A stretch of 64,000 bases of DNA, taken from an uncultured Bacteroidales bacterium (GTDB lineage Bacteria; Bacteroidota; Bacteroidia; Bacteroidales; WCHB1-69). Under the pieces are notes generated by a model, which had not been told where the DNA came from, ran no database searches, and saw nothing but the letters and a program-made list of their open reading frames with translations. Position numbers and translations under genes: made by a program. The stretch spans positions 20,312 to 84,311 of the forward strand of contig ONAB01000009.1 of NCBI GenBank assembly GCA_900315705.1, given 5' to 3'. Positions 1 through 64,000 of the stretch are shown here, piece by piece. Every line of letters begins with the position of its first letter. Position 1 is the stretch's first letter.

Positions 1-11
1 GTTTTTCCGTG

Positions 12-39
12 TTTGAAAAAAGTAAAAACTGTATCTTTG
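12..39 (+). promoter_or_regulatory. Promoter of glmS
   Basis: A TTTG at 12-15 and TATCTTTG at 32-39 match the Bacteroidota -33 (TTTG) and -7 (TAnnTTTG) elements, with a 16-base spacer that is slightly shorter than the usual 19. The -7 box lies 54 bases before the glmS start. Inferred from motif only. Confidence 0.6.
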
Positions 40-93
40 CCGCCTCTATGCCGCGTTGATGCGGCAATGTTTTTTTAAGAAAATGATAGCAAT

Positions 94-1938
94 ATGTGTG
101 GAATAGTAGGATACATAGGTCACCGGCAGGCTTCGCCGATACTGCTCAAGGGGCTTACCCGTCTTGAATACCGCGGCTACGACAGCGCCGGCCTTGCCCT
201 TGTGAACGACAACGGGCAACTCTCCATCTATAAGACCAAGGGCAAGGTCCGGGACCTTGAGGCTCTGGTAGCCGACAAGGACACTTCCGGCACTGTCGGC
301 ATTGCCCATACCCGCTGGGCCACCCACGGCGAGCCCAACGATCGCAACGCCCACCCCCATTGGTCGGAGTCACGCAACCTGGCTCTTATCCATAACGGCA
401 TCATTGAAAACTACCAGTCTCTCAAGACACAACTGCTTGCGATGGGCTATCATTTCCAGAGTGACACCGACACTGAGGTCATTGTGCAGCTTATACAATA
501 TATTATGGACTCCCACAAGATGTCGGTGGAAGAGGCTGTGCCCCAGGCCCTGAACACGGTCACGGGGGCGTATGCCATCGTTATCATCGACAAGGAGCAT
601 CCCGATAGGATGATCGCCGCCCGCAAGGGCAGCCCGCTCATCATCGGGGTGGGGAAGGGCGAGTTCCTCGTGGGCTCCGACGCCACCCCCATCGTGGAGT
701 ACACCGACAAGGTGGTCTATCTCGACGAGGAGCAGATTGCCTTTATGCAGCGCGGACAGGATCTGCGCATCGTCAATCTGCGCAATGTGGAGCAGACCCC
801 TGTGGTGCAGCGCCTGCAAATGGACCTGAGCCAGATTGAGAAGGGCGGCTTCCCGCATTTTATGCTCAAGGAAATCTATGAGCAGCCGCAGACTCTCCGC
901 ACCTCTATGCAGGGTCGGTTGCATCCCGAGACCGGCGAGGTGAAGCTCTCCGGTTTCATCGACCACCGCGACCGGCTGCTCAACGCCCGCCGCATCATCA
1001 TCTGCGCCTGCGGCACCTCGTGGCACGCCGGCCTCATTGGCAAGTACATCATCGAGGAGCTCGCCCGCGTCCCCGTGGAGGTGGAGTACTCCTCCGAGTT
1101 CCGCTACCGCAAGCCCGTGCTCTATCCCGACGATGTGGTAATCCCCATCTCGCAGTCTGGCGAGACTGCCGACACGCTCGCGGCCATTCAGCTGTCGCGC
1201 AGCTCCGGTGCCCTGCTCTTCGGCATCTGCAATGTGGTGGGCTCCTCCATCCCACGCGCCACCCACACCGGCTGCTACACCCACGCTGGCCCGGAAATCG
1301 GCGTGGCCTCCACAAAGGCCTTTACCGCCCAGGTCTCCACCCTCTTCCTCCTCGCCCTCAGCATCGCCCAGGCCAAAGGTACGCTGACCAGCGAGCAGAT
1401 GGCGGTTCTGGTGCGTGAATTGCAGCACATCCCCGACAAAATCGCCCGCATCCTGGAACAGGACAAGAAAATCTCCGAAATCGCCAAGGTCTTCACCTAT
1501 GCCCGTAACTTCATCTACCTCGGTCGCGGCTACAACTACCCCGTGGCCCTCGAAGGCGCTTTGAAACTCAAGGAGATATCCTACATCCACGCGGAAGGCT
1601 ATCCCGCCGCCGAGATGAAACACGGTCCCATCGCCCTCATTGACGAGGAGATGCCCGTGGTGGTCATCGCCCCCAAGCGCGGCCATTATGAGAAAATCCT
1701 CAGCAATGTCCAGGAAATCAAGGCGCGCAAGGGACGCATCATCAGCGTCGTCACCGAAGGCGACACCGAGGTGAGCTCCATATCCGACTATACTTTCGAG
1801 ATTCCCGACACCGAGGAGTGCTTCGTGCCCCTGCTGTCGGTCATCCCGCTGCAGCTGCTGGCCTACCACATCGCCATCGCCAAGGGTCGCGACGTGGACC
1901 AGCCTCGCAATCTCGCCAAATCGGTGACCGTCGAATAA
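94..1938 (+). CDS. glmS: Glutamine--fructose-6-phosphate aminotransferase (isomerizing)
   Basis: Makes glucosamine-6-phosphate from fructose-6-phosphate and glutamine, the first step to UDP-GlcNAc for peptidoglycan and LPS; cytosolic. The 614-aa protein has the class II glutamine amidotransferase domain first: it opens MCGIVGYIG, so Cys2 becomes the N-terminal nucleophile after Met removal, which also fixes the start. HTRWATHGEPN follows near residue 71. Two SIS sugar-isomerase domains come next, with CGTSWHAG near 304, SQSGETADT near 352 and a second lobe from about 475. The protein ends KSVTVE, the conserved C-terminal tail. Length is typical of the family (about 610). No glmS ribozyme is visible in the short leader, as expected outside Firmicutes. 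The stop codon lies inside the large inverted repeat that precedes feoB. Confidence 0.97.
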   Translation: MCGIVGYIGHRQASPILLKGLTRLEYRGYDSAGLALVNDNGQLSIYKTKGKVRDLEALVADKDTSGTVGIAHTRWATHGEPNDRNAHPHWSESRNLALIHNGIIENYQSLKTQLLAMGYHFQSDTDTEVIVQLIQYIMDSHKMSVEEAVPQALNTVTGAYAIVIIDKEHPDRMIAARKGSPLIIGVGKGEFLVGSDATPIVEYTDKVVYLDEEQIAFMQRGQDLRIVNLRNVEQTPVVQRLQMDLSQIEKGGFPHFMLKEIYEQPQTLRTSMQGRLHPETGEVKLSGFIDHRDRLLNARRIIICACGTSWHAGLIGKYIIEELARVPVEVEYSSEFRYRKPVLYPDDVVIPISQSGETADTLAAIQLSRSSGALLFGICNVVGSSIPRATHTGCYTHAGPEIGVASTKAFTAQVSTLFLLALSIAQAKGTLTSEQMAVLVRELQHIPDKIARILEQDKKISEIAKVFTYARNFIYLGRGYNYPVALEGALKLKEISYIHAEGYPAAEMKHGPIALIDEEMPVVVIAPKRGHYEKILSNVQEIKARKGRIISVVTEGDTEVSSISDYTFEIPDTEECFVPLLSVIPLQLLAYHIAIAKGRDVDQPRNLAKSVTVE

Positions 1939-2059
1939 CTCTTTTTTACTGGAAAAAAAATAACGATGTCAGGTCATTATCCCCATTTTTGGGGATAGTG
2001 CACGTTATTCTTTTTTTGTTTTTTTGCACGTTCTTCAGTAAAAAAACGAAGCGAGTTAT
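1935..2059. promoter_or_regulatory. Nested inverted repeat between glmS and feoB
   Basis: Three concentric stems fill the whole gap. Outer: ATAACTC (1935-1941) with GAGTTAT (2053-2059), and TTTTTTACTG (1942-1951) with CAGTAAAAAA (2036-2045). Middle: AATAACG (1959-1965) with CGTTATT (2003-2009), flanked by an A-run and a T-run. Inner: CATTATCCCCA (1975-1985) with TGGGGATAGTG (1990-2000) around a TTTT loop. The inner hairpin plus the T-run at 2011-2017 can act as the glmS terminator. TGCACGTTATTC and TGCACGTTCTTC (1999-2010, 2025-2036) form a direct repeat that could be an operator. The structure ends 7 bases before the feoB start codon, so it could also control feoB. The roles are inferred. 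Confidence 0.6.
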
Positions 2060-2066
2060 CTAATCT

Positions 2067-4541
2067 ATGGAAAATCAGAAAGTTACATTATCCGAGATGC
2101 CCACAGGAAGCAACTGCGTCATCGTCAGGCTCAGTGGTCACGGCGGTTTTCGCCACCGGCTGATGGAATTGGGTTTCGTTAGAGGCGAAAAAGTGCGTGT
2201 GGTGAAGAACGCCCCCTTGCTCGACCCCATAGAGTATGAGATTATGCAGGGACACGTTTCCCTCCGCCGCATTGAGGCGCAGCATATTGAGGTAGTACCT
2301 GTGACTGAGGAGGTTGCGCAAAACTACACCTTCAATGGCACGCTCACCGAAGAGGTGACCCGCATTATGGGCGAGAAGGCCAAAACCATCACCGTGGCGC
2401 TGGTCGGCAACCCCAACTGCGGCAAGACATCCTTCTTCAACCACGCCACCGGTATGCGCGAGAAGGTGGGCAACTACAGCGGCGTCACCGTCGATTCCAA
2501 ACTCGGTGTGTTCAAACATCGTGACTATACCTTCAACTTCGTTGATCTCCCCGGCACCTATTCGCTGACCGAATATTCCCCCGAGGAGCTGTATGTGCGC
2601 AAATATATCTTCGAGAACCACCCCGATGTGGTGCTCAACATCGTGGATGCTTCCAATCTGGAGCGGAATCTCTTCCTCACCACCCAACTTATCGATATGA
2701 ACGTGCCGATGGTGATGGGGCTCAATATGTATGACGAGCTGGAAAAAAACGGCGACCAACTGGATATCCAGGCCCTCAGCACAATGTTCGGATTCCCGAT
2801 TATCCCCACGGTCTCTTCCAAGGGCAAGGGCATCGACAAAGTGCTCGACAGCATTATCAATGTCTATGAGAACCTCGATGGCGTAACCAAGCACATCCAC
2901 ATCAACTACGGTGCCGACATCGAGAAGAGCATCGACCTGGTCAAGAACGAGGTGAAGAAAGACAATGTCCTCAGCAGCGAGTTCCCGGCCCGCTATGTGG
3001 CCATCAAGCTGCTGGAGAACGACAAGGTGACCATTGAGGAGGTCTCCAAGTTGCAGAACACCGACAACATCAGGAAAGTCGCGAAGGAGCAATGCGCCGA
3101 GTTGGAACGCACCTACAAGGAGGATGCGGCCACTGTCATTTCGGGGGCCAAGTACGGTTTCATCCGCGGTGCTTTGCAAGAGACCTATACAATTGGCAAA
3201 GACCGCAGTAAGCAGCGCGCCTATACGGTGGATAATTTGCTGACCAACAGATGGCTGGGATTTCCTATCCTCATCTTCTTCCTCTGGCTGATGTTCCAGA
3301 TGACCTTCACCTTGGGGGCTTATCCCCAGCAATGGCTGGAGATGTTCTTCGGCTGGCTGGGAGGAATGTGCGAAATGGTTCTCCCCGACGGGATTATCAA
3401 GGCTTTGCTGGTGGATGGAGTCATCGCCGGTGTGGGGAGCGTCTTTTCCTTCTTGCCCAACATCTTGATACTCTTTTTCTTTATATCCATTTTGGAGGAT
3501 ACGGGCTATATGGCCCGGGCGGCCTTCCTGATGGACAAACTGATGCACAAGATGGGCTTGCACGGCAAGTCGTTCATCCCCTATATCATCGGGTTCGGCT
3601 GCAGCGTGCCCGCCATTATGGCCACCCGCACGCTGGAAAACCGCAAGGACCGCATCCTGACCATCATCACGGTGCCCTTTATGTCCTGCTCCGCCCGCAT
3701 TCCGGTGTATATGCTCCTTATTTCCGCCTTCTTCACCAAGTATAAAGGACTGGTGCTGATGAGCATTTATTTGCTGGGTGTGGTGGCGGCCATCATCACC
3801 TCGTTGATTGTCAAAAAGATATCGTTCAAAAACCAGAGCGACCAGTTCGTGATGGAATTGCCCCCGTATCGTATTCCGACCCTCCGCAACGCCCTTGTCC
3901 ATATGTGGGACAAGAGTGTGCAGTATGTCAAGAAGATGGGTACGGTCATCCTGTTGGCCACGGTCATCATCTGGGTGCTGGAATATTTCCCGCAGCATAG
4001 TGCGCAACTTGACAGCTACACAGCCCGGATGGAGCAGGTGGAGGCCGATCCGACCCTCACTCCTGCCGAGAAGGAGGCCCAGTTGAAGACGCTGGAGTTC
4101 GACCGCACGGTTTGTCAGAGCGAGAACTCCTATATCGCAAAAATAGGCAAGTTCGTGGCCCCGGTGTTCCGTCCGCTGGGCTTTGACTGGAAGATGAGCG
4201 TTTCGCTGCTCACCGGTGTGGCGGCCAAGGAGATTGTGGTCTCCTCGATGGGCGTACTCTACCACGCTGATCTCAATGCGGACGAGAACTCCTCCACGTT
4301 GCAAAGCAGTCTGAAAGCGCAGAAATGGACGGAAGGGAAGGAAAAGGGACAGCCGGTGTTCACCCCGCTGGTGGCATACGGCTATATGATTTTCATATTG
4401 TTGTATTTCCCCTGTGTGGCGGCCCTGTCGGCGGTGTTTCGCGAAGGCGGTCGCAAATGGGGCCTCTTCTCCATCCTTTACAACACTAGTGTGGCCTGGC
4501 TGGCTGCCTTCCTGATACACACAATCGGGATGCTACTTTAA
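2067..4541 (+). CDS. feoB: Ferrous iron transporter, FeoA-FeoB fusion
   Basis: Imports Fe(II) across the inner membrane. The 824-aa protein begins with an SH3-like FeoA domain (about 1-75, with ELGFVRGEKVRVV), followed by the FeoB G domain: G1 GNPNCGKTS near 113, G3 DLPGTYS near 160 and NMYD near 219 in the G4 place. A long helical domain and the membrane core follow. The core carries the two gate repeats, including GFGCSVPAIMATRTLENR near 509 with its conserved cysteine, and several hydrophobic segments to the C-terminus. FeoA fused to FeoB is common in Bacteroidota and explains the absence of a separate feoA. The gene stands alone between two terminators. Iron-dependent control is likely by analogy, but no clear Fur box is recognised. 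Confidence 0.96.
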   Translation: MENQKVTLSEMPTGSNCVIVRLSGHGGFRHRLMELGFVRGEKVRVVKNAPLLDPIEYEIMQGHVSLRRIEAQHIEVVPVTEEVAQNYTFNGTLTEEVTRIMGEKAKTITVALVGNPNCGKTSFFNHATGMREKVGNYSGVTVDSKLGVFKHRDYTFNFVDLPGTYSLTEYSPEELYVRKYIFENHPDVVLNIVDASNLERNLFLTTQLIDMNVPMVMGLNMYDELEKNGDQLDIQALSTMFGFPIIPTVSSKGKGIDKVLDSIINVYENLDGVTKHIHINYGADIEKSIDLVKNEVKKDNVLSSEFPARYVAIKLLENDKVTIEEVSKLQNTDNIRKVAKEQCAELERTYKEDAATVISGAKYGFIRGALQETYTIGKDRSKQRAYTVDNLLTNRWLGFPILIFFLWLMFQMTFTLGAYPQQWLEMFFGWLGGMCEMVLPDGIIKALLVDGVIAGVGSVFSFLPNILILFFFISILEDTGYMARAAFLMDKLMHKMGLHGKSFIPYIIGFGCSVPAIMATRTLENRKDRILTIITVPFMSCSARIPVYMLLISAFFTKYKGLVLMSIYLLGVVAAIITSLIVKKISFKNQSDQFVMELPPYRIPTLRNALVHMWDKSVQYVKKMGTVILLATVIIWVLEYFPQHSAQLDSYTARMEQVEADPTLTPAEKEAQLKTLEFDRTVCQSENSYIAKIGKFVAPVFRPLGFDWKMSVSLLTGVAAKEIVVSSMGVLYHADLNADENSSTLQSSLKAQKWTEGKEKGQPVFTPLVAYGYMIFILLYFPCVAALSAVFREGGRKWGLFSILYNTSVAWLAAFLIHTIGMLL

Positions 4542-4586
4542 TATTATGTTGTTGTTTTATATTATATTTTTTCAAGTTTTGGTTGT

Positions 4587-4614
4587 GGGGCGTCATTTCT
4601 GACGCCCCTTTTTT
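4587..4614 (+). terminator. Rho-independent terminator of feoB
   Basis: Perfect 9-bp stem GGGGCGTCA / TGACGCCCC (4587-4595, 4600-4608) with a TTTC loop and a run of six T. Confidence 0.9.
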
Positions 4615-4640
4615 GCTGCCTCTCCAATCCGTAATTTTTT

Positions 4641-4648
4641 TATTTTTG
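4641..4648 (+). promoter_or_regulatory. -7 element before the small outer-membrane protein gene
   Basis: TATTTTTG fits TAnnTTTG and lies 29 bases before the start codon at 4678. No convincing -33 box is seen. Confidence 0.5.
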
Positions 4649-4677
4649 CCGCCATTATTAACCTAAACTATTTTGTT

Positions 4678-5223
4678 ATGAAAAGAATGAAGAAAAATGC
4701 TATTTTGTTCTTGCTCTTGATGGGAATGATGGGTGGTGCGTTTGCCCAAGCCCCCTACAAACACAGTATTGGCGGTACCGTGGGAAGCCTTAACGCCTTT
4801 TCTTACAAGACATTCCTGATGAATCACCTTGCCCTGCAAGTGGATTTGGGATATAAATACACGCTCGGAGCCACCCGCTACGGCAATCTGAATGTCAGCT
4901 CCTTCGAAGTGAACCCCAACCTGATGTATGAAGGCCATTTCACCAAGGGTCTCTATGGATTCATCGGCGGTGGCGTCAGTCTGGGTTATTCTTGGATGTG
5001 GGGCGCCTATGACCTCTATTGGGGCCCCGTGAATTATCACTATCGCTACGATTACGGCAAATTCGGTGCGAATGGCATCCTCGGCCTGGAGTACAAGTTC
5101 AGCATCCCGCTGACACTGCAGTTTGATTTCCGTCCCGGTTACGGAATGCTTTTCGACGATAATGTTGATTTTGATTATTTCGACTGGGGTGTGAATATCG
5201 GAGTCCGCTACACCTTCAGATAG
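4678..5223 (+). CDS. Small outer-membrane beta-barrel protein
   Basis: A 181-aa protein with a clear signal peptide (MKRMKKNAILFLLLMGMMGG... cleaved near AFA-QAP). The mature part alternates aromatic and polar residues, is rich in glycine and tyrosine, and ends in VRYTFR, the pattern of a small eight-stranded outer-membrane barrel of the OmpX/OmpW size class. A run of Trp and Tyr near 100-120 (WMWGAYDLYWGPVNYHY) probably belongs to a surface loop or membrane girdle. The specific function is unknown. It has its own promoter and terminator, so it is monocistronic. A start at the next in-frame Met (4687) is possible. Confidence 0.75.
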   Translation: MKRMKKNAILFLLLMGMMGGAFAQAPYKHSIGGTVGSLNAFSYKTFLMNHLALQVDLGYKYTLGATRYGNLNVSSFEVNPNLMYEGHFTKGLYGFIGGGVSLGYSWMWGAYDLYWGPVNYHYRYDYGKFGANGILGLEYKFSIPLTLQFDFRPGYGMLFDDNVDFDYFDWGVNIGVRYTFR

Positions 5224-5315
5224 GATTGTCTGTTATCGATGATAACTCGTCTGCCGTATGTTGTTAATGACGGTGGACAGCAACTTCTCATCAGCCTCTT
5301 CGTTTGGGTAAACGG

Positions 5316-5345
5316 AGGGGCTGATTTTTTTTTGGCCCCTTTTTG
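5316..5345 (+). terminator. Terminator after the small outer-membrane protein gene
   Basis: AGGGGC (5316-5321) pairs with GCCCCT (5335-5340) across a T-rich loop, followed by TTTTT. The stem is short but correctly placed. Confidence 0.55.
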
Positions 5346-5353
5346 TATTTTTG
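5346..5353 (+). promoter_or_regulatory. -7 element of the sigma/WG gene
   Basis: TATTTTTG immediately follows the preceding terminator and lies 23 bases before the start at 5377. Confidence 0.5.
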
Positions 5354-5376
5354 CGTCATCATTTTAAAAAAAGAGG

Positions 5377-6732
5377 ATGCGCTCACAGACCTTTTGGGAA
5401 AAGACATATCACAAGAACATCGCCAAGATGATTGGCGTCAACCTCCGTTATGTGGGCGACCGCGCGGTGGCAGAGGACCTTGCGCACGACGCGATTCTCA
5501 AAGCCATCGAGAAATCGGGCAGCTACCGCCACCTCGGCAGTTTCGAGGGATGGCTGATGCGGCTCAACCTGAACAACACGCTGGACTATCTGCGCCGTCA
5601 ACCGCAATTTTTGTCCATTGACAACGCTCCTCATCCCGTTATGAACGAGACGTGCCACGACGAGCCCCCGCAACCCGACGAGTTCACCGAATCGGAAATT
5701 CTCGATGCCATTTGCGCCCTGCCCGAACGCCAACGGGTGGTTTTCAATCTCTACGTCTTTGAAAAACAAACCCATAAGACAATCGCCGACAAACTGCAGA
5801 TTGGCATACGGAGTTCAAAACGATATTTGTCGGAAGCACGAACACAACTTCAGCAATTTCTGAAAGATAAACAAACAACCAAAAAATCAGGCATTATGAT
5901 TATACTGATGATGATTACGCGTCGAAGTCACGCCGTTGATCGTCTTTGTCTTGCCAAACTGAGCAAGTTGGCAGTGGCCCCTGTCACACCCTCCCCATTG
6001 GCATCGCTGGATTGGGCTGCCGTTCCGAAGTCCTCCCTATGGCTCACGCTCTCTGCCGCCAAAGCCCCCGCCATCGCCACGGGTGTGGTTGCCACTGTTG
6101 TGGCTGGATCCGCCATTGCATATCAGGCCCGACCTGACAATCCTGCAGCCGTGCCACAAGAACCTGATCCTGTAGAGACGGGGCACGCCCCGTCTCTACA
6201 GGCCGACACAATTCCTGTTGTAGTTGCTTCTCCACAGGCCGGCACAATTCCCGTTGTAGTTGTGTCTTCACCGAATGATACAATTCCTGTTCCTGCTGTA
6301 GAGACGCGCCGTGGCGCGTCTTCGCAATACGCTGACCAGCAAGTCAAAGGAACCGAATCATCTGTTTCACCATTGCCCGAAACGCCCGTCGCGACCTCTT
6401 CCCATCATAGCCTGAAGAAGTTCGAGCGCAACGGCTACTACGGTCTCCAAGATGAAAAAGGATACATTGTGGTATATCCGAAATATTCGGACATAAAGCC
6501 GTTCGACGAATACCGGAGCGGGTGGGCAATGGTGGAGATATTCGGGTTCAAGGGTTTTGTGGACTCCTCCGGCAAAGATGTGGTCCCCGCACAATACGAC
6601 GAGGTCGGCAGATTCGGCTTCTATCACGATGGCTGGGCATTGGTGCGCAAGGGCAACTTCTATGGTTTTATCGACTTGTCAGGGAAAGAAGTCGTGCCTG
6701 TGACACACAAAAAGCGCGACCTTATCCCGTAG
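5377..6732 (+). CDS. ECF sigma factor with membrane segment and WG-repeat tail
   Basis: A 451-aa fusion. Residues 1-85 are sigma-70 region 2 (YVGDRAVAEDLAHDAILKAI, then LGSFEGWLMRLNLNNTLDYL). Residues about 110-165 are region 4 with a helix-turn-helix (LPERQRVVFNLYVFEKQTHK). A hydrophobic segment follows at about 228-250. The linker at about 265-312 is Pro/Val/Thr-rich and is made of two palindromic repeats flanking three 12-residue repeats with TIPV cores. From about 345 to the end lie WG-type repeats (NGYYGLQDEKGYIV, then GFKGFVDSSGKDVVPAQYDE, then NFYGFIDLSGKEVVP). ECF factors are normally about 180 aa and soluble. The layout suggests a membrane-tethered sigma factor whose outer WG part might sense a ligand, with release by proteolysis; this is inference. 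No anti-sigma gene is next to it. Confidence 0.8.
   Translation: MRSQTFWEKTYHKNIAKMIGVNLRYVGDRAVAEDLAHDAILKAIEKSGSYRHLGSFEGWLMRLNLNNTLDYLRRQPQFLSIDNAPHPVMNETCHDEPPQPDEFTESEILDAICALPERQRVVFNLYVFEKQTHKTIADKLQIGIRSSKRYLSEARTQLQQFLKDKQTTKKSGIMIILMMITRRSHAVDRLCLAKLSKLAVAPVTPSPLASLDWAAVPKSSLWLTLSAAKAPAIATGVVATVVAGSAIAYQARPDNPAAVPQEPDPVETGHAPSLQADTIPVVVASPQAGTIPVVVVSSPNDTIPVPAVETRRGASSQYADQQVKGTESSVSPLPETPVATSSHHSLKKFERNGYYGLQDEKGYIVVYPKYSDIKPFDEYRSGWAMVEIFGFKGFVDSSGKDVVPAQYDEVGRFGFYHDGWALVRKGNFYGFIDLSGKEVVPVTHKKRDLIP
6171..6200. repeat. Palindromic element copy 1, in frame in the sigma/WG gene
   Basis: TGTAGAGACGGGG (6171-6183) pairs with CCCCGTCTCTACA (6188-6200). It is read as VETGHAPSLQ. The same element occurs at 6297, 7941, 9585 and 39856. 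Confidence 0.85.
6201..6296 (+). repeat. Three 36-bp tandem repeats in the linker
   Basis: ACAATTCC recurs at 6208, 6244 and 6280, a strict 36-base period, encoding three 12-residue units with a TIPV core. The array lies between two palindromic element copies. Confidence 0.8.
6297..6320. repeat. Palindromic element copy 2, right arm decayed
   Basis: TGTAGAGACGCGCC with GGCGCGTC. The right arm then reads TTCGCA where a full copy would read TCTACA. It is read as VETRRGASSQ, the same frame as copy 1. Confidence 0.75.
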
Positions 6733-6771
6733 TCTTACGTCTCAAGTCTAATGTCATCAATAATCGTTTCA

Positions 6772-7698
6772 ATGAAAAGAGCAGTTTTAATCATCTCAAT
6801 TTTATTATCAATCAATGTGTTAACAGCACAATCCCTCAACTATTACAATTTGGAGCCTTTTACCGTTGTGGACATAAACTTCGTTGGGGAGGTGGTCATA
6901 AAACAATGCGCCATAAGTAATGAAGTGACCATTGAGTCCAATGATTACAAATTTATTGAGCACACTCACGTTGTGGTTTCTGACGGAAAACTTTCCATCT
7001 ATATGGACAAGAATTCGTCTCTTGAAAAAAAAGACTATATCCAGATGGAGATACATTTGCCCCGTTTGGAGAAATTGACCTTGCTTGGCGCAGGCAATGT
7101 GAAGGTGGAAAAGAGAAACGAGCCGAATCTGATGGTCATCAACTCGGGCGTGGGCGAATGCACCCTCCAATGCCTGAAAATCGAAGGAACATTGGAACTG
7201 CACAACAAGGGTGCAGGCGGCATCAAGGTCTCATCTCCCGATCCCATTCGGCAACAGACCCTGCTCATCAACAATTCCGGCGCAGGTGATGTGTCCATTC
7301 TTGGAAGCCACGTCAGCAATTCATTAATCGTCAATAATATGGGAGCTGGCGACGTTTCGGTGAACCTGATGAGCATCCCCACCGATGAATTGATTCTCCA
7401 GAACAAAAGCGTGGGAGACATCATAATTCAAAATGTTTTGGCAAAAAGGTTGGAATTGCGCATCCTGAGTACGGGCAATTTGAAGATGATGAACGGCAAA
7501 GCGGATGAGATGACTTTGGAGAGTGTCGGTGTCGGAAACGTCCACCTGCTGTTGAAAGTCGCTACCGCGCACATCACGCACGGCGGCGTGGGCAATATCA
7601 TAGCCACCGTGACGGGAACCGCCTACCTCACCGAAAAATCCGGGCTGGGGAAGGTCACCATTCACGGCGGTGGAAAAATCGTAAAGGAAAAGCCTTGA
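6772..7698 (+). CDS. Secreted DUF2807 (GIN domain) protein
   Basis: A 308-aa exported protein. The start at 6772 gives a clean signal peptide (MKRAVLIISILLSINVLTAQ); an upstream in-frame ATG at 6751 only adds a polar leader. The rest is a DUF2807 head domain: repeated short beta segments with the G-x-G-[ND] rhythm (GAGNVKVE, GVGECTL, GAGGIKV, GAGDVSI, GAGDVSV, GVGNVHL), forming a right-handed beta-helix-like stack. Family members are surface or periplasmic proteins of Bacteroidota without a firm biochemical role. It starts 39 bases after the sigma/WG gene with no terminator between, so the two may be co-transcribed and the protein could be part of that response. Confidence 0.85.
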   Translation: MKRAVLIISILLSINVLTAQSLNYYNLEPFTVVDINFVGEVVIKQCAISNEVTIESNDYKFIEHTHVVVSDGKLSIYMDKNSSLEKKDYIQMEIHLPRLEKLTLLGAGNVKVEKRNEPNLMVINSGVGECTLQCLKIEGTLELHNKGAGGIKVSSPDPIRQQTLLINNSGAGDVSILGSHVSNSLIVNNMGAGDVSVNLMSIPTDELILQNKSVGDIIIQNVLAKRLELRILSTGNLKMMNGKADEMTLESVGVGNVHLLLKVATAHITHGGVGNIIATVTGTAYLTEKSGLGKVTIHGGGKIVKEKP

Positions 7699-7747
7699 AT
7701 CCGGCAGATAAAGTAAGTTCACAATTTTGTGGTCCACGAGATGGTGA

Positions 7748-11701
<3,954 letters not shown>

Positions 11702-11758
11702 TGGCTAGCTGTAGAGTGTCAATATAAATATTCAGGTGCAAGGTTGCATAAAAAATCG

Positions 11759-11766
11759 TATTTTTG
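11759..11766 (+). promoter_or_regulatory. -7 element for the 11.8-12.6 kb gene pair
   Basis: TATTTTTG 20 bases before the start codon at 11787. Confidence 0.5.
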
Positions 11767-11786
11767 CAGTTCCAATAAATTATCTG

Positions 11787-12044
11787 ATGAAAGCATTCTA
11801 CCGATATACAGATGGCGAAGCCGAAGAGATTCCCGAAGGCGGATTGGAGGCTTTGCTGGAACGGAACCGTGGTTACCTTCGCAACTACGAGGAACTTGAA
11901 TGCGACTTGGATGACCCTGCCTACGTGGCGCGTGGCAATGGCTTCTGTGATGCGAAATTCAGCGAGGATTTTGTCGAAGGACAGATTGCCAAATATAGGG
12001 CGCGTGTAAATGACATTTTGCAATCTTTGAAGAATCGGGAATGA
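11787..12044 (+). CDS. Small acidic protein of unknown function
   Basis: An 85-aa soluble acidic protein. Starting at 11787 (MKAFYRYTDGEAEEIPEGGL) places the TATTTTTG promoter correctly; a longer reading from 11736 would start upstream of that promoter and is rejected. It has no signal peptide and no cysteine pair. The N-terminus looks like a compact beta-hairpin and the C-terminus a helix (AKYRARVNDILQSLKN). Its stop overlaps the next start by four bases (ATGA), so the two are translationally coupled. I do not recognise the family. Confidence 0.65.
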   Translation: MKAFYRYTDGEAEEIPEGGLEALLERNRGYLRNYEELECDLDDPAYVARGNGFCDAKFSEDFVEGQIAKYRARVNDILQSLKNRE

Positions 12045-12646
12045 AGAAATACAGTAAAATCTTGTTGTTGTGGTTTTTGACGCTATTCTCTCCGTGTGCC
12101 TTGCGGGCGCAGAAAGAGAATGCCGAGCAGAAGGTGCGCAAAAACGACATCAAGATTACGCTGCTCTCCATCGGCAGCGGTTCCACGCGACTCACCTACG
12201 AGCGGGCGTTTACCCCGCGTACCAGCGCCGAGCTGACCGTTGGAATCATCGGGCTGGGAGTGGATTGGATACACCACACGAAGTCTCGCGGCTATTTGCT
12301 CAAACTCGCCTACAAATGGAATGTGGTGCCGATGGTAAAAGCCAACTCACCGTTGGCTGGCTTCTATTTGAAACCTGAATTGGTGATTGCCGATTTCCGT
12401 TACGCTCTGAAAAGTGTTGTCTTGAGTGAGGCCAATCCTTATTATGCCCGCACATTGCAAGGGGCACTGTTGGGCGAGTTCGGTTACCAACTCCTGCTCA
12501 AGTGGTTTGTCTTCGATGTCTATGCCGGACTGGGACCCACTTGGGGCAACGGCAATGAGATGAACTATTACCACGGATTTATGCGCTTCCCCAAGGACGG
12601 ATGGCTCAGTTTTACTTCAGGATTCCGCTTGGGCGTGGCTTTTTAA
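12041..12646 (+). CDS. Exported beta-barrel-like protein
   Basis: A 201-aa protein with a signal peptide (MKKYSKILLLWFLTLFSPCALRAQ) followed by a sequence resembling a small outer-membrane barrel: ITLLSIGSGSTRLTYERAF, alternating strands, several Gly-Leu-Gly turns, and a terminal aromatic (FRLGVAF). It resembles the DUF3575-like barrels that are common in Bacteroidota, but this is by appearance only. It is translationally coupled to the preceding 85-aa gene and sits 26 bases before the patatin gene, so the three probably form one transcript. Confidence 0.65.
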   Translation: MKKYSKILLLWFLTLFSPCALRAQKENAEQKVRKNDIKITLLSIGSGSTRLTYERAFTPRTSAELTVGIIGLGVDWIHHTKSRGYLLKLAYKWNVVPMVKANSPLAGFYLKPELVIADFRYALKSVVLSEANPYYARTLQGALLGEFGYQLLLKWFVFDVYAGLGPTWGNGNEMNYYHGFMRFPKDGWLSFTSGFRLGVAF

Positions 12647-12672
12647 ATAGACTGATGTAATTTTATTGGAAA

Positions 12673-13545
12673 ATGTCGGATTTGATTACAAACAAGAAGG
12701 TGGCGCTGGTGCTCTCCAGTGGCGCGGCGCGTGGTTATGCGCATATCGGCGCCATAGAGGAACTGCTGTCGCGTGGGTACACCATTACCTCCGTGGCCGG
12801 TACCTCAATGGGCGCGCTTATCGGCGGTATGTTCGCGGCCGGCGGTCTCGAATCTGTCAAGGAATGGATGTTCCAGATCAAAAAAAGGGAAGTCTTCTCC
12901 TTGACGGATATCACCATCGCGTTGAGTGGTTTTGTAAAGGGCGAGAAGGTGATGGAACGGATGCAAAACATCGTGCCCGACGTCAACATTGAGGATTTGC
13001 CCATTCCATTTTGTGCAGTGGCCACCAATCTTCTCAATGGATCGGAGGTGGTTTTCAAGGAGGGAAGTCTTTACGAGGCTATCCGCGCCTCCATTTCGGT
13101 GCCCTCATTCTTCCGTCCGGTGGAGAAGAACGATGCGGTTTTGGTGGACGGGGGCCTGGTGAATCCGCTGCCCCTGAACCGGGTGGCGCGTTCTGGCGAC
13201 GATATTTTGGTGGCGATGAATGTCAGCGCATACGACGATGAGGATTTGATGCAGCGGAAAAAGTCCATTGAGGAGTATAAAAAACAGAGCCCGCTGATGA
13301 AGAAGATAAAACCCTTCTTGTCGGAGGTGGACAATAACGTCGTTTCGTTGTTGTCGCGCTCGTTCTCGGTGATGATCCAGCAGAATTGCCGGTTGAGTGC
13401 GCAGCTGACGCCTCCGGATGTCATCGCCAATATGTCCAGCAACCGTTATGGCGGGTTTGATTACGACAAGGCGGAGAAAATTGCGCAGCACGGGCGTCTG
13501 CTGATGCGCCGCAGCCTGGACCGATACGAGCGAGGAAAGAAGTAA
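12673..13545 (+). CDS. Patatin-like phospholipase, RssA type
   Basis: A 290-aa serine acyl hydrolase. The oxyanion loop is SSGAARGYAHIGAI near 14, the nucleophile Ser45 lies in GTSMG, and the catalytic Asp159 lies in VDGGLVNPLPL: the Ser-Asp dyad of patatins. It has no signal peptide, so it is probably cytosolic or membrane-attached, acting on membrane phospholipids or lysolipids. It lacks the barrel that follows the patatin domain in the large Bacteroidota version, matching the short RssA-like class. A strong terminator follows. Confidence 0.88.
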   Translation: MSDLITNKKVALVLSSGAARGYAHIGAIEELLSRGYTITSVAGTSMGALIGGMFAAGGLESVKEWMFQIKKREVFSLTDITIALSGFVKGEKVMERMQNIVPDVNIEDLPIPFCAVATNLLNGSEVVFKEGSLYEAIRASISVPSFFRPVEKNDAVLVDGGLVNPLPLNRVARSGDDILVAMNVSAYDDEDLMQRKKSIEEYKKQSPLMKKIKPFLSEVDNNVVSLLSRSFSVMIQQNCRLSAQLTPPDVIANMSSNRYGGFDYDKAEKIAQHGRLLMRRSLDRYERGKK

Positions 13546-13573
13546 GTGTCAGTATGACAATGATATAAAATGA

Positions 13574-13600
13574 AAAAGCCGCTACAGTGTAGCGGCTTTT
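13574..13600. terminator. Bidirectional terminator between the patatin gene and tRNA-Ala
   Basis: AAAAGCCGCTAC / GTAGCGGCTTTT, a 12-bp perfect stem with an AGT loop. A and T runs on both sides let it serve the + strand patatin gene and the - strand tRNA/rpsJ transcript. Confidence 0.9.
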
Positions 13601-13613
13601 CTGTTTTGGGGGG

Positions 13614-13687
13614 TGGAGCGTATGAGAATCGAACTCACGACCTCTTGACTGCCAGTCAAACGCTCTAGCCAACTGAGCTAACGCCCC
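13614..13687 (-). tRNA. tRNA-Ala (GGC)
   Basis: On the minus strand the acceptor arm GGGGCGT pairs with ACGCTCC, with G3-U70, the alanine identity pair. D arm (TAGCTCAGTTGG), anticodon stem TTTGA/TCAAG, loop CTGGCAG (U33 present, anticodon GGC), and T arm with GTTCGATTC are all present; the discriminator is A. CCA is not encoded. It lies 56 bases after rpsJ in the same direction, so it may be on the tail of the str transcript. Confidence 0.93.
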
Positions 13688-13743
13688 TGATTTTGTAAAA
13701 ACGTATGCTTATACGTTCCTACAAAAAAAAAGTTACATTTTCA

Positions 13744-14058
13744 TCACACTTTTATTTCAACGTCCACGCCGCTCGGCAATTCGAGCTTCATCAGGGCGTC
13801 GATGGTTTTGGTGGTGGTGCCGTAAATGTCCAATAATCTTTTGTATGTAGAAAGCTGGAATTGCTCTCTGGATTTCTTGTTTACAAAAGTGGAACGGTTC
13901 ACGGTGAAAATCTTCGTGTGTGTTGGCAAGGGGATCGGGCCTACCAAAACAACTTTGTCGTCCTTGACACCATTGACCGTCTTCACGATCTTTTCGGCTG
14001 ACTTGTCAACCAAGGTGTGGTCGAATGATTTCAATTTGATTCTGATTCTGTGACTCAC
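13744..14058 (-). CDS. rpsJ: 30S ribosomal protein S10
   Basis: A 104-aa S10: starts [20 protein letters not shown], contains the loop segment [18 protein letters not shown] and ends [14 protein letters not shown]. It is part of the 30S head and also partners NusB in antitermination in well-studied bacteria. It is the last gene of rpsL-rpsG-fusA-rpsJ, 45 bases after fusA. In most Bacteroidota rplC follows at once; here a tRNA and a terminator follow instead. Confidence 0.97.
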
Positions 14059-14103
14059 TTTTTTCTAATTTTAGTTGTTATATAACGTTATTAACTTTGT
14101 TTC

Positions 14104-16197
14104 TTACAATATAAATCTTCCAACATTCATAATATATTCCTTGACATCTGCCGGTACCTCCGCGTATTTGAGAAACTCCATACTGAAGGTGGCACGTCCT
14201 TGGCTGATAGAGCGTAGCGTGGTGACGTATCCGAACATCTCGGCCAACGGCACCTGCGTGTGAATGACCTGAAAGCCCACCTTGGCGTCGATCTGCTCCA
14301 GCACGGACCGGCGGCGGTTGAGGTCGCCCGTCACATTGCCGATGTATTCGTCGGGGGTGGTGATCTCCACGTGCATTATCGGCTCCAGTATCGCGGTGTC
14401 GGTCTCCTTCAGCGCGTCGCGGAAGCCCACTTTCGCGCAAATCTCGAACGCCATCGCGTCGGAATCCGACGGGTGGGTCTCCCCATCGGTGACGGTGACG
14501 GCCATCGACAACACGGGAAATCCGTACTTGCCGTTCGACATCGCCATCTTGAAACCCTTTTCCGCACCGGCGAGATACTCTTTCGGTATCGCACCACCCT
14601 TGACACGGCTCTCGAACTGAAGGCCCTTCTTGTCGTAGGGCAGCGGCGACATCTCGAAATCCATTACGGCAAAAGAACCCTTGCCTCCCGTCTGGCGCTT
14701 GTATGCCGAGTGGTAGGCGATGGGGGAGAGGAGTGCCTCTTTGTAGGCCACTCTCGGTTTGCCGTGGTTGCAGTCCACGCTGAACTCGCGTTTCAGGCGG
14801 TCCAGCAGGATCTCCAAGTGCAGCTCGCCCATTCCGCTGATGAGCACTTGCCCGGAATCGGTGTCGGTCTTGACCACAAAGGTCGGATCCTCTTCGGCCA
14901 GCTTGTCGAGGGCGTTCATCATCCGATCCTCATCGTCTTTGGTCTTGGCCTCGATGGCGATTTGTATCACCGGCTCGGGGAAGACGATGTTCTCAAGGAT
15001 GATGGGATGCCGGTCGTCGGTCAGACTGTCGCCGGTGTGAATCTCCTTCATACCCACGAGAGCCACGATGTTACCTGCGGTGACGCTGTCCAGTGGCTGT
15101 TGCTTGTTGGAGTGCATCTGCAGGATTTTGGAGACTCTCTCTCTCTTGCCAGTGACGGCGTTGAAGACCGTCTCGCCGCTCTTCAGTTCGCCGGAATAGA
15201 CCTTGATGAAGGTCAGTTTCCCGACGTAGGGGTCGGTGGCGATTTTGAAGGCCAGGGCCGAGAAGGGGGCGTTAACGTCCATCGGCCGTTGCTCCGTCTC
15301 CTCGTTCTTGGGGTTCACGCCCGTGATGGCGGGCATATCCAGAGGGGAGGGGAGGTAGTCGATGATGGCGTCGAGCAGCTTTTGCACACCCTTGTTCTTG
15401 AAGGAGGACCCGCACAAGACGGGTTGAACCTTGCGTTCGAGGGTGGCTTTCCTGATGGCGGCGACCAGCTCCTCGCGGGTGATGCTGTCGCTGTCGGCGA
15501 AATATTTCTCCATCAGGGTCTCGTCCATTTCAGCCACGGTTTCCAGAAGGTTGGTACGGTAGGTTTCGACCTCGTCGGCCATCTCTTCGGGGATGGGAAT
15601 CTCCTCATAGGTGTTGCCTTGGTCTTCCTCGTTCCATTGGTAGGCCTTCATTTCCAGCAGGTCAACGAGTCCGATGAACGAATCCTCGGCTCCGATGGGG
15701 AGTTGGAGGGGCAGGGGGTTGGCTTTCAGCTTCTCGCGGATCTGGTCCACGACGGCGAGGAAGTTGGCCCCTGAGCGGTCCATCTTGTTGACGTAGCAGA
15801 TGCGTGCCACGTCGTACTTGTTGGCCTGGCGCCATACGGTTTCCGATTGGGCTTCCACGCCTCCAACGGCGCAGAATATGGCTACGGCTCCATCCAGTAT
15901 TCTCAAAGAACGTTCTACTTCGACCGTAAAATCGACGTGACCTGGGGTGTCGATGATGTTGATCTTGTAGTCATTTGACTGGTGTTTCCACATCACTGTG
16001 GTGGCGGCGCTGGTAATCGTGATGCCTCTCTCCTGCTCCTGCACCATCCAGTCCATGGTGGCAGTTCCCTCGTCAACTTCGCCTATTTTATAATTTTTCC
16101 CGGTATAGTAAAGGATGCGTTCGGTCGTGGTCGTCTTTCCGGCGTCAATATGGGCCATAATGCCTATATTGCGGATTTTCTGCAGGTCTTCAGCCAT
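14104..16197 (-). CDS. fusA: Elongation factor G
   Basis: A 697-aa translational GTPase that drives translocation. G1 is [15 protein letters not shown] near 17, the switch region is [21 protein letters not shown]3 is DTPGHVDF and G4 is NKMDRSG. Domains II-V follow, with RGGAIP-like [10 protein letters not shown] in domain IV and a C-terminal domain ending [11 protein letters not shown]. The length is normal. Its location in the str operon supports the housekeeping EF-G rather than a paralogue. Confidence 0.97.
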
Positions 16198-16245
16198 CGT
16201 CCAGCTTCCTTTGTCTCCGAAAATATGATGAATGTCAGAAGGGTA

Positions 16246-16713
16246 TTAGGAACGCATATGGGCGAATGCCTTGTTGGCTTCGGCCATTCTGTGGATTTCC
16301 TCTTTCTTCTTGAAGGCGGCGCCTTCAGACTTGTAAGCGGCCATAATTTCCTGGGCGAGCTTGTCGGCCATCGTTTGTTCGTGGCGTTTGCGGGCGAAGG
16401 AGATAAGGCTCTTCATACCGATAGATTGTTTTCTGCCCGGCTTGATCTCTTCAGGGACGGGCAGGGTGGTACCACCGACGCGCTTGCTCTTGACCTCAAC
16501 GCTGGGGGTGACGTTTTCCAACGCTTTTTTCCAAACCTCGATGCCATTTTCCTTGGTCTTCTCCTCTACGATGTCGATGGCCTTATAGAAAATCTCAAAA
16601 GCGAGATTCTTTTTGCCTTTCAACATAATGTTATTGACGAATTTGGTTACGAGTTCGTCATTGAATTTTGGATCCGGAAGAATGATCCTTTTTTTTGCGT
16701 GTGAATTTCTCAT
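16246..16713 (-). CDS. rpsG: 30S ribosomal protein S7
   Basis: A 155-aa S7, which nucleates assembly of the 30S head. The N-terminus [19 protein letters not shown] and the [17 protein letters not shown] and [15 protein letters not shown] segments are characteristic. It lies 83 bases after rpsL and 48 before fusA in the str operon order. Confidence 0.97.
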
Positions 16714-16796
16714 TTTCTTGTATCTTCAATAATGAATATTTACTCTTGATGCGCCAATCACGGCGGTCAATTTACTGTTTTTTGGATTGAATTAAA

Positions 16797-17180
16797 CTAC
16801 TTCGCAGCTTTTTTCGGTCTCTTGGCACCGTATTTGGAACGTCCTTGGAGACGGCCGTCCACGCCAGCGGAGTCGAGCGCGCCGCGCACGATGTGATATC
16901 TCACACCGGGGAGGTCCTTGACACGACCGCCACGCACCAGCACGATGGAGTGCTCCTGGAGGTTGTGGCCTTCACCGGGGATGTAGGCGTTCACTTCCTT
17001 GCCGTTGGTCATTCTTACTCTCGCCACCTTACGCATAGCGGAATTCGGTTTCTTCGGAGTCGTCGTGTAGACTCTCAAACATACGCCGCGTCTTTGCGGA
17101 CAGGCATCCAATGCCCTTGACTTGCTCTGAGAAGTCAGTTTCTTTCTTCCTTTTCTTACTAATTGTTGAATTGTAGGCAT
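16797..17180 (-). CDS. rpsL: 30S ribosomal protein S12
   Basis: A 127-aa S12 of the decoding centre. [14 protein letters not shown] opens it, followed by [20 protein letters not shown], where the Lys of TTPKKPNSA is the site where streptomycin-resistance changes usually fall, and [17 protein letters not shown]. It is the first gene of the str operon, with a promoter 61 bases upstream. Confidence 0.97.
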
Positions 17181-17240
17181 ACAATCTGTTGTGTTAAACT
17201 TTTAATTTTTAATATCTTTCTACCCTTTTTTAAGGGGCTG

Positions 17241-17248
17241 CAAAAATA
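17241..17248 (-). promoter_or_regulatory. -7 element of the str operon
   Basis: CAAAAATA on the + strand reads TATTTTTG on the minus strand, 61 bases before the rpsL start, leaving a short leader. Confidence 0.6.
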
Positions 17249-17292
17249 CACTTTTTTTTAATACTCCTGTTTTTCAAACACTTTTTTTTATC

Positions 17293-17322
17293 AACAAAAG
17301 AAAAGGCCGCTCAATGCGGCCT
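17293..17322 (-). terminator. Terminator of the transketolase-sigma-Spy operon
   Basis: On the minus strand AGGCCGC (17316-17322) pairs with GCGGCCT (17304-17310) across a 5-base loop, followed by a T-rich run. It lies 11 bases past the stop of the Spy-like gene. Confidence 0.85.
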
Positions 17323-17332
17323 CTTTGTCTCT

Positions 17333-17857
17333 TTATCTCTTGGCTTTGTGAGGTGTGCCCTGCGGCTCTTTCGTGGCTGCGGGGGCTGCCTTCTTGTTGC
17401 TGGTTGCCAAGTTCCGTTTGAATTTTTCGTCTTTTTTGTAGAACTCCTGCAGGTTCTTGGCTGTCAGGATGGTCTTGATTTTCTTGTAGAAGGTGGTCTC
17501 CAGGGTCAGCAGGCTTTTGCGAAGCTCGAACTTCTGGTCGAACAGGTAGGTGATCTGCTCGTCGGTGAGCTCTTCGCACGACTTGTTCTCGTCGCAGTTG
17601 GGACAGTTGGGACAGTTGGCTTTGATGCCCTTCTTCTCGATATTCTTGCGGTAGGTCTCGTGCAGCTTTATCTCGTTACGGAGGAATTGCTCGTAGGCGG
17701 GCCAGAAGGCCTTGCTCTCGGCGGCCGAGAGTTTCAGCGCGCCCTTCATATAAGAGACCCGGTTCTGGATCATTTTGTTGGCGTCAAGTTTTTCTTGGGC
17801 GAAAGCTGCGACAACACCAAAGGTGAGCAGGGCAGCTATGATGAATATCCGTTTCAT
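17333..17857 (-). CDS. Exported Spy/LTxxQ-like helical protein
   Basis: A 174-aa protein with a signal peptide (MKRIFIIAALLTFGVVAAFAQ). The mature part is almost wholly helical and charged, with a LKLSAAESKAFWPAYEQFL segment and later LTDEQITYLFDQKFELRKSLLTLE. Both look like the paired LTxxQ helices of Spy/CpxP periplasmic chaperones. A cysteine cluster, NCPNCPNCDENKSCEE near 78-93, is unusual for that family and could bind metal. The tail is Lys/Ala/Pro-rich. It is the last gene after an ECF sigma factor and a small membrane protein, so it is a likely envelope-stress effector. Confidence 0.65.
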   Translation of the reverse strand: MKRIFIIAALLTFGVVAAFAQEKLDANKMIQNRVSYMKGALKLSAAESKAFWPAYEQFLRNEIKLHETYRKNIEKKGIKANCPNCPNCDENKSCEELTDEQITYLFDQKFELRKSLLTLETTFYKKIKTILTAKNLQEFYKKDEKFKRNLATSNKKAAPAATKEPQGTPHKAKR

Positions 17858-17872
17858 TGTCTTTTTTTGTTT

Positions 17873-18187
17873 TTAAAAGTTATAATAATCCATTTGGGCC
17901 AGTTCGGTGTCGTAGTACTCGATCATCTGTTCTTGGATTTCCGCATTCGACGCCTTTTCCTCGATGGCAATCTGCGCCTTGTTCTCCTGCTCGTCTTTCT
18001 TGAAGTTGAAGAACAGGGTGCTGGCCACGGCGAGGAGCACCACGGCGGCGGCAGCGGCGGCGAAGATGTTGCGCCGTGTCGTCTTCTCCTTCTTGATGGC
18101 GGCCATCACCTGGCTGGGCAACTGGTCGAAATACCCTTCGGGCACTTCGTAATGTTCGTTTCTGTCAAGTTTTTCTATATCTATCAT
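17873..18187 (-). CDS. Small single-pass membrane protein, probable anti-sigma factor
   Basis: A 104-aa protein with a short cytosolic N-terminus (EVPEGYFDQLPSQVMAAIKKEK), one membrane helix near 41-60 (IFAAAAAAVVLLAVASTLFF), and an acidic outer tail. VPEGYFDxLP is a motif I associate with small membrane proteins encoded after ECF sigma genes in Bacteroidota. Its position 52 bases after the ECF gene fits an anti-sigma factor. Direct evidence of sigma binding is lacking. Confidence 0.65.
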   Translation of the reverse strand: MIDIEKLDRNEHYEVPEGYFDQLPSQVMAAIKKEKTTRRNIFAAAAAAVVLLAVASTLFFNFKKDEQENKAQIAIEEKASNAEIQEQMIEYYDTELAQMDYYNF

Positions 18188-18239
18188 TGTTCCGAAATCT
18201 AAAAAACAGAATAGGCAGACGGCCCGTGCGACGGAAAGT

Positions 18240-18788
18240 TTAATGCTCCGTCAACTTTTTTTTGATTTTTTCCATAGCGAAATGGTAAGAGGCCTTCAGG
18301 GCGCTTTCGGAGGTGTCGAAAATCTTGGACATCTCGGCGTAAGGCGTCTCGTCATAATAACGCATTGTGAAGACGGCACGCTGCTTGGGGGGCAGGTGCA
18401 GGATGGCGTCCTGCAGCAGACGCTCGATCTCGTTGGGCGAGTAGTAGTTGGTCTCCGGATGCGTCACCACCAGGAAGTCCGTGTAGCTGTCGTCCGTCAG
18501 GTTGAGCATCTTCTTCTTCTTCTCGATGAAGGTGAGCGCCTCGTTGACACTGATCTTGGTGATCCAGGTCTTCAGACTGGACTCTCCCCGGAACTTGTCG
18601 AGATGCCGCCAGATCTTGATGCAGGCATTTTGTGTCACGTCGTTGGCGTCCTCGTGGACAGTCACGATACGGCGGACATTATAGTAGATGGTCTTCTGGT
18701 ATTTTTTCAGCAGAAGCTCAAATGCCTGTTCTTTGGTTTTGCTGTTGGCAAAGAGGGCGAGGATGTATTCGTCGGTGAGTTCGGGCAT
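18240..18788 (-). CDS. ECF RNA polymerase sigma factor
   Basis: A 182-aa sigma-70 family ECF protein. Region 2 includes NVRRIVTVHEDANDVTQNACIKIWRHLDKFR, and a WITKIS segment with SVNEALTFIEKKKK follows. Region 4 is LLQDAILHLPPKQRAVFTMRYYDETPYAEM followed by a helix-turn-helix. It starts 8 bases after the transketolase gene, so it is co-transcribed with it, and precedes a probable anti-sigma and a Spy-like protein. That arrangement suggests envelope-stress control. Confidence 0.92.
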   Translation of the reverse strand: MPELTDEYILALFANSKTKEQAFELLLKKYQKTIYYNVRRIVTVHEDANDVTQNACIKIWRHLDKFRGESSLKTWITKISVNEALTFIEKKKKMLNLTDDSYTDFLVVTHPETNYYSPNEIERLLQDAILHLPPKQRAVFTMRYYDETPYAEMSKIFDTSESALKASYHFAMEKIKKKLTEH

Positions 18789-18796
18789 AGGACTCG

Positions 18797-19747
18797 TTAT
18801 TTGCGGGCGATGGCTTTCTTGCAGGCGTCCATAATATGTTCCATATCAAGACCATATTCGACCATAAGCTCTTCGGAGGTGCCGCTTTCGCCGAATTTGT
18901 CGTTGACGGCGACCATTTCCACAGGGGCGGGCATCTTGCGGGCCAGCAGCTGGCAGATGGAGTCGCCCAGTCCGCCGTTCATCAGGTGCTCCTCGGCGGT
19001 CACCGCGCATTTGGTCTTGGCGACGCTTTGCAGGACGGCCTCCTCGTCGAGGGGCTTGATGGTGGCGATGTTGATGACCTCCACGGAGAATCCCTGCTCG
19101 GCCAGCACGTAGGCCGACTGCACGGCGGGATACACCAGGTGGCCCGTGGCGAAGATGGTGACGTCGCTGCCTTCGTTCAGCTTGATGGCCTTGCCGATCA
19201 CGAAGGGCTCCTCCGGCATAAAGTTGGGCACGGCGGGACGGCCGAAGCGCAGATAGACGGGACCGTTGTATGCGGCGGCGGCCAACGTGGCCATCTTGGT
19301 CTGGTTGTAGTCGCACGGGTTGATGACCACCATATTGGGCAGCATCTTCATCAGCCCGAGGTCCTCCATCATCTCGTGGGTGGCACCGTCCTCTCCGACT
19401 GTCAGGCCGGCGTGGGAGGCGCAAATCTTCACGTTGAGGTTCGAATAGGCGACCGTCATACGGATCTGGTCATACACACGACCTGAGATGAACCCCGCGA
19501 AGGCGGCGCAAAACGGCACTTTGCCACTCAACGCCAAACCGGCGGAAATGCCGATCATATTGGCCTCGGCAATGCCCACCTGGATGAAACGGTCGGGAAA
19601 TGCGGACTTGAAATCCCCCATCTTGACGCTGCCGGTGACATCTCCTGTCAAGGCGAAGACGTTGGGGTTGTTTTGTCCTGCTTCCAGCAAACCTGCTCCG
19701 AATCCGGAACGGGTGTCTTTTAAAATGGTACTCTCTATTCTTTCCAT
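18797..19747 (-). CDS. Transketolase, C-terminal subunit
   Basis: A 316-aa protein equal to the C-terminal half of transketolase (pyrimidine-binding and C-terminal domains). It has FALTGDVTGSVKMGDFKSAFPDRFIQVGIAEANMIGISAGLA with the catalytic Glu in GIAEANM, then HAGLTVGEDGATH, and a C-terminal domain from about residue 190. The start at 19747 (MERIESTILKD) is preferred over a 21-residue longer reading because it lies 20 bases from TATCTTTG. Split transketolases need a separate N-terminal (thiamine diphosphate-binding) subunit; none is adjacent, as a divergent gene lies upstream. It acts in the non-oxidative pentose phosphate pathway. Confidence 0.88.
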   Translation of the reverse strand: MERIESTILKDTRSGFGAGLLEAGQNNPNVFALTGDVTGSVKMGDFKSAFPDRFIQVGIAEANMIGISAGLALSGKVPFCAAFAGFISGRVYDQIRMTVAYSNLNVKICASHAGLTVGEDGATHEMMEDLGLMKMLPNMVVINPCDYNQTKMATLAAAAYNGPVYLRFGRPAVPNFMPEEPFVIGKAIKLNEGSDVTIFATGHLVYPAVQSAYVLAEQGFSVEVINIATIKPLDEEAVLQSVAKTKCAVTAEEHLMNGGLGDSICQLLARKMPAPVEMVAVNDKFGESGTSEELMVEYGLDMEHIMDACKKAIARK

Positions 19748-19766
19748 AGTGTAAAAATTTTGCGTG

Positions 19767-19774
19767 CAAAGATA
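19767..19774 (-). promoter_or_regulatory. -7 element of the transketolase operon
   Basis: CAAAGATA on the + strand reads TATCTTTG on the minus strand, 20 bases before the start at 19747. Confidence 0.6.
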
Positions 19775-19838
19775 CGAAATTTGCCAAAAGTCAGTTATTA
19801 AAAAATCCATTTTCTTTTAAATGTCGATTTGATAGCGG

Positions 19839-22800
19839 ATGATACGACGGCTACTGCGAACCATATTGTTTATAACAATCTTGCTCTCAGCGCATAAGGC
19901 GTTTTCCCAGGCTGCAGGCGAGCCTCGGCTCACTACCTGTTCCGTGGATTCGCTCATCATCCGCATCGACACCCTCTCCATTGTGCCCGGCACTTTCGTC
20001 ATCCCTGGCACGCAGCCGGAACAGTATCGCCTCGACCCCATCGCTTCCAAACTCTATATCTTGGACTCCGCTCTGCTCGGGCGCGTGCTGGTGTGCCATT
20101 ACCAGGTTTTCAACTTCGATTACGCAAAGCCTATCCTGCACCGGCCCCTTTCGCAAATCGAACCTGCCACGCGTCGGAGCGAGCCCGTCACCTACGGCTG
20201 GCACGCTGACGAGGAGTTGTACGATGACTCCAAGCTTCTGACCTCCGGGTTTGTGTCGCGCGGTGTCACCGTGGGCAACAACCAGGACCCTGTGCTCAAC
20301 TCGGCCCTCAACCTGCAACTTTCCGGCAACCTGACCGATGACATCCGCATTGCCGCCTCCATCTCCGACAAGAACATTCCCATACAACCAGAAGGTAATA
20401 CCCAGTATCTTTCCAATATCAATAATATATTTATAACATTATATTATAAAGATATGGCTACGGTCGATGCTGGCGACATTGCCATCCAGTCGCCCGAATC
20501 CCATTTCCTGTCGCTGTCGCGCAACTTGTTGGGCATTGACGGCTCCGTGCGCTATAAGGCAAGCGAAGGGGTGGGCGGCGCTCACGCGCTGGGCGGCGGC
20601 GTGGCCAAGGGCAGTTTCGTGCGCCAGAAACTGGCGGTCCAGAACGGCGTGCAGGGCCCTTACAAGCTCTATGGCGCGAACAATGAGGTGGGCATCGTGA
20701 TTGTGGCCGGCTCCGAGCGGGTCTATGTGGACGGCGTCCTGCTGACTCGCGGCCAGGAAAACGACTATGTGATGGACTATAATGCCGCTGAAATCACTTT
20801 CACCCCCGCACAGATGATGTCAGCGGAAAAACGCGTGTTTGTGGAGTTCGAATATACCGATCGCCACTATACGCGCATCGGCCTTTTCTCTTATAATGAA
20901 CTGCTTCTCGGCAAAAAACAGCAACTCAAGCTGAACGTCAACTACTATGAGGAGCGTGACCTGAAGAACCAGTCGATACAACCCGAATTGGGCAACGAAC
21001 ACAAACGCTTTCTCTCCCTGTTGGGCGATGATCTCCGGAATGCCTATTACCCGTATGCGGATTCGGCGGAATATACGGCTGGCCGTTTGCTGTATTGCAA
21101 GAAAGACACAGTGGTGAATGGCATTGTGTATCAGGATATTTATGAGTATTCAACGGATGAGCAACGGCAGCTCTATAGTGTGGGATTCACCTATATGGGG
21201 CCGGGGCAGGGCTCGTATGTGCTGTTGCGCAATGCTGCCAACGGCCGTGTTTTCGGCTGGGTGGCGCCACAGAACGGTGAATTGCAGGGCGACTATGCCC
21301 CGGTGCTCTTGCTCAGCGCACCGCAAAGCGCCCGTATGGCCACCATCCAGGCCAGTTACCGCATAAGACCCTCCACGCTTCTGCAGGGCGAGTTGGCCCT
21401 TTCGCACTACGACCGGAACCTTTTCTCCAAAAGTGACGATGGCGACAATGTCGGTTTTGCCAGCACGCTGCTGTTCGACCACCGACAATCCCTGAAAAGA
21501 AAGGGACAACCCGGCCCGTGGGAGTTCCTGGGGCACGTGGACTGGCAGTTTGTACACCGCAATTTCCACGCCATCGAAAGCTTCCGCGAGGTGGAGTTTG
21601 CCCGCAACTACAATCTTGAGAATGATTACTCGTCCCTCCATTCCGAGCAGATGCTGCACGCGATCGCCGGTTTCACCAAGCGCGATGTCAGCACGATGCG
21701 TTACGAGGTCAACTGGTTTACCCGGATTGGCAACTCGTCGGCTCTGCGGCAGGAACTTGCCTCGCGGAATCGCTTGGGACGGTTGGTGCTGGACGCCCGC
21801 GCATCCTTCTTGACCACCTCCGACACCATTCAGAAAAGCCGTTTCCTGACGGCAGACGCCAAGGTGGCCTATCGGTTCCGGAAGATCGAGGTGGGTGCTG
21901 CCGACCAGATGGAGCTCAATCTGTTTCGTGACAACCGGCTGGATTCCTTGAGGATAAACAGTTATGCCTTCAACGAGGCGCTGTTCTATCTTAAGAATGG
22001 GGACTCTTCTTTATATAAATACAATATTTCTTATAAGAACAGGATTGAGTATGCGCCGGATTCGGGTGTGCTGCGTCTGAAGCAGACCATACAGGAGGCG
22101 AGTGCGCTTTTCCAGTTCGATCGGATAAAGAACCAGCGCTTCTCTACACAGGCCACCTACCGCACCCAGCGGTTGAACACGCCTGTTGACCTGTCTGGCC
22201 GTGAGCACTATTTCGTGGGGAAGGTTGAATATACGGGCCGTTTTTTTCGCGACGCCCTATTGTGGAACACTTATTACGAGGTGGGCAGTTGTATGGAGCA
22301 GAAGCGGACCTATACCTTTCTGAAGGTCGCCACCGGCAAGGGCACGCACGTTTGGCGCGATTACAACGGCAACGGCGTGGAGGAGATGGATGAGTTCGAG
22401 GTGGCTGCCTTCCAGGACGAGGCCGACTATGTGAAGGTGTGGATCACGGGCACGGAGTATGTCAATGCCTACCAGAACGGCTTCACGCAGAGCGTGCAGT
22501 TGCGCCCTGTCGCCGTGTGGGGCAACAAGGCCGGTTTCCGCCGTTTCCTCGCCCGCTTCTCGGATGTGGCTCTCTTCCGCACCCAACTGAAACACACTAA
22601 CCCCATTTTCAACCCCTTCTATGCCAATGTGACGGATACGAATCTGGTGGGGCGCACGATGAACGTGAGCAACACCTTCTCCTTCAACAACAGTTCCTCC
22701 AAGTTTGCATTCGATTTTATAGTGCAGAAATCGCAGAACAAGGCGCTGTTGTATTATGGTTTTGAGCAGGCAGAGAATGATTTGCAGCAGGTGGTACTCA

Positions 22801-23294
22801 AGAGCAGCCTGGCGGGGAAGGTCCGGCTGGAGGCCAGCTACACCCATTCGGTGAGCGGAAGCCAGTCCGACTATTTGTCGTCACGTGACTATGAGGTGGA
22901 GCGCCACGCGGTCGGTGGCAAGGTGCGCCTGCAGTTCCAGGACAAGTACATCGGGGAACTCTCGTACGGGTATGGCGACAAGACCGGCAGGGTAGGGGGC
23001 GGTCATTTGCGGCTGCACGACGCGAATGCCTCGTTCGACTACAAGTTGGTGCGCCGCGGTGTGTTGTCGGTGGCGTTGCGCTATGTGGCTATCCAGGGCG
23101 AACTGCCGGCAAACGCTGCCGCTTCGTACCAGATGCTGGAGGGTCTGGCGGTTGGGAACAATGCCGTCTGGACGCTCAATGGTCAGCTGGCCGTGAGCGA
23201 ATACCTGCAGGTCTCCCTCCAATATGAGGGGCGGGCCTCGCAGGGGCACAAGGTTGTGCACACGGGCGGGCTAACCCTGCGGGCGCAATTCTGA
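19839..23294 (+). CDS. Very large outer-membrane protein of unknown function
   Basis: An 1151-aa exported protein (signal peptide MIRRLLRTILFITILLSAHKAFSQ). After about 100 residues come long alternating strands with Tyr/Phe/Arg-rich turns through to a terminal aromatic (GLTLRAQF), so a large barrel is likely. Residues about 240-350 carry a motif (GPYKLYGANNEVGIVIVAGS, then VYVDGVLLTRGQENDYVMDY, then FVEFEY) that resembles repeats in the giant T9SS protein SprA and similar surface proteins. A DYNGNGVEEMDEFE segment near 845 looks like a calcium-binding loop. It lies directly before the T9SS operon in the same direction. A link to type IX secretion is plausible but inferred. Confidence 0.65.
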   Translation: MIRRLLRTILFITILLSAHKAFSQAAGEPRLTTCSVDSLIIRIDTLSIVPGTFVIPGTQPEQYRLDPIASKLYILDSALLGRVLVCHYQVFNFDYAKPILHRPLSQIEPATRRSEPVTYGWHADEELYDDSKLLTSGFVSRGVTVGNNQDPVLNSALNLQLSGNLTDDIRIAASISDKNIPIQPEGNTQYLSNINNIFITLYYKDMATVDAGDIAIQSPESHFLSLSRNLLGIDGSVRYKASEGVGGAHALGGGVAKGSFVRQKLAVQNGVQGPYKLYGANNEVGIVIVAGSERVYVDGVLLTRGQENDYVMDYNAAEITFTPAQMMSAEKRVFVEFEYTDRHYTRIGLFSYNELLLGKKQQLKLNVNYYEERDLKNQSIQPELGNEHKRFLSLLGDDLRNAYYPYADSAEYTAGRLLYCKKDTVVNGIVYQDIYEYSTDEQRQLYSVGFTYMGPGQGSYVLLRNAANGRVFGWVAPQNGELQGDYAPVLLLSAPQSARMATIQASYRIRPSTLLQGELALSHYDRNLFSKSDDGDNVGFASTLLFDHRQSLKRKGQPGPWEFLGHVDWQFVHRNFHAIESFREVEFARNYNLENDYSSLHSEQMLHAIAGFTKRDVSTMRYEVNWFTRIGNSSALRQELASRNRLGRLVLDARASFLTTSDTIQKSRFLTADAKVAYRFRKIEVGAADQMELNLFRDNRLDSLRINSYAFNEALFYLKNGDSSLYKYNISYKNRIEYAPDSGVLRLKQTIQEASALFQFDRIKNQRFSTQATYRTQRLNTPVDLSGREHYFVGKVEYTGRFFRDALLWNTYYEVGSCMEQKRTYTFLKVATGKGTHVWRDYNGNGVEEMDEFEVAAFQDEADYVKVWITGTEYVNAYQNGFTQSVQLRPVAVWGNKAGFRRFLARFSDVALFRTQLKHTNPIFNPFYANVTDTNLVGRTMNVSNTFSFNNSSSKFAFDFIVQKSQNKALLYYGFEQAENDLQQVVLKSSLAGKVRLEASYTHSVSGSQSDYLSSRDYEVERHAVGGKVRLQFQDKYIGELSYGYGDKTGRVGGGHLRLHDANASFDYKLVRRGVLSVALRYVAIQGELPANAAASYQMLEGLAVGNNAVWTLNGQLAVSEYLQVSLQYEGRASQGHKVVHTGGLTLRAQF

Positions 23295-23670
23295 CTTATG
23301 AACAATTTGTTGTGAAGATACCCTGCGGAGGGGCTGGTCTTCCTTTTTTCAGTCCAGCCTGATGAATATTCTTTCCATATTTTTGATAATAAGCGTGTTA
23401 TGTTTATTTTAGCAAAAAATCAGGATGGTGTCTTTTATAGAAATCCCTCATTGTTACAGGGCGTGTGATTTTTTTTTGAACAAAGTAGTTTTTCATAAAA
23501 AAATAATCGTATTTTTGTCGCTTGAAAAAATAAAAGGTTTAATGCGCATTGTAACTTTTTTTAGGATATGGTGTAAAAACATATTTGCAACCCATAAAGT
23601 CTAACCCGAAGAAAAGTGCTAACGTATTAAACCACAACTTATTACTGTTAAACTAAACCCCCTTGGTGCG
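23295..23670 (+). promoter_or_regulatory. 376-base intergenic region with the T9SS operon promoter
   Basis: No gene is visible. GGCTGG and CCAGCC (within about 23333-23360) form a weak hairpin after the large outer-membrane protein gene. TATTTTTG at 23510-23517 is the best -7 box and would give a leader of about 150 bases before porP. The rest is A+T-rich and I see no riboswitch fold in it. Confidence 0.5.
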
Positions 23671-24714
23671 ATGACAATTCGTATGAAAAAGATAGGTTTT
23701 ATACTGTTTCTGGCAATGGCATTCTGCTTGAAAGGAAATGCACAGGATGATGCGCAATTTACGCTATTTCCGTGGGCAACTTCCTATTATAATGCAGGTG
23801 GCATTGGCGAGCAGAGTAATACATTGTGTTTTACTTTGATGTATGACAACAAGTATGTGGGTTGGCACGACTCCTATGGCACCCGGATGGATACCGTTGG
23901 CGGCAAGACTGGCCCGCAGGATTTTTTCCTGTCAATAGAGTCCTATCACAAGAAACTTCACGGCGCCATAGGTTTGACTTTCATCAGTGACCAGATCGGA
24001 TTCTACCAAAACATCGGTGTCAAGTTGGGTTATGCATACAAGCTCCGTATCGGCGGTGGTCATTTGGGCATCGGCGTTCAGGCCTCGCTTTTCAATCAGA
24101 CCATCAATAAAGATGGTTTCGACCCCCTTCAGGATGGAGACCCTGTCTTGGCTCAACTTTCCGAGAGCACTATGGACCTGGATTTCAGTCTGGGTCTTAT
24201 GTACAAGTGTGACCAGTGGTATGCTGGTGTGGGTGTCACGCAGCTGGTGTCTGCATTTGACAAGAACCAGGCGCTTCGTTTGAGCGGCGAGCACGGCAGC
24301 ACGCGCACCCCACAGATGTATTTCCACGGCGGCTACACCTGGATTGTTCCGGCCAACCCCAACTGGGAACTCCTCCCCCAAGCGTTGGTCAAAACGGATT
24401 TCCACACGGCTACGTGGGAGGTTATGGCATTGGCCCGTTACAATGGCGTCTATTGGGGCGGTCTCGGCTATCGTTTCCAAGATGCAGTGTCGCTGCTTTT
24501 TGGCGCACGTCCCTTCTACAACTCCTCCAATGTCTATCTTAAGGGTCTGGAGGCCGGCCTTTCCTACGGCATCACCGCCAACAAGTTGGGATATCGCGTA
24601 CACCGCAGCTTCGGTGACGTGGAGGTGATGGTCCGCTACTGCTTCGACATCTACAAGCCTGAGGTGTTCTCCGGCTATGGATCCAGTCGTTCCATCTATA
24701 AAAATTGGTACTAA
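23671..24714 (+). CDS. porP: Type IX secretion membrane protein PorP/SprF family
   Basis: A 347-aa outer-membrane barrel with a signal peptide. A start at 23683 (MKKIGFILFLAMAFCLKGNAQ) is equally possible. It opens QDDAQFTLFPWATSYYNAGGIG, the typical PorP/SprF entry, continues with paired strands (GAIGLTFISDQIGFY, LGYAYKLRIGGGHLGIG) and ends with strands including GYRVHRSFGDVEVMVRYCF. PorP/SprF proteins act with the PorK/N ring and surface anchoring in type IX secretion. It precedes porK-L-M-N at 50 bases, the standard gene order. Confidence 0.9.
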   Translation: MTIRMKKIGFILFLAMAFCLKGNAQDDAQFTLFPWATSYYNAGGIGEQSNTLCFTLMYDNKYVGWHDSYGTRMDTVGGKTGPQDFFLSIESYHKKLHGAIGLTFISDQIGFYQNIGVKLGYAYKLRIGGGHLGIGVQASLFNQTINKDGFDPLQDGDPVLAQLSESTMDLDFSLGLMYKCDQWYAGVGVTQLVSAFDKNQALRLSGEHGSTRTPQMYFHGGYTWIVPANPNWELLPQALVKTDFHTATWEVMALARYNGVYWGGLGYRFQDAVSLLFGARPFYNSSNVYLKGLEAGLSYGITANKLGYRVHRSFGDVEVMVRYCFDIYKPEVFSGYGSSRSIYKNWY

Positions 24715-24764
24715 AAAATAAAATAGAGATTTCTCCGTTAGATAAAATCATAAATTCTATAAAA

Positions 24765-26195
24765 ATGAAAAGGGTAATTATTCTTATCGCAGTGACACTT
24801 GTCGTTTTTGTGTCCTGTAAAAACGGCGGCGACGGCCAATTGGTCGGCGTCAAGGACCGCCCCGATGTTCTGGAACTTGAACCCTACGGAATGGTGTATG
24901 TCCCCAGCGCCCACTATGTGATGGGCGGCGGTGACCAGGATGTGCCATTCGCTCAGACTCAGCAGTCCAAGAACGTCACACTCGACGCTTTCTGGATGGA
25001 CGAGACTGAAATAACCAACAACGAGTACCGCCAATTCGTGAATTGGGTGCGCGACTCCCTCGCCCACGTGCTTCTCGGCGACGCTGAAATCACGGACGAG
25101 GAGAAATACGGTCACTACCTCAAATACACGAAGGGTGAGAACGAAGGTGAAATCATCGAGCCCAAGCTCATCAACTGGAAAGAGAAGATTCCTTGGGATT
25201 CCGACAATGAGGAGGTGCAATCCGCTCTCTCCCCGCTGTACAACAAGGTGAACACCCGTTTCTATCACTATCGTCCCAACAGAACGAATACCGCTATGTT
25301 CAATTATGAATACTGGTGGTACGACTATCGTAACTGGAGAGATCCGGACGATCCTGACAACTTCGGTGCTGCCACCAAGGAGTTCGACAAGGAGGGCTTC
25401 GAGCCCGGCGGTCTGTATGCCAACCGTCCCAGCAGCCTGGGCACTGGCTATCAGCGCTTCATCCGCCACGAGGTCGTGAACATCTACCCGGATACCCTTT
25501 GCTGGGCACACGACTTTGTCTATTCCTACAATGAGCAGATGATCCTCAACTATTTCTCCCATCCCCAGTATGACAACTATCCTGTGGTGGGCATCAGCTG
25601 GAAACAGGCCAAGGCCTTCTCTTACTGGAGAACCCAACTCCGTATGGCTTGGCTGGCTTCCAAGGAGTATGCCAACGAGCAGGAGTTCAGACTTCCCACG
25701 GAAGCGCAATGGGAGTGGGCCGCTCGCGGTGGCAATGAACTGGCCTCCTATCCTTGGGGCGACTACTACACCACCAACCGCAACGGTTGTTTCCTGAGCA
25801 ACTTCAAACCCCAACGTGGTAACTATATGGCCGATGACAATATGTACCCGAGCATCGTCGCCCACTACCATCCCAACGACTGGGGTCTGTTTGATATGGC
25901 CGGCAACGTGGCCGAATGGTGCGAGGATGCTTACGACAAGTCCTCCTACAACTTCACCCACGATATGAACCCCGTCTATGTCTATTATGCAAAGAAGGAC
26001 GACTCTCCCGCCAAGAAGCGCAAAGTCATCCGTGGCGGTTCCTGGAAGGACATCAGCTACTACACCACCGTGGCTGCAAGATGTTTCGAATACCAGGATA
26101 CCTGTAAGTCTTACGTGGGCTTCCGTAACGTGCAGTCCTATATGGGCCGTGCAAGAGGTGACAATTCCAGCCGCAGCGCTTCTCACGTGTACTAG
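24765..26195 (+). CDS. porK: Type IX secretion lipoprotein GldK/PorK
   Basis: A 476-aa lipoprotein with a signal MKRVIILIAVTLVVFVSCKN and lipobox Cys18; this fixes the start at 24765. The fold is that of formylglycine-generating enzymes (FGE-sulfatase): MVYVPSAHYVMGGGDQ, then FWMDETEITNNEYRQFVNWV, then FRLPTEAQWEWAARGG, then GLFDMAGNVAEWCEDAY and VIRGGSWKDI. PorK with PorN forms the large periplasmic ring under the outer membrane. It overlaps nothing and is followed by porL after 67 bases. Confidence 0.94.
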   Translation: MKRVIILIAVTLVVFVSCKNGGDGQLVGVKDRPDVLELEPYGMVYVPSAHYVMGGGDQDVPFAQTQQSKNVTLDAFWMDETEITNNEYRQFVNWVRDSLAHVLLGDAEITDEEKYGHYLKYTKGENEGEIIEPKLINWKEKIPWDSDNEEVQSALSPLYNKVNTRFYHYRPNRTNTAMFNYEYWWYDYRNWRDPDDPDNFGAATKEFDKEGFEPGGLYANRPSSLGTGYQRFIRHEVVNIYPDTLCWAHDFVYSYNEQMILNYFSHPQYDNYPVVGISWKQAKAFSYWRTQLRMAWLASKEYANEQEFRLPTEAQWEWAARGGNELASYPWGDYYTTNRNGCFLSNFKPQRGNYMADDNMYPSIVAHYHPNDWGLFDMAGNVAEWCEDAYDKSSYNFTHDMNPVYVYYAKKDDSPAKKRKVIRGGSWKDISYYTTVAARCFEYQDTCKSYVGFRNVQSYMGRARGDNSSRSASHVY

Positions 26196-26262
26196 ACAAA
26201 ACCTATAGAAAAGAAAAAAGAATAAGTAACAATATAAATCATTAACTAAAAAACTCAAAAAG

Positions 26263-26982
26263 ATGAATTTCATTGACAGATTAGTAAGATCAAACACGTA
26301 CAAAAACATTATGGCCAAGTTGTATGGCTGGGGTGCCGCCGTCGTCATTTTCGGTGCTTTGTTCAAAATCTTGCACCTTCCCGGCGCTAACATTATGCTT
26401 ATCATCGGTATGGGTACGGAGGTCGCCATCTTCTTCTTCTCCGCCTTCGAACCCCTGCACGTGGAGTACAACTGGGCTTTGGTGTATCCGGAACTTGCTA
26501 TTGCTGACGAAAACGCAGAGCCTACCCGCAAGGAAAGAAAGAAAGAGGTGAAGGGCGCTACGCCTACCCAACAGCTTGACAAAATGCTGGAAGAGGCCAA
26601 GATCGGTCCCGAACTTATCGAGAGCCTTGCCGTGGGTATGAAGAACCTCGGTGACAACGCCAAGAAACTGGCTGGCGTGTCTGACGCCGCTGTCGCTACC
26701 GACGCTTTCGTGGGCAATATGACCAAAGCCGCCGAGTCTGTGCGTAATCTGTCTCTCAAATACGACAAGGTGGCCTCCACCCTCGAAGCCGACGGCAACG
26801 CCTCTATGGCTTACTCCGAAAGCTTGAAGAGAGCTACCACCGCCATCAACCAGATGGCCAATGCATACGAACATACCGCCACCTACAAGACTGAAATGGA
26901 CAAGCTGACCAACAACATCGCTGCCCTCAGCAAGGTGTATGGCAATATGTTGGCCGCAATGGGCGTGAACGCCAACAAATAA
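26263..26982 (+). CDS. porL: Type IX secretion inner-membrane motor protein GldL/PorL
   Basis: A 239-aa protein with two membrane helices near 25-75: the first contains YGWGAAVVIFGALFKILHLP, the second MLIIGMGTEVAIFFFSAFEP. The Glu in GTEVAIFFFSAFE is the conserved membrane-embedded acidic residue used for proton flow. The rest is a cytosolic helical domain. PorL with PorM is the proton-driven motor of type IX secretion. Confidence 0.94.
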   Translation: MNFIDRLVRSNTYKNIMAKLYGWGAAVVIFGALFKILHLPGANIMLIIGMGTEVAIFFFSAFEPLHVEYNWALVYPELAIADENAEPTRKERKKEVKGATPTQQLDKMLEEAKIGPELIESLAVGMKNLGDNAKKLAGVSDAAVATDAFVGNMTKAAESVRNLSLKYDKVASTLEADGNASMAYSESLKRATTAINQMANAYEHTATYKTEMDKLTNNIAALSKVYGNMLAAMGVNANK

Positions 26983-27033
26983 TTCATCGGAATCAACTCC
27001 ATATTCACTAATCTAAAAAAAACGTATTAGAAA

Positions 27034-28629
27034 ATGGGTGCAACAAATTGTCCGGAGACCCCGAGACAGAAAATGATTCAGATGATGTACTTGGTGTACA
27101 CCGCAATGTTGGCTTTGAACGTTTCCGCGGAAATCCTCAACGCCTTCGTTGTGGTGGATGACACCCTGGTGACCTCCACTACTAACGCTATGCGTCAGAA
27201 TTACAATGACTACAACTGGTTTGAAGCCCAGAAGACTATTCTCGGCGAGGCAAAAATCCACGATGCATACGTCAATGCCAAGAAACTGAGAACCGAAACC
27301 AACGAGATGGTGAAGTTCATTGAGCAGATGCGCCGTGACCTTATCTATGCCGTTGACAAGGATTCCTTGGACGAGAAGGGTAATCCCAAAACTGTGGCTA
27401 CTATTAAGAAGAAGGACAACTTCGACACTCCTACGGATTTTATGATCAATAACGGCAATGCCAAGAAACTCAAGGAAAGAATTAAACAATATAAGACCAA
27501 TATCCTTAAGTTGGTGAAAGAATCCGACAGAAAGGGTATGGAGACTGCCATCGGTTTGGACGTTGACAGCAAGTTCAAGAGCGAAGATGGCGGTGAACTT
27601 TCTTGGGAAGACCACAACTTTGACCATATCATCGCCGCGGCTTCCGTGACGCTGCTCAACAAACTGACGGGCGAGGTTCGCAATGCCGAGTCCACGATGC
27701 TTACCTACCTCAAGTCCTCCATCAGTGCCGACGACTTCAAGTTCGACCACGTGGAAGGCCGTGCCATCCCGAAATCGCAGGTGGTGTTTACTGGCGACAG
27801 CTACGAGGCCGACATCATTGTGGCTGCCTACGACACCAAGGTCAACCCTGAGGTCTATTACAAGATGGGTGCTGACACCCTGACTCAGGACGGTATTGGC
27901 GGTGCCACCAAGTTGGAAGGCGAAAACGGTGTGGTGAAACTCAAATTGGGTGCCGGCGGTGTCGGCGACCAGAAGTTCGCTGGCTTGATCAAGGTCATCG
28001 GACCTGACGGTACTCCCAAATATTATGGCTTCAAGGACAAATTCACGGTCTTGAAACCTTCTGCCACCATTGCTGCTGACAAGATGAACGTGCTCTATGC
28101 TGGTATCAACAACCCGATTTCCGTGTCAGGTGTCGGCGCCGGTAAGATTAGCGTCTCTTTCCCTGGTTGTAACTTGTCTTCCACGGGTACCAACACCTAT
28201 AATGTCACGGTTCCGGCCTCCCAGATTGGCAAGACGGTTACCGCTTCCGTCTCTTCCGACGGTAAGAATATGGGTAGCACCACCTTCCGTGTGAAGAAGG
28301 TTCCCGATCCTCGTGCCGTGCTGGGTGCCAACATCCGCGGCGGCAAGCGCGCCAAGGCCGAGATTCTGGCCAACCCGATGATTCGTGCGGTTATGGGCGA
28401 GGATTTCGTTTATGACCTCAAGTGGAATGTCAACTCCTTCCGCGTTGTGTTCGTCAGCAAGAATATGGAAGAGCCCCCGATGGCTTGCCAAGGCGGTTCT
28501 CTCTCTGAACAGGTCAAGGCCAAGATCCAGAAGTCCTCTTCCGGTACGGTTATCTACTTTGAGGATATCAAAGTCTCCTCTGAAGCCGGCTCCCGTACTC
28601 TTGACGGTATTTCTGTTCGTATAAGATAA
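27034..28629 (+). CDS. porM: Type IX secretion motor/shaft protein GldM/PorM
   Basis: A 531-aa protein with one N-terminal membrane helix (MIQMMYLVYTAMLALNVSAE, residues about 14-33), preceded by the short cytosolic MGATNCPETPRQK that is conserved in GldM, and followed by four periplasmic domains rich in beta structure. It couples the PorL rotor to the PorK/N ring across the periplasm. The length matches the family. Confidence 0.94.
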   Translation: MGATNCPETPRQKMIQMMYLVYTAMLALNVSAEILNAFVVVDDTLVTSTTNAMRQNYNDYNWFEAQKTILGEAKIHDAYVNAKKLRTETNEMVKFIEQMRRDLIYAVDKDSLDEKGNPKTVATIKKKDNFDTPTDFMINNGNAKKLKERIKQYKTNILKLVKESDRKGMETAIGLDVDSKFKSEDGGELSWEDHNFDHIIAAASVTLLNKLTGEVRNAESTMLTYLKSSISADDFKFDHVEGRAIPKSQVVFTGDSYEADIIVAAYDTKVNPEVYYKMGADTLTQDGIGGATKLEGENGVVKLKLGAGGVGDQKFAGLIKVIGPDGTPKYYGFKDKFTVLKPSATIAADKMNVLYAGINNPISVSGVGAGKISVSFPGCNLSSTGTNTYNVTVPASQIGKTVTASVSSDGKNMGSTTFRVKKVPDPRAVLGANIRGGKRAKAEILANPMIRAVMGEDFVYDLKWNVNSFRVVFVSKNMEEPPMACQGGSLSEQVKAKIQKSSSGTVIYFEDIKVSSEAGSRTLDGISVRIR

Positions 28630-28649
28630 CTTTTAAACCCCATAAAATT

Positions 28650-29591
28650 ATGAAAAAGTTCGGATTATTATTATTCGCGGTTTGCGCCTTCTCCTTTGCT
28701 TTCGCGCAGGAAGACGAGGACGGCAGCACAATGAACCAGCCCATCGACCGCGCTCCGGCCGAGTATCCTTGGAAACAGGTGGAGGTGAATGAGCTCTCCG
28801 ACCCCATCCCGTATGCTCCTATCCGTCAGGCTGACGTGATGGCATACTACACCATCTGGAGAACCATCGACCTGAGAGAGAAGGTCAACCACCCCTTGTA
28901 CTTCCCCACGGAAGTGAGAGGCACGTGGCGCAGTCTCGCCCAGACCATCCTCGACGCCATTGATATGGATAACGAAGAGGCCACCGAAGGCACCCTGCCT
29001 TTGTATTCTGACGATATGTGCACGATGCCCTATTCGAGAGACGATATCAAGGGCATTATGTCATACTCCTACGAGATGGCTCAAATCGATCCTGAGACGA
29101 TGGAGGAGACTGGTACACAGACTATCACCATCAACTTTGACGCCAAGGAGATCACTTGTTACAATATCAAGGAAATCTGGTATTTCGACAAGCAGGAGTC
29201 CCGCTTCAAATATCAGATTATGACCATCCAGCCCATCTTTGAGTATGAGCGTCCCAACACCTCATCAGGTTACGATGAAGAGTCGAATGATGATGAGGAG
29301 GCTGTGTCGAACCCCTTGACGAAGAGAATGCTGGGCTACATCTACTATGATGAGCTTCGTCCGTTCCTCGCCAAGCAGGAGGTCTTCAACGTGAAAAATG
29401 ACGCACAGCGTCTTTCTTTCGACGATTTGTTGACTTGGAAGCGCTATTTCTCTTCCTTGATCTACAAGGAATCGAACACCTACGATCGTGAGATTCAGGA
29501 TTATATTGCCAATGCGCGCGACCAGCGCATCGAATCCGAGAAGATTACTGAAAGACTGCGCACTTTCGAGAGCGATCTCTGGGAATTTTAG
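28650..29591 (+). CDS. porN: Type IX secretion ring protein GldN/PorN
   Basis: A 313-aa exported protein (signal MKKFGLLLFAVCAFSFAFAQ). It has the family features: ADVMAYYTIWRTIDLREKVNHPLYFP near 63, later TCYNIKEIWYFDKQESRFKY, and ERPNTSSGYDEE. It partners PorK in the ring. It is the last gene of the operon, 20 bases after porM, and a clear terminator follows. Confidence 0.94.
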   Translation: MKKFGLLLFAVCAFSFAFAQEDEDGSTMNQPIDRAPAEYPWKQVEVNELSDPIPYAPIRQADVMAYYTIWRTIDLREKVNHPLYFPTEVRGTWRSLAQTILDAIDMDNEEATEGTLPLYSDDMCTMPYSRDDIKGIMSYSYEMAQIDPETMEETGTQTITINFDAKEITCYNIKEIWYFDKQESRFKYQIMTIQPIFEYERPNTSSGYDEESNDDEEAVSNPLTKRMLGYIYYDELRPFLAKQEVFNVKNDAQRLSFDDLLTWKRYFSSLIYKESNTYDREIQDYIANARDQRIESEKITERLRTFESDLWEF

Positions 29592-29620
29592 CATCAAAAA
29601 AACTTTTTCATAATTGTCCA

Positions 29621-29650
29621 AAAACGGGTGCCATTGGTACCCGTTTTTTT
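29621..29650 (+). terminator. Terminator of the porP-K-L-M-N operon
   Basis: AAAACGGGTGCC (29621-29632) with GGTACCCGTTTT, loop ATT, followed by T-run. It includes one G-T pair. Confidence 0.88.
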
Positions 29651-29651
29651 T

Positions 29652-29659
29652 TACTTTTG
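29652..29659 (+). promoter_or_regulatory. -7 element of hldD
   Basis: TACTTTTG 17 bases before the start at 29677, directly after the terminator. Confidence 0.55.
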
Positions 29660-29676
29660 CAGAAAAAATATTTGCT

Positions 29677-30642
29677 ATGATTGTAGTCACCGGAGCAGCC
29701 GGATTTATCGGCAGTTGTATGGCCGCCAAATTGAACGAGATGGGTCGTGACGACCTGATACTTGTGGATGATTTTTCCAAGGAGGCCAAGCGCCGCAATT
29801 GGGAGGGGAAGCGTTATGTGGACAAGATTCACCGCAACGATTTTTTCCAATGGGCGGAGAAGCATTATGAGGATATAGACTTCATCATCCATCTCGGGGC
29901 CCGTACCGATACGACGGAGTTTGACTATTCGGTGTTTGAGGAACTCAACGTCTCTTACACGCAGCGGATGTGGACCTTTGCGGCACGGCACGGCATTCCG
30001 CTTGTGTATGCCTCTTCCGCCGCCACTTACGGCGCCGGCGAGCTGGGCTATGTGGACAGTCACACGCTGCCGTACCAGTTCCAGCCCCTGAACCCGTATG
30101 GTAAGTCGAAGAACGAGATTGACAAATGGGTGCTCAAGCAGCAACAGCAGCCGCCTTGCTGGTACGCTTTCAAGTTCTTCAACGTGTATGGCCCCAACGA
30201 GTACCACAAAGGGCGGATGGCTTCCGTCATCCTGCACGCCTTCCAGGAGATACAGGAGACCGGCAAGGTGCGCCTTTTCCGCTCGCACCGCCCCGACTTT
30301 GCCGACGGTGAGCAGCTGCGAGATTTTGTCTATGTGAAGGATGTGGTGCGCGTCATCTACTGGTTTATGCGTCACCTGCCCTCCAGCGGCATCTACAATC
30401 TTGGCACCGGACGGGCCGAATCTTTCCTGACGCTGGCCACCTCCACTTTCAAAGCCCTCCACCTCGAGCCTTCCATCGAGTTTGTGGATATCCCGGAGGA
30501 TATACGCGACAAATACCAGTATTTTACACAGGCTGAGATGAAGAAGATGCGCTCTGCCGGCTATGGACGCCCATTCTATAATCTGGAGAAGGGAACCCAC
30601 TCCTATGTGACCCGTTATCTGGCCAAAGATATTGTTTATTAA
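29677..30642 (+). CDS. hldD: ADP-L-glycero-D-manno-heptose 6-epimerase
   Basis: A 321-aa extended short-chain dehydrogenase. The start at 29677 places the Rossmann glycine motif at the very N-terminus (MIVVTGAAGFIGS). HLGARTDTTE and the Tyr-Lys of YGKSKNEIDKWV give the catalytic pair, with FKFFNVYGPNEYHKGRMAS and RSHRPDFADGEQLRDFVYVKDV as HldD-specific segments. It makes the heptose precursor of the LPS inner core. Monocistronic. Confidence 0.92.
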   Translation: MIVVTGAAGFIGSCMAAKLNEMGRDDLILVDDFSKEAKRRNWEGKRYVDKIHRNDFFQWAEKHYEDIDFIIHLGARTDTTEFDYSVFEELNVSYTQRMWTFAARHGIPLVYASSAATYGAGELGYVDSHTLPYQFQPLNPYGKSKNEIDKWVLKQQQQPPCWYAFKFFNVYGPNEYHKGRMASVILHAFQEIQETGKVRLFRSHRPDFADGEQLRDFVYVKDVVRVIYWFMRHLPSSGIYNLGTGRAESFLTLATSTFKALHLEPSIEFVDIPEDIRDKYQYFTQAEMKKMRSAGYGRPFYNLEKGTHSYVTRYLAKDIVY

Positions 30643-30691
30643 TATGGTGATAAATATTTTGTTTTAGTGACCAAGGGAACGAAAAAATTTA

Positions 30692-30699
30692 TACTTTTG
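30692..30699 (+). promoter_or_regulatory. -7 element of recQ
   Basis: TACTTTTG 71 bases before the recQ start. Confidence 0.45.
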
Positions 30700-30770
30700 T
30701 ATTCCTAAAAAACGAATTCAAAATAGCGAGCCTTTATTTGAAGGATTCCAATAAACTGCACTGACTATTT

Positions 30771-32984
30771 ATGAAAATGAAAAGTTTTACGGATAAAGAA
30801 ATTCATCAGACGCTAAAAACCTTCTTCGGTTTTGATAAATTTAAGGGAAACCAACTTAAAATCATCAAGTCGTTGTTGAAGGGCAAGGACTGCTTTGTGA
30901 TTATGCCCACGGGCGGCGGCAAGTCGTTGTGCTATCAACTGCCGGCCTTGATGAAAGAGGGGACAGCCATCATCATCTCCCCGCTCATCGCCTTGATGAA
31001 GAATCAGGTGGATGCCATCCGGAACTTCGGTACAGAGATGGGAATTGCCCATTTCCTGAATTCCTCCCTGACCAAGATGGAAATCAACGAGGTGAAAAAC
31101 GATCTCCTGGCCGGAAAGACAAAACTGCTCTATGTGGCTCCCGAATCCCTGACCAAGGAGGAGAATGTGAAATTCTTCCAGGATGTGAACATCTCCTTCT
31201 ATGCCATCGATGAGGCACACTGTATTTCCGAATGGGGGCACGACTTCCGTCCGGAATACCGGAGAATCCGCGCCATTATCGACAAAATCGGCAAGAAAGT
31301 GCCTGTTATTGCCTTGACGGCCACTGCCACTCCGAAAGTGCAGAGCGACATCCAGAAGAATCTGGGTATGGACAAGGCTGACGTGTATATCTCATCCTTC
31401 AACCGTCCGAACCTGTATTACGAGATTCGGGAGAAGACGAAGGATATCGACAAAGAGATTGTCAAGTTCATCAAAAACCACCCGGGCAAGTCGGGCATTA
31501 TCTATTGCCTGAGCCGTAAGAAGGTGGAGGAGTTGGCCGAGTTCCTCTGCGCCAACAACATCCGCGCCCTCCCTTACCACGCAGGGCTTGATTCACGCAC
31601 GCGCGTGCAGAACCAGGATGACTTCCTGATGGAGAAGGCCGACATCATCGTGGCCACCATCGCCTTCGGTATGGGTATCGACAAACCCGACGTGCGCTTT
31701 GTCATCCACTACGATATGCCCAAGAGTCTGGAAGGCTACTATCAGGAAACTGGCCGTGCCGGCCGTGACGACGGCGAGGGCTTGTGCATCGCCTTCTATG
31801 ACTATAAGGACCTGCACAAACTGGAGAAATTCTCTACCAAAAAATCCGTGGCCGAGCAAGAGATAGTGAAACAACTGCTGGCGGAGACGGCCTCTTATGC
31901 CGAGTCCACGAGCTGCCGCCGCAAGCACCTCCTCCACTATTTCGGGGAGGACTACTCGGAGGAAAACTGCCACAATTGCGACAACTGTAACCATCCCAAG
32001 CCCAAAATGAATGCCTCTGACCAGATTACCCTGGCGCTTGAGGTCATTCAGACCGTGAAGCAACAGTTCAAGGATGACCAGATTATCGATATCCTGACCG
32101 GCAACAAGACCACCTCCATCGTCAAGTTCAAGCACGACAAGCTGAAACAGTTCGGCGAGGGTGGGGATTACGACGCCAAATTCTGGTCGAACATCATCCG
32201 CCTGGCCATATTCGAGAACCTGATTTTCAAAGATGTGGAGAATTACGGGTTGCTGAAACTCACGGAAAAGGGCACCAAATACCTGACGAATCCCTACACC
32301 ATTATGGCTATCAAGCCCGATGGGGTGGAGTCTGAGGAGGACGAGGAGGATGTGGTGGACAACGTCTCCGGGATGGCTGTCGAGGAGGCGTTTGACTCCA
32401 CGCTGTACAGTATGCTCAAAGAGCTGCGCAAGAACATCTCCAAGGAGGAGAACTTGCCGCCGTTTGTCATCTTCCAGGATCCTTCGCTGGAGGATATGTG
32501 CATCCAGTACCCCACCACGATGGAGGAGATGACGCATATCGCCGGCGTGGGCGTGGGCAAAGCCCAGAAGTATGGCAAACGCTTCATTGAGCTGATCCGC
32601 GATTATGTGGAAGAAAACGAAATTGAACGCCCGCAGGACTTCGTGGTGAAATCCGTGGTGAAGAAATCCGCCATCAAGGTGTTCATCATCCAAAGCATTG
32701 ACCGTAAGGTGGGCTTTGAGGATATTGCCCGTGCCAAAGGTTTGGATATTAATGAATTGCTTACTGAGATTGAAAAGATTGTCGCCTCCGGTACCAAAAT
32801 CGACATCGGCTACTATATTGATGAGGAGATTGAGGACTACCATCAGGAGGAGATTCTCGACTATTTCGCCAATGCCGAATCCGACTCCGCCGAATTGGCC
32901 TTGCAGGAGCTGGGCGACGATGAATACACATTGGACGAGATTCGTATAATGAGAATCAAATATCTGTCGGATGTAGGCAATTAG
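30771..32984 (+). CDS. recQ: ATP-dependent DNA helicase RecQ
   Basis: A 737-aa superfamily 2 helicase. Walker A is [16 protein letters not shown] near 45, the DExH box [17 protein letters not shown] near 147, motif [12 protein letters not shown]; zinc site with C..C..C (NCHNCDNC) near 405, winged helix, then an HRDC domain ([20 protein letters not shown] onward, about 545-615) and an extra C-terminal helix-turn-helix region typical of Bacteroidota RecQ. It resolves stalled forks and recombination intermediates. The start could also be two codons later. Heptanucleotide repeats begin within its stop codon. Confidence 0.95.
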
Positions 32985-33018
32985 AATTGAGAATTAAGAA
33001 TTGAGAATTGAGAATTAA
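32983..33018. repeat. Heptanucleotide tandem array after recQ
   Basis: Five units of the form AGAATTG/AGAATTA, starting within the recQ stop codon and ending 25 bases before the next start. Related arrays lie at 36553, 52491 and 57495. Confidence 0.8.
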
Positions 33019-33043
33019 TAAAAATGATGTTATTTATATTTAT

Positions 33044-33841
33044 ATGGAAGAAATAAGAGAAAACAAAGAGTCAATGGAGAACACGATCCAAGGGGAAGTG
33101 ATACCGGGCGTGATCACGGCAGAGAATCAGCGGAAAAAGGATGTTGAAATTGCTGACAGCGAGCAACCCACTCCAAAGACAGAAACAGACATCCCTTCTG
33201 CGGAGGATGACAAGGCGTGTGCCTGCAAAAAGAAGAAAAGATGTTTCCGCATTGCGCAGATAATATTCGACGTGTTGGTTGCGGCGGGTTTGATTACCCT
33301 GTTCATCCTGCATTTCTGTTGCGGGAAATCGAATGTCGCGCCCGTCGCCGTTGATCCTTCACAAGCCGGGAATGGCGACATCCTCTATGTCAACATAGAT
33401 ACCATTAACGCGAACTACGAGATGGTTTCCCTGCTGACGGACAGCATTGACGTGGAGCGTCAGAAGCAGACTGTGTTGTTCCAGAACCGTCAGAAGGCGC
33501 TCGAGAACAAACTGGCCAACTATCAGCGCAATATGCAGAGCGGCCAGTTGACAGCCCAACAGGCGCAATATGCTGAGCAGTCGCTACAGCAGGAGAGTGC
33601 GCAGTTGCAGAACGACTATTCGGTGGCGCTGGAATCTCTGGAGGCACGCTATACGGCGGCCCTGAACCAGATTGCTGACTCACTGAAAGCTGCTGTTGTG
33701 AGAGCCAACGCACGCCATAATGCCTCCTTCGTGATCAGTTACGGTGCTGGTGGTCAGGTGATTGTCGCCGACCCGACCAAGGACATCACGCAAGAGGTGC
33801 TGGACGATTTGAACAAACCCTTTAAAAAGAAGAAGAAATGA
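33044..33841 (+). CDS. Membrane-anchored OmpH/Skp-like protein
   Basis: A 265-aa protein. Residues 1-65 are charged and cytosolic, with a basic Cys-Lys cluster CACKKKKRCF. A membrane helix follows near 70-90 (IIFDVLVAAGLITLFILHF). The periplasmic part starts ILYVNIDTINANYEMV, the OmpH/Skp entry strand, then a long coiled coil (about 140-220, QKQTVLFQNRQKALENKL), then a returning strand SFVISYGAGGQVIVADPTKD. Skp proteins are soluble with a signal peptide; the fixed anchor and cytosolic head are unusual. The start at 33044 is chosen since the longer reading runs into the repeat. It overlaps the next gene by four bases. Confidence 0.8.
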   Translation: MEEIRENKESMENTIQGEVIPGVITAENQRKKDVEIADSEQPTPKTETDIPSAEDDKACACKKKKRCFRIAQIIFDVLVAAGLITLFILHFCCGKSNVAPVAVDPSQAGNGDILYVNIDTINANYEMVSLLTDSIDVERQKQTVLFQNRQKALENKLANYQRNMQSGQLTAQQAQYAEQSLQQESAQLQNDYSVALESLEARYTAALNQIADSLKAAVVRANARHNASFVISYGAGGQVIVADPTKDITQEVLDDLNKPFKKKKK

Positions 33842-34440
33842 GCCGCATAACGAAGGAAGGGACCCGTGAGGACAAGGGCATCCGGTCTTGTTGGACTGTG
33901 GTGCTGTTGTGCGTCGTGCTCGCCTTGATAGGGGTGGCGATTGCGATAGGGATCGTGCGGTATAAACGCAATCCGCAGACTGTTGTGGAGAAGCCGCGTT
34001 CCGCACTTCTCGACTCCTTGCACGTGTTTCCGCCCCTTGAGTTTGCGGACTCGCTCTATCAGTCACGGGTGTTGATGTCCTATGATGACGAATCGCCCCG
34101 CGATGTGTATTACTATGAAATTGACAGCGTGGGCAATACCACACAGAATGTGGTCCACGAGAAACACTTTTATCCGAGTCATCAGGAGTATTTTGAAGGA
34201 AATGTCCACAATGGTAAACGCGAGGGTTTGTGGTACGCCTATCATCCCAACGGCAATGTGCAGACGATGGCCTATTATGTGAACGGATTGGAGGAGGGCC
34301 GCTACACGGTCTATCACCCCAATGGTGCTGTCTATTATACCGGAGAATACCATCAGGGCAAGTGTGTGGGCAAGTGGCTGTTTTACGATGAGAATGAACA
34401 GCTTGTGAGTGAGAAAAACTATGACGAGCTGAATGACTAG
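33838..34440 (+). CDS. Membrane protein with MORN-variant repeats
   Basis: A 200-aa protein with one membrane helix (CWTVVLLCVVLALIGVAIAI, about 18-37) and an outer region carrying at least three MORN-variant repeats: GKREGLWYAYHPNGNVQTMA, EEGRYTVYHPNGAVYYTGEY, GKCVGKWLFYDENEQLVSEK. This pattern is shared with the so-called YwqK family, whose role is unclear. Start and previous stop overlap (ATGA), so it is coupled to the OmpH-like gene and the two may interact in the periplasm. Confidence 0.8.
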   Translation: MSRITKEGTREDKGIRSCWTVVLLCVVLALIGVAIAIGIVRYKRNPQTVVEKPRSALLDSLHVFPPLEFADSLYQSRVLMSYDDESPRDVYYYEIDSVGNTTQNVVHEKHFYPSHQEYFEGNVHNGKREGLWYAYHPNGNVQTMAYYVNGLEEGRYTVYHPNGAVYYTGEYHQGKCVGKWLFYDENEQLVSEKNYDELND

Positions 34441-34479
34441 AAACAATTAATTATTAACTAAAAACAAAAACAAGAAAAT

Positions 34480-35856
34480 ATGGAATTACCTTTTGCAGAA
34501 GCGTGGAAAATCAAGATGATCGAACCCATCAAGAAATCCACCAGAGAAGAAAGAGAAAAATGGCTTGAAGAAGCCCACCAGAACATTTTTATGTTGAAGA
34601 GCGATTATGTGTATATCGACCTCTTGACGGACTCCGGCACCGGCGCAATGAGCGACCGCCAGTGGAGTGCGATGATGATGGGCGATGAGAGCTACGGCGG
34701 CGCCCGCTCGTTTTTCAATATGAAGAACACCATTACGGAACTTACCGGTTTCAAATTCGTCATCCCCACCCACCAGGGCCGTGCTGCTGAGAACGTGCTG
34801 TTCAGCTATCTGGTGAAACCGGGTATGGTGGTGCCGGGCAATGCCCACTTCGACACCACGAAGGGCCACATTGAGAGCCGCAAGGCTTTCGCCATCGACG
34901 TGACCGTTCCTGAGGCATATGACACCCAGCTTGAAGTCCCGTTCAAGGGTAATGTCAGCCTGGAGAAACTGGAGAAAGTGCTCATCGAGAACAAGGGCAA
35001 CGTGCCCTTTATGGTGCTGACTGTTACCAACAACACCGTGGGTGGCCAGCCCGTCAGTATGAAGAATATCCGCGAGACTTGTGAGCTTTGCCACAAGTAC
35101 GGCGTGCCCGTCAATATTGACAGCGCCCGTTTCATCGAGAATGCTTACTTCATCAAGACCCGCGAAGAGGGCTATGCCGACAAGAGCCTCCGCGAGATCG
35201 CCTTGGAGATGTTCAGCTATGCCGACAGTATGACGATGAGCGCCAAGAAGGACGGCCTTGTCAATATGGGCGGTTTCATCGCCACTAATAAAGAGGACTG
35301 GTACGAAGGTGCCAAGCTCTTCTGCATCCCCTTCGAGGGCTTCCTGACTTACGGCGGTATGAACGGCCGTGATATGGACGCTTTGGCCGTTGGCCTGAAG
35401 GAGAACATCGAGTTCGATATGGTGGAAACCCGTATCAAACAGGTCCAATATCTGGCCGACAAACTCGACGAGTACGGCATTCCTTATCAGCGTCCTGCCG
35501 GTGGCCACGCCATCTTCGTGGATGCCGACAAGGTTCTGACCAACATCCCGAAGGAGGAGTTCCCGGCCCAGACGCTCACGTGCGAGCTCTATCTCGAAGC
35601 CGGCATCCGCGCCTGCGAAATCGGCTATGTGCTGGCCGACCGCGACCCGGTGACGCGCGAGAACCGCTTCGGTGGCAACGACTTCGTGCGCCTCTGCATC
35701 CCGCGCCGCGTCTATACCAACAACCATATGGACGTGATTGCCGCTGCCCTCAAGAATGTCTATGACCGTCGCGATACCATCAAGCGCGGTCTGGAAATCA
35801 CTTGGGAGGCCGAGCTGATGCGCCACTTCACCTGCCAGTTCAAGAGACTGAAATAA
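34480..35856 (+). CDS. tnaA: Tryptophanase (tryptophan indole-lyase)
   Basis: A 458-aa pyridoxal-phosphate beta-eliminating lyase: tryptophan to indole, pyruvate and ammonia. Landmarks: IDLLTDSGTGAMSDRQWSAM, PTHQGRAAENVLF, NIDSARFIENAYFIK with the Asp that holds the pyridine ring, MSAKKDG (Lys256/257; PLP lysine), FEGFLTYGGMNGRDM, PRRVYTNNHMDV, and the C-terminal MRHFTCQFKRL. From memory the whole sequence runs close to the Bacteroides tryptophanase. The sister enzyme tyrosine phenol-lyase shares the fold and cannot be excluded by motifs alone. No leader peptide like TnaC is seen. Monocistronic with a strong terminator. Confidence 0.87.
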   Translation: MELPFAEAWKIKMIEPIKKSTREEREKWLEEAHQNIFMLKSDYVYIDLLTDSGTGAMSDRQWSAMMMGDESYGGARSFFNMKNTITELTGFKFVIPTHQGRAAENVLFSYLVKPGMVVPGNAHFDTTKGHIESRKAFAIDVTVPEAYDTQLEVPFKGNVSLEKLEKVLIENKGNVPFMVLTVTNNTVGGQPVSMKNIRETCELCHKYGVPVNIDSARFIENAYFIKTREEGYADKSLREIALEMFSYADSMTMSAKKDGLVNMGGFIATNKEDWYEGAKLFCIPFEGFLTYGGMNGRDMDALAVGLKENIEFDMVETRIKQVQYLADKLDEYGIPYQRPAGGHAIFVDADKVLTNIPKEEFPAQTLTCELYLEAGIRACEIGYVLADRDPVTRENRFGGNDFVRLCIPRRVYTNNHMDVIAAALKNVYDRRDTIKRGLEITWEAELMRHFTCQFKRLK

Positions 35857-35880
35857 TACTATACCCGCCCGTTTGGGCAG

Positions 35881-35912
35881 AACGGCTTGCCGAACCGCGG
35901 CAAGCCGTTTTT
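35881..35912 (+). terminator. Terminator of tnaA
   Basis: AACGGCTTGCCG (35881-35892) pairs with CGGCAAGCCGTT (35898-35909), loop AACCG, followed by T-run. Confidence 0.92.
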
Positions 35913-35942
35913 TAATTTGTAAAATTTAAAAACAAAGCGATA

Positions 35943-36530
35943 ATGCTGATAGTGGATGATGTGTTGGTTTCCGATGAGTTGATAGACAAATGCTTTTGCT
36001 GCGATTTGGCCGCCTGCAAAGGAATGTGCTGTGTGGAGGGCGACGCGGGGGCGCCGCTGCGTCCCGAAGAGGTGGGCGATCTGAGCGAATACTATCCTGT
36101 TTTCCGGAAGTATATGTCCGACGAGGGCATCGCGGTGGTGGAAGCCGCCGACGAGCCGGTGGTGCTCAACGGCTGGGGCGAGTTCGAGACGCCGCTACTC
36201 GGGAATGGAAAAGATTGTGTGTTCGTCTGTCGCGAGGGCGATATGGCAATGTGCGCCATCGAGAAGGCTTTCCTCAATGGGGAAATCCCCTTCCGGAAGC
36301 CCATATCCTGCTATCTGTATCCCATCCGGGCCAGCAAGGTGGGCAAGTACACGGCCCTGAATTTCCATCATTGGGATATTTGCCAGTGCGCCCGCACAAA
36401 AGGGGAGGAGCTGAAACTGCCCGCCTACCGTTTTCTGAAGGAGCCGTTGGAGCGTGCCTTCGGCCACGAATGGTACGAGAAACTGTGCGATCTTGTGGAG
36501 AACGAAGCCCCACAACACCCTGGTTGTTGA
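35943..36530 (+). CDS. Cysteine-cluster protein, DUF3109 family
   Basis: A 195-aa cytosolic protein. The N-terminus carries a dense cluster, CFCCDLAACKGMCC (about 18-31), then PLRPEEVGDL, a later CVFVC and CAIE pair, and SCYLYPIR and CQCART in the second half. The spacing fits the DUF3109 proteins, which are relatives of YkgJ zinc/iron cluster proteins. The bound metal and reaction are unknown. It lies alone between the tnaA terminator and a convergent receptor gene. Confidence 0.78.
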   Translation: MLIVDDVLVSDELIDKCFCCDLAACKGMCCVEGDAGAPLRPEEVGDLSEYYPVFRKYMSDEGIAVVEAADEPVVLNGWGEFETPLLGNGKDCVFVCREGDMAMCAIEKAFLNGEIPFRKPISCYLYPIRASKVGKYTALNFHHWDICQCARTKGEELKLPAYRFLKEPLERAFGHEWYEKLCDLVENEAPQHPGC

Positions 36531-36552
36531 TTTCTAAGACGCACGCCCGTGC

Positions 36553-36583
36553 CTCTCAATTCTCAATTCTCAATTCTCAATTC
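36553..36583. repeat. Heptanucleotide tandem array at the 3' end of the receptor gene
   Basis: Four units of CTCAATT (AATTGAG on the coding strand), overlapping the stop of the minus-strand receptor gene and encoding its final residues IEN. Confidence 0.85.
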
Positions 36584-39023
36584 CTTGTCCGCCGCCTTGG
36601 GCTTGCGCCTGGGCGCCTTCCAACTCCATCTTGCCGAATTTGAAGGTGATGCCGGCACGGATGCTGCGGCCCATCCAGCTGCTCCGCGTGGTGCTGCTGA
36701 GCGTATAGTACGGATTGTTGACGTCAGTGCCCATCTTGTTCCAGTTGAAGATGTCGTGCACATCCAGATGCACGGAGATGCGGCGTTTCCAGAACTCGGC
36801 GCGCAGGCCTGCATCGATGCTGTAGCGCGGACGCGTGATTGTGAACATACTCACGCTCTTGGAGCTGTAATTGGCCGAGGCGTTCACCTCCAACACCTTC
36901 CACAATTTGGCCCAGAAGTTCAACCGGAAGCTGTAACCTAAATTGTCCACCGTATAGGGCGTTTCCTCTTTACGGAACTGGAACGAGGACTTCATATAGT
37001 ACATATTGGCATAGAAACGGATGTTCATAAAGGCTTTGAGCCGGTACATCACGTTGAGTTCGGCGCCCGTGTTGAGCGATTTGCCCGCATTGACCGGCAT
37101 CGTAAACGTAACGATGCGCCCGAAGAAGGGGCTGTAGGCTACATCCGATTGCCGGCTGAACTCGTCCTTGCTGTTCTTGAACCAGGCGTTGATGCCAATG
37201 TTGCCGAACTTGTTGATGTATTTGCTCCAGCCCGCCTCTATGGAGTTGGTGAATGTCTGCCGCAAATCGGGGTTGCCGGTGGCGTACCCATCCTCGCCGT
37301 AACTGATACGGGTGCTCAAGTCATCGCCGTCCGGATTGTTTACACGGCGGGTGTAGCTGAGCTTGAAGTTGTGCATATTCTTGGTGCGGTAACTCAGGTG
37401 CAGGGAGGGATAGAACCCCAAGTATCCTTTGTGTACATCGTATTGAGGGTCGTTGAGAATAAGGAGATTGTAGATCTCGTACTCGGTGCGCAGACCGCCT
37501 TTAAGCGTGAAGCCGCCGAAGCGGTGCTGCAACGTGGCGTAGGCGTCCACACTGCCGTCGCGGACACGCACATCCTTGGAACGGATCTCATCCATTACAT
37601 AGTCGCCGGTAGAGAACACCAACGTGTCGTACCGTTCATAATTCAAGCCTGGATCATATCCGCCCGACACGCCCAATTCTATTTCCCCGTTTTTATGATA
37701 AGGGATGGTATAGTCCACGGAGGCACTCAATCCCAACGAACGGTAGTGGTTCTCCAGCTTCTGCTTTTTGTCTAGATTGTCCAGAAAAAGGTAATCACGG
37801 AAGGCATCACCTTTTTGCTTTCTGCCCCACGTCCAAAAACTCACATCAGCGCTGATCTTGTGGCCCTTGCTGTTGAACTTGTGCTCGTACCACATTCCAC
37901 CATAGCCGCCGCCACCGACCGTGCTTTGTGCCTGGTCATTGAAGAAGGAGCGGTCGCTGGGATTGTAGATGTATTCCCTGTAATAGGTGGAATCCAAATA
38001 AGTGTAGCCGCCAAAACTGGGATAGGTGCCGGCCCAGAAGTAGATGCTGTTCATCGAGTCGGGCGTGTAGGAGCCGTTGATGTAAAGGCCGAAACTGTGA
38101 TCCGGTTGTTGGACTTGGTTGATACTGTGAAAAGTGGAAGAGGTGTCCCCTCCGTCGGTCAGTATCGTGGAGAACGACTCGCTGTTGTTCTTGTTGATGC
38201 TGTACGAGTAGTTGAGGTAGGTGCTGATGGAGAACTTCTCGTTGGCATAGACATAAGAAAGGAAAGGCGTGACGCTGGGTGTGGAGGAACCGCGCACGCC
38301 GAAGCTGATGAAACTGTTCTTCTTGATTTTGGAGGTGGTGATGATGTTGATGATGCCGCCGCTGCCTTGGGCGCTGTAGCGGGCCGACGGGTTGGTGATG
38401 ACCTCGATCTTCTCGATGCTGCCGGCGGGCATCTGCTGGATGAACTGCTTGAGCGCCTCGGCGTTCATATTGGAGGGCTTGTTGTTGATCCAAATCTCCA
38501 CGGAAGAGACGCCGCGCAGGGTGACGTTGCCCTCCACGTCCACCTCCACGCCGGGGGCGTTCTGCAAGGCATCCGCCGCCGAGCCCGACTGTATGGTGGG
38601 GTCCTCGGCCACGTTGTAGAGCGTCTTCTCGCCATCCACCATATAGACGGGTTTCTCCCCAATAATCTGCACCTCCTGCAGGTCGGTGCTGTTCTTGTGC
38701 ATCGGGATGTCGCCTAAATCGATGGTCTTGGAATTGCCGCCGACAGTGACCGGGATGATCAACCGCTCATAGCCGACCAGTGTGGCTACAAACTGGTATT
38801 CGCCGTCCAGAACGTTCGATATCTGGAACTTGCCTTGCGCGTCGGACAGGGATTTGCCGACCATCTGCGCGGTGGAGTCCGGGGTCAGCAGCATTATGGT
38901 GGCAAACTGCACCCTCTCATTGTTGAGGGAATCCACCATTGTGCCTGTAAGGTTGTAACGACTCTGAGCGGAAAGAAGATTTGCCAGCGTGATCAGTAGG
39001 AGAGAGTAGAACAGTTTCTTCAT
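36570..39023 (-). CDS. TonB-dependent receptor-like outer-membrane protein
   Basis: An 817-aa protein. After the signal peptide (MKKLFYSLLLITLANLLSAQ) it has a carboxypeptidase-like regulatory domain (about 25-110: NLTGTMVDSLNNERVQFATI, YQFVATLVGYERL), then a TonB plug (about 115-235: ALQNAPGVEVDVEGNVTLRG, ARYSAQGSGGIINIITT), then a long barrel of the OMP_b-brl_3 type ending AGITFKFGKMELE plus a low-complexity Gln/Gly tail. It lacks a SusD partner nearby, so the substrate is unknown. The last codons and stop lie within a heptamer repeat. Confidence 0.9.
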   Translation of the reverse strand: MKKLFYSLLLITLANLLSAQSRYNLTGTMVDSLNNERVQFATIMLLTPDSTAQMVGKSLSDAQGKFQISNVLDGEYQFVATLVGYERLIIPVTVGGNSKTIDLGDIPMHKNSTDLQEVQIIGEKPVYMVDGEKTLYNVAEDPTIQSGSAADALQNAPGVEVDVEGNVTLRGVSSVEIWINNKPSNMNAEALKQFIQQMPAGSIEKIEVITNPSARYSAQGSGGIINIITTSKIKKNSFISFGVRGSSTPSVTPFLSYVYANEKFSISTYLNYSYSINKNNSESFSTILTDGGDTSSTFHSINQVQQPDHSFGLYINGSYTPDSMNSIYFWAGTYPSFGGYTYLDSTYYREYIYNPSDRSFFNDQAQSTVGGGGYGGMWYEHKFNSKGHKISADVSFWTWGRKQKGDAFRDYLFLDNLDKKQKLENHYRSLGLSASVDYTIPYHKNGEIELGVSGGYDPGLNYERYDTLVFSTGDYVMDEIRSKDVRVRDGSVDAYATLQHRFGGFTLKGGLRTEYEIYNLLILNDPQYDVHKGYLGFYPSLHLSYRTKNMHNFKLSYTRRVNNPDGDDLSTRISYGEDGYATGNPDLRQTFTNSIEAGWSKYINKFGNIGINAWFKNSKDEFSRQSDVAYSPFFGRIVTFTMPVNAGKSLNTGAELNVMYRLKAFMNIRFYANMYYMKSSFQFRKEETPYTVDNLGYSFRLNFWAKLWKVLEVNASANYSSKSVSMFTITRPRYSIDAGLRAEFWKRRISVHLDVHDIFNWNKMGTDVNNPYYTLSSTTRSSWMGRSIRAGITFKFGKMELEGAQAQAQGGGQGIEN

Positions 39024-39175
39024 AAAAAACGCGTTTTATAGCAATGCTTGTTATTAACGTATATATGACGATTTAATTGTAAAAGGTGCCAATATTTGTG
39101 TTATAGTGTATTTATTTGTAAATAAAGGCGTTGTGTTAATTTTTCATAAAAAAACATTCCTAATAAACTTTTTTG

Positions 39176-39183
39176 TATTTTTG
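39176..39183 (+). promoter_or_regulatory. -7 element of the DUF4468-like gene
   Basis: TATTTTTG 71 bases before the start at 39254. Confidence 0.5.
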
Positions 39184-39253
39184 CAATCAGTTACAGACGT
39201 TTTTTTCTGTAAAACCTTTTGATGAATATAGTACTAATTTAAAATCTTTAGAA

Positions 39254-39814
39254 ATGAAAAAATTATTTTTGACACTTGCACTTGGCTTGCTCTGTATGGC
39301 AGGATTCTCCCAATTCACCTATGAAGACGGGACCTACACTTATCAGGATGAGTACACTACTGAAAATGCGCATCGTAAGGTGGTCAATCTCTTGAACACT
39401 TTCAACAATTCAACGCAATCTGCCAAAATCACGACCAATACGGATACCCTTGTCAAAGCTGAGGTTGTTATGAATGTGAAGGCTTCCTACAATCCGTTTG
39501 CCGGTAGTTTTATCGAAAATTTCCAAATGGACGTCACCTTTAAGATTGATGGCGAACACGTGACCGTTTTGGGAGACAATTTCTACACCATCAATGTTTA
39601 CAGCGGTTATGGTTCCAACAAAGAGGTGAAATCTTATGATGAGAGAAAAGAGGAGTACGATAACGCCTCCCGCAAACTCAACAGCGGTACCTTGAAGGGC
39701 AAGGACAAAAAGGACGCCAAGGAGATTGTGGAGGATTGGGAAGAGTCTTCCGCAGCTATCGATAAAGAGTTCAAGGCAAGATTCGTGAACGCTCTGAAGA
39801 AGAAACTCCAATAA
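39254..39814 (+). CDS. Exported protein, possibly DUF4468-like
   Basis: A 186-aa protein with a signal peptide (MKKLFLTLALGLLCMAGFSQ); this sets the start at 39254, since a longer reading from 39173 would overlap the promoter. The mature part has an alpha-beta arrangement (ENAHRKVVNLLNTFNN, then TLVKAEVVMNVKASYNPF, then FIENFQMDVTFKIDGEHVTV). This resembles the TBP-like DUF4468 domain of Bacteroidota surface proteins, but the match is by eye. The C-terminus is a charged helix. Function unknown; likely in the periplasm or on the surface. Confidence 0.65.
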   Translation: MKKLFLTLALGLLCMAGFSQFTYEDGTYTYQDEYTTENAHRKVVNLLNTFNNSTQSAKITTNTDTLVKAEVVMNVKASYNPFAGSFIENFQMDVTFKIDGEHVTVLGDNFYTINVYSGYGSNKEVKSYDERKEEYDNASRKLNSGTLKGKDKKDAKEIVEDWEESSAAIDKEFKARFVNALKKKLQ

Positions 39815-39855
39815 GAAGGGGAAATCGGTCGTAACGACCTTACAACCTTATTGAT

Positions 39856-39898
39856 AAAAAAAGTAGAGACGTCACATTGTGGCGTCTCTACTTTTTTT
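39856..39898. terminator. Palindromic element copy 5, acting as a bidirectional terminator
   Basis: AAAAAAAGTAGAGACG (39856-39871) pairs perfectly with CGTCTCTACTTTTTTT (39883-39898), with an inner CAC/GTG extension. It sits between two convergent genes, with A/T runs suitable for termination in both directions. The core is the same GTAGAGACG element that lies inside genes at 6171, 7941 and 9585. Confidence 0.92.
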
Positions 39899-39917
39899 GT
39901 AACCTTAATAACAAACG

Positions 39918-41990
39918 TTATTTTTGGATTCGGATTCTGGCGTCCACGGCGGTCACGTAACGCGGGTTGCCGAGCAACGGGTTGAGGTCCATCTCCACGA
40001 TTTCGGGAGCGGCCTGTACCAGCGCGCTCACGCGGGCCACTTGGTCGGCGTAGAGGTCGATGTTGACGGGCTCCTGGCCACGCACGCCTTGCAGAATCTT
40101 GTAACCACGCAGCTTGGTGAGCATCTGCTTGGCCTCGTCGGCGGTGATGGGGGCGAGTGCGGACTGCACATCTTTCAGCACCTCGATGAAGATGCCGCCC
40201 AGGCCGAAGAAGATCTGATGGCCGAACTTGTCGTCGCGGATGGCGCCGATATAGACGTCGGTGCCGTCCAGCATCGGGTACATCTCCACTGCGTAGGTGT
40301 CCTTGATAGCCATCAGGCGGTCGAACTCCTTGCTGACGGTGTCGAGGTCTTTCACGTTGAGGGTGACGCCGCCCACATCGGACTTGTGGAGCGGTCCCAC
40401 GACCTTCATCACCAACGGTGTGTCCTTGCCGCAGTTCACCTCCTTGGCAAAAGCGAGGGCGTCCTCTTTCTTGTCCACCTCCACGGATTTCTTGCGGGAA
40501 ATGCCGGCGGCGTCCAGAAGTTCGTTGTAGTCGGCGATTTCCAGATAACCGCTCTCGCACTTGTCAATGGTTTTGCGGATGCGGGCCACATCGACTTGCG
40601 GCAGTTCCACCACTTCGGGTTGCGGCTTCGGGGTGTTCCACACCTTGACGAGGGCGTTGCCCAGCACGCACTCTTCGGGGAAGTTGATGCGTCCCTTGGC
40701 GATAAAGTCCTCAATCTCCTGTTTCACATTGATGATGGAGGGCAGCACCGGGAAGATGGGTTTCTTGCAGGTCTTCATCTTCTCATCGAGCAGGTCATAG
40801 ACCTCCTTGTTGGAGAAGAGGCCTGGGGAGCCGAAAATGACCACGGAGAAGTCGATGTCGGTGTAGTCGTTCTCGACGGCGTCGATGATATAGCCGAGTT
40901 GTTCGGCGGTGCCGGTGGCGAGGAAATCGATGGGATTGCCCACGGAGGAGCCGGCGTAGAGCTTCGAGAGCAGGGCAGGGCTGGCGGGGTGGTCCTTCAA
41001 CGGGGGCACCTCCATTCCGCCGTTGCTGAGCACGTCGGTGAGCATCACGGCCGGGCCGCCGGCGTGGGTGATGACGGCGCAGCGTTTGCCCTTTATTTCA
41101 GGGTGCATAAAGACGGCGCAGACGGTGGTGAGCTCCTGGCGGTTGTGGCAGCGCACAATGCCGGCCTTTTGGAACAGGGCGTCCACGGCGGCGTCGTTGG
41201 TGGCTAAAGCGCCGGTGTGCGACGAAGCAGCGCGCGAGCCGGCAGCGGAGCCGCCCGACTTGATGGCCGCGATCTTGCAGCCCTTGTTGATGAGGTTGCG
41301 GCTGTGCTTCAGCAAGCGCTGAGGGTCGCCAATCTTCTCCATATAAAGCATAATGACGTGACTGGACTTTTCAGGGTCGAAAGTCTCGTCCAGATGTTCC
41401 AGCACATCTTCGATGCCGAGCTGGGCGCTGTTGCCCACAGCCCATACACTATTGAACTTCAAGCCGTTGCTCATACCGTACTCCTTGATGAACACGGCGG
41501 TGGCGCCGCTGCCCGTGATGAAGTCCACACCCTTGGGGTCAAGTTTCGGGATGGGCGTGTCGAAGCAGCCGCTATAGTTGGTGTTGAGGAATCCTGTGCA
41601 GTTGGGACCGATGAGCGAGCCGCCCACGGCGTTGATGGCGTCCACGATGTGCTTCTCGATGGCAGCACCTTCGGCGTTCTCCTCCGAGAATCCTGCGCTG
41701 ACAATGATGAAGCCTTGGGTGCCCTTCTGCTGCGTAAGCACGTCCACCGTGTGGGCGCAGAACTTGGCCGCGATGCAGAGGATGGCGCAATCCACCTGCG
41801 GGAGGTCTTCCACCTGCTTGTAGCACTTGATGCCTTGCACCTCGTCCTCTTTGGGGTTCACGGCGTAGATTTCGCCTTTGAAGGCGCTCTCCAACAAGTT
41901 TTTCAGGGCTTTGCCGCCCGGTTTGTGAATGTCACTGGATGCACCGCAAATCACGATGCTTTTGGGATTAATCAGTTTAGGGTTTATCAT
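39918..41990 (-). CDS. Acetate--CoA ligase (ADP-forming), fused alpha-beta subunits
   Basis: A 690-aa enzyme that converts acetyl-CoA, ADP and phosphate to acetate, CoA and ATP, a common energy-yielding step in anaerobes. The alpha part comes first: CoA-binding Rossmann (SIVICGASSDIHKPGGKALK), succinyl-CoA-ligase-like domains with GPNCTGFLNT and the phospho-His segment SRAASSHTGALATND. The beta part (from about 465) has the ATP-grasp domain, with EVNCGKDTPLVMKVVGPLHK, DVGGVTLNVKD and a C-terminal RYVTAVDARIRIQ. It lies 32 bases after the phosphohexomutase gene and is likely co-transcribed. Other acyl-CoA substrates are possible. Confidence 0.9.
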   Translation of the reverse strand: MINPKLINPKSIVICGASSDIHKPGGKALKNLLESAFKGEIYAVNPKEDEVQGIKCYKQVEDLPQVDCAILCIAAKFCAHTVDVLTQQKGTQGFIIVSAGFSEENAEGAAIEKHIVDAINAVGGSLIGPNCTGFLNTNYSGCFDTPIPKLDPKGVDFITGSGATAVFIKEYGMSNGLKFNSVWAVGNSAQLGIEDVLEHLDETFDPEKSSHVIMLYMEKIGDPQRLLKHSRNLINKGCKIAAIKSGGSAAGSRAASSHTGALATNDAAVDALFQKAGIVRCHNRQELTTVCAVFMHPEIKGKRCAVITHAGGPAVMLTDVLSNGGMEVPPLKDHPASPALLSKLYAGSSVGNPIDFLATGTAEQLGYIIDAVENDYTDIDFSVVIFGSPGLFSNKEVYDLLDEKMKTCKKPIFPVLPSIINVKQEIEDFIAKGRINFPEECVLGNALVKVWNTPKPQPEVVELPQVDVARIRKTIDKCESGYLEIADYNELLDAAGISRKKSVEVDKKEDALAFAKEVNCGKDTPLVMKVVGPLHKSDVGGVTLNVKDLDTVSKEFDRLMAIKDTYAVEMYPMLDGTDVYIGAIRDDKFGHQIFFGLGGIFIEVLKDVQSALAPITADEAKQMLTKLRGYKILQGVRGQEPVNIDLYADQVARVSALVQAAPEIVEMDLNPLLGNPRYVTAVDARIRIQK

Positions 41991-42022
41991 ATATTATAGA
42001 TTATTATTAATGTTGCTGTACA

Positions 42023-43759
42023 TTACTGCACCATCTCCTTCTTCAGGAGGTCGATTTTCTCGTTCAGCTTGGCCTCTTCATCCGTGATCTTGGCACGTTT
42101 GCGGATAGGGGCGACCACGCTGAAATAGAACTTGATCTTAGGCTCCGTGCCGGAGGGTCTCACCGTGACCTTGCTGCCGTCGGCCGTGAAGAACTGCAGC
42201 ACATTGGAGGTGGGCAGGTCGATGACGGTGTTGGTGTTGTTGACGAAGTCGAAGGATTTGGACACGGCGTAGTCCTTCATCATTGTGACAGGCTGGCCGC
42301 CCAGTTCCTTGGGCGGGTTGTTGCGGTAGTTGGCCATCATCTGCTGGATTTCCTCCACGCCGGCCTTGCCGGTCTTGGTGATGGAGAGGAGGTCCTCCTT
42401 GTAGTAGCCGTGTTTCTTGTAGATGTCTTCCAGCACCTGGGCGAGGAGCTTGTGGTTAGGGGCTCCGGTGGCGAGGTGGTAGGCCGCCATCTCGGCGATG
42501 AGGCAGCAGGCGGAGACGGCGTCCTTGTCGCGCACGAAGTCGCCCACGAGGTAGCCGTAGCTCTCTTCACCGCCCACCACGTACTGTTTCTGGCCTTCGC
42601 TCTTGAGGATGGCCTCGGCGATGTACTTGAAGCCGGTGAGCACCTCTTTGCACTCCACGTTGAAGTCGGTGGCGATGGTTTGGATGAGGTCGGTGGTGAC
42701 GATGGTCTTGACCACGAACTGGTCGCCGTTGAGTTTGCCGTTGGCCTGCCATTGCGACAAGACGTAGTGGAACAGCAGGGTGCCGGTCTGGTTGCCGTTG
42801 AGCAGTTTCATCTTGCCTTCGCTGTCGCGGATGGCGATGCCCACGCGGTCGGCGTCCGGGTCGGTGGCAAGGATGAGGTCGGCCTCCACCTCGTCGGCCT
42901 TCTTGAGGGCCAGCTCAAGGGCGCTCTTCTCCTCAGGGTTGGGCGACTTGACGGTGGGGAAGTTGCCGTCGGGCACGGCCTGCTCGTCCACGAGATAGAC
43001 GTTCTGGAAGCCGTACATCTCCAGTGCCTTGGGCACCATCGTGATGCCGGTGCCGTGCAGCGGGGTATAGACAATCTTCAGCCCTTTGGCCTTTTTGGCG
43101 GCGGAGGGGTTGAGCGAGAGCGCGGCGATCTTGTCAAGGTAGGCCTTGTCCACCTCCTCGCCAATGATATGGACGAGCTTGTCGTTGCGGGTCCACTTCA
43201 CCTGGCTGAGCGAGGTGATCTTGTTCACCTCCTCGATGACGTTCTTGTCGTGGGGCGGCACAAGCTGCCCGCCGTCCTGCCAATAGACCTTGTAGCCGTT
43301 GTACTCCCGCGGGTTGTGGGAGGCGGTGACCATAATGCCGGCGTGGCATTTGAGATGACGGACGGCAAAGGAGAGTTCCGGCGTCGGACGCAGGTCTTTG
43401 AACAGGAAGGCTTCTATCTTGTTGGCCGACAGAATGGAGGCGGTGATTTCAGCGAACTCGCGGCTATGAAGTCGCGAATCGTGCGAAATGGCCACCTTGA
43501 TGTGCTGGTGCTTGAAACATTTGACCAGATAGTTGGCCAAACCTTGTGTGGCGAACCCCACGGTGTACTTGTTCATACGGTTGGTGCCCACGCCCATAAT
43601 GCCGCGCAGGCCGCCGGTGCCGAATTCCAAAGTCCTGTAAAAGGACTCCTCCAACTCTTGCGGGTTCTCTTTTTGAAGCTTGCGGATTTCGTCTTTGAAC
43701 GCTTGGTCGTAATCCTCTTCCAACCAAGTTTGAATTCTTTGTTCTACTGTAGATTTCAT
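42023..43759 (-). CDS. Phosphoglucomutase/phosphomannomutase family enzyme
   Basis: A 578-aa alpha-D-phosphohexomutase of the long PGM2-like type. Phosphoserine is Ser147 in TASHNPREYNGYKVYW, the Mg site ATDPDADRVGIAI, the sugar loop GGEESYGYLVGDFVRDKDAV, and the phosphate loop RPSGTEPKIKFYF. It interconverts hexose 1- and 6-phosphates, feeding glycolysis or sugar nucleotides. The start at 43759 (MKSTVEQRIQ) is chosen since it lies 20 bases from a TACTTTTG promoter. It is the first gene of a two-gene unit with the acetate-CoA ligase. Confidence 0.92.
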   Translation of the reverse strand: MKSTVEQRIQTWLEEDYDQAFKDEIRKLQKENPQELEESFYRTLEFGTGGLRGIMGVGTNRMNKYTVGFATQGLANYLVKCFKHQHIKVAISHDSRLHSREFAEITASILSANKIEAFLFKDLRPTPELSFAVRHLKCHAGIMVTASHNPREYNGYKVYWQDGGQLVPPHDKNVIEEVNKITSLSQVKWTRNDKLVHIIGEEVDKAYLDKIAALSLNPSAAKKAKGLKIVYTPLHGTGITMVPKALEMYGFQNVYLVDEQAVPDGNFPTVKSPNPEEKSALELALKKADEVEADLILATDPDADRVGIAIRDSEGKMKLLNGNQTGTLLFHYVLSQWQANGKLNGDQFVVKTIVTTDLIQTIATDFNVECKEVLTGFKYIAEAILKSEGQKQYVVGGEESYGYLVGDFVRDKDAVSACCLIAEMAAYHLATGAPNHKLLAQVLEDIYKKHGYYKEDLLSITKTGKAGVEEIQQMMANYRNNPPKELGGQPVTMMKDYAVSKSFDFVNNTNTVIDLPTSNVLQFFTADGSKVTVRPSGTEPKIKFYFSVVAPIRKRAKITDEEAKLNEKIDLLKKEMVQ

Positions 43760-43778
43760 AGTGTTTTTATTTAGGCTG

Positions 43779-43786
43779 CAAAAGTA
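43779..43786 (-). promoter_or_regulatory. -7 element of the phosphohexomutase operon
   Basis: CAAAAGTA on the + strand reads TACTTTTG on the minus strand, 20 bases before the start at 43759. Confidence 0.6.
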
Positions 43787-43857
43787 CAAAAATTACAAGA
43801 TGATGTCAAGGTATAAAACCGATATGTTGTGTAAAAAAAAGGTTTTTTCTGAGAAGG

Positions 43858-44604
43858 TTATTCCACAGGACCGATGGTGACGGGCAATTCGTAGCTGCTA
43901 TACACGGGCTCACCGTCCTTTTGAGCCGGTATCCAACGAGGCATCTTCCCGATAACACGCAATATTTCTTCGTCAATGGGCGGGAAAAGTGACCTGACAA
44001 CGGTTGGCCGGCTTACATTGCCATCCTTGTCCACGTTGAATAAAACGACCACGGTGCCTGTTATTTGGTATCTGTTGATCTCTTCAAAGTTGATGTTGTG
44101 CTTCAGGTAGCTTTGGAGCGCAACGTTGTCTCCAATGAATCGGGGAGGGGTGTCGTAGTTGCTGGGAGAAACCACCCAGGCTTCATCGAATACAGGTGGC
44201 GCATATCCCACTATTACACAGGTCGAGGTGTCGGGAGGTACGATACGCTGCCCATCCACCACTGTTTGCGAGCCCCCGACATTTCCGCGTACAGTCGATT
44301 GGGATTGTTGTTCCGTTTGGGGTGCCACTGGTTTGCTGCCGTTGTTCACTTGGGCGGACAAACCGCTGGGCAGGGCGGACATCAACCCCACGGAGAGACC
44401 CGCTACAATGGCGGTCTTGCCCAACAGCTGCCGTTTGCGCAGCTCCTGTTCGAGGTAGCGTACCTCGGCCTCGCACGCTGGACAGGTGCCGGCACAGTCG
44501 CCCTTGTGGCGACACTCCTTTGTAACGAATGTGATGTCGTTCTTCTCCGCGATTTGCTTGCGGATCTCCTTGAGGATTTTGCAGGTCTGTTTGCCGCGGT
44601 TCAT
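43858..44604 (-). CDS. TonB-C-domain protein with N-terminal cysteine cluster
   Basis: A 248-aa protein. The cytosolic N-terminus has four cysteines, Cys31, 37, 41 and 44 in CRHKGDCAGTCPACEAE, a probable zinc site, followed by a charged helix and one membrane segment near 62-84 (TAIVAGLSVGLMSALPSG). A polar linker leads to a TonB C-terminal domain (about 165-248: NINFEEINRYQITGTVVVLF, VDKDGNVSRPTVVRS, PRWIPAQKDGEPV). TonB domains pass energy to outer-membrane receptors, but the cysteine cluster and the absence of ExbB/D suggest another role. The start at 44604 fits the 10-base gap after the radical-SAM gene. Confidence 0.82.
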   Translation of the reverse strand: MNRGKQTCKILKEIRKQIAEKNDITFVTKECRHKGDCAGTCPACEAEVRYLEQELRKRQLLGKTAIVAGLSVGLMSALPSGLSAQVNNGSKPVAPQTEQQSQSTVRGNVGGSQTVVDGQRIVPPDTSTCVIVGYAPPVFDEAWVVSPSNYDTPPRFIGDNVALQSYLKHNINFEEINRYQITGTVVVLFNVDKDGNVSRPTVVRSLFPPIDEEILRVIGKMPRWIPAQKDGEPVYSSYELPVTIGPVE

Positions 44605-44614
44605 AAGAGTGTGT

Positions 44615-45232
44615 TTATTTGTGGATGTCTGTTCTGTATGTGAAAAAGTCAAAATGCTCCACGCCCATTGCGCGGAGTTTTCCGGTGCTTCGTTCTATGT
44701 CCTCTTGAGTGTTGTAGCCCTCGATGAGCGGGAGCCGCACGATGAGGTCGTCGCCGCGCCCCTCCTGCAGGAGCTCTTGCAAATTGTCAAGCGCGCGCCG
44801 GTTGCTGAGGCCGGTGTAGAGCTGGTAAATCTCGTCGTTGGTCTCCTTGATGTCGATGATGAACTGGTTGACGACGGAGGATAACCGTCGGATGTTGTCG
44901 GCGGGGACGTTGAGTGAGGTTTCGAGCGTGAGGTTCCATTCCGGGCCGCAGATTTCGCGGAAGCGGACAATGAAGTCGGGATACATAGAGGGCTCGCCCC
45001 CGCCGAAGGTGATGCCGCCGCCGGTGGCAAGGAAGTAGAGCTGGTCGATCTTCACCTCTTCATAGAGGCTTTCGGGCGTGAAGGTGCGCCAGACGCCCTC
45101 GCGCTGGCATTGCGGGTTGAGGCAGTATCGGCAATGCAATGGACAACCGTGGAAGGCCGCGAGCGTGCTCACGCCTTTGCCGTCGGTCTGTATCCGGTGC
45201 CGCACAATGCCGATGAAGGGAGCCTCTTCCAT
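44615..45232 (-). CDS. Radical SAM glycyl-radical-enzyme activating protein (PflA-like)
   Basis: A 205-aa radical SAM enzyme. The CX3CX2C cluster site is Cys30, 34, 37 in HGCPLHCRYCLNPQC. TGGGITFGGGEPSMYPDF is the SAM-binding glycine motif, and IIDIKETNDEIY and LIVRLPLIEGYN complete the barrel. The architecture without an extra ferredoxin insert fits small activases that make glycyl radicals in pyruvate formate-lyase-like enzymes or anaerobic ribonucleotide reductase. No glycyl radical enzyme is nearby, so its partner lies elsewhere. It lies 9 bases after the ROK gene and 10 before the TonB-like gene, in one operon. Confidence 0.85.
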   Translation of the reverse strand: MEEAPFIGIVRHRIQTDGKGVSTLAAFHGCPLHCRYCLNPQCQREGVWRTFTPESLYEEVKIDQLYFLATGGGITFGGGEPSMYPDFIVRFREICGPEWNLTLETSLNVPADNIRRLSSVVNQFIIDIKETNDEIYQLYTGLSNRRALDNLQELLQEGRGDDLIVRLPLIEGYNTQEDIERSTGKLRAMGVEHFDFFTYRTDIHK

Positions 45233-45241
45233 TGCGTGGGG

Positions 45242-46354
45242 TTATTGGGGAGTGTTGTCGAGTTGGTGCAGGGCATAGCAGTAGGCGCCGATGGTGGTGG
45301 CCACGCTGGTGCCGATGTGGGATGTGATGATGCCGAGCCGCTTCTGGGTGTCGCAGAGGATGGTCTCGTCGGTGCCGTAAATGGGGATGGCGCGTTGCTC
45401 GCCCTTGACGAATTCGGAGAACTCGGCTTCGTCCTCGAGGTTATAGACGTAGGAGGGCACGCGGGGGAGCGTTTGCCCCGAACGGGTGCGCAGTTGGGCA
45501 CGGAGCTCGCGGAGCAGGGCGGGCATAAAGAGGGTGTGCGATTTGGAGAGGCCGCCGCCGAGCACGATGATGCCGTCGAGCACGGTGACGCACTGCGCGA
45601 TGGTGTGGCCGGCCGCCTGCCCGAAGGTGTCGAAGGCCTTGAGCGCGGCGGGGCGGTCGCCCTCCCGCTCGCCGGTCGCGATGCGGAAGATGTCGAGCGA
45701 GTCGGTGTAGTCTTTGGCGGCGGGGTCGTTACTATATATATTATAGTAATGCAGGATGGCGCGTTGCGAGACGCACTCTTCGGCGATGAGGTCGGGCTCC
45801 AGACCGCTGGGCGAGCAGTAGATTTCGGAGCAGCAGTTGTCGCCGATGTACATCTGCTCGCGGCTAGTGATGCCGATGCCGAAGCCGGTGCCGAGGATGA
45901 AGCCGATGAGGTTGCGGTACTGTTTGGCGCTGCCGGTCTCGCGCAGGCGGCGGTTGAGGTCGGGTAGGGTGCCGGCCAGCGCTTCGCCGTAGGTGAAGAG
46001 GTCGGCGTCGTTGTTGATGAAGACGGGCAGGTTGAAGCGCCGCTGGAGATAGGGGCCGAGGGCCACGCCCCCGTCGAAGGCGGGGAAGTTGGTCAGCCGG
46101 GAGGGGAAGATGCCGTTGGGGTAGTCGGCCGGGCCCGGGAAGGCGAAGCTGATGGCCACGGGCTTTTCGGGCAGCGCCTGGATGGTATGTTCGAAGCCGG
46201 CCGTGAGGTTGGCCAGGCACTTGTCGAGGTCGCGGGCCTCGGAGGGGAACTCGATGGTTTGGGTCACGGGGCGGTTGCCCTGGAGGGCGTTGAAGCGGAA
46301 ATGGGTGCCTCCGGCGTCGAGGGTCACCACAATCCTGCGGTCGTTGTCGTACAT
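45242..46354 (-). CDS. ROK family sugar kinase or regulator-like protein
   Basis: A 370-aa ROK-fold protein. The phosphate loop LDAGGTHFRFNAL is near 12-24, AFPGPADYPNGIF near 91, the active Asp in FINNDADLF near 115, and GFILGTGFGIGI near 150. The usual ROK zinc motif (GHxxxxxxxxxCxCGxxGC) is missing; a NCCSEIYC stretch stands in its place. An adenosine loop ITSHIGTSVATTIGAYC closes the protein. It has no DNA-binding domain, so a hexokinase-type role is more likely than a repressor. Divergent from the ribosomal operon. Confidence 0.8.
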   Translation of the reverse strand: MYDNDRRIVVTLDAGGTHFRFNALQGNRPVTQTIEFPSEARDLDKCLANLTAGFEHTIQALPEKPVAISFAFPGPADYPNGIFPSRLTNFPAFDGGVALGPYLQRRFNLPVFINNDADLFTYGEALAGTLPDLNRRLRETGSAKQYRNLIGFILGTGFGIGITSREQMYIGDNCCSEIYCSPSGLEPDLIAEECVSQRAILHYYNIYSNDPAAKDYTDSLDIFRIATGEREGDRPAALKAFDTFGQAAGHTIAQCVTVLDGIIVLGGGLSKSHTLFMPALLRELRAQLRTRSGQTLPRVPSYVYNLEDEAEFSEFVKGEQRAIPIYGTDETILCDTQKRLGIITSHIGTSVATTIGAYCYALHQLDNTPQ

Positions 46355-46379
46355 AGAACAGTGTTTTAGAATGAGGGTG

Positions 46380-46387
46380 CAAACTTA
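46380..46387 (-). promoter_or_regulatory. -7 element of the ROK operon
   Basis: CAAACTTA on the + strand reads TAAGTTTG on the minus strand, 26 bases before the start at 46354. Confidence 0.6.
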
Positions 46388-46519
46388 CACAAAATAATTG
46401 TAAAAAACAGGCAGGGATGAAAAAAGGGCCAAAGAGGTTTTTTCCCGGGGGGCGAAATATGAGTGGGTAAATATTGAGAAAAAATATTTATAAACAGTCA
46501 ATTGTATAAAATTTTTTAT

Positions 46520-46527
46520 TATTTTTG
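46520..46527 (+). promoter_or_regulatory. -7 element before rplV
   Basis: TATTTTTG 98 bases upstream of rplV, with AATTG about 15 bases further upstream as a weak -33. It implies that transcription of the block starts at rplV rather than upstream at rplC. Confidence 0.55.
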
Positions 46528-46624
46528 CCGCCCGAATGAAAAGAGTGGGAGAATGAAGGGTGGAATAGTATATAAGACACTGATTAATAGATAAATATAA
46601 AAAATAAAAAGAGAAAATAAAACA

Positions 46625-47065
46625 ATGAGTGCAAGCAAGAAATTAGCAGCCAATGCTCGAAAAGAAGCGAACAAAACGGTGTATATGGCACGATTAGTGG
46701 ATAATCCAACCTCACCGCGTAAGACCCGGATTATGGCAAACGTGATTCGTGGCAAGAATGTGGACTATGCAATGAACGTATTGAAATATAGTCCGAGAGA
46801 ATCCTCCGAGAAGTTGTTGAAACTTCTGAAATCAGCGATCGCGAACTGGCAGGTGAAGAACGAGGGTATGCGTTTGGAGAACGCCGACCTGTACGTGAAG
46901 ACCATTATGGTGGACGGCGGTCGTATGCTGAAGCGCATCCGCACGGCCCCGCAAGGTCGCGCCAACCGCATCCGCAAGCGTTCCAATCACGTCACCCTGG
47001 TGATTGCCGACAGAAACACGGAAAATAACAACAATAATATAACAACAGAAGAATCACAAAATTAA
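46625..47065 (+). CDS. rplV: 50S ribosomal protein L22
   Basis: A 146-aa L22, which lines the exit tunnel. Core: ARLVDNPTSPRKTRIMANVIRGKNVDYAMNVL and GRMLKRIRTAPQGRANRIRKRSNHVTLVI. The C-terminus carries an Asn-rich extension (NTENNNNN) of a type common in Bacteroidota L22. It is the first gene of its block here, which is unusual because rpsS normally precedes it. Confidence 0.97.
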   Translation: MSASKKLAANARKEANKTVYMARLVDNPTSPRKTRIMANVIRGKNVDYAMNVLKYSPRESSEKLLKLLKSAIANWQVKNEGMRLENADLYVKTIMVDGGRMLKRIRTAPQGRANRIRKRSNHVTLVIADRNTENNNNNITTEESQN

Positions 47066-47075
47066 TTAATCAAGT

Positions 47076-47816
47076 ATGGGTCAGAAAGTAAATCCGGTAG
47101 GCATTCGCCTCGGTATCGTAAGAGGTTGGGATTCTAATTGGTACGGCGGCAAAAATTTCGCCGGTAAGATTGTCGAAGACGACAAAATTAGAAAGTACTT
47201 AAATGCCAAGTTCTCAAAAGCCGGAATCTCTAAAATTTACATTGAAAGAACACTGAAACTCGTCACCGTCACCATTATGACGGCTCGTCCGGGCCTCATC
47301 ATCGGCAAGGGCGGCCAAGAGGTTGACAAGGTGAAGGAAGAACTGAAGGTCATCACCGGCAAGGAGATCCAAATCAACATCGTTGAGGTGAAGCGCCCGG
47401 ATCTGGACGCCCAGCTGGTGGCCCAGAACATCGCCAAGCAGATCGAAGGCCGTGTGGCTTACAAGAAGGCCATCAAGACCGCCATTTCCGCCACGATGCG
47501 CGCCAACGCCGACGGCATCAAGGTAACGGCAGCCGGCCGTCTGGGCGGCGCCGAAATCGCCCGCGCCGAGCACTTCAAAGAGGGTCGTATCCCCTTGCAC
47601 ACGCTTCGTGCTGACATCGACTACGCTCCCGTCGAGGCACACACCACCTACGGTTGCATCGGCATCAAGGTGTGGATCTGCCGCGGTTTTGTCTATGGCA
47701 AGCGCGACCTCTTCACCCTCACCGAAGCCGGCAAGGACGCCAAGGCTCCCCAAAAACGGATGCAACGCGGTCCCCGCAAGGGCAACGGTCCGAGAACCAA
47801 TAATAGAAACAACTAG
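47076..47816 (+). CDS. rpsC: 30S ribosomal protein S3
   Basis: A 246-aa S3 with the KH domain ([20 protein letters not shown]) and the C-terminal [20 protein letters not shown]. It has a basic tail. It lies 10 bases after rplV. Confidence 0.97.
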
Positions 47817-47878
47817 TACCGACGCCAAGATGCCGGTCATACAATAATAAGTATAAAACATCTAAACATTAAAAAGCA

Positions 47879-48304
47879 ATGTTACAGCCTAAAAAAACCA
47901 AATACAGAAGGCCGCAGAAAGGCAGAATGAAATCCATCACCAAACGTGGTGCGGAGATTTCCTTCGGCTCTTTCGCTATCAAGACGCTCGACCAGTGCTG
48001 GATCAGCGCCCGCCAAATTGAAGCAGCCCGTCAGGCCATCACCCGTGAGATGAAACGTGAAGGCCAGCTGTGGATCCGCATTTTCCCTGACCGTCCCGTC
48101 ACCGCCAAGGGTCTTGGTGTCCGTATGGGTAAAGGTAAGGGTACCCCCGAATTCTGGGCCGCCCGCGTCAGCCCGGGCCGCATTCTCTTCGAAGCTGATG
48201 GCATCCCATTGGAGGTCGCCAAGGAAGCTATGAGACTCGGTGCCCAGAAACTGCCCGTTCACACGAAGTTCATTGTGAGAAGAGATTATTCACCTGAAAT
48301 TTAA
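47879..48304 (+). CDS. rplP: 50S ribosomal protein L16
   Basis: A 141-aa L16 near the A site. [18 protein letters not shown] opens it, then [20 protein letters not shown] and [20 protein letters not shown]. Confidence 0.97.
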
Positions 48305-48314
48305 TTGAGAGAGT

Positions 48315-48515
48315 ATGAAACAGAATGTAATAAACGAGCTCACCACAGCTGAAGTGAAGGAAAGACTGGCCGTTGAGAAGGACAATCTCGTCAAGATGAG
48401 ACTCAACCACGCCATCTCCCCCCTGGAGAACCCTCAACTGATCAAAGCACAACGTAGAACCATCGCCAGACTGCACACCGAATTGCGCAAGCGCGAATTA
48501 AATGATAATAAATAG
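48315..48515 (+). CDS. rpmC: 50S ribosomal protein L29
   Basis: A 66-aa L29: two helices, with [20 protein letters not shown] and [20 protein letters not shown]. It lies 2 bases before rpsQ. Confidence 0.96.
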
Positions 48516-48517
48516 TT

Positions 48518-48772
48518 ATGGAAAGAAATAATAGAAAAGTGAGAGAAGGTATCGTGGTCAGCGACAAAATGGACAAGTCCATCGTGATCAAGGTCGAACG
48601 CAAGATGAAACACCCCATCTACGGTAAGTTCCTCAAACGCTCCACCAAGTTTATGGCCCACGACGAGAAGAACGATTGCCACATCGGCGACCGCGTCAGA
48701 ATTATGGAAACCAGACCCTTGAGCAAGAACAAGTGCTGGCGATTAGTAGAAATCTTAGAAAGAGCTAAATAA
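48518..48772 (+). CDS. rpsQ: 30S ribosomal protein S17
   Basis: An 84-aa S17 of OB fold: [20 protein letters not shown], then [16 protein letters not shown] and [16 protein letters not shown]. Confidence 0.97.
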
Positions 48773-48774
48773 TT

Positions 48775-49143
48775 ATGATACAACAAGAATCAAGATTAGC
48801 AGTAGCAGACAACAGCGGTGCCAAGGAAGTCCTCTGCATCCGCGTATTGGGAGGTACCAAGAAACGCTACGCCTCCGTGGGCGACAAGATCGTGGTCGCC
48901 ATCAAGAGCGCTATTCCCTCCGGACAGGTGAAGGCCGGCACTGTCTCCAAGGCAGTGGTGGTGCGCACCAAGAGACACGTCCGCAGACAGGACGGTTCCT
49001 ATATCCGTTTCGACGACAATGCCGTTGTGCTGCTCACTCCGGCCGACGAACTCCGCGGCACCCGTATCTTCGGACCCGTGGCTCGTGAATTGCGTGAGAA
49101 ACAGTTTATGAAGATCGTGTCTTTGGCCCCCGAAGTTCTATAG
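48775..49143 (+). CDS. rplN: 50S ribosomal protein L14
   Basis: A 122-aa L14: [40 protein letters not shown], and the C-terminal [12 protein letters not shown]. It lies 2 bases after rpsQ. Confidence 0.97.
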
Positions 49144-49212
49144 TAGATTATTAACAATAGATACAATTGACAAAGACCAATTGGCAAAAACAATCAAAAA
49201 ACAAACACTGAA

Positions 49213-49527
49213 ATGAAACTGAAAATCAAGAAAGGCGACATCGTTAAAGTCATCGCCGGCGAGAGCAGAAACTCCCAGGGCAAGGTTCTGGAAGTGCTGC
49301 CCGAAAAGCAGAAAGCCTTGGTGGAAGGTTGCAACCTCGTCTCCAAGAGCACCAAGCCCAACGCCAAGAACCCCAATGGTGGCATTATCCAAAAAGAGGC
49401 CCCGATCCACATCTCCAACCTTATGGTTGTTGACGCTAAAGGAAACGCTACCCGCGTGGGTAGAAAGTTGAACGACAAAGGCAAGTTAGTTAGATATTCC
49501 AAAAAATCAGGAGAGGAGATTAAATAA
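49213..49527 (+). CDS. rplX: 50S ribosomal protein L24
   Basis: A 104-aa L24 with an N-terminal KOW motif ([20 protein letters not shown]). Its stop shares a base with the rplE start (TAATGA). Preceded by the longest spacer in the operon (69 bases). Confidence 0.97.
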
Positions 49528-50078
49528 TGACACCGAGATACAAAGAAAAATACCAGAAGGAGGTGCTCCCCGCCCTCAAAGAACAATTCGGCTTCAAGTC
49601 CGTTATGCGCGTGCCCCGCATCACCAAGATATGCCTCAACCAAGGCCTTGGCAAGTTCGGCATCGCCGATAAGAAACTCATTGACACGGGTGTCCAGGAA
49701 ATGACGATGATCGCCGGCCAGAAGGCTGTCGCCACCAAGTCCAAGAAGGACATCTCCAACTTCAAACTGAGAAAAGGAATGCCCATCGGCGTGCGCGTGA
49801 CCCTTCACGGCGACCGTATGTACGAGTTCCTCGATCGTCTGATCTCCGTCTCCATCCCGCGTATCCGCGACTTCAGAGGCATCAGCGACAAGGGTTTCGA
49901 CGGCAGAGGCAACTACACCCTCGGTATTCCCGAGCAGATTATTTTCCCCGAAATTGACATCGACAAGGTGGCTAAAATCAACGGTATGGATATTACCTTC
50001 GTAACGACTGCCCGTAACGATAAAGAATGTCTTGCATTATTGAAAGAATTTGGCTTCCCCTTTAAAAATCAGAAATAA
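49527..50078 (+). CDS. rplE: 50S ribosomal protein L5
   Basis: A 183-aa L5, which contacts 5S r[43 protein letters not shown], and [18 protein letters not shown]. Translationally coupled to rplX. Confidence 0.97.
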
Positions 50079-50079
50079 T

Positions 50080-50379
50080 ATGGCAAAAGAATCATTAAAA
50101 GCTAAAGAAGTTAAAAGAGCAAAATTAGTTGCTAAATATAGTGCAAAGCGTGCGGAACTCAAGAAGATTATGAAGGGTGACGATTACGATGCCAAAAGAG
50201 CCGCCGACATCGCGTTGCAGAAATTACCCCCCAACTCCAACCCCATCCGTATGCACAATCGCTGCAAGCTGACCGGACGTCCCAAAGGTTACATCCGTCA
50301 GTTCGGCCTCTCCCGTATCAACTTCAGGGAAATGGCTATGGCAGGTTTGATCCCCGGTGTTAAGAAAGCAAGTTGGTAA
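50080..50379 (+). CDS. rpsN: 30S ribosomal protein S14
   Basis: A 99-aa S14 of the zinc-independent (C-minus) long type: [20 protein letters not shown] retains one of the usual four cysteines. The start at 50080, one base after the rplE stop, is chosen over a longer reading that overlaps rplE. Confidence 0.96.
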
Positions 50380-50388
50380 CATTAAATT

Positions 50389-50394
50389 AAGGAG
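50389..50394 (+). promoter_or_regulatory. Ribosome binding site of rpsH
   Basis: AAGGAG nine bases before the rpsH start, an uncommon feature in this window, where most genes lack a Shine-Dalgarno site. Confidence 0.7.
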
Positions 50395-50403
50395 AAAAGA
50401 ATT

Positions 50404-50802
50404 ATGAATACCGATCCGATATCCGATTATTTGACTCGTTTGAGAAACGCTATCCGCGCGAATCACAAGGTGGTGGAAGTCCCCGCCTCCAACGAGAAAA
50501 GAGCTATCACCAAGATCCTCTTTGAAAAAGGTTATATTCTCAACTACAAGTTTGTCGATGATGTGCACCCCAAGATGATCAAGATCGCCTTGAAGTACCA
50601 TCCCACGACCAAACAATCCGCCATCACGACCCTGAAGCGCGTCAGCCGTCCTGGTCTTCGTAAATATACGAGCGTGGACGAGATGCCTTCCGTGCTCAAC
50701 GGCCTCGGCATCGCCATCATCTCCACCTCCCGTGGTATGATGACCGACAAGGAAGCCAAAGCCCAGAACGTCGGCGGCGAAGTTATTTGTTACATCAGTT
50801 AA
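50404..50802 (+). CDS. rpsH: 30S ribosomal protein S8
   Basis: A 132-aa S8: MNTDPISDYLTRLRNAIRAN, then SRPGLRKYTSVDEMPSVLNG and GIAIISTSRGMMTDKEAKAQ. In Escherichia coli S8 represses its operon; no matching leader is recognised here. Confidence 0.97.
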   Translation: MNTDPISDYLTRLRNAIRANHKVVEVPASNEKRAITKILFEKGYILNYKFVDDVHPKMIKIALKYHPTTKQSAITTLKRVSRPGLRKYTSVDEMPSVLNGLGIAIISTSRGMMTDKEAKAQNVGGEVICYIS

Positions 50803-50803
50803 T

Positions 50804-50810
50804 AGGAGGA
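50804..50810 (+). promoter_or_regulatory. Strong Shine-Dalgarno site of rplF
   Basis: AGGAGGA lies 6 bases before the ATG at 50817 and decides this start over a longer in-frame option at 50787. It is the strongest such site I saw in the window. Confidence 0.85.
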
Positions 50811-50816
50811 ATTGCT

Positions 50817-51377
50817 ATGTCAAGAATAGGAAAATTGCAAATCGCCATCCCTTCCGGCGTTGAAATAAAAAGAGACGAGAAATCCAACATCGTGACCGTC
50901 AAAGGTCCGAAAGGTGAACTCCAACAGTATGTGGACCCCCGTATCGAGCTCAACCTCGAAGACGGCCATCTCCACCTCACCCGTCCCACTGACAACAAAC
51001 GCGACAAGGCTATGCACGGCCTCTACAGAGCGCTCATCAACAATATGGTGACCGGTGTCTCCCAAGGCTTCCAGAAGAAACTCGAAGTCATCGGCGTCGG
51101 CTACAAGGCCGAAGCCAAGGGCGACCACCAGCTCGATATGGGCCTGGGCTACTCCCACAACATCCTTTTTGACTTCCCCAAGGAAATCACCGTGCAGACC
51201 ATCAATGAGAAAGGTAAAAGCCCCATCATTATCCTGAACTGCATCGACAAACAACTCCTCGGACAAGTGTGCAATAAGATTCGTTCTTACAGAAAACCTG
51301 AACCTTACAAGGGCAAAGGTATCCGCTTCGAAGGTGAAGTCATCAGAAAGAAAGCTGGTAAGTCAGCAGAAAAATAA
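50817..51377 (+). CDS. rplF: 50S ribosomal protein L6
   Basis: A 186-aa L6: MSRIGKLQIAIPSGVEIKRD, GVGYKAEAKGDHQLDMGLGY, and the C-terminal RKPEPYKGKGIRFEGEVIRK. Its start is set by a strong AGGAGGA site. Confidence 0.97.
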   Translation: MSRIGKLQIAIPSGVEIKRDEKSNIVTVKGPKGELQQYVDPRIELNLEDGHLHLTRPTDNKRDKAMHGLYRALINNMVTGVSQGFQKKLEVIGVGYKAEAKGDHQLDMGLGYSHNILFDFPKEITVQTINEKGKSPIIILNCIDKQLLGQVCNKIRSYRKPEPYKGKGIRFEGEVIRKKAGKSAEK

Positions 51378-51398
51378 TCGTGTTAATTCAGTTTTATT

Positions 51399-51758
51399 AT
51401 GGCTAACAATAGAAAAGAATATAGAAGAAAAAGGATTAAAAACCGCATTCGCAAGATTGTCAGCGGTACTCCTGCCCGCCCGAGACTGTCCGTGTTCAGA
51501 AGCAACCGTGACATCTACGTTCAGGTTATCGACGATATGGCTGGCGTGACCCTCGTGTCTGCATCCTCCAAGTTGCCCGGCATCGCGGATCAGAAAATCA
51601 CCAAGTGCGAGAAATCTGCCCTCGTGGGCAAGGAGATCGCGCAACGTGCTATCGCCGCCGGTATCAACGAGGTCGTGTTCGACCGCAATGGTTACCTCTA
51701 TCACGGAAGAATTAAATCCCTGGCCGACGCTGCCAGAGAAGGTGGTCTCAAATTTTAA
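51399..51758 (+). CDS. rplR: 50S ribosomal protein L18
   Basis: A 119-aa L18, 5S rRNA-binding: [20 protein letters not shown] and [20 protein letters not shown], ending GGLKF. Confidence 0.97.
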
Positions 51759-51770
51759 ACCCAAAGAATT

Positions 51771-52289
51771 ATGGCTAACGCAAATATAAAGAAAGTTAAG
51801 GCTGCCGACCTCGAGCTCAAAGAGAGAATGGTGGCAGTGAACAGAGTGGTGAAAGTCACCAAGGGTGGTCGAATCTTCAGCTTCGCCGCCATTATGGTGG
51901 TCGGTAACGAAAACGGCATCGTCGGCTACGGCCTCGGCAAGGCAAAGGAAGTCTCCACCGCCATCGCCAAGGGCACCGAAGACGCCAAGAAGAACCTCAT
52001 CCAAGTCCCCGTGCTCAAGGGTACCATCCCCCACGCCCAGGAAGGCAAATACAGCGGTGCTTCCGTCTTTATGAAACCCGCAGCCCCTGGTACCGGTGTC
52101 ATCGCCGGCGGTGCTATGCGTGCCGTGCTGGAGAGCGTCGGTGTGAAGAACGTGCTTGCCAAGTCCAAAGGCTCCTCCAACCCCCACAGCGTGGTGAAGG
52201 CCACTTTCGACGCTCTGTCCAAGATGCGCGACGCCTACACCGTGGCTCAAGTGCGCGGCGTGGGCCTCGACAAGGTCTTCAACGGCTAA
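51771..52289 (+). CDS. rpsE: 30S ribosomal protein S5
   Basis: A 172-aa S5: [40 protein letters not shown] and [20 protein letters not shown]. It is the last gene of the block; rpmD, rplO and secY, which normally follow, are absent and a terminator stands in their place. Confidence 0.97.
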
Positions 52290-52323
52290 TTCCTGAGAAT
52301 CACTAGATTTTATTCATACTTCT

Positions 52324-52354
52324 AAAGGACTGCCTTCGGGTGGTCCTTTTTTTT
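52324..52354 (+). terminator. Terminator of the rplV-rpsE block
   Basis: AAAGGACTGCC (52324-52334) with GGTGGTCCTTT (52339-52349) around a TTCG loop, followed by a T-run. Two pairs are G-T. Confidence 0.88.
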
Positions 52355-52374
52355 GTTCGTGGGGGACGGTCCTT

Positions 52375-52438
52375 CGTCATTCTCCCCATTGCGGCCTAAG
52401 GCCAATTTGCGTCTCCGTCATTCTCCCCATTGCAGCCT
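52375..52438. repeat. Two 23-base direct repeats after the ribosomal block
   Basis: CGTCATTCTCCCCATTGCGG at 52375 recurs at 52416 with one difference, a 41-base period. Function unknown. Confidence 0.75.
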
Positions 52439-52490
52439 TCGGCCTTATGGGGGCCTACCAAGCTCTTGCCCCTATCGGGGCTGCTTAAGG

Positions 52491-52534
52491 AATAATTCTT
52501 AATTCTCCATTCTCCATTCTCAATTCTCAATTCA
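52491..52534. repeat. Heptanucleotide array after the DUF819 gene
   Basis: Units CTTAATT, CTCCATT (twice) and CTCAATT (twice) in tandem. The array overlaps the stop of the minus-strand DUF819 gene. Confidence 0.8.
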
Positions 52535-53678
52535 GCAAAAGGAATATCCCGATACCCAAGTAGTTGCCCACCGCATAGCCCAGCAGCCCCACAGCGATGC
52601 CGGGCAGTATCACATTCCGGTCTTTCAATACTGCCGCCACCATCGGCACAAAGGGCGGCGAGTTGATCAAGGCGATGGAAGAGGCCAGCACCAGATTGCC
52701 ATCTACCTTGAAAATACGTGAAAGCAGAATCTGTATTACCAGAGAACCGAACACCGCGAATGCCACATAGTACAAAATGAACAGATACCGGCTGAACTCC
52801 AAATCGTGGATGTTCACCATCGTGGCCACGGCCAGACAGAATACATACACGAAATAAAGTCCGATGTCGAAGGTGCCCTCCAACCGCCTGACGGGCTTCC
52901 AAAAAGAGAGCAGGATGGAGATTGTGGTAATGGTGATGACAATGACGGCAATACTATTTTCGAGGGGAATGATTTTTGATATGCCGTAGGAGATGGCCAC
53001 TATGGCTATGGAGACGAGTATGCCGAGGAGTCGGTTGCCGGCTATGTGCCAGAAACTTTTTTTTCCGGTCGAAACGGCATCATCGGACGGGATGGCATCT
53101 TCCACGGGTTCGGTATTGGGTTCTTTCCGATTGCCGGGGGAAAAGAGCCTTACCAGCGTTCTCCCAAAAAAGACAACGATGACAAGATAAACGGCTGTCA
53201 CCACCAAGTCGTAACCCGACACAAGCAGGAATAGATTGTCGGGCAGGCCCACCGACTTGGAGATGGGCGCCAGGTTGGGGATGCCGCCCGTGTAGATGCC
53301 GGTCATCACGGCGGCCACTTTGGCGAAGTCGCTGCTGGAAATGTCAGATGCGGAGGCCATCCCGCGGAACAGGAAGAAGCCCGCCACGGTCACGAACAGG
53401 ATGCTGCACAGCCCTGTCGCGAAGGTTTTGAGCATCGCTTTGGCCGACCACATCCTGAAGTCGCAGCCCAGCAGCATCAGGGGGATGGCGATAAGTACCA
53501 CGACGTTGGATACCGTGGAGCACATTTGGACGGACGACTCTCCTAAATGGCCGATATTGCCCACCAGCAGGCCGATGACATAGAGGATAACCATCGGGCT
53601 GATCTTCTGTATGACGGGCCATTTTTGGGCCGCCAGTAGAGCCAGTAGAGGAATGCCGAGAAGATACAGGAGGATCAT
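52527..53678 (-). CDS. DUF819 family membrane protein
   Basis: A 383-aa inner-membrane protein with about ten hydrophobic segments (MILLYLLGIPLLALLAAQ, VVVLIAIPLMLLGCDF, FVTVAGFFLFRG, AVMTGIYTGGIPNLAPISKS, and others to GYAVGNYLGIGIFLLLN). The GGIPNLAPI re-entrant-like segment is typical of the DUF819 (YjcL) family, which is thought to transport small molecules. The substrate is unknown. It lies 15 bases after the 778-aa gene and is probably translated from the same message. Confidence 0.82.
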   Translation of the reverse strand: MILLYLLGIPLLALLAAQKWPVIQKISPMVILYVIGLLVGNIGHLGESSVQMCSTVSNVVVLIAIPLMLLGCDFRMWSAKAMLKTFATGLCSILFVTVAGFFLFRGMASASDISSSDFAKVAAVMTGIYTGGIPNLAPISKSVGLPDNLFLLVSGYDLVVTAVYLVIVVFFGRTLVRLFSPGNRKEPNTEPVEDAIPSDDAVSTGKKSFWHIAGNRLLGILVSIAIVAISYGISKIIPLENSIAVIVITITTISILLSFWKPVRRLEGTFDIGLYFVYVFCLAVATMVNIHDLEFSRYLFILYYVAFAVFGSLVIQILLSRIFKVDGNLVLASSIALINSPPFVPMVAAVLKDRNVILPGIAVGLLGYAVGNYLGIGIFLLLN

Positions 53679-53693
53679 AGTGCTGCAGATAGG

Positions 53694-56030
53694 TTAGAAT
53701 CCCCGGGTGGGACGGGCGCTGGTGGATATCACACTGCTGCGGCTGCGGCCGCTGCTTCCGGCTGTGGGACGTGAAGCGGTGGAAGGAGCGGGTCTGGCAG
53801 TCGTGCCAGAGGGTTTGCTTACGGTGGCAGGCTTGCTGGCAGTGGTGGGCCGGCTCCCCGTGGAGGGCGTGCTTGTGCGGGGTGTGGAGGAAGTGGGCGT
53901 GGTGGATGGCGCCGACGGCTTGGCGGCGGTGGGAGGTGCGCTCGGACGTGCGGCGGGGGCGCTGCTCCCGCCCGACGACTTGTAGTTCGTGGTGCTGCCC
54001 ACCCGGCTGATTTTGGAGGAGATGTTGTGCCCGCCCGTGGTGAGCATATCGTTGTAGGTCACGATGATGGAGGGCGTTTTAAGATAACGTCCCCCGCTCT
54101 TGCCCAGGCTCCCCACAAAATAGTCGCGCACCTTGGCCAGGTCGAGTCCGAGGAGGGGAAGGTGGTTCTTGCCGACGTGCCGCAGGAGGTTGTTGACCTT
54201 CTGTGCCCGCAGCATCCGGTTGTAGGTCTCCTGGCTGTTGATGGTGGTGCCGCGCGGGTAGGAGAGATAGCGGGCCAGTTTGGAGTACTCCTCTTCCGAC
54301 AGTCCCTTGAGCATCGTGCGCACGTTGCGGAACTCCTCCGCGATGGCGTTTTTCTCCTGCCGGTTCACGTTCTGGAAGATGTCCCGTTCGTGCTCTTCGG
54401 TATAGGTGAAGTTGTATTCGCGTTCGTTTTGGCGTAACTGCTTGTCCACCTCTTTTTTGCCGTAAGTGTCGAAATGGATGCGGGAAAGTGTGTCGGCGAG
54501 TTGCTCGATCTGGTTGTCGGGCAGGCTTTTCAGCACATCCAGCAATGAGCGGCAGGGCTTGGCCAGGAGGTAGGGTTTGTTGGAGGGAAAGGCGGGGTGG
54601 AGGAGTTTGCCCTTGTAATGGATGCCGTTGTCCATAAACAGCTGGTAGAGGGCCGTGTACTGCACCACACGGGCGAGGTCGGTGTTGCCAGTGTGGGCGA
54701 AGTAGTTGCCGGCCTGCCGCTCGTATTGGGCGCCCACGCTGGTGCTGCGCTCCTGCGAGTGGAAATAGGAGACGGGCAGCGCCCCTGTGCGGTTGAGCGT
54801 GTAGATGGTGTACTCCGGCAGGTCGATGGCGTACATCGTGTTGGCGGTGTTCCAGTTATAGACCAGCTCGTGAAGCCCCAGCTTCTTGAAAAGCGGCTGG
54901 TCGAAGGGAAAATACCCGGGGGAGGGGTAGCGGTAGCAGCTCTCCTGGATGGTGCCACTTTCCGACCAGTCCTTGAGCAGCACGTCGGTGATGGTGAGCA
55001 GGTGGCCCAGTTCGGTGTTCTCGAGTTCGCGGCTGAGGTATGTGGGACACCAGTCGCGGCCATTGGCCATCTTGCCGGCCATACAGTCGTTGATATCCAG
55101 GCTTTGCGACAGTTCCTTGCTGCTGATGGAGGCGATGAGCAGGACGGTCTCCACGCGGAGGGGCGGCAGGGTCTCGAGGTTGGCTTCCCGCTCGCGGCCG
55201 ATGATGACCAGGGTGGTGGAGTCGCGCAGGGCGCCGAGGATGAGGTCGGCGTCGAGGGCGAAGCGTCGGATGTCGCCCACTTGCCGGATGAGGTCGCTGT
55301 CGCGGCGGATGCACCAGGCCACGAGGCCGGGGGCGCGGCTGAAGAAGACGCCGCGGCGTTTTTTCCGGAACATATCGCTGACGGTGATGTCGTGGGCGGT
55401 GTCGCGCTCATCGATGAAAGCCTCCTCGGCGGCGAAGAACCAGTCGTCGAACTCGCCGAGGGTAATCTGGTAGTCAAGGCTCTCTTTGGTGAAATAGTGA
55501 CGTTTTTCGTTGCCGAGCAGGTCGAAGGCGCGGGGTTTGTAGTCGGAAAGGTATTGCTGCTGAGAGAGCTTGGCCACCAGGTTGTCAAGGTTCTCGGTGG
55601 TGGCGTTGCCCAGCACGATCATCAGGTCGGTGATGCGGCCGTCGTAGCCTATTTTGAAATGGTGTTGGGCAGTCTGGTGGGTGAACTTTTGGCAGATTTG
55701 CTCGATGCTGTCGGGTTCGAGGAAGGGGGCGGGTTCGGCGATGAGGATGAGGCGGCTGCTGTCTTCGAAGGAGGCGGTGCCGATGGTCTGGTAGTGCATC
55801 CGGAAATGCTGCCGGAACAGGTCATATACCGAGTCCTGTTTCTGGTAGGCGAGGGTGGTCTCCAGTGCCACGTGCTGGTCGGGGATATACTCCTTTTTGA
55901 GGAGCACGGCGGTTTGCTGCTTGATGCTCTCCGCCACCTTGGTGTGCTTTCCGAAAATGGCGAACGCGGCAATGGCGGCAAGCACCGCAGCGCCTATGAT
56001 GAGAATCGTTTTCTTTGTCGTAGAAGTCAT
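53694..56030 (-). CDS. Membrane-anchored protein of unknown function with Ser/Thr/Pro/Ala-rich tail
   Basis: A 778-aa protein with an N-terminal membrane anchor (TILIIGAAVLAAIAAFAIFG, about 8-27) and a large outer domain of about 620 residues that I do not recognise. The last 100 residues are low-complexity Ser/Thr/Pro/Ala with Arg and Lys (RPSAPPTAAKPSAPSTTPTS and similar), like a flexible linker or an O-glycosylation tract. The central part has Trp/Tyr-rich segments (GYFPFDQPLFKKLGLHELVY) and several Glu-Arg helices (EKNAIAEEFRNVRTMLKGLS). Its length, anchor and tail suggest an envelope-localised protein. It is upstream of the DUF819 gene in an apparent two-gene unit. Confidence 0.6.
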   Translation of the reverse strand: MTSTTKKTILIIGAAVLAAIAAFAIFGKHTKVAESIKQQTAVLLKKEYIPDQHVALETTLAYQKQDSVYDLFRQHFRMHYQTIGTASFEDSSRLILIAEPAPFLEPDSIEQICQKFTHQTAQHHFKIGYDGRITDLMIVLGNATTENLDNLVAKLSQQQYLSDYKPRAFDLLGNEKRHYFTKESLDYQITLGEFDDWFFAAEEAFIDERDTAHDITVSDMFRKKRRGVFFSRAPGLVAWCIRRDSDLIRQVGDIRRFALDADLILGALRDSTTLVIIGREREANLETLPPLRVETVLLIASISSKELSQSLDINDCMAGKMANGRDWCPTYLSRELENTELGHLLTITDVLLKDWSESGTIQESCYRYPSPGYFPFDQPLFKKLGLHELVYNWNTANTMYAIDLPEYTIYTLNRTGALPVSYFHSQERSTSVGAQYERQAGNYFAHTGNTDLARVVQYTALYQLFMDNGIHYKGKLLHPAFPSNKPYLLAKPCRSLLDVLKSLPDNQIEQLADTLSRIHFDTYGKKEVDKQLRQNEREYNFTYTEEHERDIFQNVNRQEKNAIAEEFRNVRTMLKGLSEEEYSKLARYLSYPRGTTINSQETYNRMLRAQKVNNLLRHVGKNHLPLLGLDLAKVRDYFVGSLGKSGGRYLKTPSIIVTYNDMLTTGGHNISSKISRVGSTTNYKSSGGSSAPAARPSAPPTAAKPSAPSTTPTSSTPRTSTPSTGSRPTTASKPATVSKPSGTTARPAPSTASRPTAGSSGRSRSSVISTSARPTRGF

Positions 56031-56065
56031 ATTGCCAATTGTTGACGGGGTTTTGCTCCACGCGG

Positions 56066-56073
56066 CAAAGATA
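56066..56073 (-). promoter_or_regulatory. -7 element of the 778-aa protein gene
   Basis: CAAAGATA on the + strand reads TATCTTTG on the minus strand, 36 bases before the start at 56030. Confidence 0.5.
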
Positions 56074-56079
56074 GGATTT

Positions 56080-56673
56080 TTATGGGATGGCAGGATCTAA
56101 AACCCAACTGCCTTGCTCGAAATACGGAAATGACAAGTTGGAAAGAACATTGTATAAATCATATTTTAGTTTGTAGGGGAAACTTCCTGTTGGAAATTCA
56201 GTGGAAAACAGACAGTCTGTTTGAACGCTACAGTTCTTTTTCTGTCCATTCATAATTAAATAGATAGACTCTCCATCCAAAACCTCTACGAAACAGGGGA
56301 TGCTGCTGTTTAAAGTTGTCTCAAAGTATTTGCTGATATTAGAACTATCTACGCTAAAATTAGCTGCTTCTATCGGTTTCTTCCATTGAATCTTATTTGG
56401 AGAAATGAAACAACTACGAATATGTTTGTCAGTATGGTACCATAAAATTTTCCAGTTATTAAAGGCAATACCATAAATATATAGGGTGTCTGATTTTATC
56501 ATAGCCTTTCGTATAACTCGGTTTGTTTTGCGCTGCAAACATAGTTCAGAATAACTGAGTCCTCTGTAATCGAAATATTTTTCCGTTTTGTTTGGCCAAT
56601 GCGAGGGAATGGTACAACAATAACACATTGATGAGAACAAAAATAAAAGCAAGGCTATTTTACACTTTTTCAT
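56080..56673 (-). CDS. Probable immunity protein of RHS cassette A
   Basis: A 197-aa exported protein (MKKCKIALLLFLFSSMCYCC); the signal ends in a cysteine cluster that may be lipidated, though the lipobox is not canonical. The mature part is a mixed alpha-beta protein (KSDTLYIYGIAFNNWKILWY, SVDSSNISKYFETTLNSSIP) that I do not recognise. Start and stop of the preceding toxin overlap by four bases (ATGA), the typical coupling of a toxin with its immunity partner. The immunity role is inferred from this position and from the equivalent genes in cassettes B, C and D. Base composition is A+T-rich compared with the rest of the window. Confidence 0.6.
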   Translation of the reverse strand: MKKCKIALLLFLFSSMCYCCTIPSHWPNKTEKYFDYRGLSYSELCLQRKTNRVIRKAMIKSDTLYIYGIAFNNWKILWYHTDKHIRSCFISPNKIQWKKPIEAANFSVDSSNISKYFETTLNSSIPCFVEVLDGESIYLIMNGQKKNCSVQTDCLFSTEFPTGSFPYKLKYDLYNVLSNLSFPYFEQGSWVLDPAIP

Positions 56674-57812
56674 TGTATATCCTCCTGTCTTCCCATTTTT
56701 TTAAAATCTTCATAATGTATTCGCACAAGTGTTCCGCGCTCATTGTAGAATGACACTCCGCTATCGTTTGGACAAACCACAATGGCACATCCTTTGAATC
56801 CTGCTTTACGCCAAGAATCCATTTTTTCATAATCTAGGGATGATGGCACAGAACTACAGGTGTGAACATGCCATATATACTGCACTTTTTCAGGAGGGCC
56901 TCCTATCAGTGCTCCCTTTCCGCCTATTTTAAATGGTTCAATCGTTCTCTTCTGAATAGTAACCCCATTGTAAGTTGTGGTTTGAGTGGGTGTGCCGGGG
57001 TCCCAAAAACGAGCAGTTTTATCTCCAAATAAGGAATGACCTCCGTATTCCACTCTGTTTTCTGGTGAATTCCCGCTCTTTAAGGATTGATCAACAGTAA
57101 GTTGGATATCCTGTTGGATTTGTCCAGTTGGAATATGAATGACCATATCACTAGGGGATAAATCACCAGTATAAAACTTGCCACTTTTTGTTGCTGCTTT
57201 AACTTCTTTTACCTTATCTCCCAAAACCAAGTAAGAGTTTGATTCACATTGTCCATTGTCTCCGATCTTTTTAACATTTCCCCAAAAATTCTTAGCATAA
57301 ATAGGATCTTCCCCATTCGGATCCACCAGCTTCACCGGATTATTCGCGCAATACACATACGGGCTCAGCGAGGGATATTTGTCGCTCATCGGATCGACGC
57401 TGAGCCAGATGCTCAAATCGGAGGAATAATATCTTGAACCAAAGTAGGATAGGCCGGTTTCTGTGTCGCGTTCTTTTGCGGAGAAGGTGTGAGAGAATGA
57501 AGAATTGAGAATGGAGAATGGAGAATGAAGAGTTGTTGTAGCGTCGGCACATCGTGGGTGTTGTTGGGGGTTCCGCCATACGGTGGCTGTCCACCGTGGC
57601 CGGAAACTATAGGGCGTGTGGCGGAATGGTGCGGCAGAAATGCAGGCCGTAGGTCTGCAGGGCTCGGTAGCAAAGGCGGCACACGAGCACATACGCACGC
57701 CGTAGGTGTGCGGGCACGAGTCAGGCACCCGCGGGCCACACGGATCCGCGCGGAAGATGTCCCCGGCGGGAATCATAGGCGGTAACGGGCTATATGTGCG
57801 GGTGGTGGGCAT
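56670..57812 (-). CDS. RHS-core cassette A with JAMM/JAB-like toxin domain
   Basis: A 380-aa protein. Residues 1-106 are a Pro/Cys-rich leader that looks like translated intergenic sequence, ending in a heptamer-encoded stretch (HSPFSILNSSF). Residues 107-168 are the RHS-associated core (SHTFSAKERDTETGLSYFGS... to VDPNGE). The C-terminal domain carries VEYGGHSLFGD, then HVHTCSSVPSSLD with His315, His317, Ser324 and Asp327 in a JAMM-like arrangement (one residue shorter than the classical H-x-H-x7-S-x2-D), then AIVVCPNDSGVSFYNERGTL, which looks like the closing strands of that fold. A JAB-type deubiquitinase-like metallopeptidase is the best fit. The YD-repeat shell of full RHS proteins is missing. 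Delivery is unknown. Confidence 0.7.
   Translation of the reverse strand: MPTTRTYSPLPPMIPAGDIFRADPCGPRVPDSCPHTYGVRMCSCAAFATEPCRPTACISAAPFRHTPYSFRPRWTATVWRNPQQHPRCADATTTLHSPFSILNSSFSHTFSAKERDTETGLSYFGSRYYSSDLSIWLSVDPMSDKYPSLSPYVYCANNPVKLVDPNGEDPIYAKNFWGNVKKIGDNGQCESNSYLVLGDKVKEVKAATKSGKFYTGDLSPSDMVIHIPTGQIQQDIQLTVDQSLKSGNSPENRVEYGGHSLFGDKTARFWDPGTPTQTTTYNGVTIQKRTIEPFKIGGKGALIGGPPEKVQYIWHVHTCSSVPSSLDYEKMDSWRKAGFKGCAIVVCPNDSGVSFYNERGTLVRIHYEDFKKMGRQEDIQ
57311..57495. repeat. RHS core repeat, copy A (185 bp)
   Basis: Starts CCCCATTCGG and ends at GTGTGAGAG (+ strand reading). The same 185-base length, without gaps, occurs at 59259, 60835 and 62796. Most differences between copies look synonymous. 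Confidence 0.9.
57495..57532. repeat. Heptamer array at the leader/core junction of cassette A
   Basis: About five 7-base units (GAATGAA, GAATTGA, GAATGGA, GAATGGA, GAATGAA) directly at the 5' edge of the core. They are of the same type as the arrays at 32983, 36553 and 52491. Confidence 0.8.
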
Positions 57813-57833
57813 TGGCGGTAGTTTTGGAGGTGG

Positions 57834-57841
57834 CGAAAGTA
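57834..57841 (-). promoter_or_regulatory. Putative -7 element of cassette A
   Basis: CGAAAGTA on the + strand reads TACTTTCG on the minus strand, one base away from TAnnTTTG, 22 bases before the start at 57812. Confidence 0.4.
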
Positions 57842-57902
57842 TAAAAAATCGGGTTGGCTTGATGTTCGAAATTTGGGTTCCATAGAGTAAAACAAGTACG
57901 GA

Positions 57903-58643
57903 TTATTGGTTTTCCAAAAGAATCTGTTTGAGTTTCATCTCGGGTAATTCATTTTTTCTTTTCACGGTAGCCAAATAGGTTTTCCAAAAGTTATCGCCAC
58001 CCATCAAATCAGGTTGTAAGACACGTAAGGATAATATGCAATCATCGAAATGTTTTTTTTGGTCCAAAGGAACATTTACATATCCAACAGTTATCCCGTA
58101 TGACACGTGAAACCATTTCCATGCCAGTCCATCGCTTATCCCTTCATACACAATGGTGTCTGTTTTTACTGTTGAGAGCGTATCAAGAAGTCTAAATTTC
58201 GGATTCCCTTTCCATTGTCCATTCTCGTTGAAAATGCGGTGTTTTCTTAGTGATTGATAGACAGGGAAAGAAACGCCCGTTGAATCTGCGACTAAATAAC
58301 TTGCAACATATTGAGCAGTGTCTGTGTTAACCATTTCGTATGCTTGTTCTCCGTACTTTTCCAGCATATGGTTTATTAGAAACTGCCACCACCCACGAAA
58401 AGAATTGTCTGCATATTCAATGAATAGGCAAATCGATTGCGCATCTTGCCCGTATCTAAAAATATAACAGAATTCAGCGTCGCCATAAATATACGATACT
58501 TGTTTTGTATAAGGGATATTCATTGAATAGCCCACCCTGTCTTTCCCGGGTTTATAACAGACTGTAACGTAATCCTGTGTTTTACAGCTGCTCAAAATTA
58601 TAGCAAGCAGAGAAACGAACCAAAAAAATTTATGTTTGTACAT
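57903..58643 (-). CDS. Probable immunity lipoprotein of RHS cassette B
   Basis: A 246-aa lipoprotein. The start at 58643 (MYKHKFFWFVSLLAIILSSC) gives a canonical lipobox LSSC; an upstream in-frame option at 58700 would overlap the toxin gene and is not preferred. The mature protein begins VTVCYKPGKDRVGYSMNIPY and resembles the cassette C partner at 59590 (V-x-YKP-x5-GY-x-IP pattern, then YIF and SICLFIEYADNSF). It lies 10 bases after the toxin stop. Immunity is inferred from position. Being a lipoprotein, it would act in the envelope, so the toxin is probably met in the periplasm or at the surface. Confidence 0.68.
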   Translation of the reverse strand: MYKHKFFWFVSLLAIILSSCKTQDYVTVCYKPGKDRVGYSMNIPYTKQVSYIYGDAEFCYIFRYGQDAQSICLFIEYADNSFRGWWQFLINHMLEKYGEQAYEMVNTDTAQYVASYLVADSTGVSFPVYQSLRKHRIFNENGQWKGNPKFRLLDTLSTVKTDTIVYEGISDGLAWKWFHVSYGITVGYVNVPLDQKKHFDDCILSLRVLQPDLMGGDNFWKTYLATVKRKNELPEMKLKQILLENQ

Positions 58644-58653
58644 AACTTGACAG

Positions 58654-59541
58654 TTAGAAAAGAGGAGAAATACCATCTGGCAAAAAAGGAGTTTCCCCAT
58701 GAAGTACTGTACTACCTGTGCCAGCTGTTTCGGCTTTGTTTTTGATATAATGAGTACGAAGAGGAAGCCCCAATTCTTGTCTTATTTGGTTTTCGTGATA
58801 TACGGCTTTCCAGTCACATATCATAATGTCACCGTAGCCTCCTGGACCTGGTTCCACTGAATATGTGTTTTTCATATAGTCATAGCCATGACATAACTCA
58901 TGAGCCAGACTGGTCACTCCATTTCGAAGCATCCCCCCTTCAGTCGGCACAAGTCCTCCTGAGGTATTCCATTTAATCTCCGCATTTGCTTCAATGTGTG
59001 GATTTCTGCTTTTGGTAAAGGTGCAGAACTTACTTTCCTCGGCTTCGGTAATCTTCACTTTAAACCCTGTGTCATTTGCTAAACCAGTTACAAGTTCGTT
59101 TCCTGTTTTCGTATCAGCAATTTTATTCAATGTATTTTGAGCTTTATAGAAAAAACTGCCTTCTTCTGCAAAATATTCATTTTTTAATTCTCTATCAGTA
59201 TATAATTTCCCTCCAGAATAATAGCACTTCTGCCCTCCCCACACTATTATTATCTCTTCCCCATTCGGATCCACCAACTTCACTGGGTTGTCCGCGCAAT
59301 AGACATACGGGCTTAATGACGGATATTTGTCAGCCATCGGATCGACGCTCAGCCAGATGCTCAAATCGGAACTATAATAGCGTGAACCAAAGTAAGATAG
59401 GCCTGTTTCTGCGTCGCGTTCTTTGGCGGAGAAGGTGTGAGAGGAGTGAACAGTAATCAGTGAAAAGTAATCAGTAAGAGACAAATCCCTGGCAGTCGCA
59501 GGGGTATGAGGAAAAGGGAGATATGTGCGGGTGGCGGGCAT
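58654..59541 (-). CDS. RHS-core cassette B with M91-type zinc metallopeptidase toxin domain
   Basis: A 295-aa protein. Residues 1-33 are a leader (MPATRTYLPFPHTPATARDL...) built partly from a heptamer array, residues 34-96 the RHS core (SHTFSAKERDAETG to VDPNGEE). The toxin domain has the zinc motif HELCH (214-218) and a downstream Glu250 in ENQIRQELGLPLRTHY. That combination matches the M91 (NleD-like) peptidase family, known in type III effectors and polymorphic toxins. The target is unknown. The leader shares a start segment with cassette A (MP-x-TRTY), and a perfect -7 box is 18 bases upstream. The YD-repeat shell is absent. Confidence 0.78.
   Translation of the reverse strand: MPATRTYLPFPHTPATARDLSLTDYFSLITVHSSHTFSAKERDAETGLSYFGSRYYSSDLSIWLSVDPMADKYPSLSPYVYCADNPVKLVDPNGEEIIIVWGGQKCYYSGGKLYTDRELKNEYFAEEGSFFYKAQNTLNKIADTKTGNELVTGLANDTGFKVKITEAEESKFCTFTKSRNPHIEANAEIKWNTSGGLVPTEGGMLRNGVTSLAHELCHGYDYMKNTYSVEPGPGGYGDIMICDWKAVYHENQIRQELGLPLRTHYIKNKAETAGTGSTVLHGETPFLPDGISPLF
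59259..59443. repeat. RHS core repeat, copy B (185 bp)
   Basis: Aligns gap-free with the copies at 57311, 60835 and 62796. Reads as the conserved core SHTFSAKERDAETG to LVDPNG. Confidence 0.9.
59445..59480. repeat. Heptamer array at the leader/core junction of cassette B
   Basis: Units AGTGAAC, AGTAATC, AGTGAAA, AGTAATC, AGTAAGA: strict 7-base period next to the core. Same position as the arrays in cassettes A and C. Confidence 0.8.
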
Positions 59542-59558
59542 TGGTGATTTTGATTGGG

Positions 59559-59566
59559 CAAAGGTA
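59559..59566 (-). promoter_or_regulatory. -7 element of cassette B
   Basis: CAAAGGTA on the + strand reads TACCTTTG on the minus strand, a full match to TAnnTTTG, 18 bases before the start at 59541. Confidence 0.55.
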
Positions 59567-59589
59567 TGGAACTGGTGTTACACAGGGGG

Positions 59590-60141
59590 TTACAGATCTA
59601 GTAAAACCGCAATGGAATCTACAACGATAGTTGTGTCTTTGAGATTCGTAATATTATTGATTAGCGTATCATATATTTTCTTATTTTTTCGTTTCACGTT
59701 GAAATAACCGTATGTTATTGCACTTATGCCACCATTTGAAAATAAATCTGGATTTTGGTGTCGTTGATCTTTCAGTATATATACTGTCTTCCAATATCTA
59801 TTGTAGCGATGTATTATTGTGTCTTCATTCACCCATTTATAGCGTCTTATGTCGTCCATGCCCTCCTCTACAATAGTGTCTTGGGCGTTATCCAAAAACT
59901 GGTTTCCGTAATATATATTGTTTGAAATAAATAACGCCTCATCACCATTCTCAATGATAAAAAAGTAATCGAAGTGCCTATCAGGCTGTCCAACACTAAC
60001 ATAATAATCAAATGGAATTGGAACTTCCAAAACATATCCCTCTTCGTATGCGTTGGGCTTGTATATTACGTTTTTAATTATAGGTTCTTTACAACCTATT
60101 AGAATGATGGATAACAATATGTATAATGACGTTGCTCTCAT
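59590..60141 (-). CDS. Probable immunity lipoprotein of RHS cassette C
   Basis: A 183-aa lipoprotein (MRATSLYILLSIILIGC, canonical lipobox). The mature part opens NVIYKPNAYEEGYVLEVPIP and continues YFFIIENGDEALFISNN. Both match the cassette B partner in pattern, so the two are likely diverged copies that guard against the two M91 toxins. It follows its toxin by 31 bases. Later segments (YWKTVYILKDQRHQ, AITYGYFNVKRKNKK) have no family I recognise. Immunity is inferred from position and the homology. Confidence 0.68.
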   Translation of the reverse strand: MRATSLYILLSIILIGCKEPIIKNVIYKPNAYEEGYVLEVPIPFDYYVSVGQPDRHFDYFFIIENGDEALFISNNIYYGNQFLDNAQDTIVEEGMDDIRRYKWVNEDTIIHRYNRYWKTVYILKDQRHQNPDLFSNGGISAITYGYFNVKRKNKKIYDTLINNITNLKDTTIVVDSIAVLLDL

Positions 60142-60172
60142 ATCTTCATATTCATATAATTAATAATACATT

Positions 60173-61198
60173 TTAGCGTGTTACAGTCAATCTCCATAAA
60201 TCTACTGCAGACTTGAAGGTGCTTTTCAGTAAATGTTCAGGAAAAAAAGGATTGCCGTTTTGTAAAAGGTCCGGTTTTGTAGGCTCTCTTTCGTTCCAAC
60301 TATTAATCGAATATCCGTAATTGGTGCGGTATGGGAGATTGAGTTCACTTCTTATTAAATTTTCTCTATATACGGCCATCCATTCCTCGGTCTCCAATGG
60401 TGAAGATATGGGGTGCACTCCAGACCAATATGTTTTTCCATTTGCCAAATCGTATACGTGAGAAAACTCGTGGCCTAAATCAGTCGTTGCATTTCGCAGA
60501 AAACCATTTGTTGTAGGCAATATGTTTCCTTCTGGATTCCAATAAATGGTTGCCGATTGCAAACTCATCGTGTTATAGTTGCATACGACATCACCAACTC
60601 CACTTTTCCCTTTTTGATTGCCTTTTCGATTAATCGCATCTATAATTCTCACATCTTTTCCACTATTCCCTTCAAAAGGGGTCATCAATTCGTTCCCTTT
60701 TTTTGTTCCTCTCAACGTGTTTAGGGATTGAAGTGCTTTTTCTTCGAACGAATTGTTTATTGGCACGAACTCTTTGCCGTCTTTGGAATAAAGTTTTCCA
60801 TTGTTGTAAATAAAATCGCCAACGTATATCTCCTCCCCATTCGGGTCCACCAACCTCACCGGGTTGTCCGCGCAGTACACATACGGGCTCAATGACGGAT
60901 ATTTGTCACTCATCGGGTCGACGCTGAGCCAGATGCTCAAATCACTGCTGTAATAGCGTGATCCAAAGTAGCTTAAGCCTGTTTCCGCGTCCTTTTCTTT
61001 GGCGGAGAAGGTGTGAGAGGAGTGAACAGTGATCAGTGAAGAGTGATCAGATGGGGATTGGGTAAGGAAATGCGCTGCGGTGGCTACAACCGCCCATCCA
61101 TCCCCGTCAGGGGATGCATACCTGTAGAGGGCGTTCCCGCGAGGGGCCCAAATCCCCGTCAGGGGATTCACAGGACGGTATGGTTGGCGGCGGTGCAT
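60173..61198 (-). CDS. RHS-core cassette C with M91-type zinc metallopeptidase toxin domain
   Basis: A 341-aa protein. The leader (1-60: NPLTGIWAPRGNALYRYASP and HSSLITVHS) comes from palindromic and heptamer repeats. The RHS core follows (about 61-122, KEKDAETG to VDPNGEE). The toxin part has GTKKGNELMTPFEGNSGKDV, the zinc motif HEFSH (243-247) and Glu279 in ENLIRSELNLPYRTNYG, again the M91 pattern. It has the same motif spacing as cassette B but a distinct sequence, so the pair probably arose by old duplication or separate import. The immunity gene is 31 bases downstream. Confidence 0.78.
   Translation of the reverse strand: MHRRQPYRPVNPLTGIWAPRGNALYRYASPDGDGWAVVATAAHFLTQSPSDHSSLITVHSSHTFSAKEKDAETGLSYFGSRYYSSDLSIWLSVDPMSDKYPSLSPYVYCADNPVRLVDPNGEEIYVGDFIYNNGKLYSKDGKEFVPINNSFEEKALQSLNTLRGTKKGNELMTPFEGNSGKDVRIIDAINRKGNQKGKSGVGDVVCNYNTMSLQSATIYWNPEGNILPTTNGFLRNATTDLGHEFSHVYDLANGKTYWSGVHPISSPLETEEWMAVYRENLIRSELNLPYRTNYGYSINSWNEREPTKPDLLQNGNPFFPEHLLKSTFKSAVDLWRLTVTR
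60835..61019. repeat. RHS core repeat, copy C (185 bp)
   Basis: Gap-free copy of the core seen at 57311, 59259 and 62796. It carries a KEKD variant at the start in place of KERD. Confidence 0.9.
61021..61050. repeat. Heptamer array at the leader/core junction of cassette C
   Basis: AGTGAAC, AGTGATC, AGTGAAG, AGTGATC: four 7-base units touching the core. Confidence 0.82.
61100..61167. repeat. Twin palindromes in the leader of cassette C
   Basis: ATCCCCGTCAGGGGAT occurs at 61100-61115 and again at 61152-61167. Each is palindromic except for its centre. They are translated as part of the leader. Confidence 0.8.
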
Positions 61199-61220
61199 CG
61201 GCGGTTATTTTTTGAAGGGG

Positions 61221-61228
61221 CGAAAGTA
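61221..61228 (-). promoter_or_regulatory. Putative -7 element of cassette C
   Basis: CGAAAGTA on the + strand (TACTTTCG on the minus strand), 23 bases before the start at 61198, as in cassette A. Confidence 0.4.
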
Positions 61229-61353
61229 CGAAAAATTTGCACATTGCACATAAGCAACCATCACCATTGATTTCTCACTGGCCTTTGCCGATGATGCAGA
61301 TTGTTATCCTGCGAGGTTGCTAAAACACTTAATGTTTAACTGTCCAACTTTAA

Positions 61354-62106
61354 TTATAAAACAAATACATATTTGTAAAGTTCTTCGTAGAAATCCTGTA
61401 GTATAAAAGGATTTTCAAACAACAACACTTCATTTATGGTTTGGCCAGAAAGGAAATGCGGATGGTTTATTTGAGTATTGACATTATTGCATTGTTTGTT
61501 TTCTCTTGTCGAATGAAATATAAAATCTGAAAGATTATATGTACTGTCTTTGAGTGTATATACAAGTGTACTGTCTTGAAAAAAATGAGGATTTCTTATT
61601 CCAATGGTCAAATCAGCGTATTCCCTGTATTTGACATAGATGCTCATTGTTGATGTATCAAGTTGGAATGACTCTACCACTTTATTACAAATATTACTAG
61701 TTTGAGCCGGTGGCATTATGAATTTGACAAATTTGTTGTTAAATTGTTTCTGTTGTCTTTCCCTTCTTATAGATTGTTCTTGTTTCACCACATAAATCGT
61801 ATCCGTTTTTTCAAGAATAATCTGTGTAGTATATATTTGTCCAAAATCAAGACATTCGAGATTTCTGTTGTAGCAAATAATGAATGGATTTATGGCAAAA
61901 GGATTGGGTGAACTTGGCGAATGAAAATTATAAAATAGCATATATAAATTACTATCCGTGAAAAAAAATTGATTGCAATCGTATATGTTTTCACGATTAA
62001 TTCGAATATCCATTTTTGACAATAAATTCTTCTCTCTATTCGAGTAACAACATATGAATAATATGCTCATCAAAGTAAAAGAAAGGATGTTTTTGATATT
62101 TTTCAT
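61354..62106 (-). CDS. Probable immunity protein of RHS cassette D
   Basis: A 250-aa exported protein with a signal MKNIKNILSFTLMSILFICC, ending in Cys-Cys and probably a lipoprotein with a non-ideal lipobox. The mature part has Phe/Asn-rich beta segments (FFTDSNLYMLFYNFHSPSSP, YNRNLECLDFGQIYTTQIIL). I do not recognise the family and see no similarity to the cassette B/C partners. It starts 6 bases after the toxin stop, so it is tightly coupled. Very A+T-rich. The immunity role is inferred from this placement. Confidence 0.6.
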   Translation of the reverse strand: MKNIKNILSFTLMSILFICCYSNREKNLLSKMDIRINRENIYDCNQFFFTDSNLYMLFYNFHSPSSPNPFAINPFIICYNRNLECLDFGQIYTTQIILEKTDTIYVVKQEQSIRRERQQKQFNNKFVKFIMPPAQTSNICNKVVESFQLDTSTMSIYVKYREYADLTIGIRNPHFFQDSTLVYTLKDSTYNLSDFIFHSTRENKQCNNVNTQINHPHFLSGQTINEVLLFENPFILQDFYEELYKYVFVL

Positions 62107-62112
62107 AAGTAT

Positions 62113-63033
62113 CTAACGAATGATAGGTTTGGGAATTGGCTTCAACTTCTTACTAATATACTCTCCGTATGAAGGGAGTCGCGAAAGTTCTTTAATTGTT
62201 TTATTGTAATATATAGTGCTTCCTATCATAAAACCCAACCTCTGTGCATACTGAGTACTTGAGGATTCCTTTGAGAATCCGATAATTCCCGTATCATTAT
62301 AATCTTTTATACTCTCCAAACAATCAAATGCTAACCGTGAGGCATCCCAAGAGAAACCGTTTATGCCAGCCACTAACCCTGCAGCAATATTTCCGATATC
62401 TCTTGCGGAAGCCCATATCGGTAAACCATTAATTTCTCCTATTGGCATACCTCTATAAAATTCATCCACCGTTGTATATTTAACGCTATTTGTCCCATCC
62501 GTTCGTTTAAAATCGTAAGGACCTTCTGGTCGGGCTTTTATCATATAAGACAATAGTCCACTTTTTAAAACTTTATTATTCAAAAAATTTCGTCCCTTTT
62601 GATTGTTTGGATCAATTCTACCTTTAAATTCGCCAGTTTCACTATTGTAGAAAGATTCAGGTGTTGCAGAATATGCTAATAACTTTCCATTGCTTCCATC
62701 GGATTTTCGCAGATAAATACCATTGTCGCCATCTTTCACATTGCCTCCAACGACGGTGTAAGTTCCATCACCATTGTCAACAACTTGTGTGCTTTCCCCA
62801 TTCGGATCCACCAACTTCACCGGATTGTCCGCACAATACACATACGGGCTCAGAGACGGATATTTCCCACTCATCGGATCGACGCTGAGCCAGATGCTCA
62901 AATCGGAGCTGTAATATCTTGATCCGAAGTAGGATAGGCCAGTTTCCGAGTCGCGTTCTTTTGCGGAGAAGGTGTGAGACTCCGCAGGGGGACGGGACAA
63001 GAGTGAAATGGAATATGTAAAGCGTTGGCTCAT
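62113..63033 (-). CDS. RHS-core cassette D with Ntox44-like toxin domain
   Basis: A 306-aa protein. The leader is the shortest (about 17 residues, MSQRFTYSISLLSRPPA). The core follows (about 18-80, SHTFSAKERDSETG to VDPNGES). The C-terminal domain has ARPEGPYDFKRTDGTNSV, then ASARDIGNIAAGLVAGINGF and RLAFDCLESIKDYNDTGIIG. The GN-x-x-AG spacing and the preceding YDFK fit the Ntox44 (bacterial toxin 44) pattern, as far as can be judged by eye. The activity of that family is unknown to me. A perfect TATCTTTG lies 20 bases upstream. It is nearest to the recombinase gene. Confidence 0.72.
   Translation of the reverse strand: MSQRFTYSISLLSRPPAESHTFSAKERDSETGLSYFGSRYYSSDLSIWLSVDPMSGKYPSLSPYVYCADNPVKLVDPNGESTQVVDNGDGTYTVVGGNVKDGDNGIYLRKSDGSNGKLLAYSATPESFYNSETGEFKGRIDPNNQKGRNFLNNKVLKSGLLSYMIKARPEGPYDFKRTDGTNSVKYTTVDEFYRGMPIGEINGLPIWASARDIGNIAAGLVAGINGFSWDASRLAFDCLESIKDYNDTGIIGFSKESSSTQYAQRLGFMIGSTIYYNKTIKELSRLPSYGEYISKKLKPIPKPIIR
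62796..62980. repeat. RHS core repeat, copy D (185 bp)
   Basis: Gap-free copy of the 185-base core. The adjacent leader lacks a heptamer array, unlike A, B and C. Confidence 0.9.
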
Positions 63034-63052
63034 ACGTGATTGTTTGGTGCTG

Positions 63053-63060
63053 CAAAGATA
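63053..63060 (-). promoter_or_regulatory. -7 element of cassette D
   Basis: CAAAGATA on the + strand reads TATCTTTG on the minus strand, 20 bases before the start at 63033. Confidence 0.6.
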
Positions 63061-63088
63061 GTTTTTTTTTAATATAAAAGAAAAAGGT

Positions 63089-63096
63089 TATTTTTG
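63089..63096 (+). promoter_or_regulatory. Possible -7 element toward the recombinase
   Basis: TATTTTTG 170 bases before the recombinase start. The leader it implies would include the 11-base tandem repeat. Confidence 0.4.
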
Positions 63097-63157
63097 CGCC
63101 ATCTTTTTTTTTAGCGATCGACTGAAATACCTTTGAGACAGGCTTTTTTGTTGACTG

Positions 63158-63179
63158 AACTGCGCCAAAACTGCGCCAA
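63158..63179 (+). repeat. 11-base tandem repeat upstream of the recombinase
   Basis: AACTGCGCCAA occurs twice in direct tandem, 87 bases before the recombinase start. Candidate arm or core site for the recombinase; not proven. Confidence 0.6.
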
Positions 63180-63265
63180 GGACTATGAAAACGCGATATT
63201 TTCGGATAAAAACACATCAATACTATATATACAATATTTAATTAGTTTTACTATCTTTTTACTCT

Positions 63266-64000
63266 ATGGCTATAGCTTTCATCGATTTCAGACCCGCACA
63301 AGTAATGGGGGACAAGGAACTGTATGTCTGTTACTACGTGCTTGACCCCGCCAGCGACAAACTCAAACGGATGCGCATACGTTGCAACCGTGTCAAAAGC
63401 CCCGGGGAAAGGAAGAGATACACGGCACTGCTCTGCGCGGAAATCAACAGGAAACTCTACAACGGCTGGAACCCGCTGATCGGAGAAGAAGCCGCAACGA
63501 AGCGGGTCTCCATTGTGGAGGCGGCCACGGACTTCGTCCGTGAGAAGGAGAAAGACCTCCGCAAGGACACCGTGCGCAGCTACAGGTCCAAACTGTCGTT
63601 CTTCACCGGATGGTGCGAGAAAACCGGCATATCGGACTGGCTCTGCGGGCGCTTCACCAGCAGCCAGGCGGCGAAGATTCTCGACGAATACGGAGGAGGA
63701 AGAAGCACCTGCGCATTCAACAGTATGCTCCAGTTCCTGAAGAGCCTGTTCCGGTCGCTTGTCTCCTGCGGCCTTGCCGCGCACAACCCGTTCGCGGCAT
63801 TCAAGGCGAGAAAGAGGGAGGCCAAACGCAGGGTCACCATCCCGAAACAGGACCGCCGGAGAATCCTCGGCTACTTCCACAAACGCGGTATGAACGGATA
63901 TGTCGCGATGATCCGGCTGTGCTTCAAATACCTGGTCCGGCCAAAAGAGATTCTTATGCTCAGGGTCCGCGACATCGACTTCGACACGGGGCTCCTCCGC
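63266..64000 (+). CDS. Tyrosine recombinase (site-specific integrase), 3' end outside the window
   Basis: An open frame from ATG at 63266 to the window edge, 245 codons so far. The N-terminus (MAIAFIDFRPAQVMGDKELY) is the arm-type region; residues about 90-190 form a SAM-like core-binding domain (KDTVRSYRSKLSFFTGWCEK, FNSMLQFLKSLFRSLVSCGL); the catalytic domain opens at about 200, with the first catalytic Arg region at YLVRPKEILMLRVRDIDFD. The remaining active residues are beyond the edge, so activity is not established. It is richer in G+C than the toxin cassettes and reads away from them. Such recombinases insert mobile elements. Confidence 0.85.
   Translation, partial: MAIAFIDFRPAQVMGDKELYVCYYVLDPASDKLKRMRIRCNRVKSPGERKRYTALLCAEINRKLYNGWNPLIGEEAATKRVSIVEAATDFVREKEKDLRKDTVRSYRSKLSFFTGWCEKTGISDWLCGRFTSSQAAKILDEYGGGRSTCAFNSMLQFLKSLFRSLVSCGLAAHNPFAAFKARKREAKRRVTIPKQDRRRILGYFHKRGMNGYVAMIRLCFKYLVRPKEILMLRVRDIDFDTGLLR

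What the first reader, a model, noticed from the sequence alone, without database searches (positions are those of the whole stretch)
56080..63033. Array of four orphan RHS-tip toxin/immunity cassettes without an RHS shell
Four consecutive minus-strand units share a gap-free 185-bp RHS core and then diverge completely into different toxin domains, each followed by a distinct small exported gene. Known RHS loci carry one large shell gene, sometimes with displaced tips behind it. Here no shell exists in the window and each tip has its own leader and promoter. The 185-bp identity would let any tip recombine into a full RHS gene elsewhere, or the tips might be short toxins in their own right. Seen: repeats, gene order, motifs. 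Inferred: function.
Basis: partly seen in the sequence, partly recalled or inferred. Interest (0 to 1): 0.9.

Follow-up and report, generated by a model that had tools for sequence, protein, structure and literature searches.

The report
Rhs toxin-tip cassettes beside a recombinase
This gut bacterium keeps a row of spare toxin tips with their antidotes next to a DNA-recombining enzyme and, probably, a large toxin-delivery gene, and each spare appears to carry the start signals for its neighbour, so a toxin-antidote pair that has been pushed aside can still be expressed.

Summary
In detail: four minus-strand units share a gap-free RHS core (81-88% identical DNA), then differ, and each precedes a gene for an exported protein. 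'No shell' is a window effect: the contig ends inside a tyrosine recombinase gene. In related genomes that gene is followed by a type 9 secretion (T9SS) tail gene and a ~3,100-aa SpvB/TcdB/RHS shell; in this genome the shell's contig begins with the recombinase's 3' end. Such arrays recur in an uncultured Bacteroidales genus (21 of 24 relatives have the core). Tips recur on shells and on orphans of other species. In the clearest exchanges the block is tip + immunity + promoter/start/leader of the NEXT unit, with breaks in or beside the cores. Where a promoter-ATG pair was found, the ATG is in frame with the core in 45 of 49. 110 of 120 partners look exported. Tips are under purifying selection, leaders nearly neutral. 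14 of 14 close recombinase starts face an RHS core 271-345 nt away, but only 8 of 22 genomes with cores have one. Best reading: displaced tip/immunity cassettes kept expressed by promoters that travel on the preceding cassette. Displaced tips are known; the travelling start and linked recombinase are new. The recombinase's role is unproven.

The parts
62113..63033 (-). Unit 1 (array head): 18-aa class A leader (about 62980-63033), RHS core (about 62797-62979), tip of unknown fold
   Evidence: tip related to L028 and L098 tips
63053..63060 (-). -7 box TATCTTTG, 19 nt before the unit 1 ATG
   Evidence: sequence
62962..62986 (-). Imperfect inverted repeat TGCGGAG...CTCCGCA at the leader-core junction of the head unit; possible recombinase site
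   Evidence: prediction
63162..63178 (-). Direct repeat TGGCGCAGTTTTGGCGC between recombinase and head unit; a third TGGCGCA lies at 63095-63101
63266..64000 (+). Tyrosine recombinase, first 245 codons, cut by the contig end, divergent from unit 1
   Evidence: full-length homologue L086 = Phage_integrase 3e-23
61354..62106 (-). Immunity candidate 1, lipoprotein-like
60173..61198 (-). Unit 2: 60-aa leader, RHS core (about 60836-61018), Peptidase_M91 tip with HEFSH
61221..61228 (-). -7 box TACTTTCG of unit 2
59590..60141 (-). Immunity candidate 2, lipoprotein-like
58654..59541 (-). Unit 3: 33-aa leader, RHS core (about 59260-59442), Peptidase_M91 tip with HELCH
59559..59566 (-). -7 box TACCTTTG of unit 3
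57903..58643 (-). Immunity candidate 3, lipoprotein-like; 89% identical in L145, where the toxin has an in-frame deletion
56670..57812 (-). Unit 4: 106-aa leader, RHS core (about 57312-57494), tip with an HxH...SxxD (JAMM-like) motif
   Evidence: no Pfam hit
57834..57841 (-). -7 box TACTTTCG of unit 4
56080..56673 (-). Immunity candidate 4, signal peptide or lipoprotein

Best explanation
The array is a store of displaced Rhs tip/immunity cassettes forming one arm of a recombinase-headed, T9SS-linked Rhs shell locus. Recombination in or beside the RHS cores moves a block made of tip, immunity gene and, at its 3' end, a promoter, start codon and open leader. When such a block lands behind a shell or a head unit it gives that carrier a new tip, and its 3' promoter/start is in frame with the core of the tip it has pushed back. 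The displaced toxin-immunity pair therefore stays an expressed operon instead of a silent fragment. The likely gain is continued immunity against kin that still use the old tip, plus a reserve of tips. The cytoplasmic short toxin is probably harmless because these tips act in the envelope, where their partners are exported. Shown by comparison: block limits, shell-orphan sharing of tips, frame and promoter statistics, exported partners, recombinase linkage in part of the genus. Inferred: expression, toxicity, protection, delivery by the shell through T9SS, and the role of the recombinase.
For: Tips shared between shells (or a shell fragment) and orphans of other species: 83%, 74%, 68% and 58% identity. 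Blocks start at the core and include tip plus immunity. The next unit's leader is shared in 5 of 14 testable pairs, the unit's own leader in 2 of 34 (in one of these the counted stretch includes core), random between-genome leader pairs in 8 of 273; among the 7 closest of the 14 pairs the next tip is unrelated in 7 of 7. A box-plus-ATG start, found in 47 of 110 orphans, is in frame with the core in 45 of 49 cases and open to it in 43. A strict -7 box lies before an in-frame start in 56 of 113 orphans, against 31 of 1229 internal in-frame ATGs. Tip dN/dS is 0.10-0.50 in the 15 of 18 picked pairs where both rates could be estimated. Partners exported: 110 of 120 (units with an intact-length tip and a partner of 100 aa or more), against 60 of 168 background ORFs and 3 of 101 orphan toxins. 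L145 keeps an in-frame leader, core and stop and an 89% identical immunity gene while a 408-nt in-frame deletion removes the HELCH region of its unit-3-type toxin. Between two close species only flanks, outermost cassettes and the recombinase-head centre are conserved. T9SS: 98 sorting-domain matches and SprA; a sorting-tail gene lies before 9 of 9 shells with upstream sequence compared (one, L206, by a weak match).
Against: 57 of 113 orphans lack the strict box, though several have near variants. Some orphans have no in-frame ATG or a frameshift before the core (own C25 and C3 units). Several toxins are truncated, some with no clear immunity gene. In 9 of 14 pairs the next leader is not shared at the 60-nt threshold; of the seven closest pairs two (78%, 73%) share none and one (74%) only 71 nt. 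That the next leader moves with the block follows from any core-to-core exchange and does not by itself show selection. Partner dN/dS reaches 0.91 in one pair. A cruder first rule called 31 of 132 partners soluble; many of those show a signal peptide by eye. Most tips match no Pfam family, and a few match Ntox21, Ntox23 or Ntox44, for which an envelope target is not established. No expression, toxicity or secretion data exist.
Confidence: 0.6

Rival explanations
1. The recombinase itself captures, excises or flips cassettes, as in an integron or the R64 shufflon, using the inverted repeat at the class A leader-core junction and the TGGCGCA repeats beside it. (Can hold together with the best explanation.)
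For: 14 of 14 recombinase N-termini of 47% identity or more in the set examined face an RHS core 271-345 nt away; 20 of 22 class A units are array heads, 13 with the recombinase. The junction repeat scores 8.0 of 10 in 20 class A junctions, 5.2 in 84 others, 5.2 shuffled. Head arms of two species with a 97% identical flank share recombinase, head leader and head core but no cassette.
Against: Of 22 genomes of the genus with cores, only 8 have a homologue of 47% identity or more, so arrays exist without it (many of these genomes are incomplete). 7 of 20 class A heads lack it. G021's shell contig and G046 have none. In 4 of 5 mapped exchanges the break lies near the core's 3' end and in none at the head junction. 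Class A leaders are homologous, so the repeat may be kept by descent. Two close species pairs keep the same arm orientation.
Confidence: 0.25
2. Each short protein is a secreted toxin in its own right, with the leader as an export or loading signal.
For: Leaders start in frame behind promoters; codons 6-7 are often Thr/Pro-Tyr.
Against: 3 of 101 have an export signal; pooled leader pN/pS is 0.80; the codon 6-7 pattern looks fixed at DNA level, ACA/CCA plus TAT; no T6SS VasE and no contractile sheath match in the own genome.
Confidence: 0.1
3. The orphans work inside the cell as type II toxin-antitoxin modules, as proposed for Salmonella Rhs tips.
For: Own promoters and intact, selected toxin frames; precedent PMC7043789 (passages).
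Against: Partners look exported in 110 of 120, so most could not neutralise a cytoplasmic toxin.
Confidence: 0.1
4. Silent, decaying tip fragments with chance open frames.
For: A minority are truncated or frameshifted.
Against: 45 of 49 starts in frame; dN/dS 0.10-0.50; promoter enrichment.
Confidence: 0.05

Closest known systems
Displaced or orphan rhs-CT/rhsI modules of enterobacteria (Jackson 2009 PMC2935791; Poole 2011 PMC3150448; Koskiniemi 2014 PMC3967940; passages of each seen)
   Same: Core fragment + non-homologous tip + immunity gene in strings; tips recur on full-length genes elsewhere; core-mediated recombination and displacement
   Different: Those passages describe fragments that mostly lack start signals (Poole says this of CDI orphans), and Jackson et al. 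[quoted passage not shown] Here many units have promoters and in-frame starts that travel on the preceding cassette, exported partners, and in part of the genus a linked recombinase
Salmonella Rhs tips with internal promoters (PMC7043789, passages)
   Same: Main and orphan tips transcribed from promoters of their own
   Different: There the promoter lies inside the conserved coding region; here it lies between cassettes before a separate leader
Large rhs gene (SpvB + TcdB signatures) with displaced tips in 'Candidatus Ornithobacterium hominis' (PMC6421346, passages)
   Same: Same shell type in Bacteroidota, TIGR03696 tips, unique small genes downstream
   Different: No own promoters or recombinase reported in the passages seen
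rAID arrays of Bacteroidales (PMC12247911, passages; the original 2019 paper was not read)
   Same: Tyrosine recombinase beside a co-oriented array of interbacterial-defence genes
   Different: rAID holds immunity genes; here toxin + immunity pairs on RHS cores, divergent from the recombinase, which is followed by a shell
Integrons and the R64 shufflon (recalled)
   Same: Recombinase beside an array of exchangeable gene ends, with a fixed head
   Different: No attC or sfx-like site shown at every cassette; mapped breakpoints fit recombination at the cores

Membership tests
Orphan rhs-CT/rhsI modules (displaced tips) | RHS core fragment followed by a variable tip | tested here: met
   TIGR03696 in 4 of 4 units; tips diverge after DPNG
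Orphan rhs-CT/rhsI modules (displaced tips) | Small immunity gene directly downstream | tested here: inconclusive
   Gene present in 4 of 4 and in relatives co-moves with the tip; protection not tested
Orphan rhs-CT/rhsI modules (displaced tips) | Same tip found on a full-length gene elsewhere | tested here: inconclusive
   Found for other orphans of this genome (C4, C25, C3); not found for the four window tips, which were searched only in the fetched loci
Orphan rhs-CT/rhsI modules (displaced tips) | Lack of own start signals (a feature of the enterobacterial cases, not of the kind as such) | tested here: not met
   Promoter boxes and in-frame starts in 4 of 4 window units and about half of all orphans
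rAID | Tyrosine recombinase next to the array | tested here: met
   kinship to the rAID recombinase not tested
rAID | Array of immunity genes without toxins | tested here: not met
   Tip frames of usual length in most units
Integron | Recombination site at each cassette used by the linked recombinase | tested here: inconclusive
   Inverted repeat mainly at head junctions; no activity test
Tc-like BC shell (SpvB/TcdB/RHS) | SpvB, TcdB_toxin_midN and RHS domains in the linked shell | tested here: met
   In relative L088; the own shell was compared with it only by alignment, four pieces at 25-53% identity, plus RHS_repeat
T9SS cargo | C-terminal sorting domain on the shell itself | tested here: inconclusive
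   Sorting domain lies on the gene before the shell (in L088 the Pfam hit is below its cut-off); shell secretion not tested

The most novel reading that the evidence does not exclude
An 'Rhs integron': a domesticated tyrosine recombinase, placed at the head of the shell operon, moves tip cassettes at the head site and the shell; every cassette brings the promoter and start codon for the tip it pushes back, so the whole library of past tips stays expressed.
Probability: 0.24. Interest if true: 0.9.

Novelty: new variant of a known kind. Interest (0 to 1): 0.72.

Why it matters
Displaced Rhs tips were treated largely as silent spares, how they move was open, and an integrase was said not to be known with Rhs (PMC2935791, passages). 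Here the start signals ride on the exchanged block and, in part of a genus, a recombinase sits at a fixed place beside the shell, so both questions become testable. If immunity outlives toxin use, as L145 suggests, these arrays are a record of past conflicts among gut bacteria.

Tried and rejected
Leader as secretion signal: rejected as main reading because pooled leader pN/pS is 0.80 and only 3 of 101 have an export signal. Inversion that swaps whole arms between shell and head: considered because G018 has tip X on a shell fragment and G019 has it on the head (96%); flank comparison shows the same arm orientation in two close pairs and that the G018 fragment has a different flank, so not supported. 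Site-specific DNA site inside the core: third codon positions vary most, no fixed short site seen. T6SS or contractile delivery: no match to VasE PF05936 or sheath PF04984 in the own genome; other T6SS families were not searched. Rfam over 55500-64000: none. PADLOC: none for the 8 array proteins and the L086 recombinase. PDB sequence match for tip 1: none. Sub-threshold Pfam hits: ignored. Structure prediction never ran because the server queue was full.

Rows dropped before counts: L025 (different RHS gene); units cut by contig ends; 4 of the 131 tips (the short ones) from the Pfam scan (127 scanned); junctions not fitting the core-edge pattern; L207 (contig edge).
Full report
CHECK. Four minus-strand units at 56080-63033 share a gap-free RHS core and then differ. 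The 186-nt cores are 81-88% identical, each matches TIGR03696, and each unit is followed by a gene with an export signal (4 of 4). Units 2 and 3 carry Peptidase_M91 tips. Unit 4 has an HxH...SxxD motif but no Pfam hit. Unit 1 matches no Pfam family above its cut-off.

GENOME. The window is the last 64 kb of contig C31. The own genome has 15 core matches: two in large genes (C4, 3143-aa frame; C32, 2036-aa frame) and 13 in short frames of 289-424 aa. The C4 gene (3139 aa) is a real shell, with its own partner gene and one orphan unit downstream.

GENUS. In a search of 41 genomes, 23 matched: the own genome, 21 of 24 same-genus relatives and one other. Named relatives are uncultured Bacteroidales assembled from rumen, other ruminant stomach and horse-faeces samples among others. 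Wider in the order, 41 of 247 genomes match at E 1e-12, four of them of this genus; some have orphans and shells. I fetched stretches of many but not all arrays. Own and same-genus stretches hold 138 core hits, the base of most counts below.

THE SHELL IS PROBABLY NEXT DOOR. The window's last gene (63266 to the end, +) is a tyrosine recombinase divergent from unit 1. The genus search gave 15 places of about 47% identity or more. In the 14 with sequence in front, all 14 face an RHS core 271-345 nt away; L207 begins at a contig edge. Seven distinct homologues of 38-45% identity, in fetched stretches of 2.3-8 kb, show no core. The recombinase is not universal: of 22 genomes with cores, 8 have one of 47% identity or more. 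Downstream, where sequence allows, a T9SS sorting-tail gene follows within about 50 nt by alignment in five loci (L086, L093, L207, L213, L076/L077) and after 1.7-2.0 kb in two (L214, L215); the shell follows in the four read far enough. Others (L070, L073, L087, L116, L217) match only the recombinase's N-part. In the own genome the end of C4 carries the last 42 recombinase codons, then the tail gene, then the shell. Both C31 and C25 end inside the recombinase N-part, so one of them, not known which, should abut the shell. G021's shell contig and genome G046 have no recombinase match.

HEAD UNIT. Unit 1 belongs to class A: a leader of about 18-21 aa (MNQ/MSQ...), with 20 of 22 such units first in their array. 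Its leader-core junction is an imperfect inverted repeat (mean 8.0 of 10 in 20 junctions; 5.23 in 84 class B junctions; shuffled 5.16; shell junctions 5.8 in 11). In the window's own unit it scores 7. TGGCGCAnnnnTGGCGC-like repeats lie between most of these recombinases and the head. Several related recombinases elsewhere also have them, including L218 beside a tRNA-Ser gene. These are candidate recombinase sites, not proven ones.

CASSETTE LIMITS. Tips with their immunity genes recur between species in different settings: own orphan C4 vs shell L074 (83%), own shell C4 vs orphan L081 (74%), own orphan C25 vs shell L064 (68%), own orphan C3 vs shell fragment L100 (58%). In the five closest pairs identity is low before the core and 63-100% per 30 nt inside it; it rises to about 97-100% at its 3' end in four, and inside the core at about position 110 in the fifth. 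The next leader is shared in 5 of 14 pairs, the own leader in 2 of 34, random pairs 8 of 273. In the four clearest cases the next promoter-leader region is 76-100% identical down to 100 nt before the next core, the core 72-82%, and the next tip unrelated; in the other three of the seven closest pairs the similarity fades before or within the next leader. So in the four clear cases leaders belong to the cassette in front. Cores are slightly more alike within genomes than between (0.791 vs 0.759; 0 of 1000 permutations; 103 cores), as expected if they recombine, though shared ancestry was not corrected for.

STARTS. 56 of 113 orphans with complete 5' sides have TAnnTT[TC]G 8-32 nt before an in-frame start, 51 of these at 17-23 nt; internal ATGs: 31 of 1229. 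Without choosing frame, 45 of 49 box-ATG starts (in 47 of 110 orphans) are in frame and 43 are open to the core. Leaders have pooled pN/pS 0.80 over 49 non-independent pairs; tips have dN/dS 0.10-0.50 in 15 of 18 picked pairs. The leader thus looks like a frame-keeping start, not a functional domain.

PARTNERS AND TOXINS. 110 of 120 partners have an N-terminal export signal, against 60 of 168 background ORFs by the same simple rule and 3 of 101 orphan toxins. A cruder first rule called 31 of 132 soluble. Of 127 tips, 15 match Toxin-JAB1, 7 Peptidase_M91 and one to three each several others (peptidases, Ntox21/23/44, TseH, YkuD); most match nothing. Of 131 tips, 32 have HExxH. L145 holds a cassette like window unit 3 whose toxin has lost 408 nt in frame, including the HELCH region, while an in-frame leader, core and stop and an 89% identical immunity gene remain, as expected if immunity is what is kept.

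TURNOVER. G006 and G021 (shared flank proteins listed at 81-99% identity) share both flanks, both outermost cassettes and the recombinase-head centre, but no inner cassette at 88% or over 400 nt. G018 and G019 (97% identical DNA flank) share recombinase, head leader and head core but no cassette.

DELIVERY. The genome has 98 T9SS sorting-domain matches and SprA, no VasE match and no contractile sheath match. T9SS delivery of the shell is inferred from the tail gene beside it.

LITERATURE (passages seen, no whole paper). Displaced Rhs tips and their recombination are known (PMC2935791; PMC3967940; PMC3150448 for CDI and Rhs; PMC3482391 for toxin cassettes in general). Jackson 2009 and Koskiniemi 2014 describe such tips as mostly without start signals, Poole 2011 says so of CDI orphans. 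Salmonella tips have internal promoters (PMC7043789). A Bacteroidota shell of this type with displaced tips is reported (PMC6421346). The titles and abstract starts listed by searches, limited to open PMC papers, show no recombinase-headed Rhs tip array.

VERDICT. A new variant of a known kind: displaced-tip arrays in which cassettes carry their neighbour's start signals, in part of the genus set at a recombinase-headed shell locus.

Noticed in passing
L145:2785-3910: Cassette like window unit 3 with a 408-nt in-frame deletion of the toxin's catalytic region and an intact immunity gene
   Followed up: yes
box-started leaders, codons 6-7 (for example window 63013-63018, -): Codons 6-7 are often ACA or CCA followed by TAT, a DNA-level pattern of unknown meaning; several shell N-termini carry a similar RTYS stretch after their first hydrophobic stretch
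   Followed up: partly
L083 unit at 4156: Insertion of about 26 codons inside the RHS core that keeps the frame open; the unit at 7508 also has a lengthened core
   Followed up: no
L031:5195 and L032:4835: Orphans with a diverged or shortened RHS core but the same leader start pattern (MIHTATYPPK, MNQTITYQPK)
   Followed up: no
L025 (own C32): A second, different RHS gene (2028 aa) with a T9SS-sorting-tail-like gene directly at its start
   Followed up: no
L218:600-4273: A related recombinase beside a tRNA-Ser gene (4186-4273) with TGGCGC repeats at 702 and 4110 and a shared 17-nt word at both sides, perhaps a small integrated element
   Followed up: partly
ends of many leaders, for example window 59443-59480: Low-complexity TTCACTnTTCACT-like repeats directly before the core
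   Followed up: no
L133: Contig labelled Clostridia that carries this Bacteroidales-type core; possibly mis-binned
   Followed up: no
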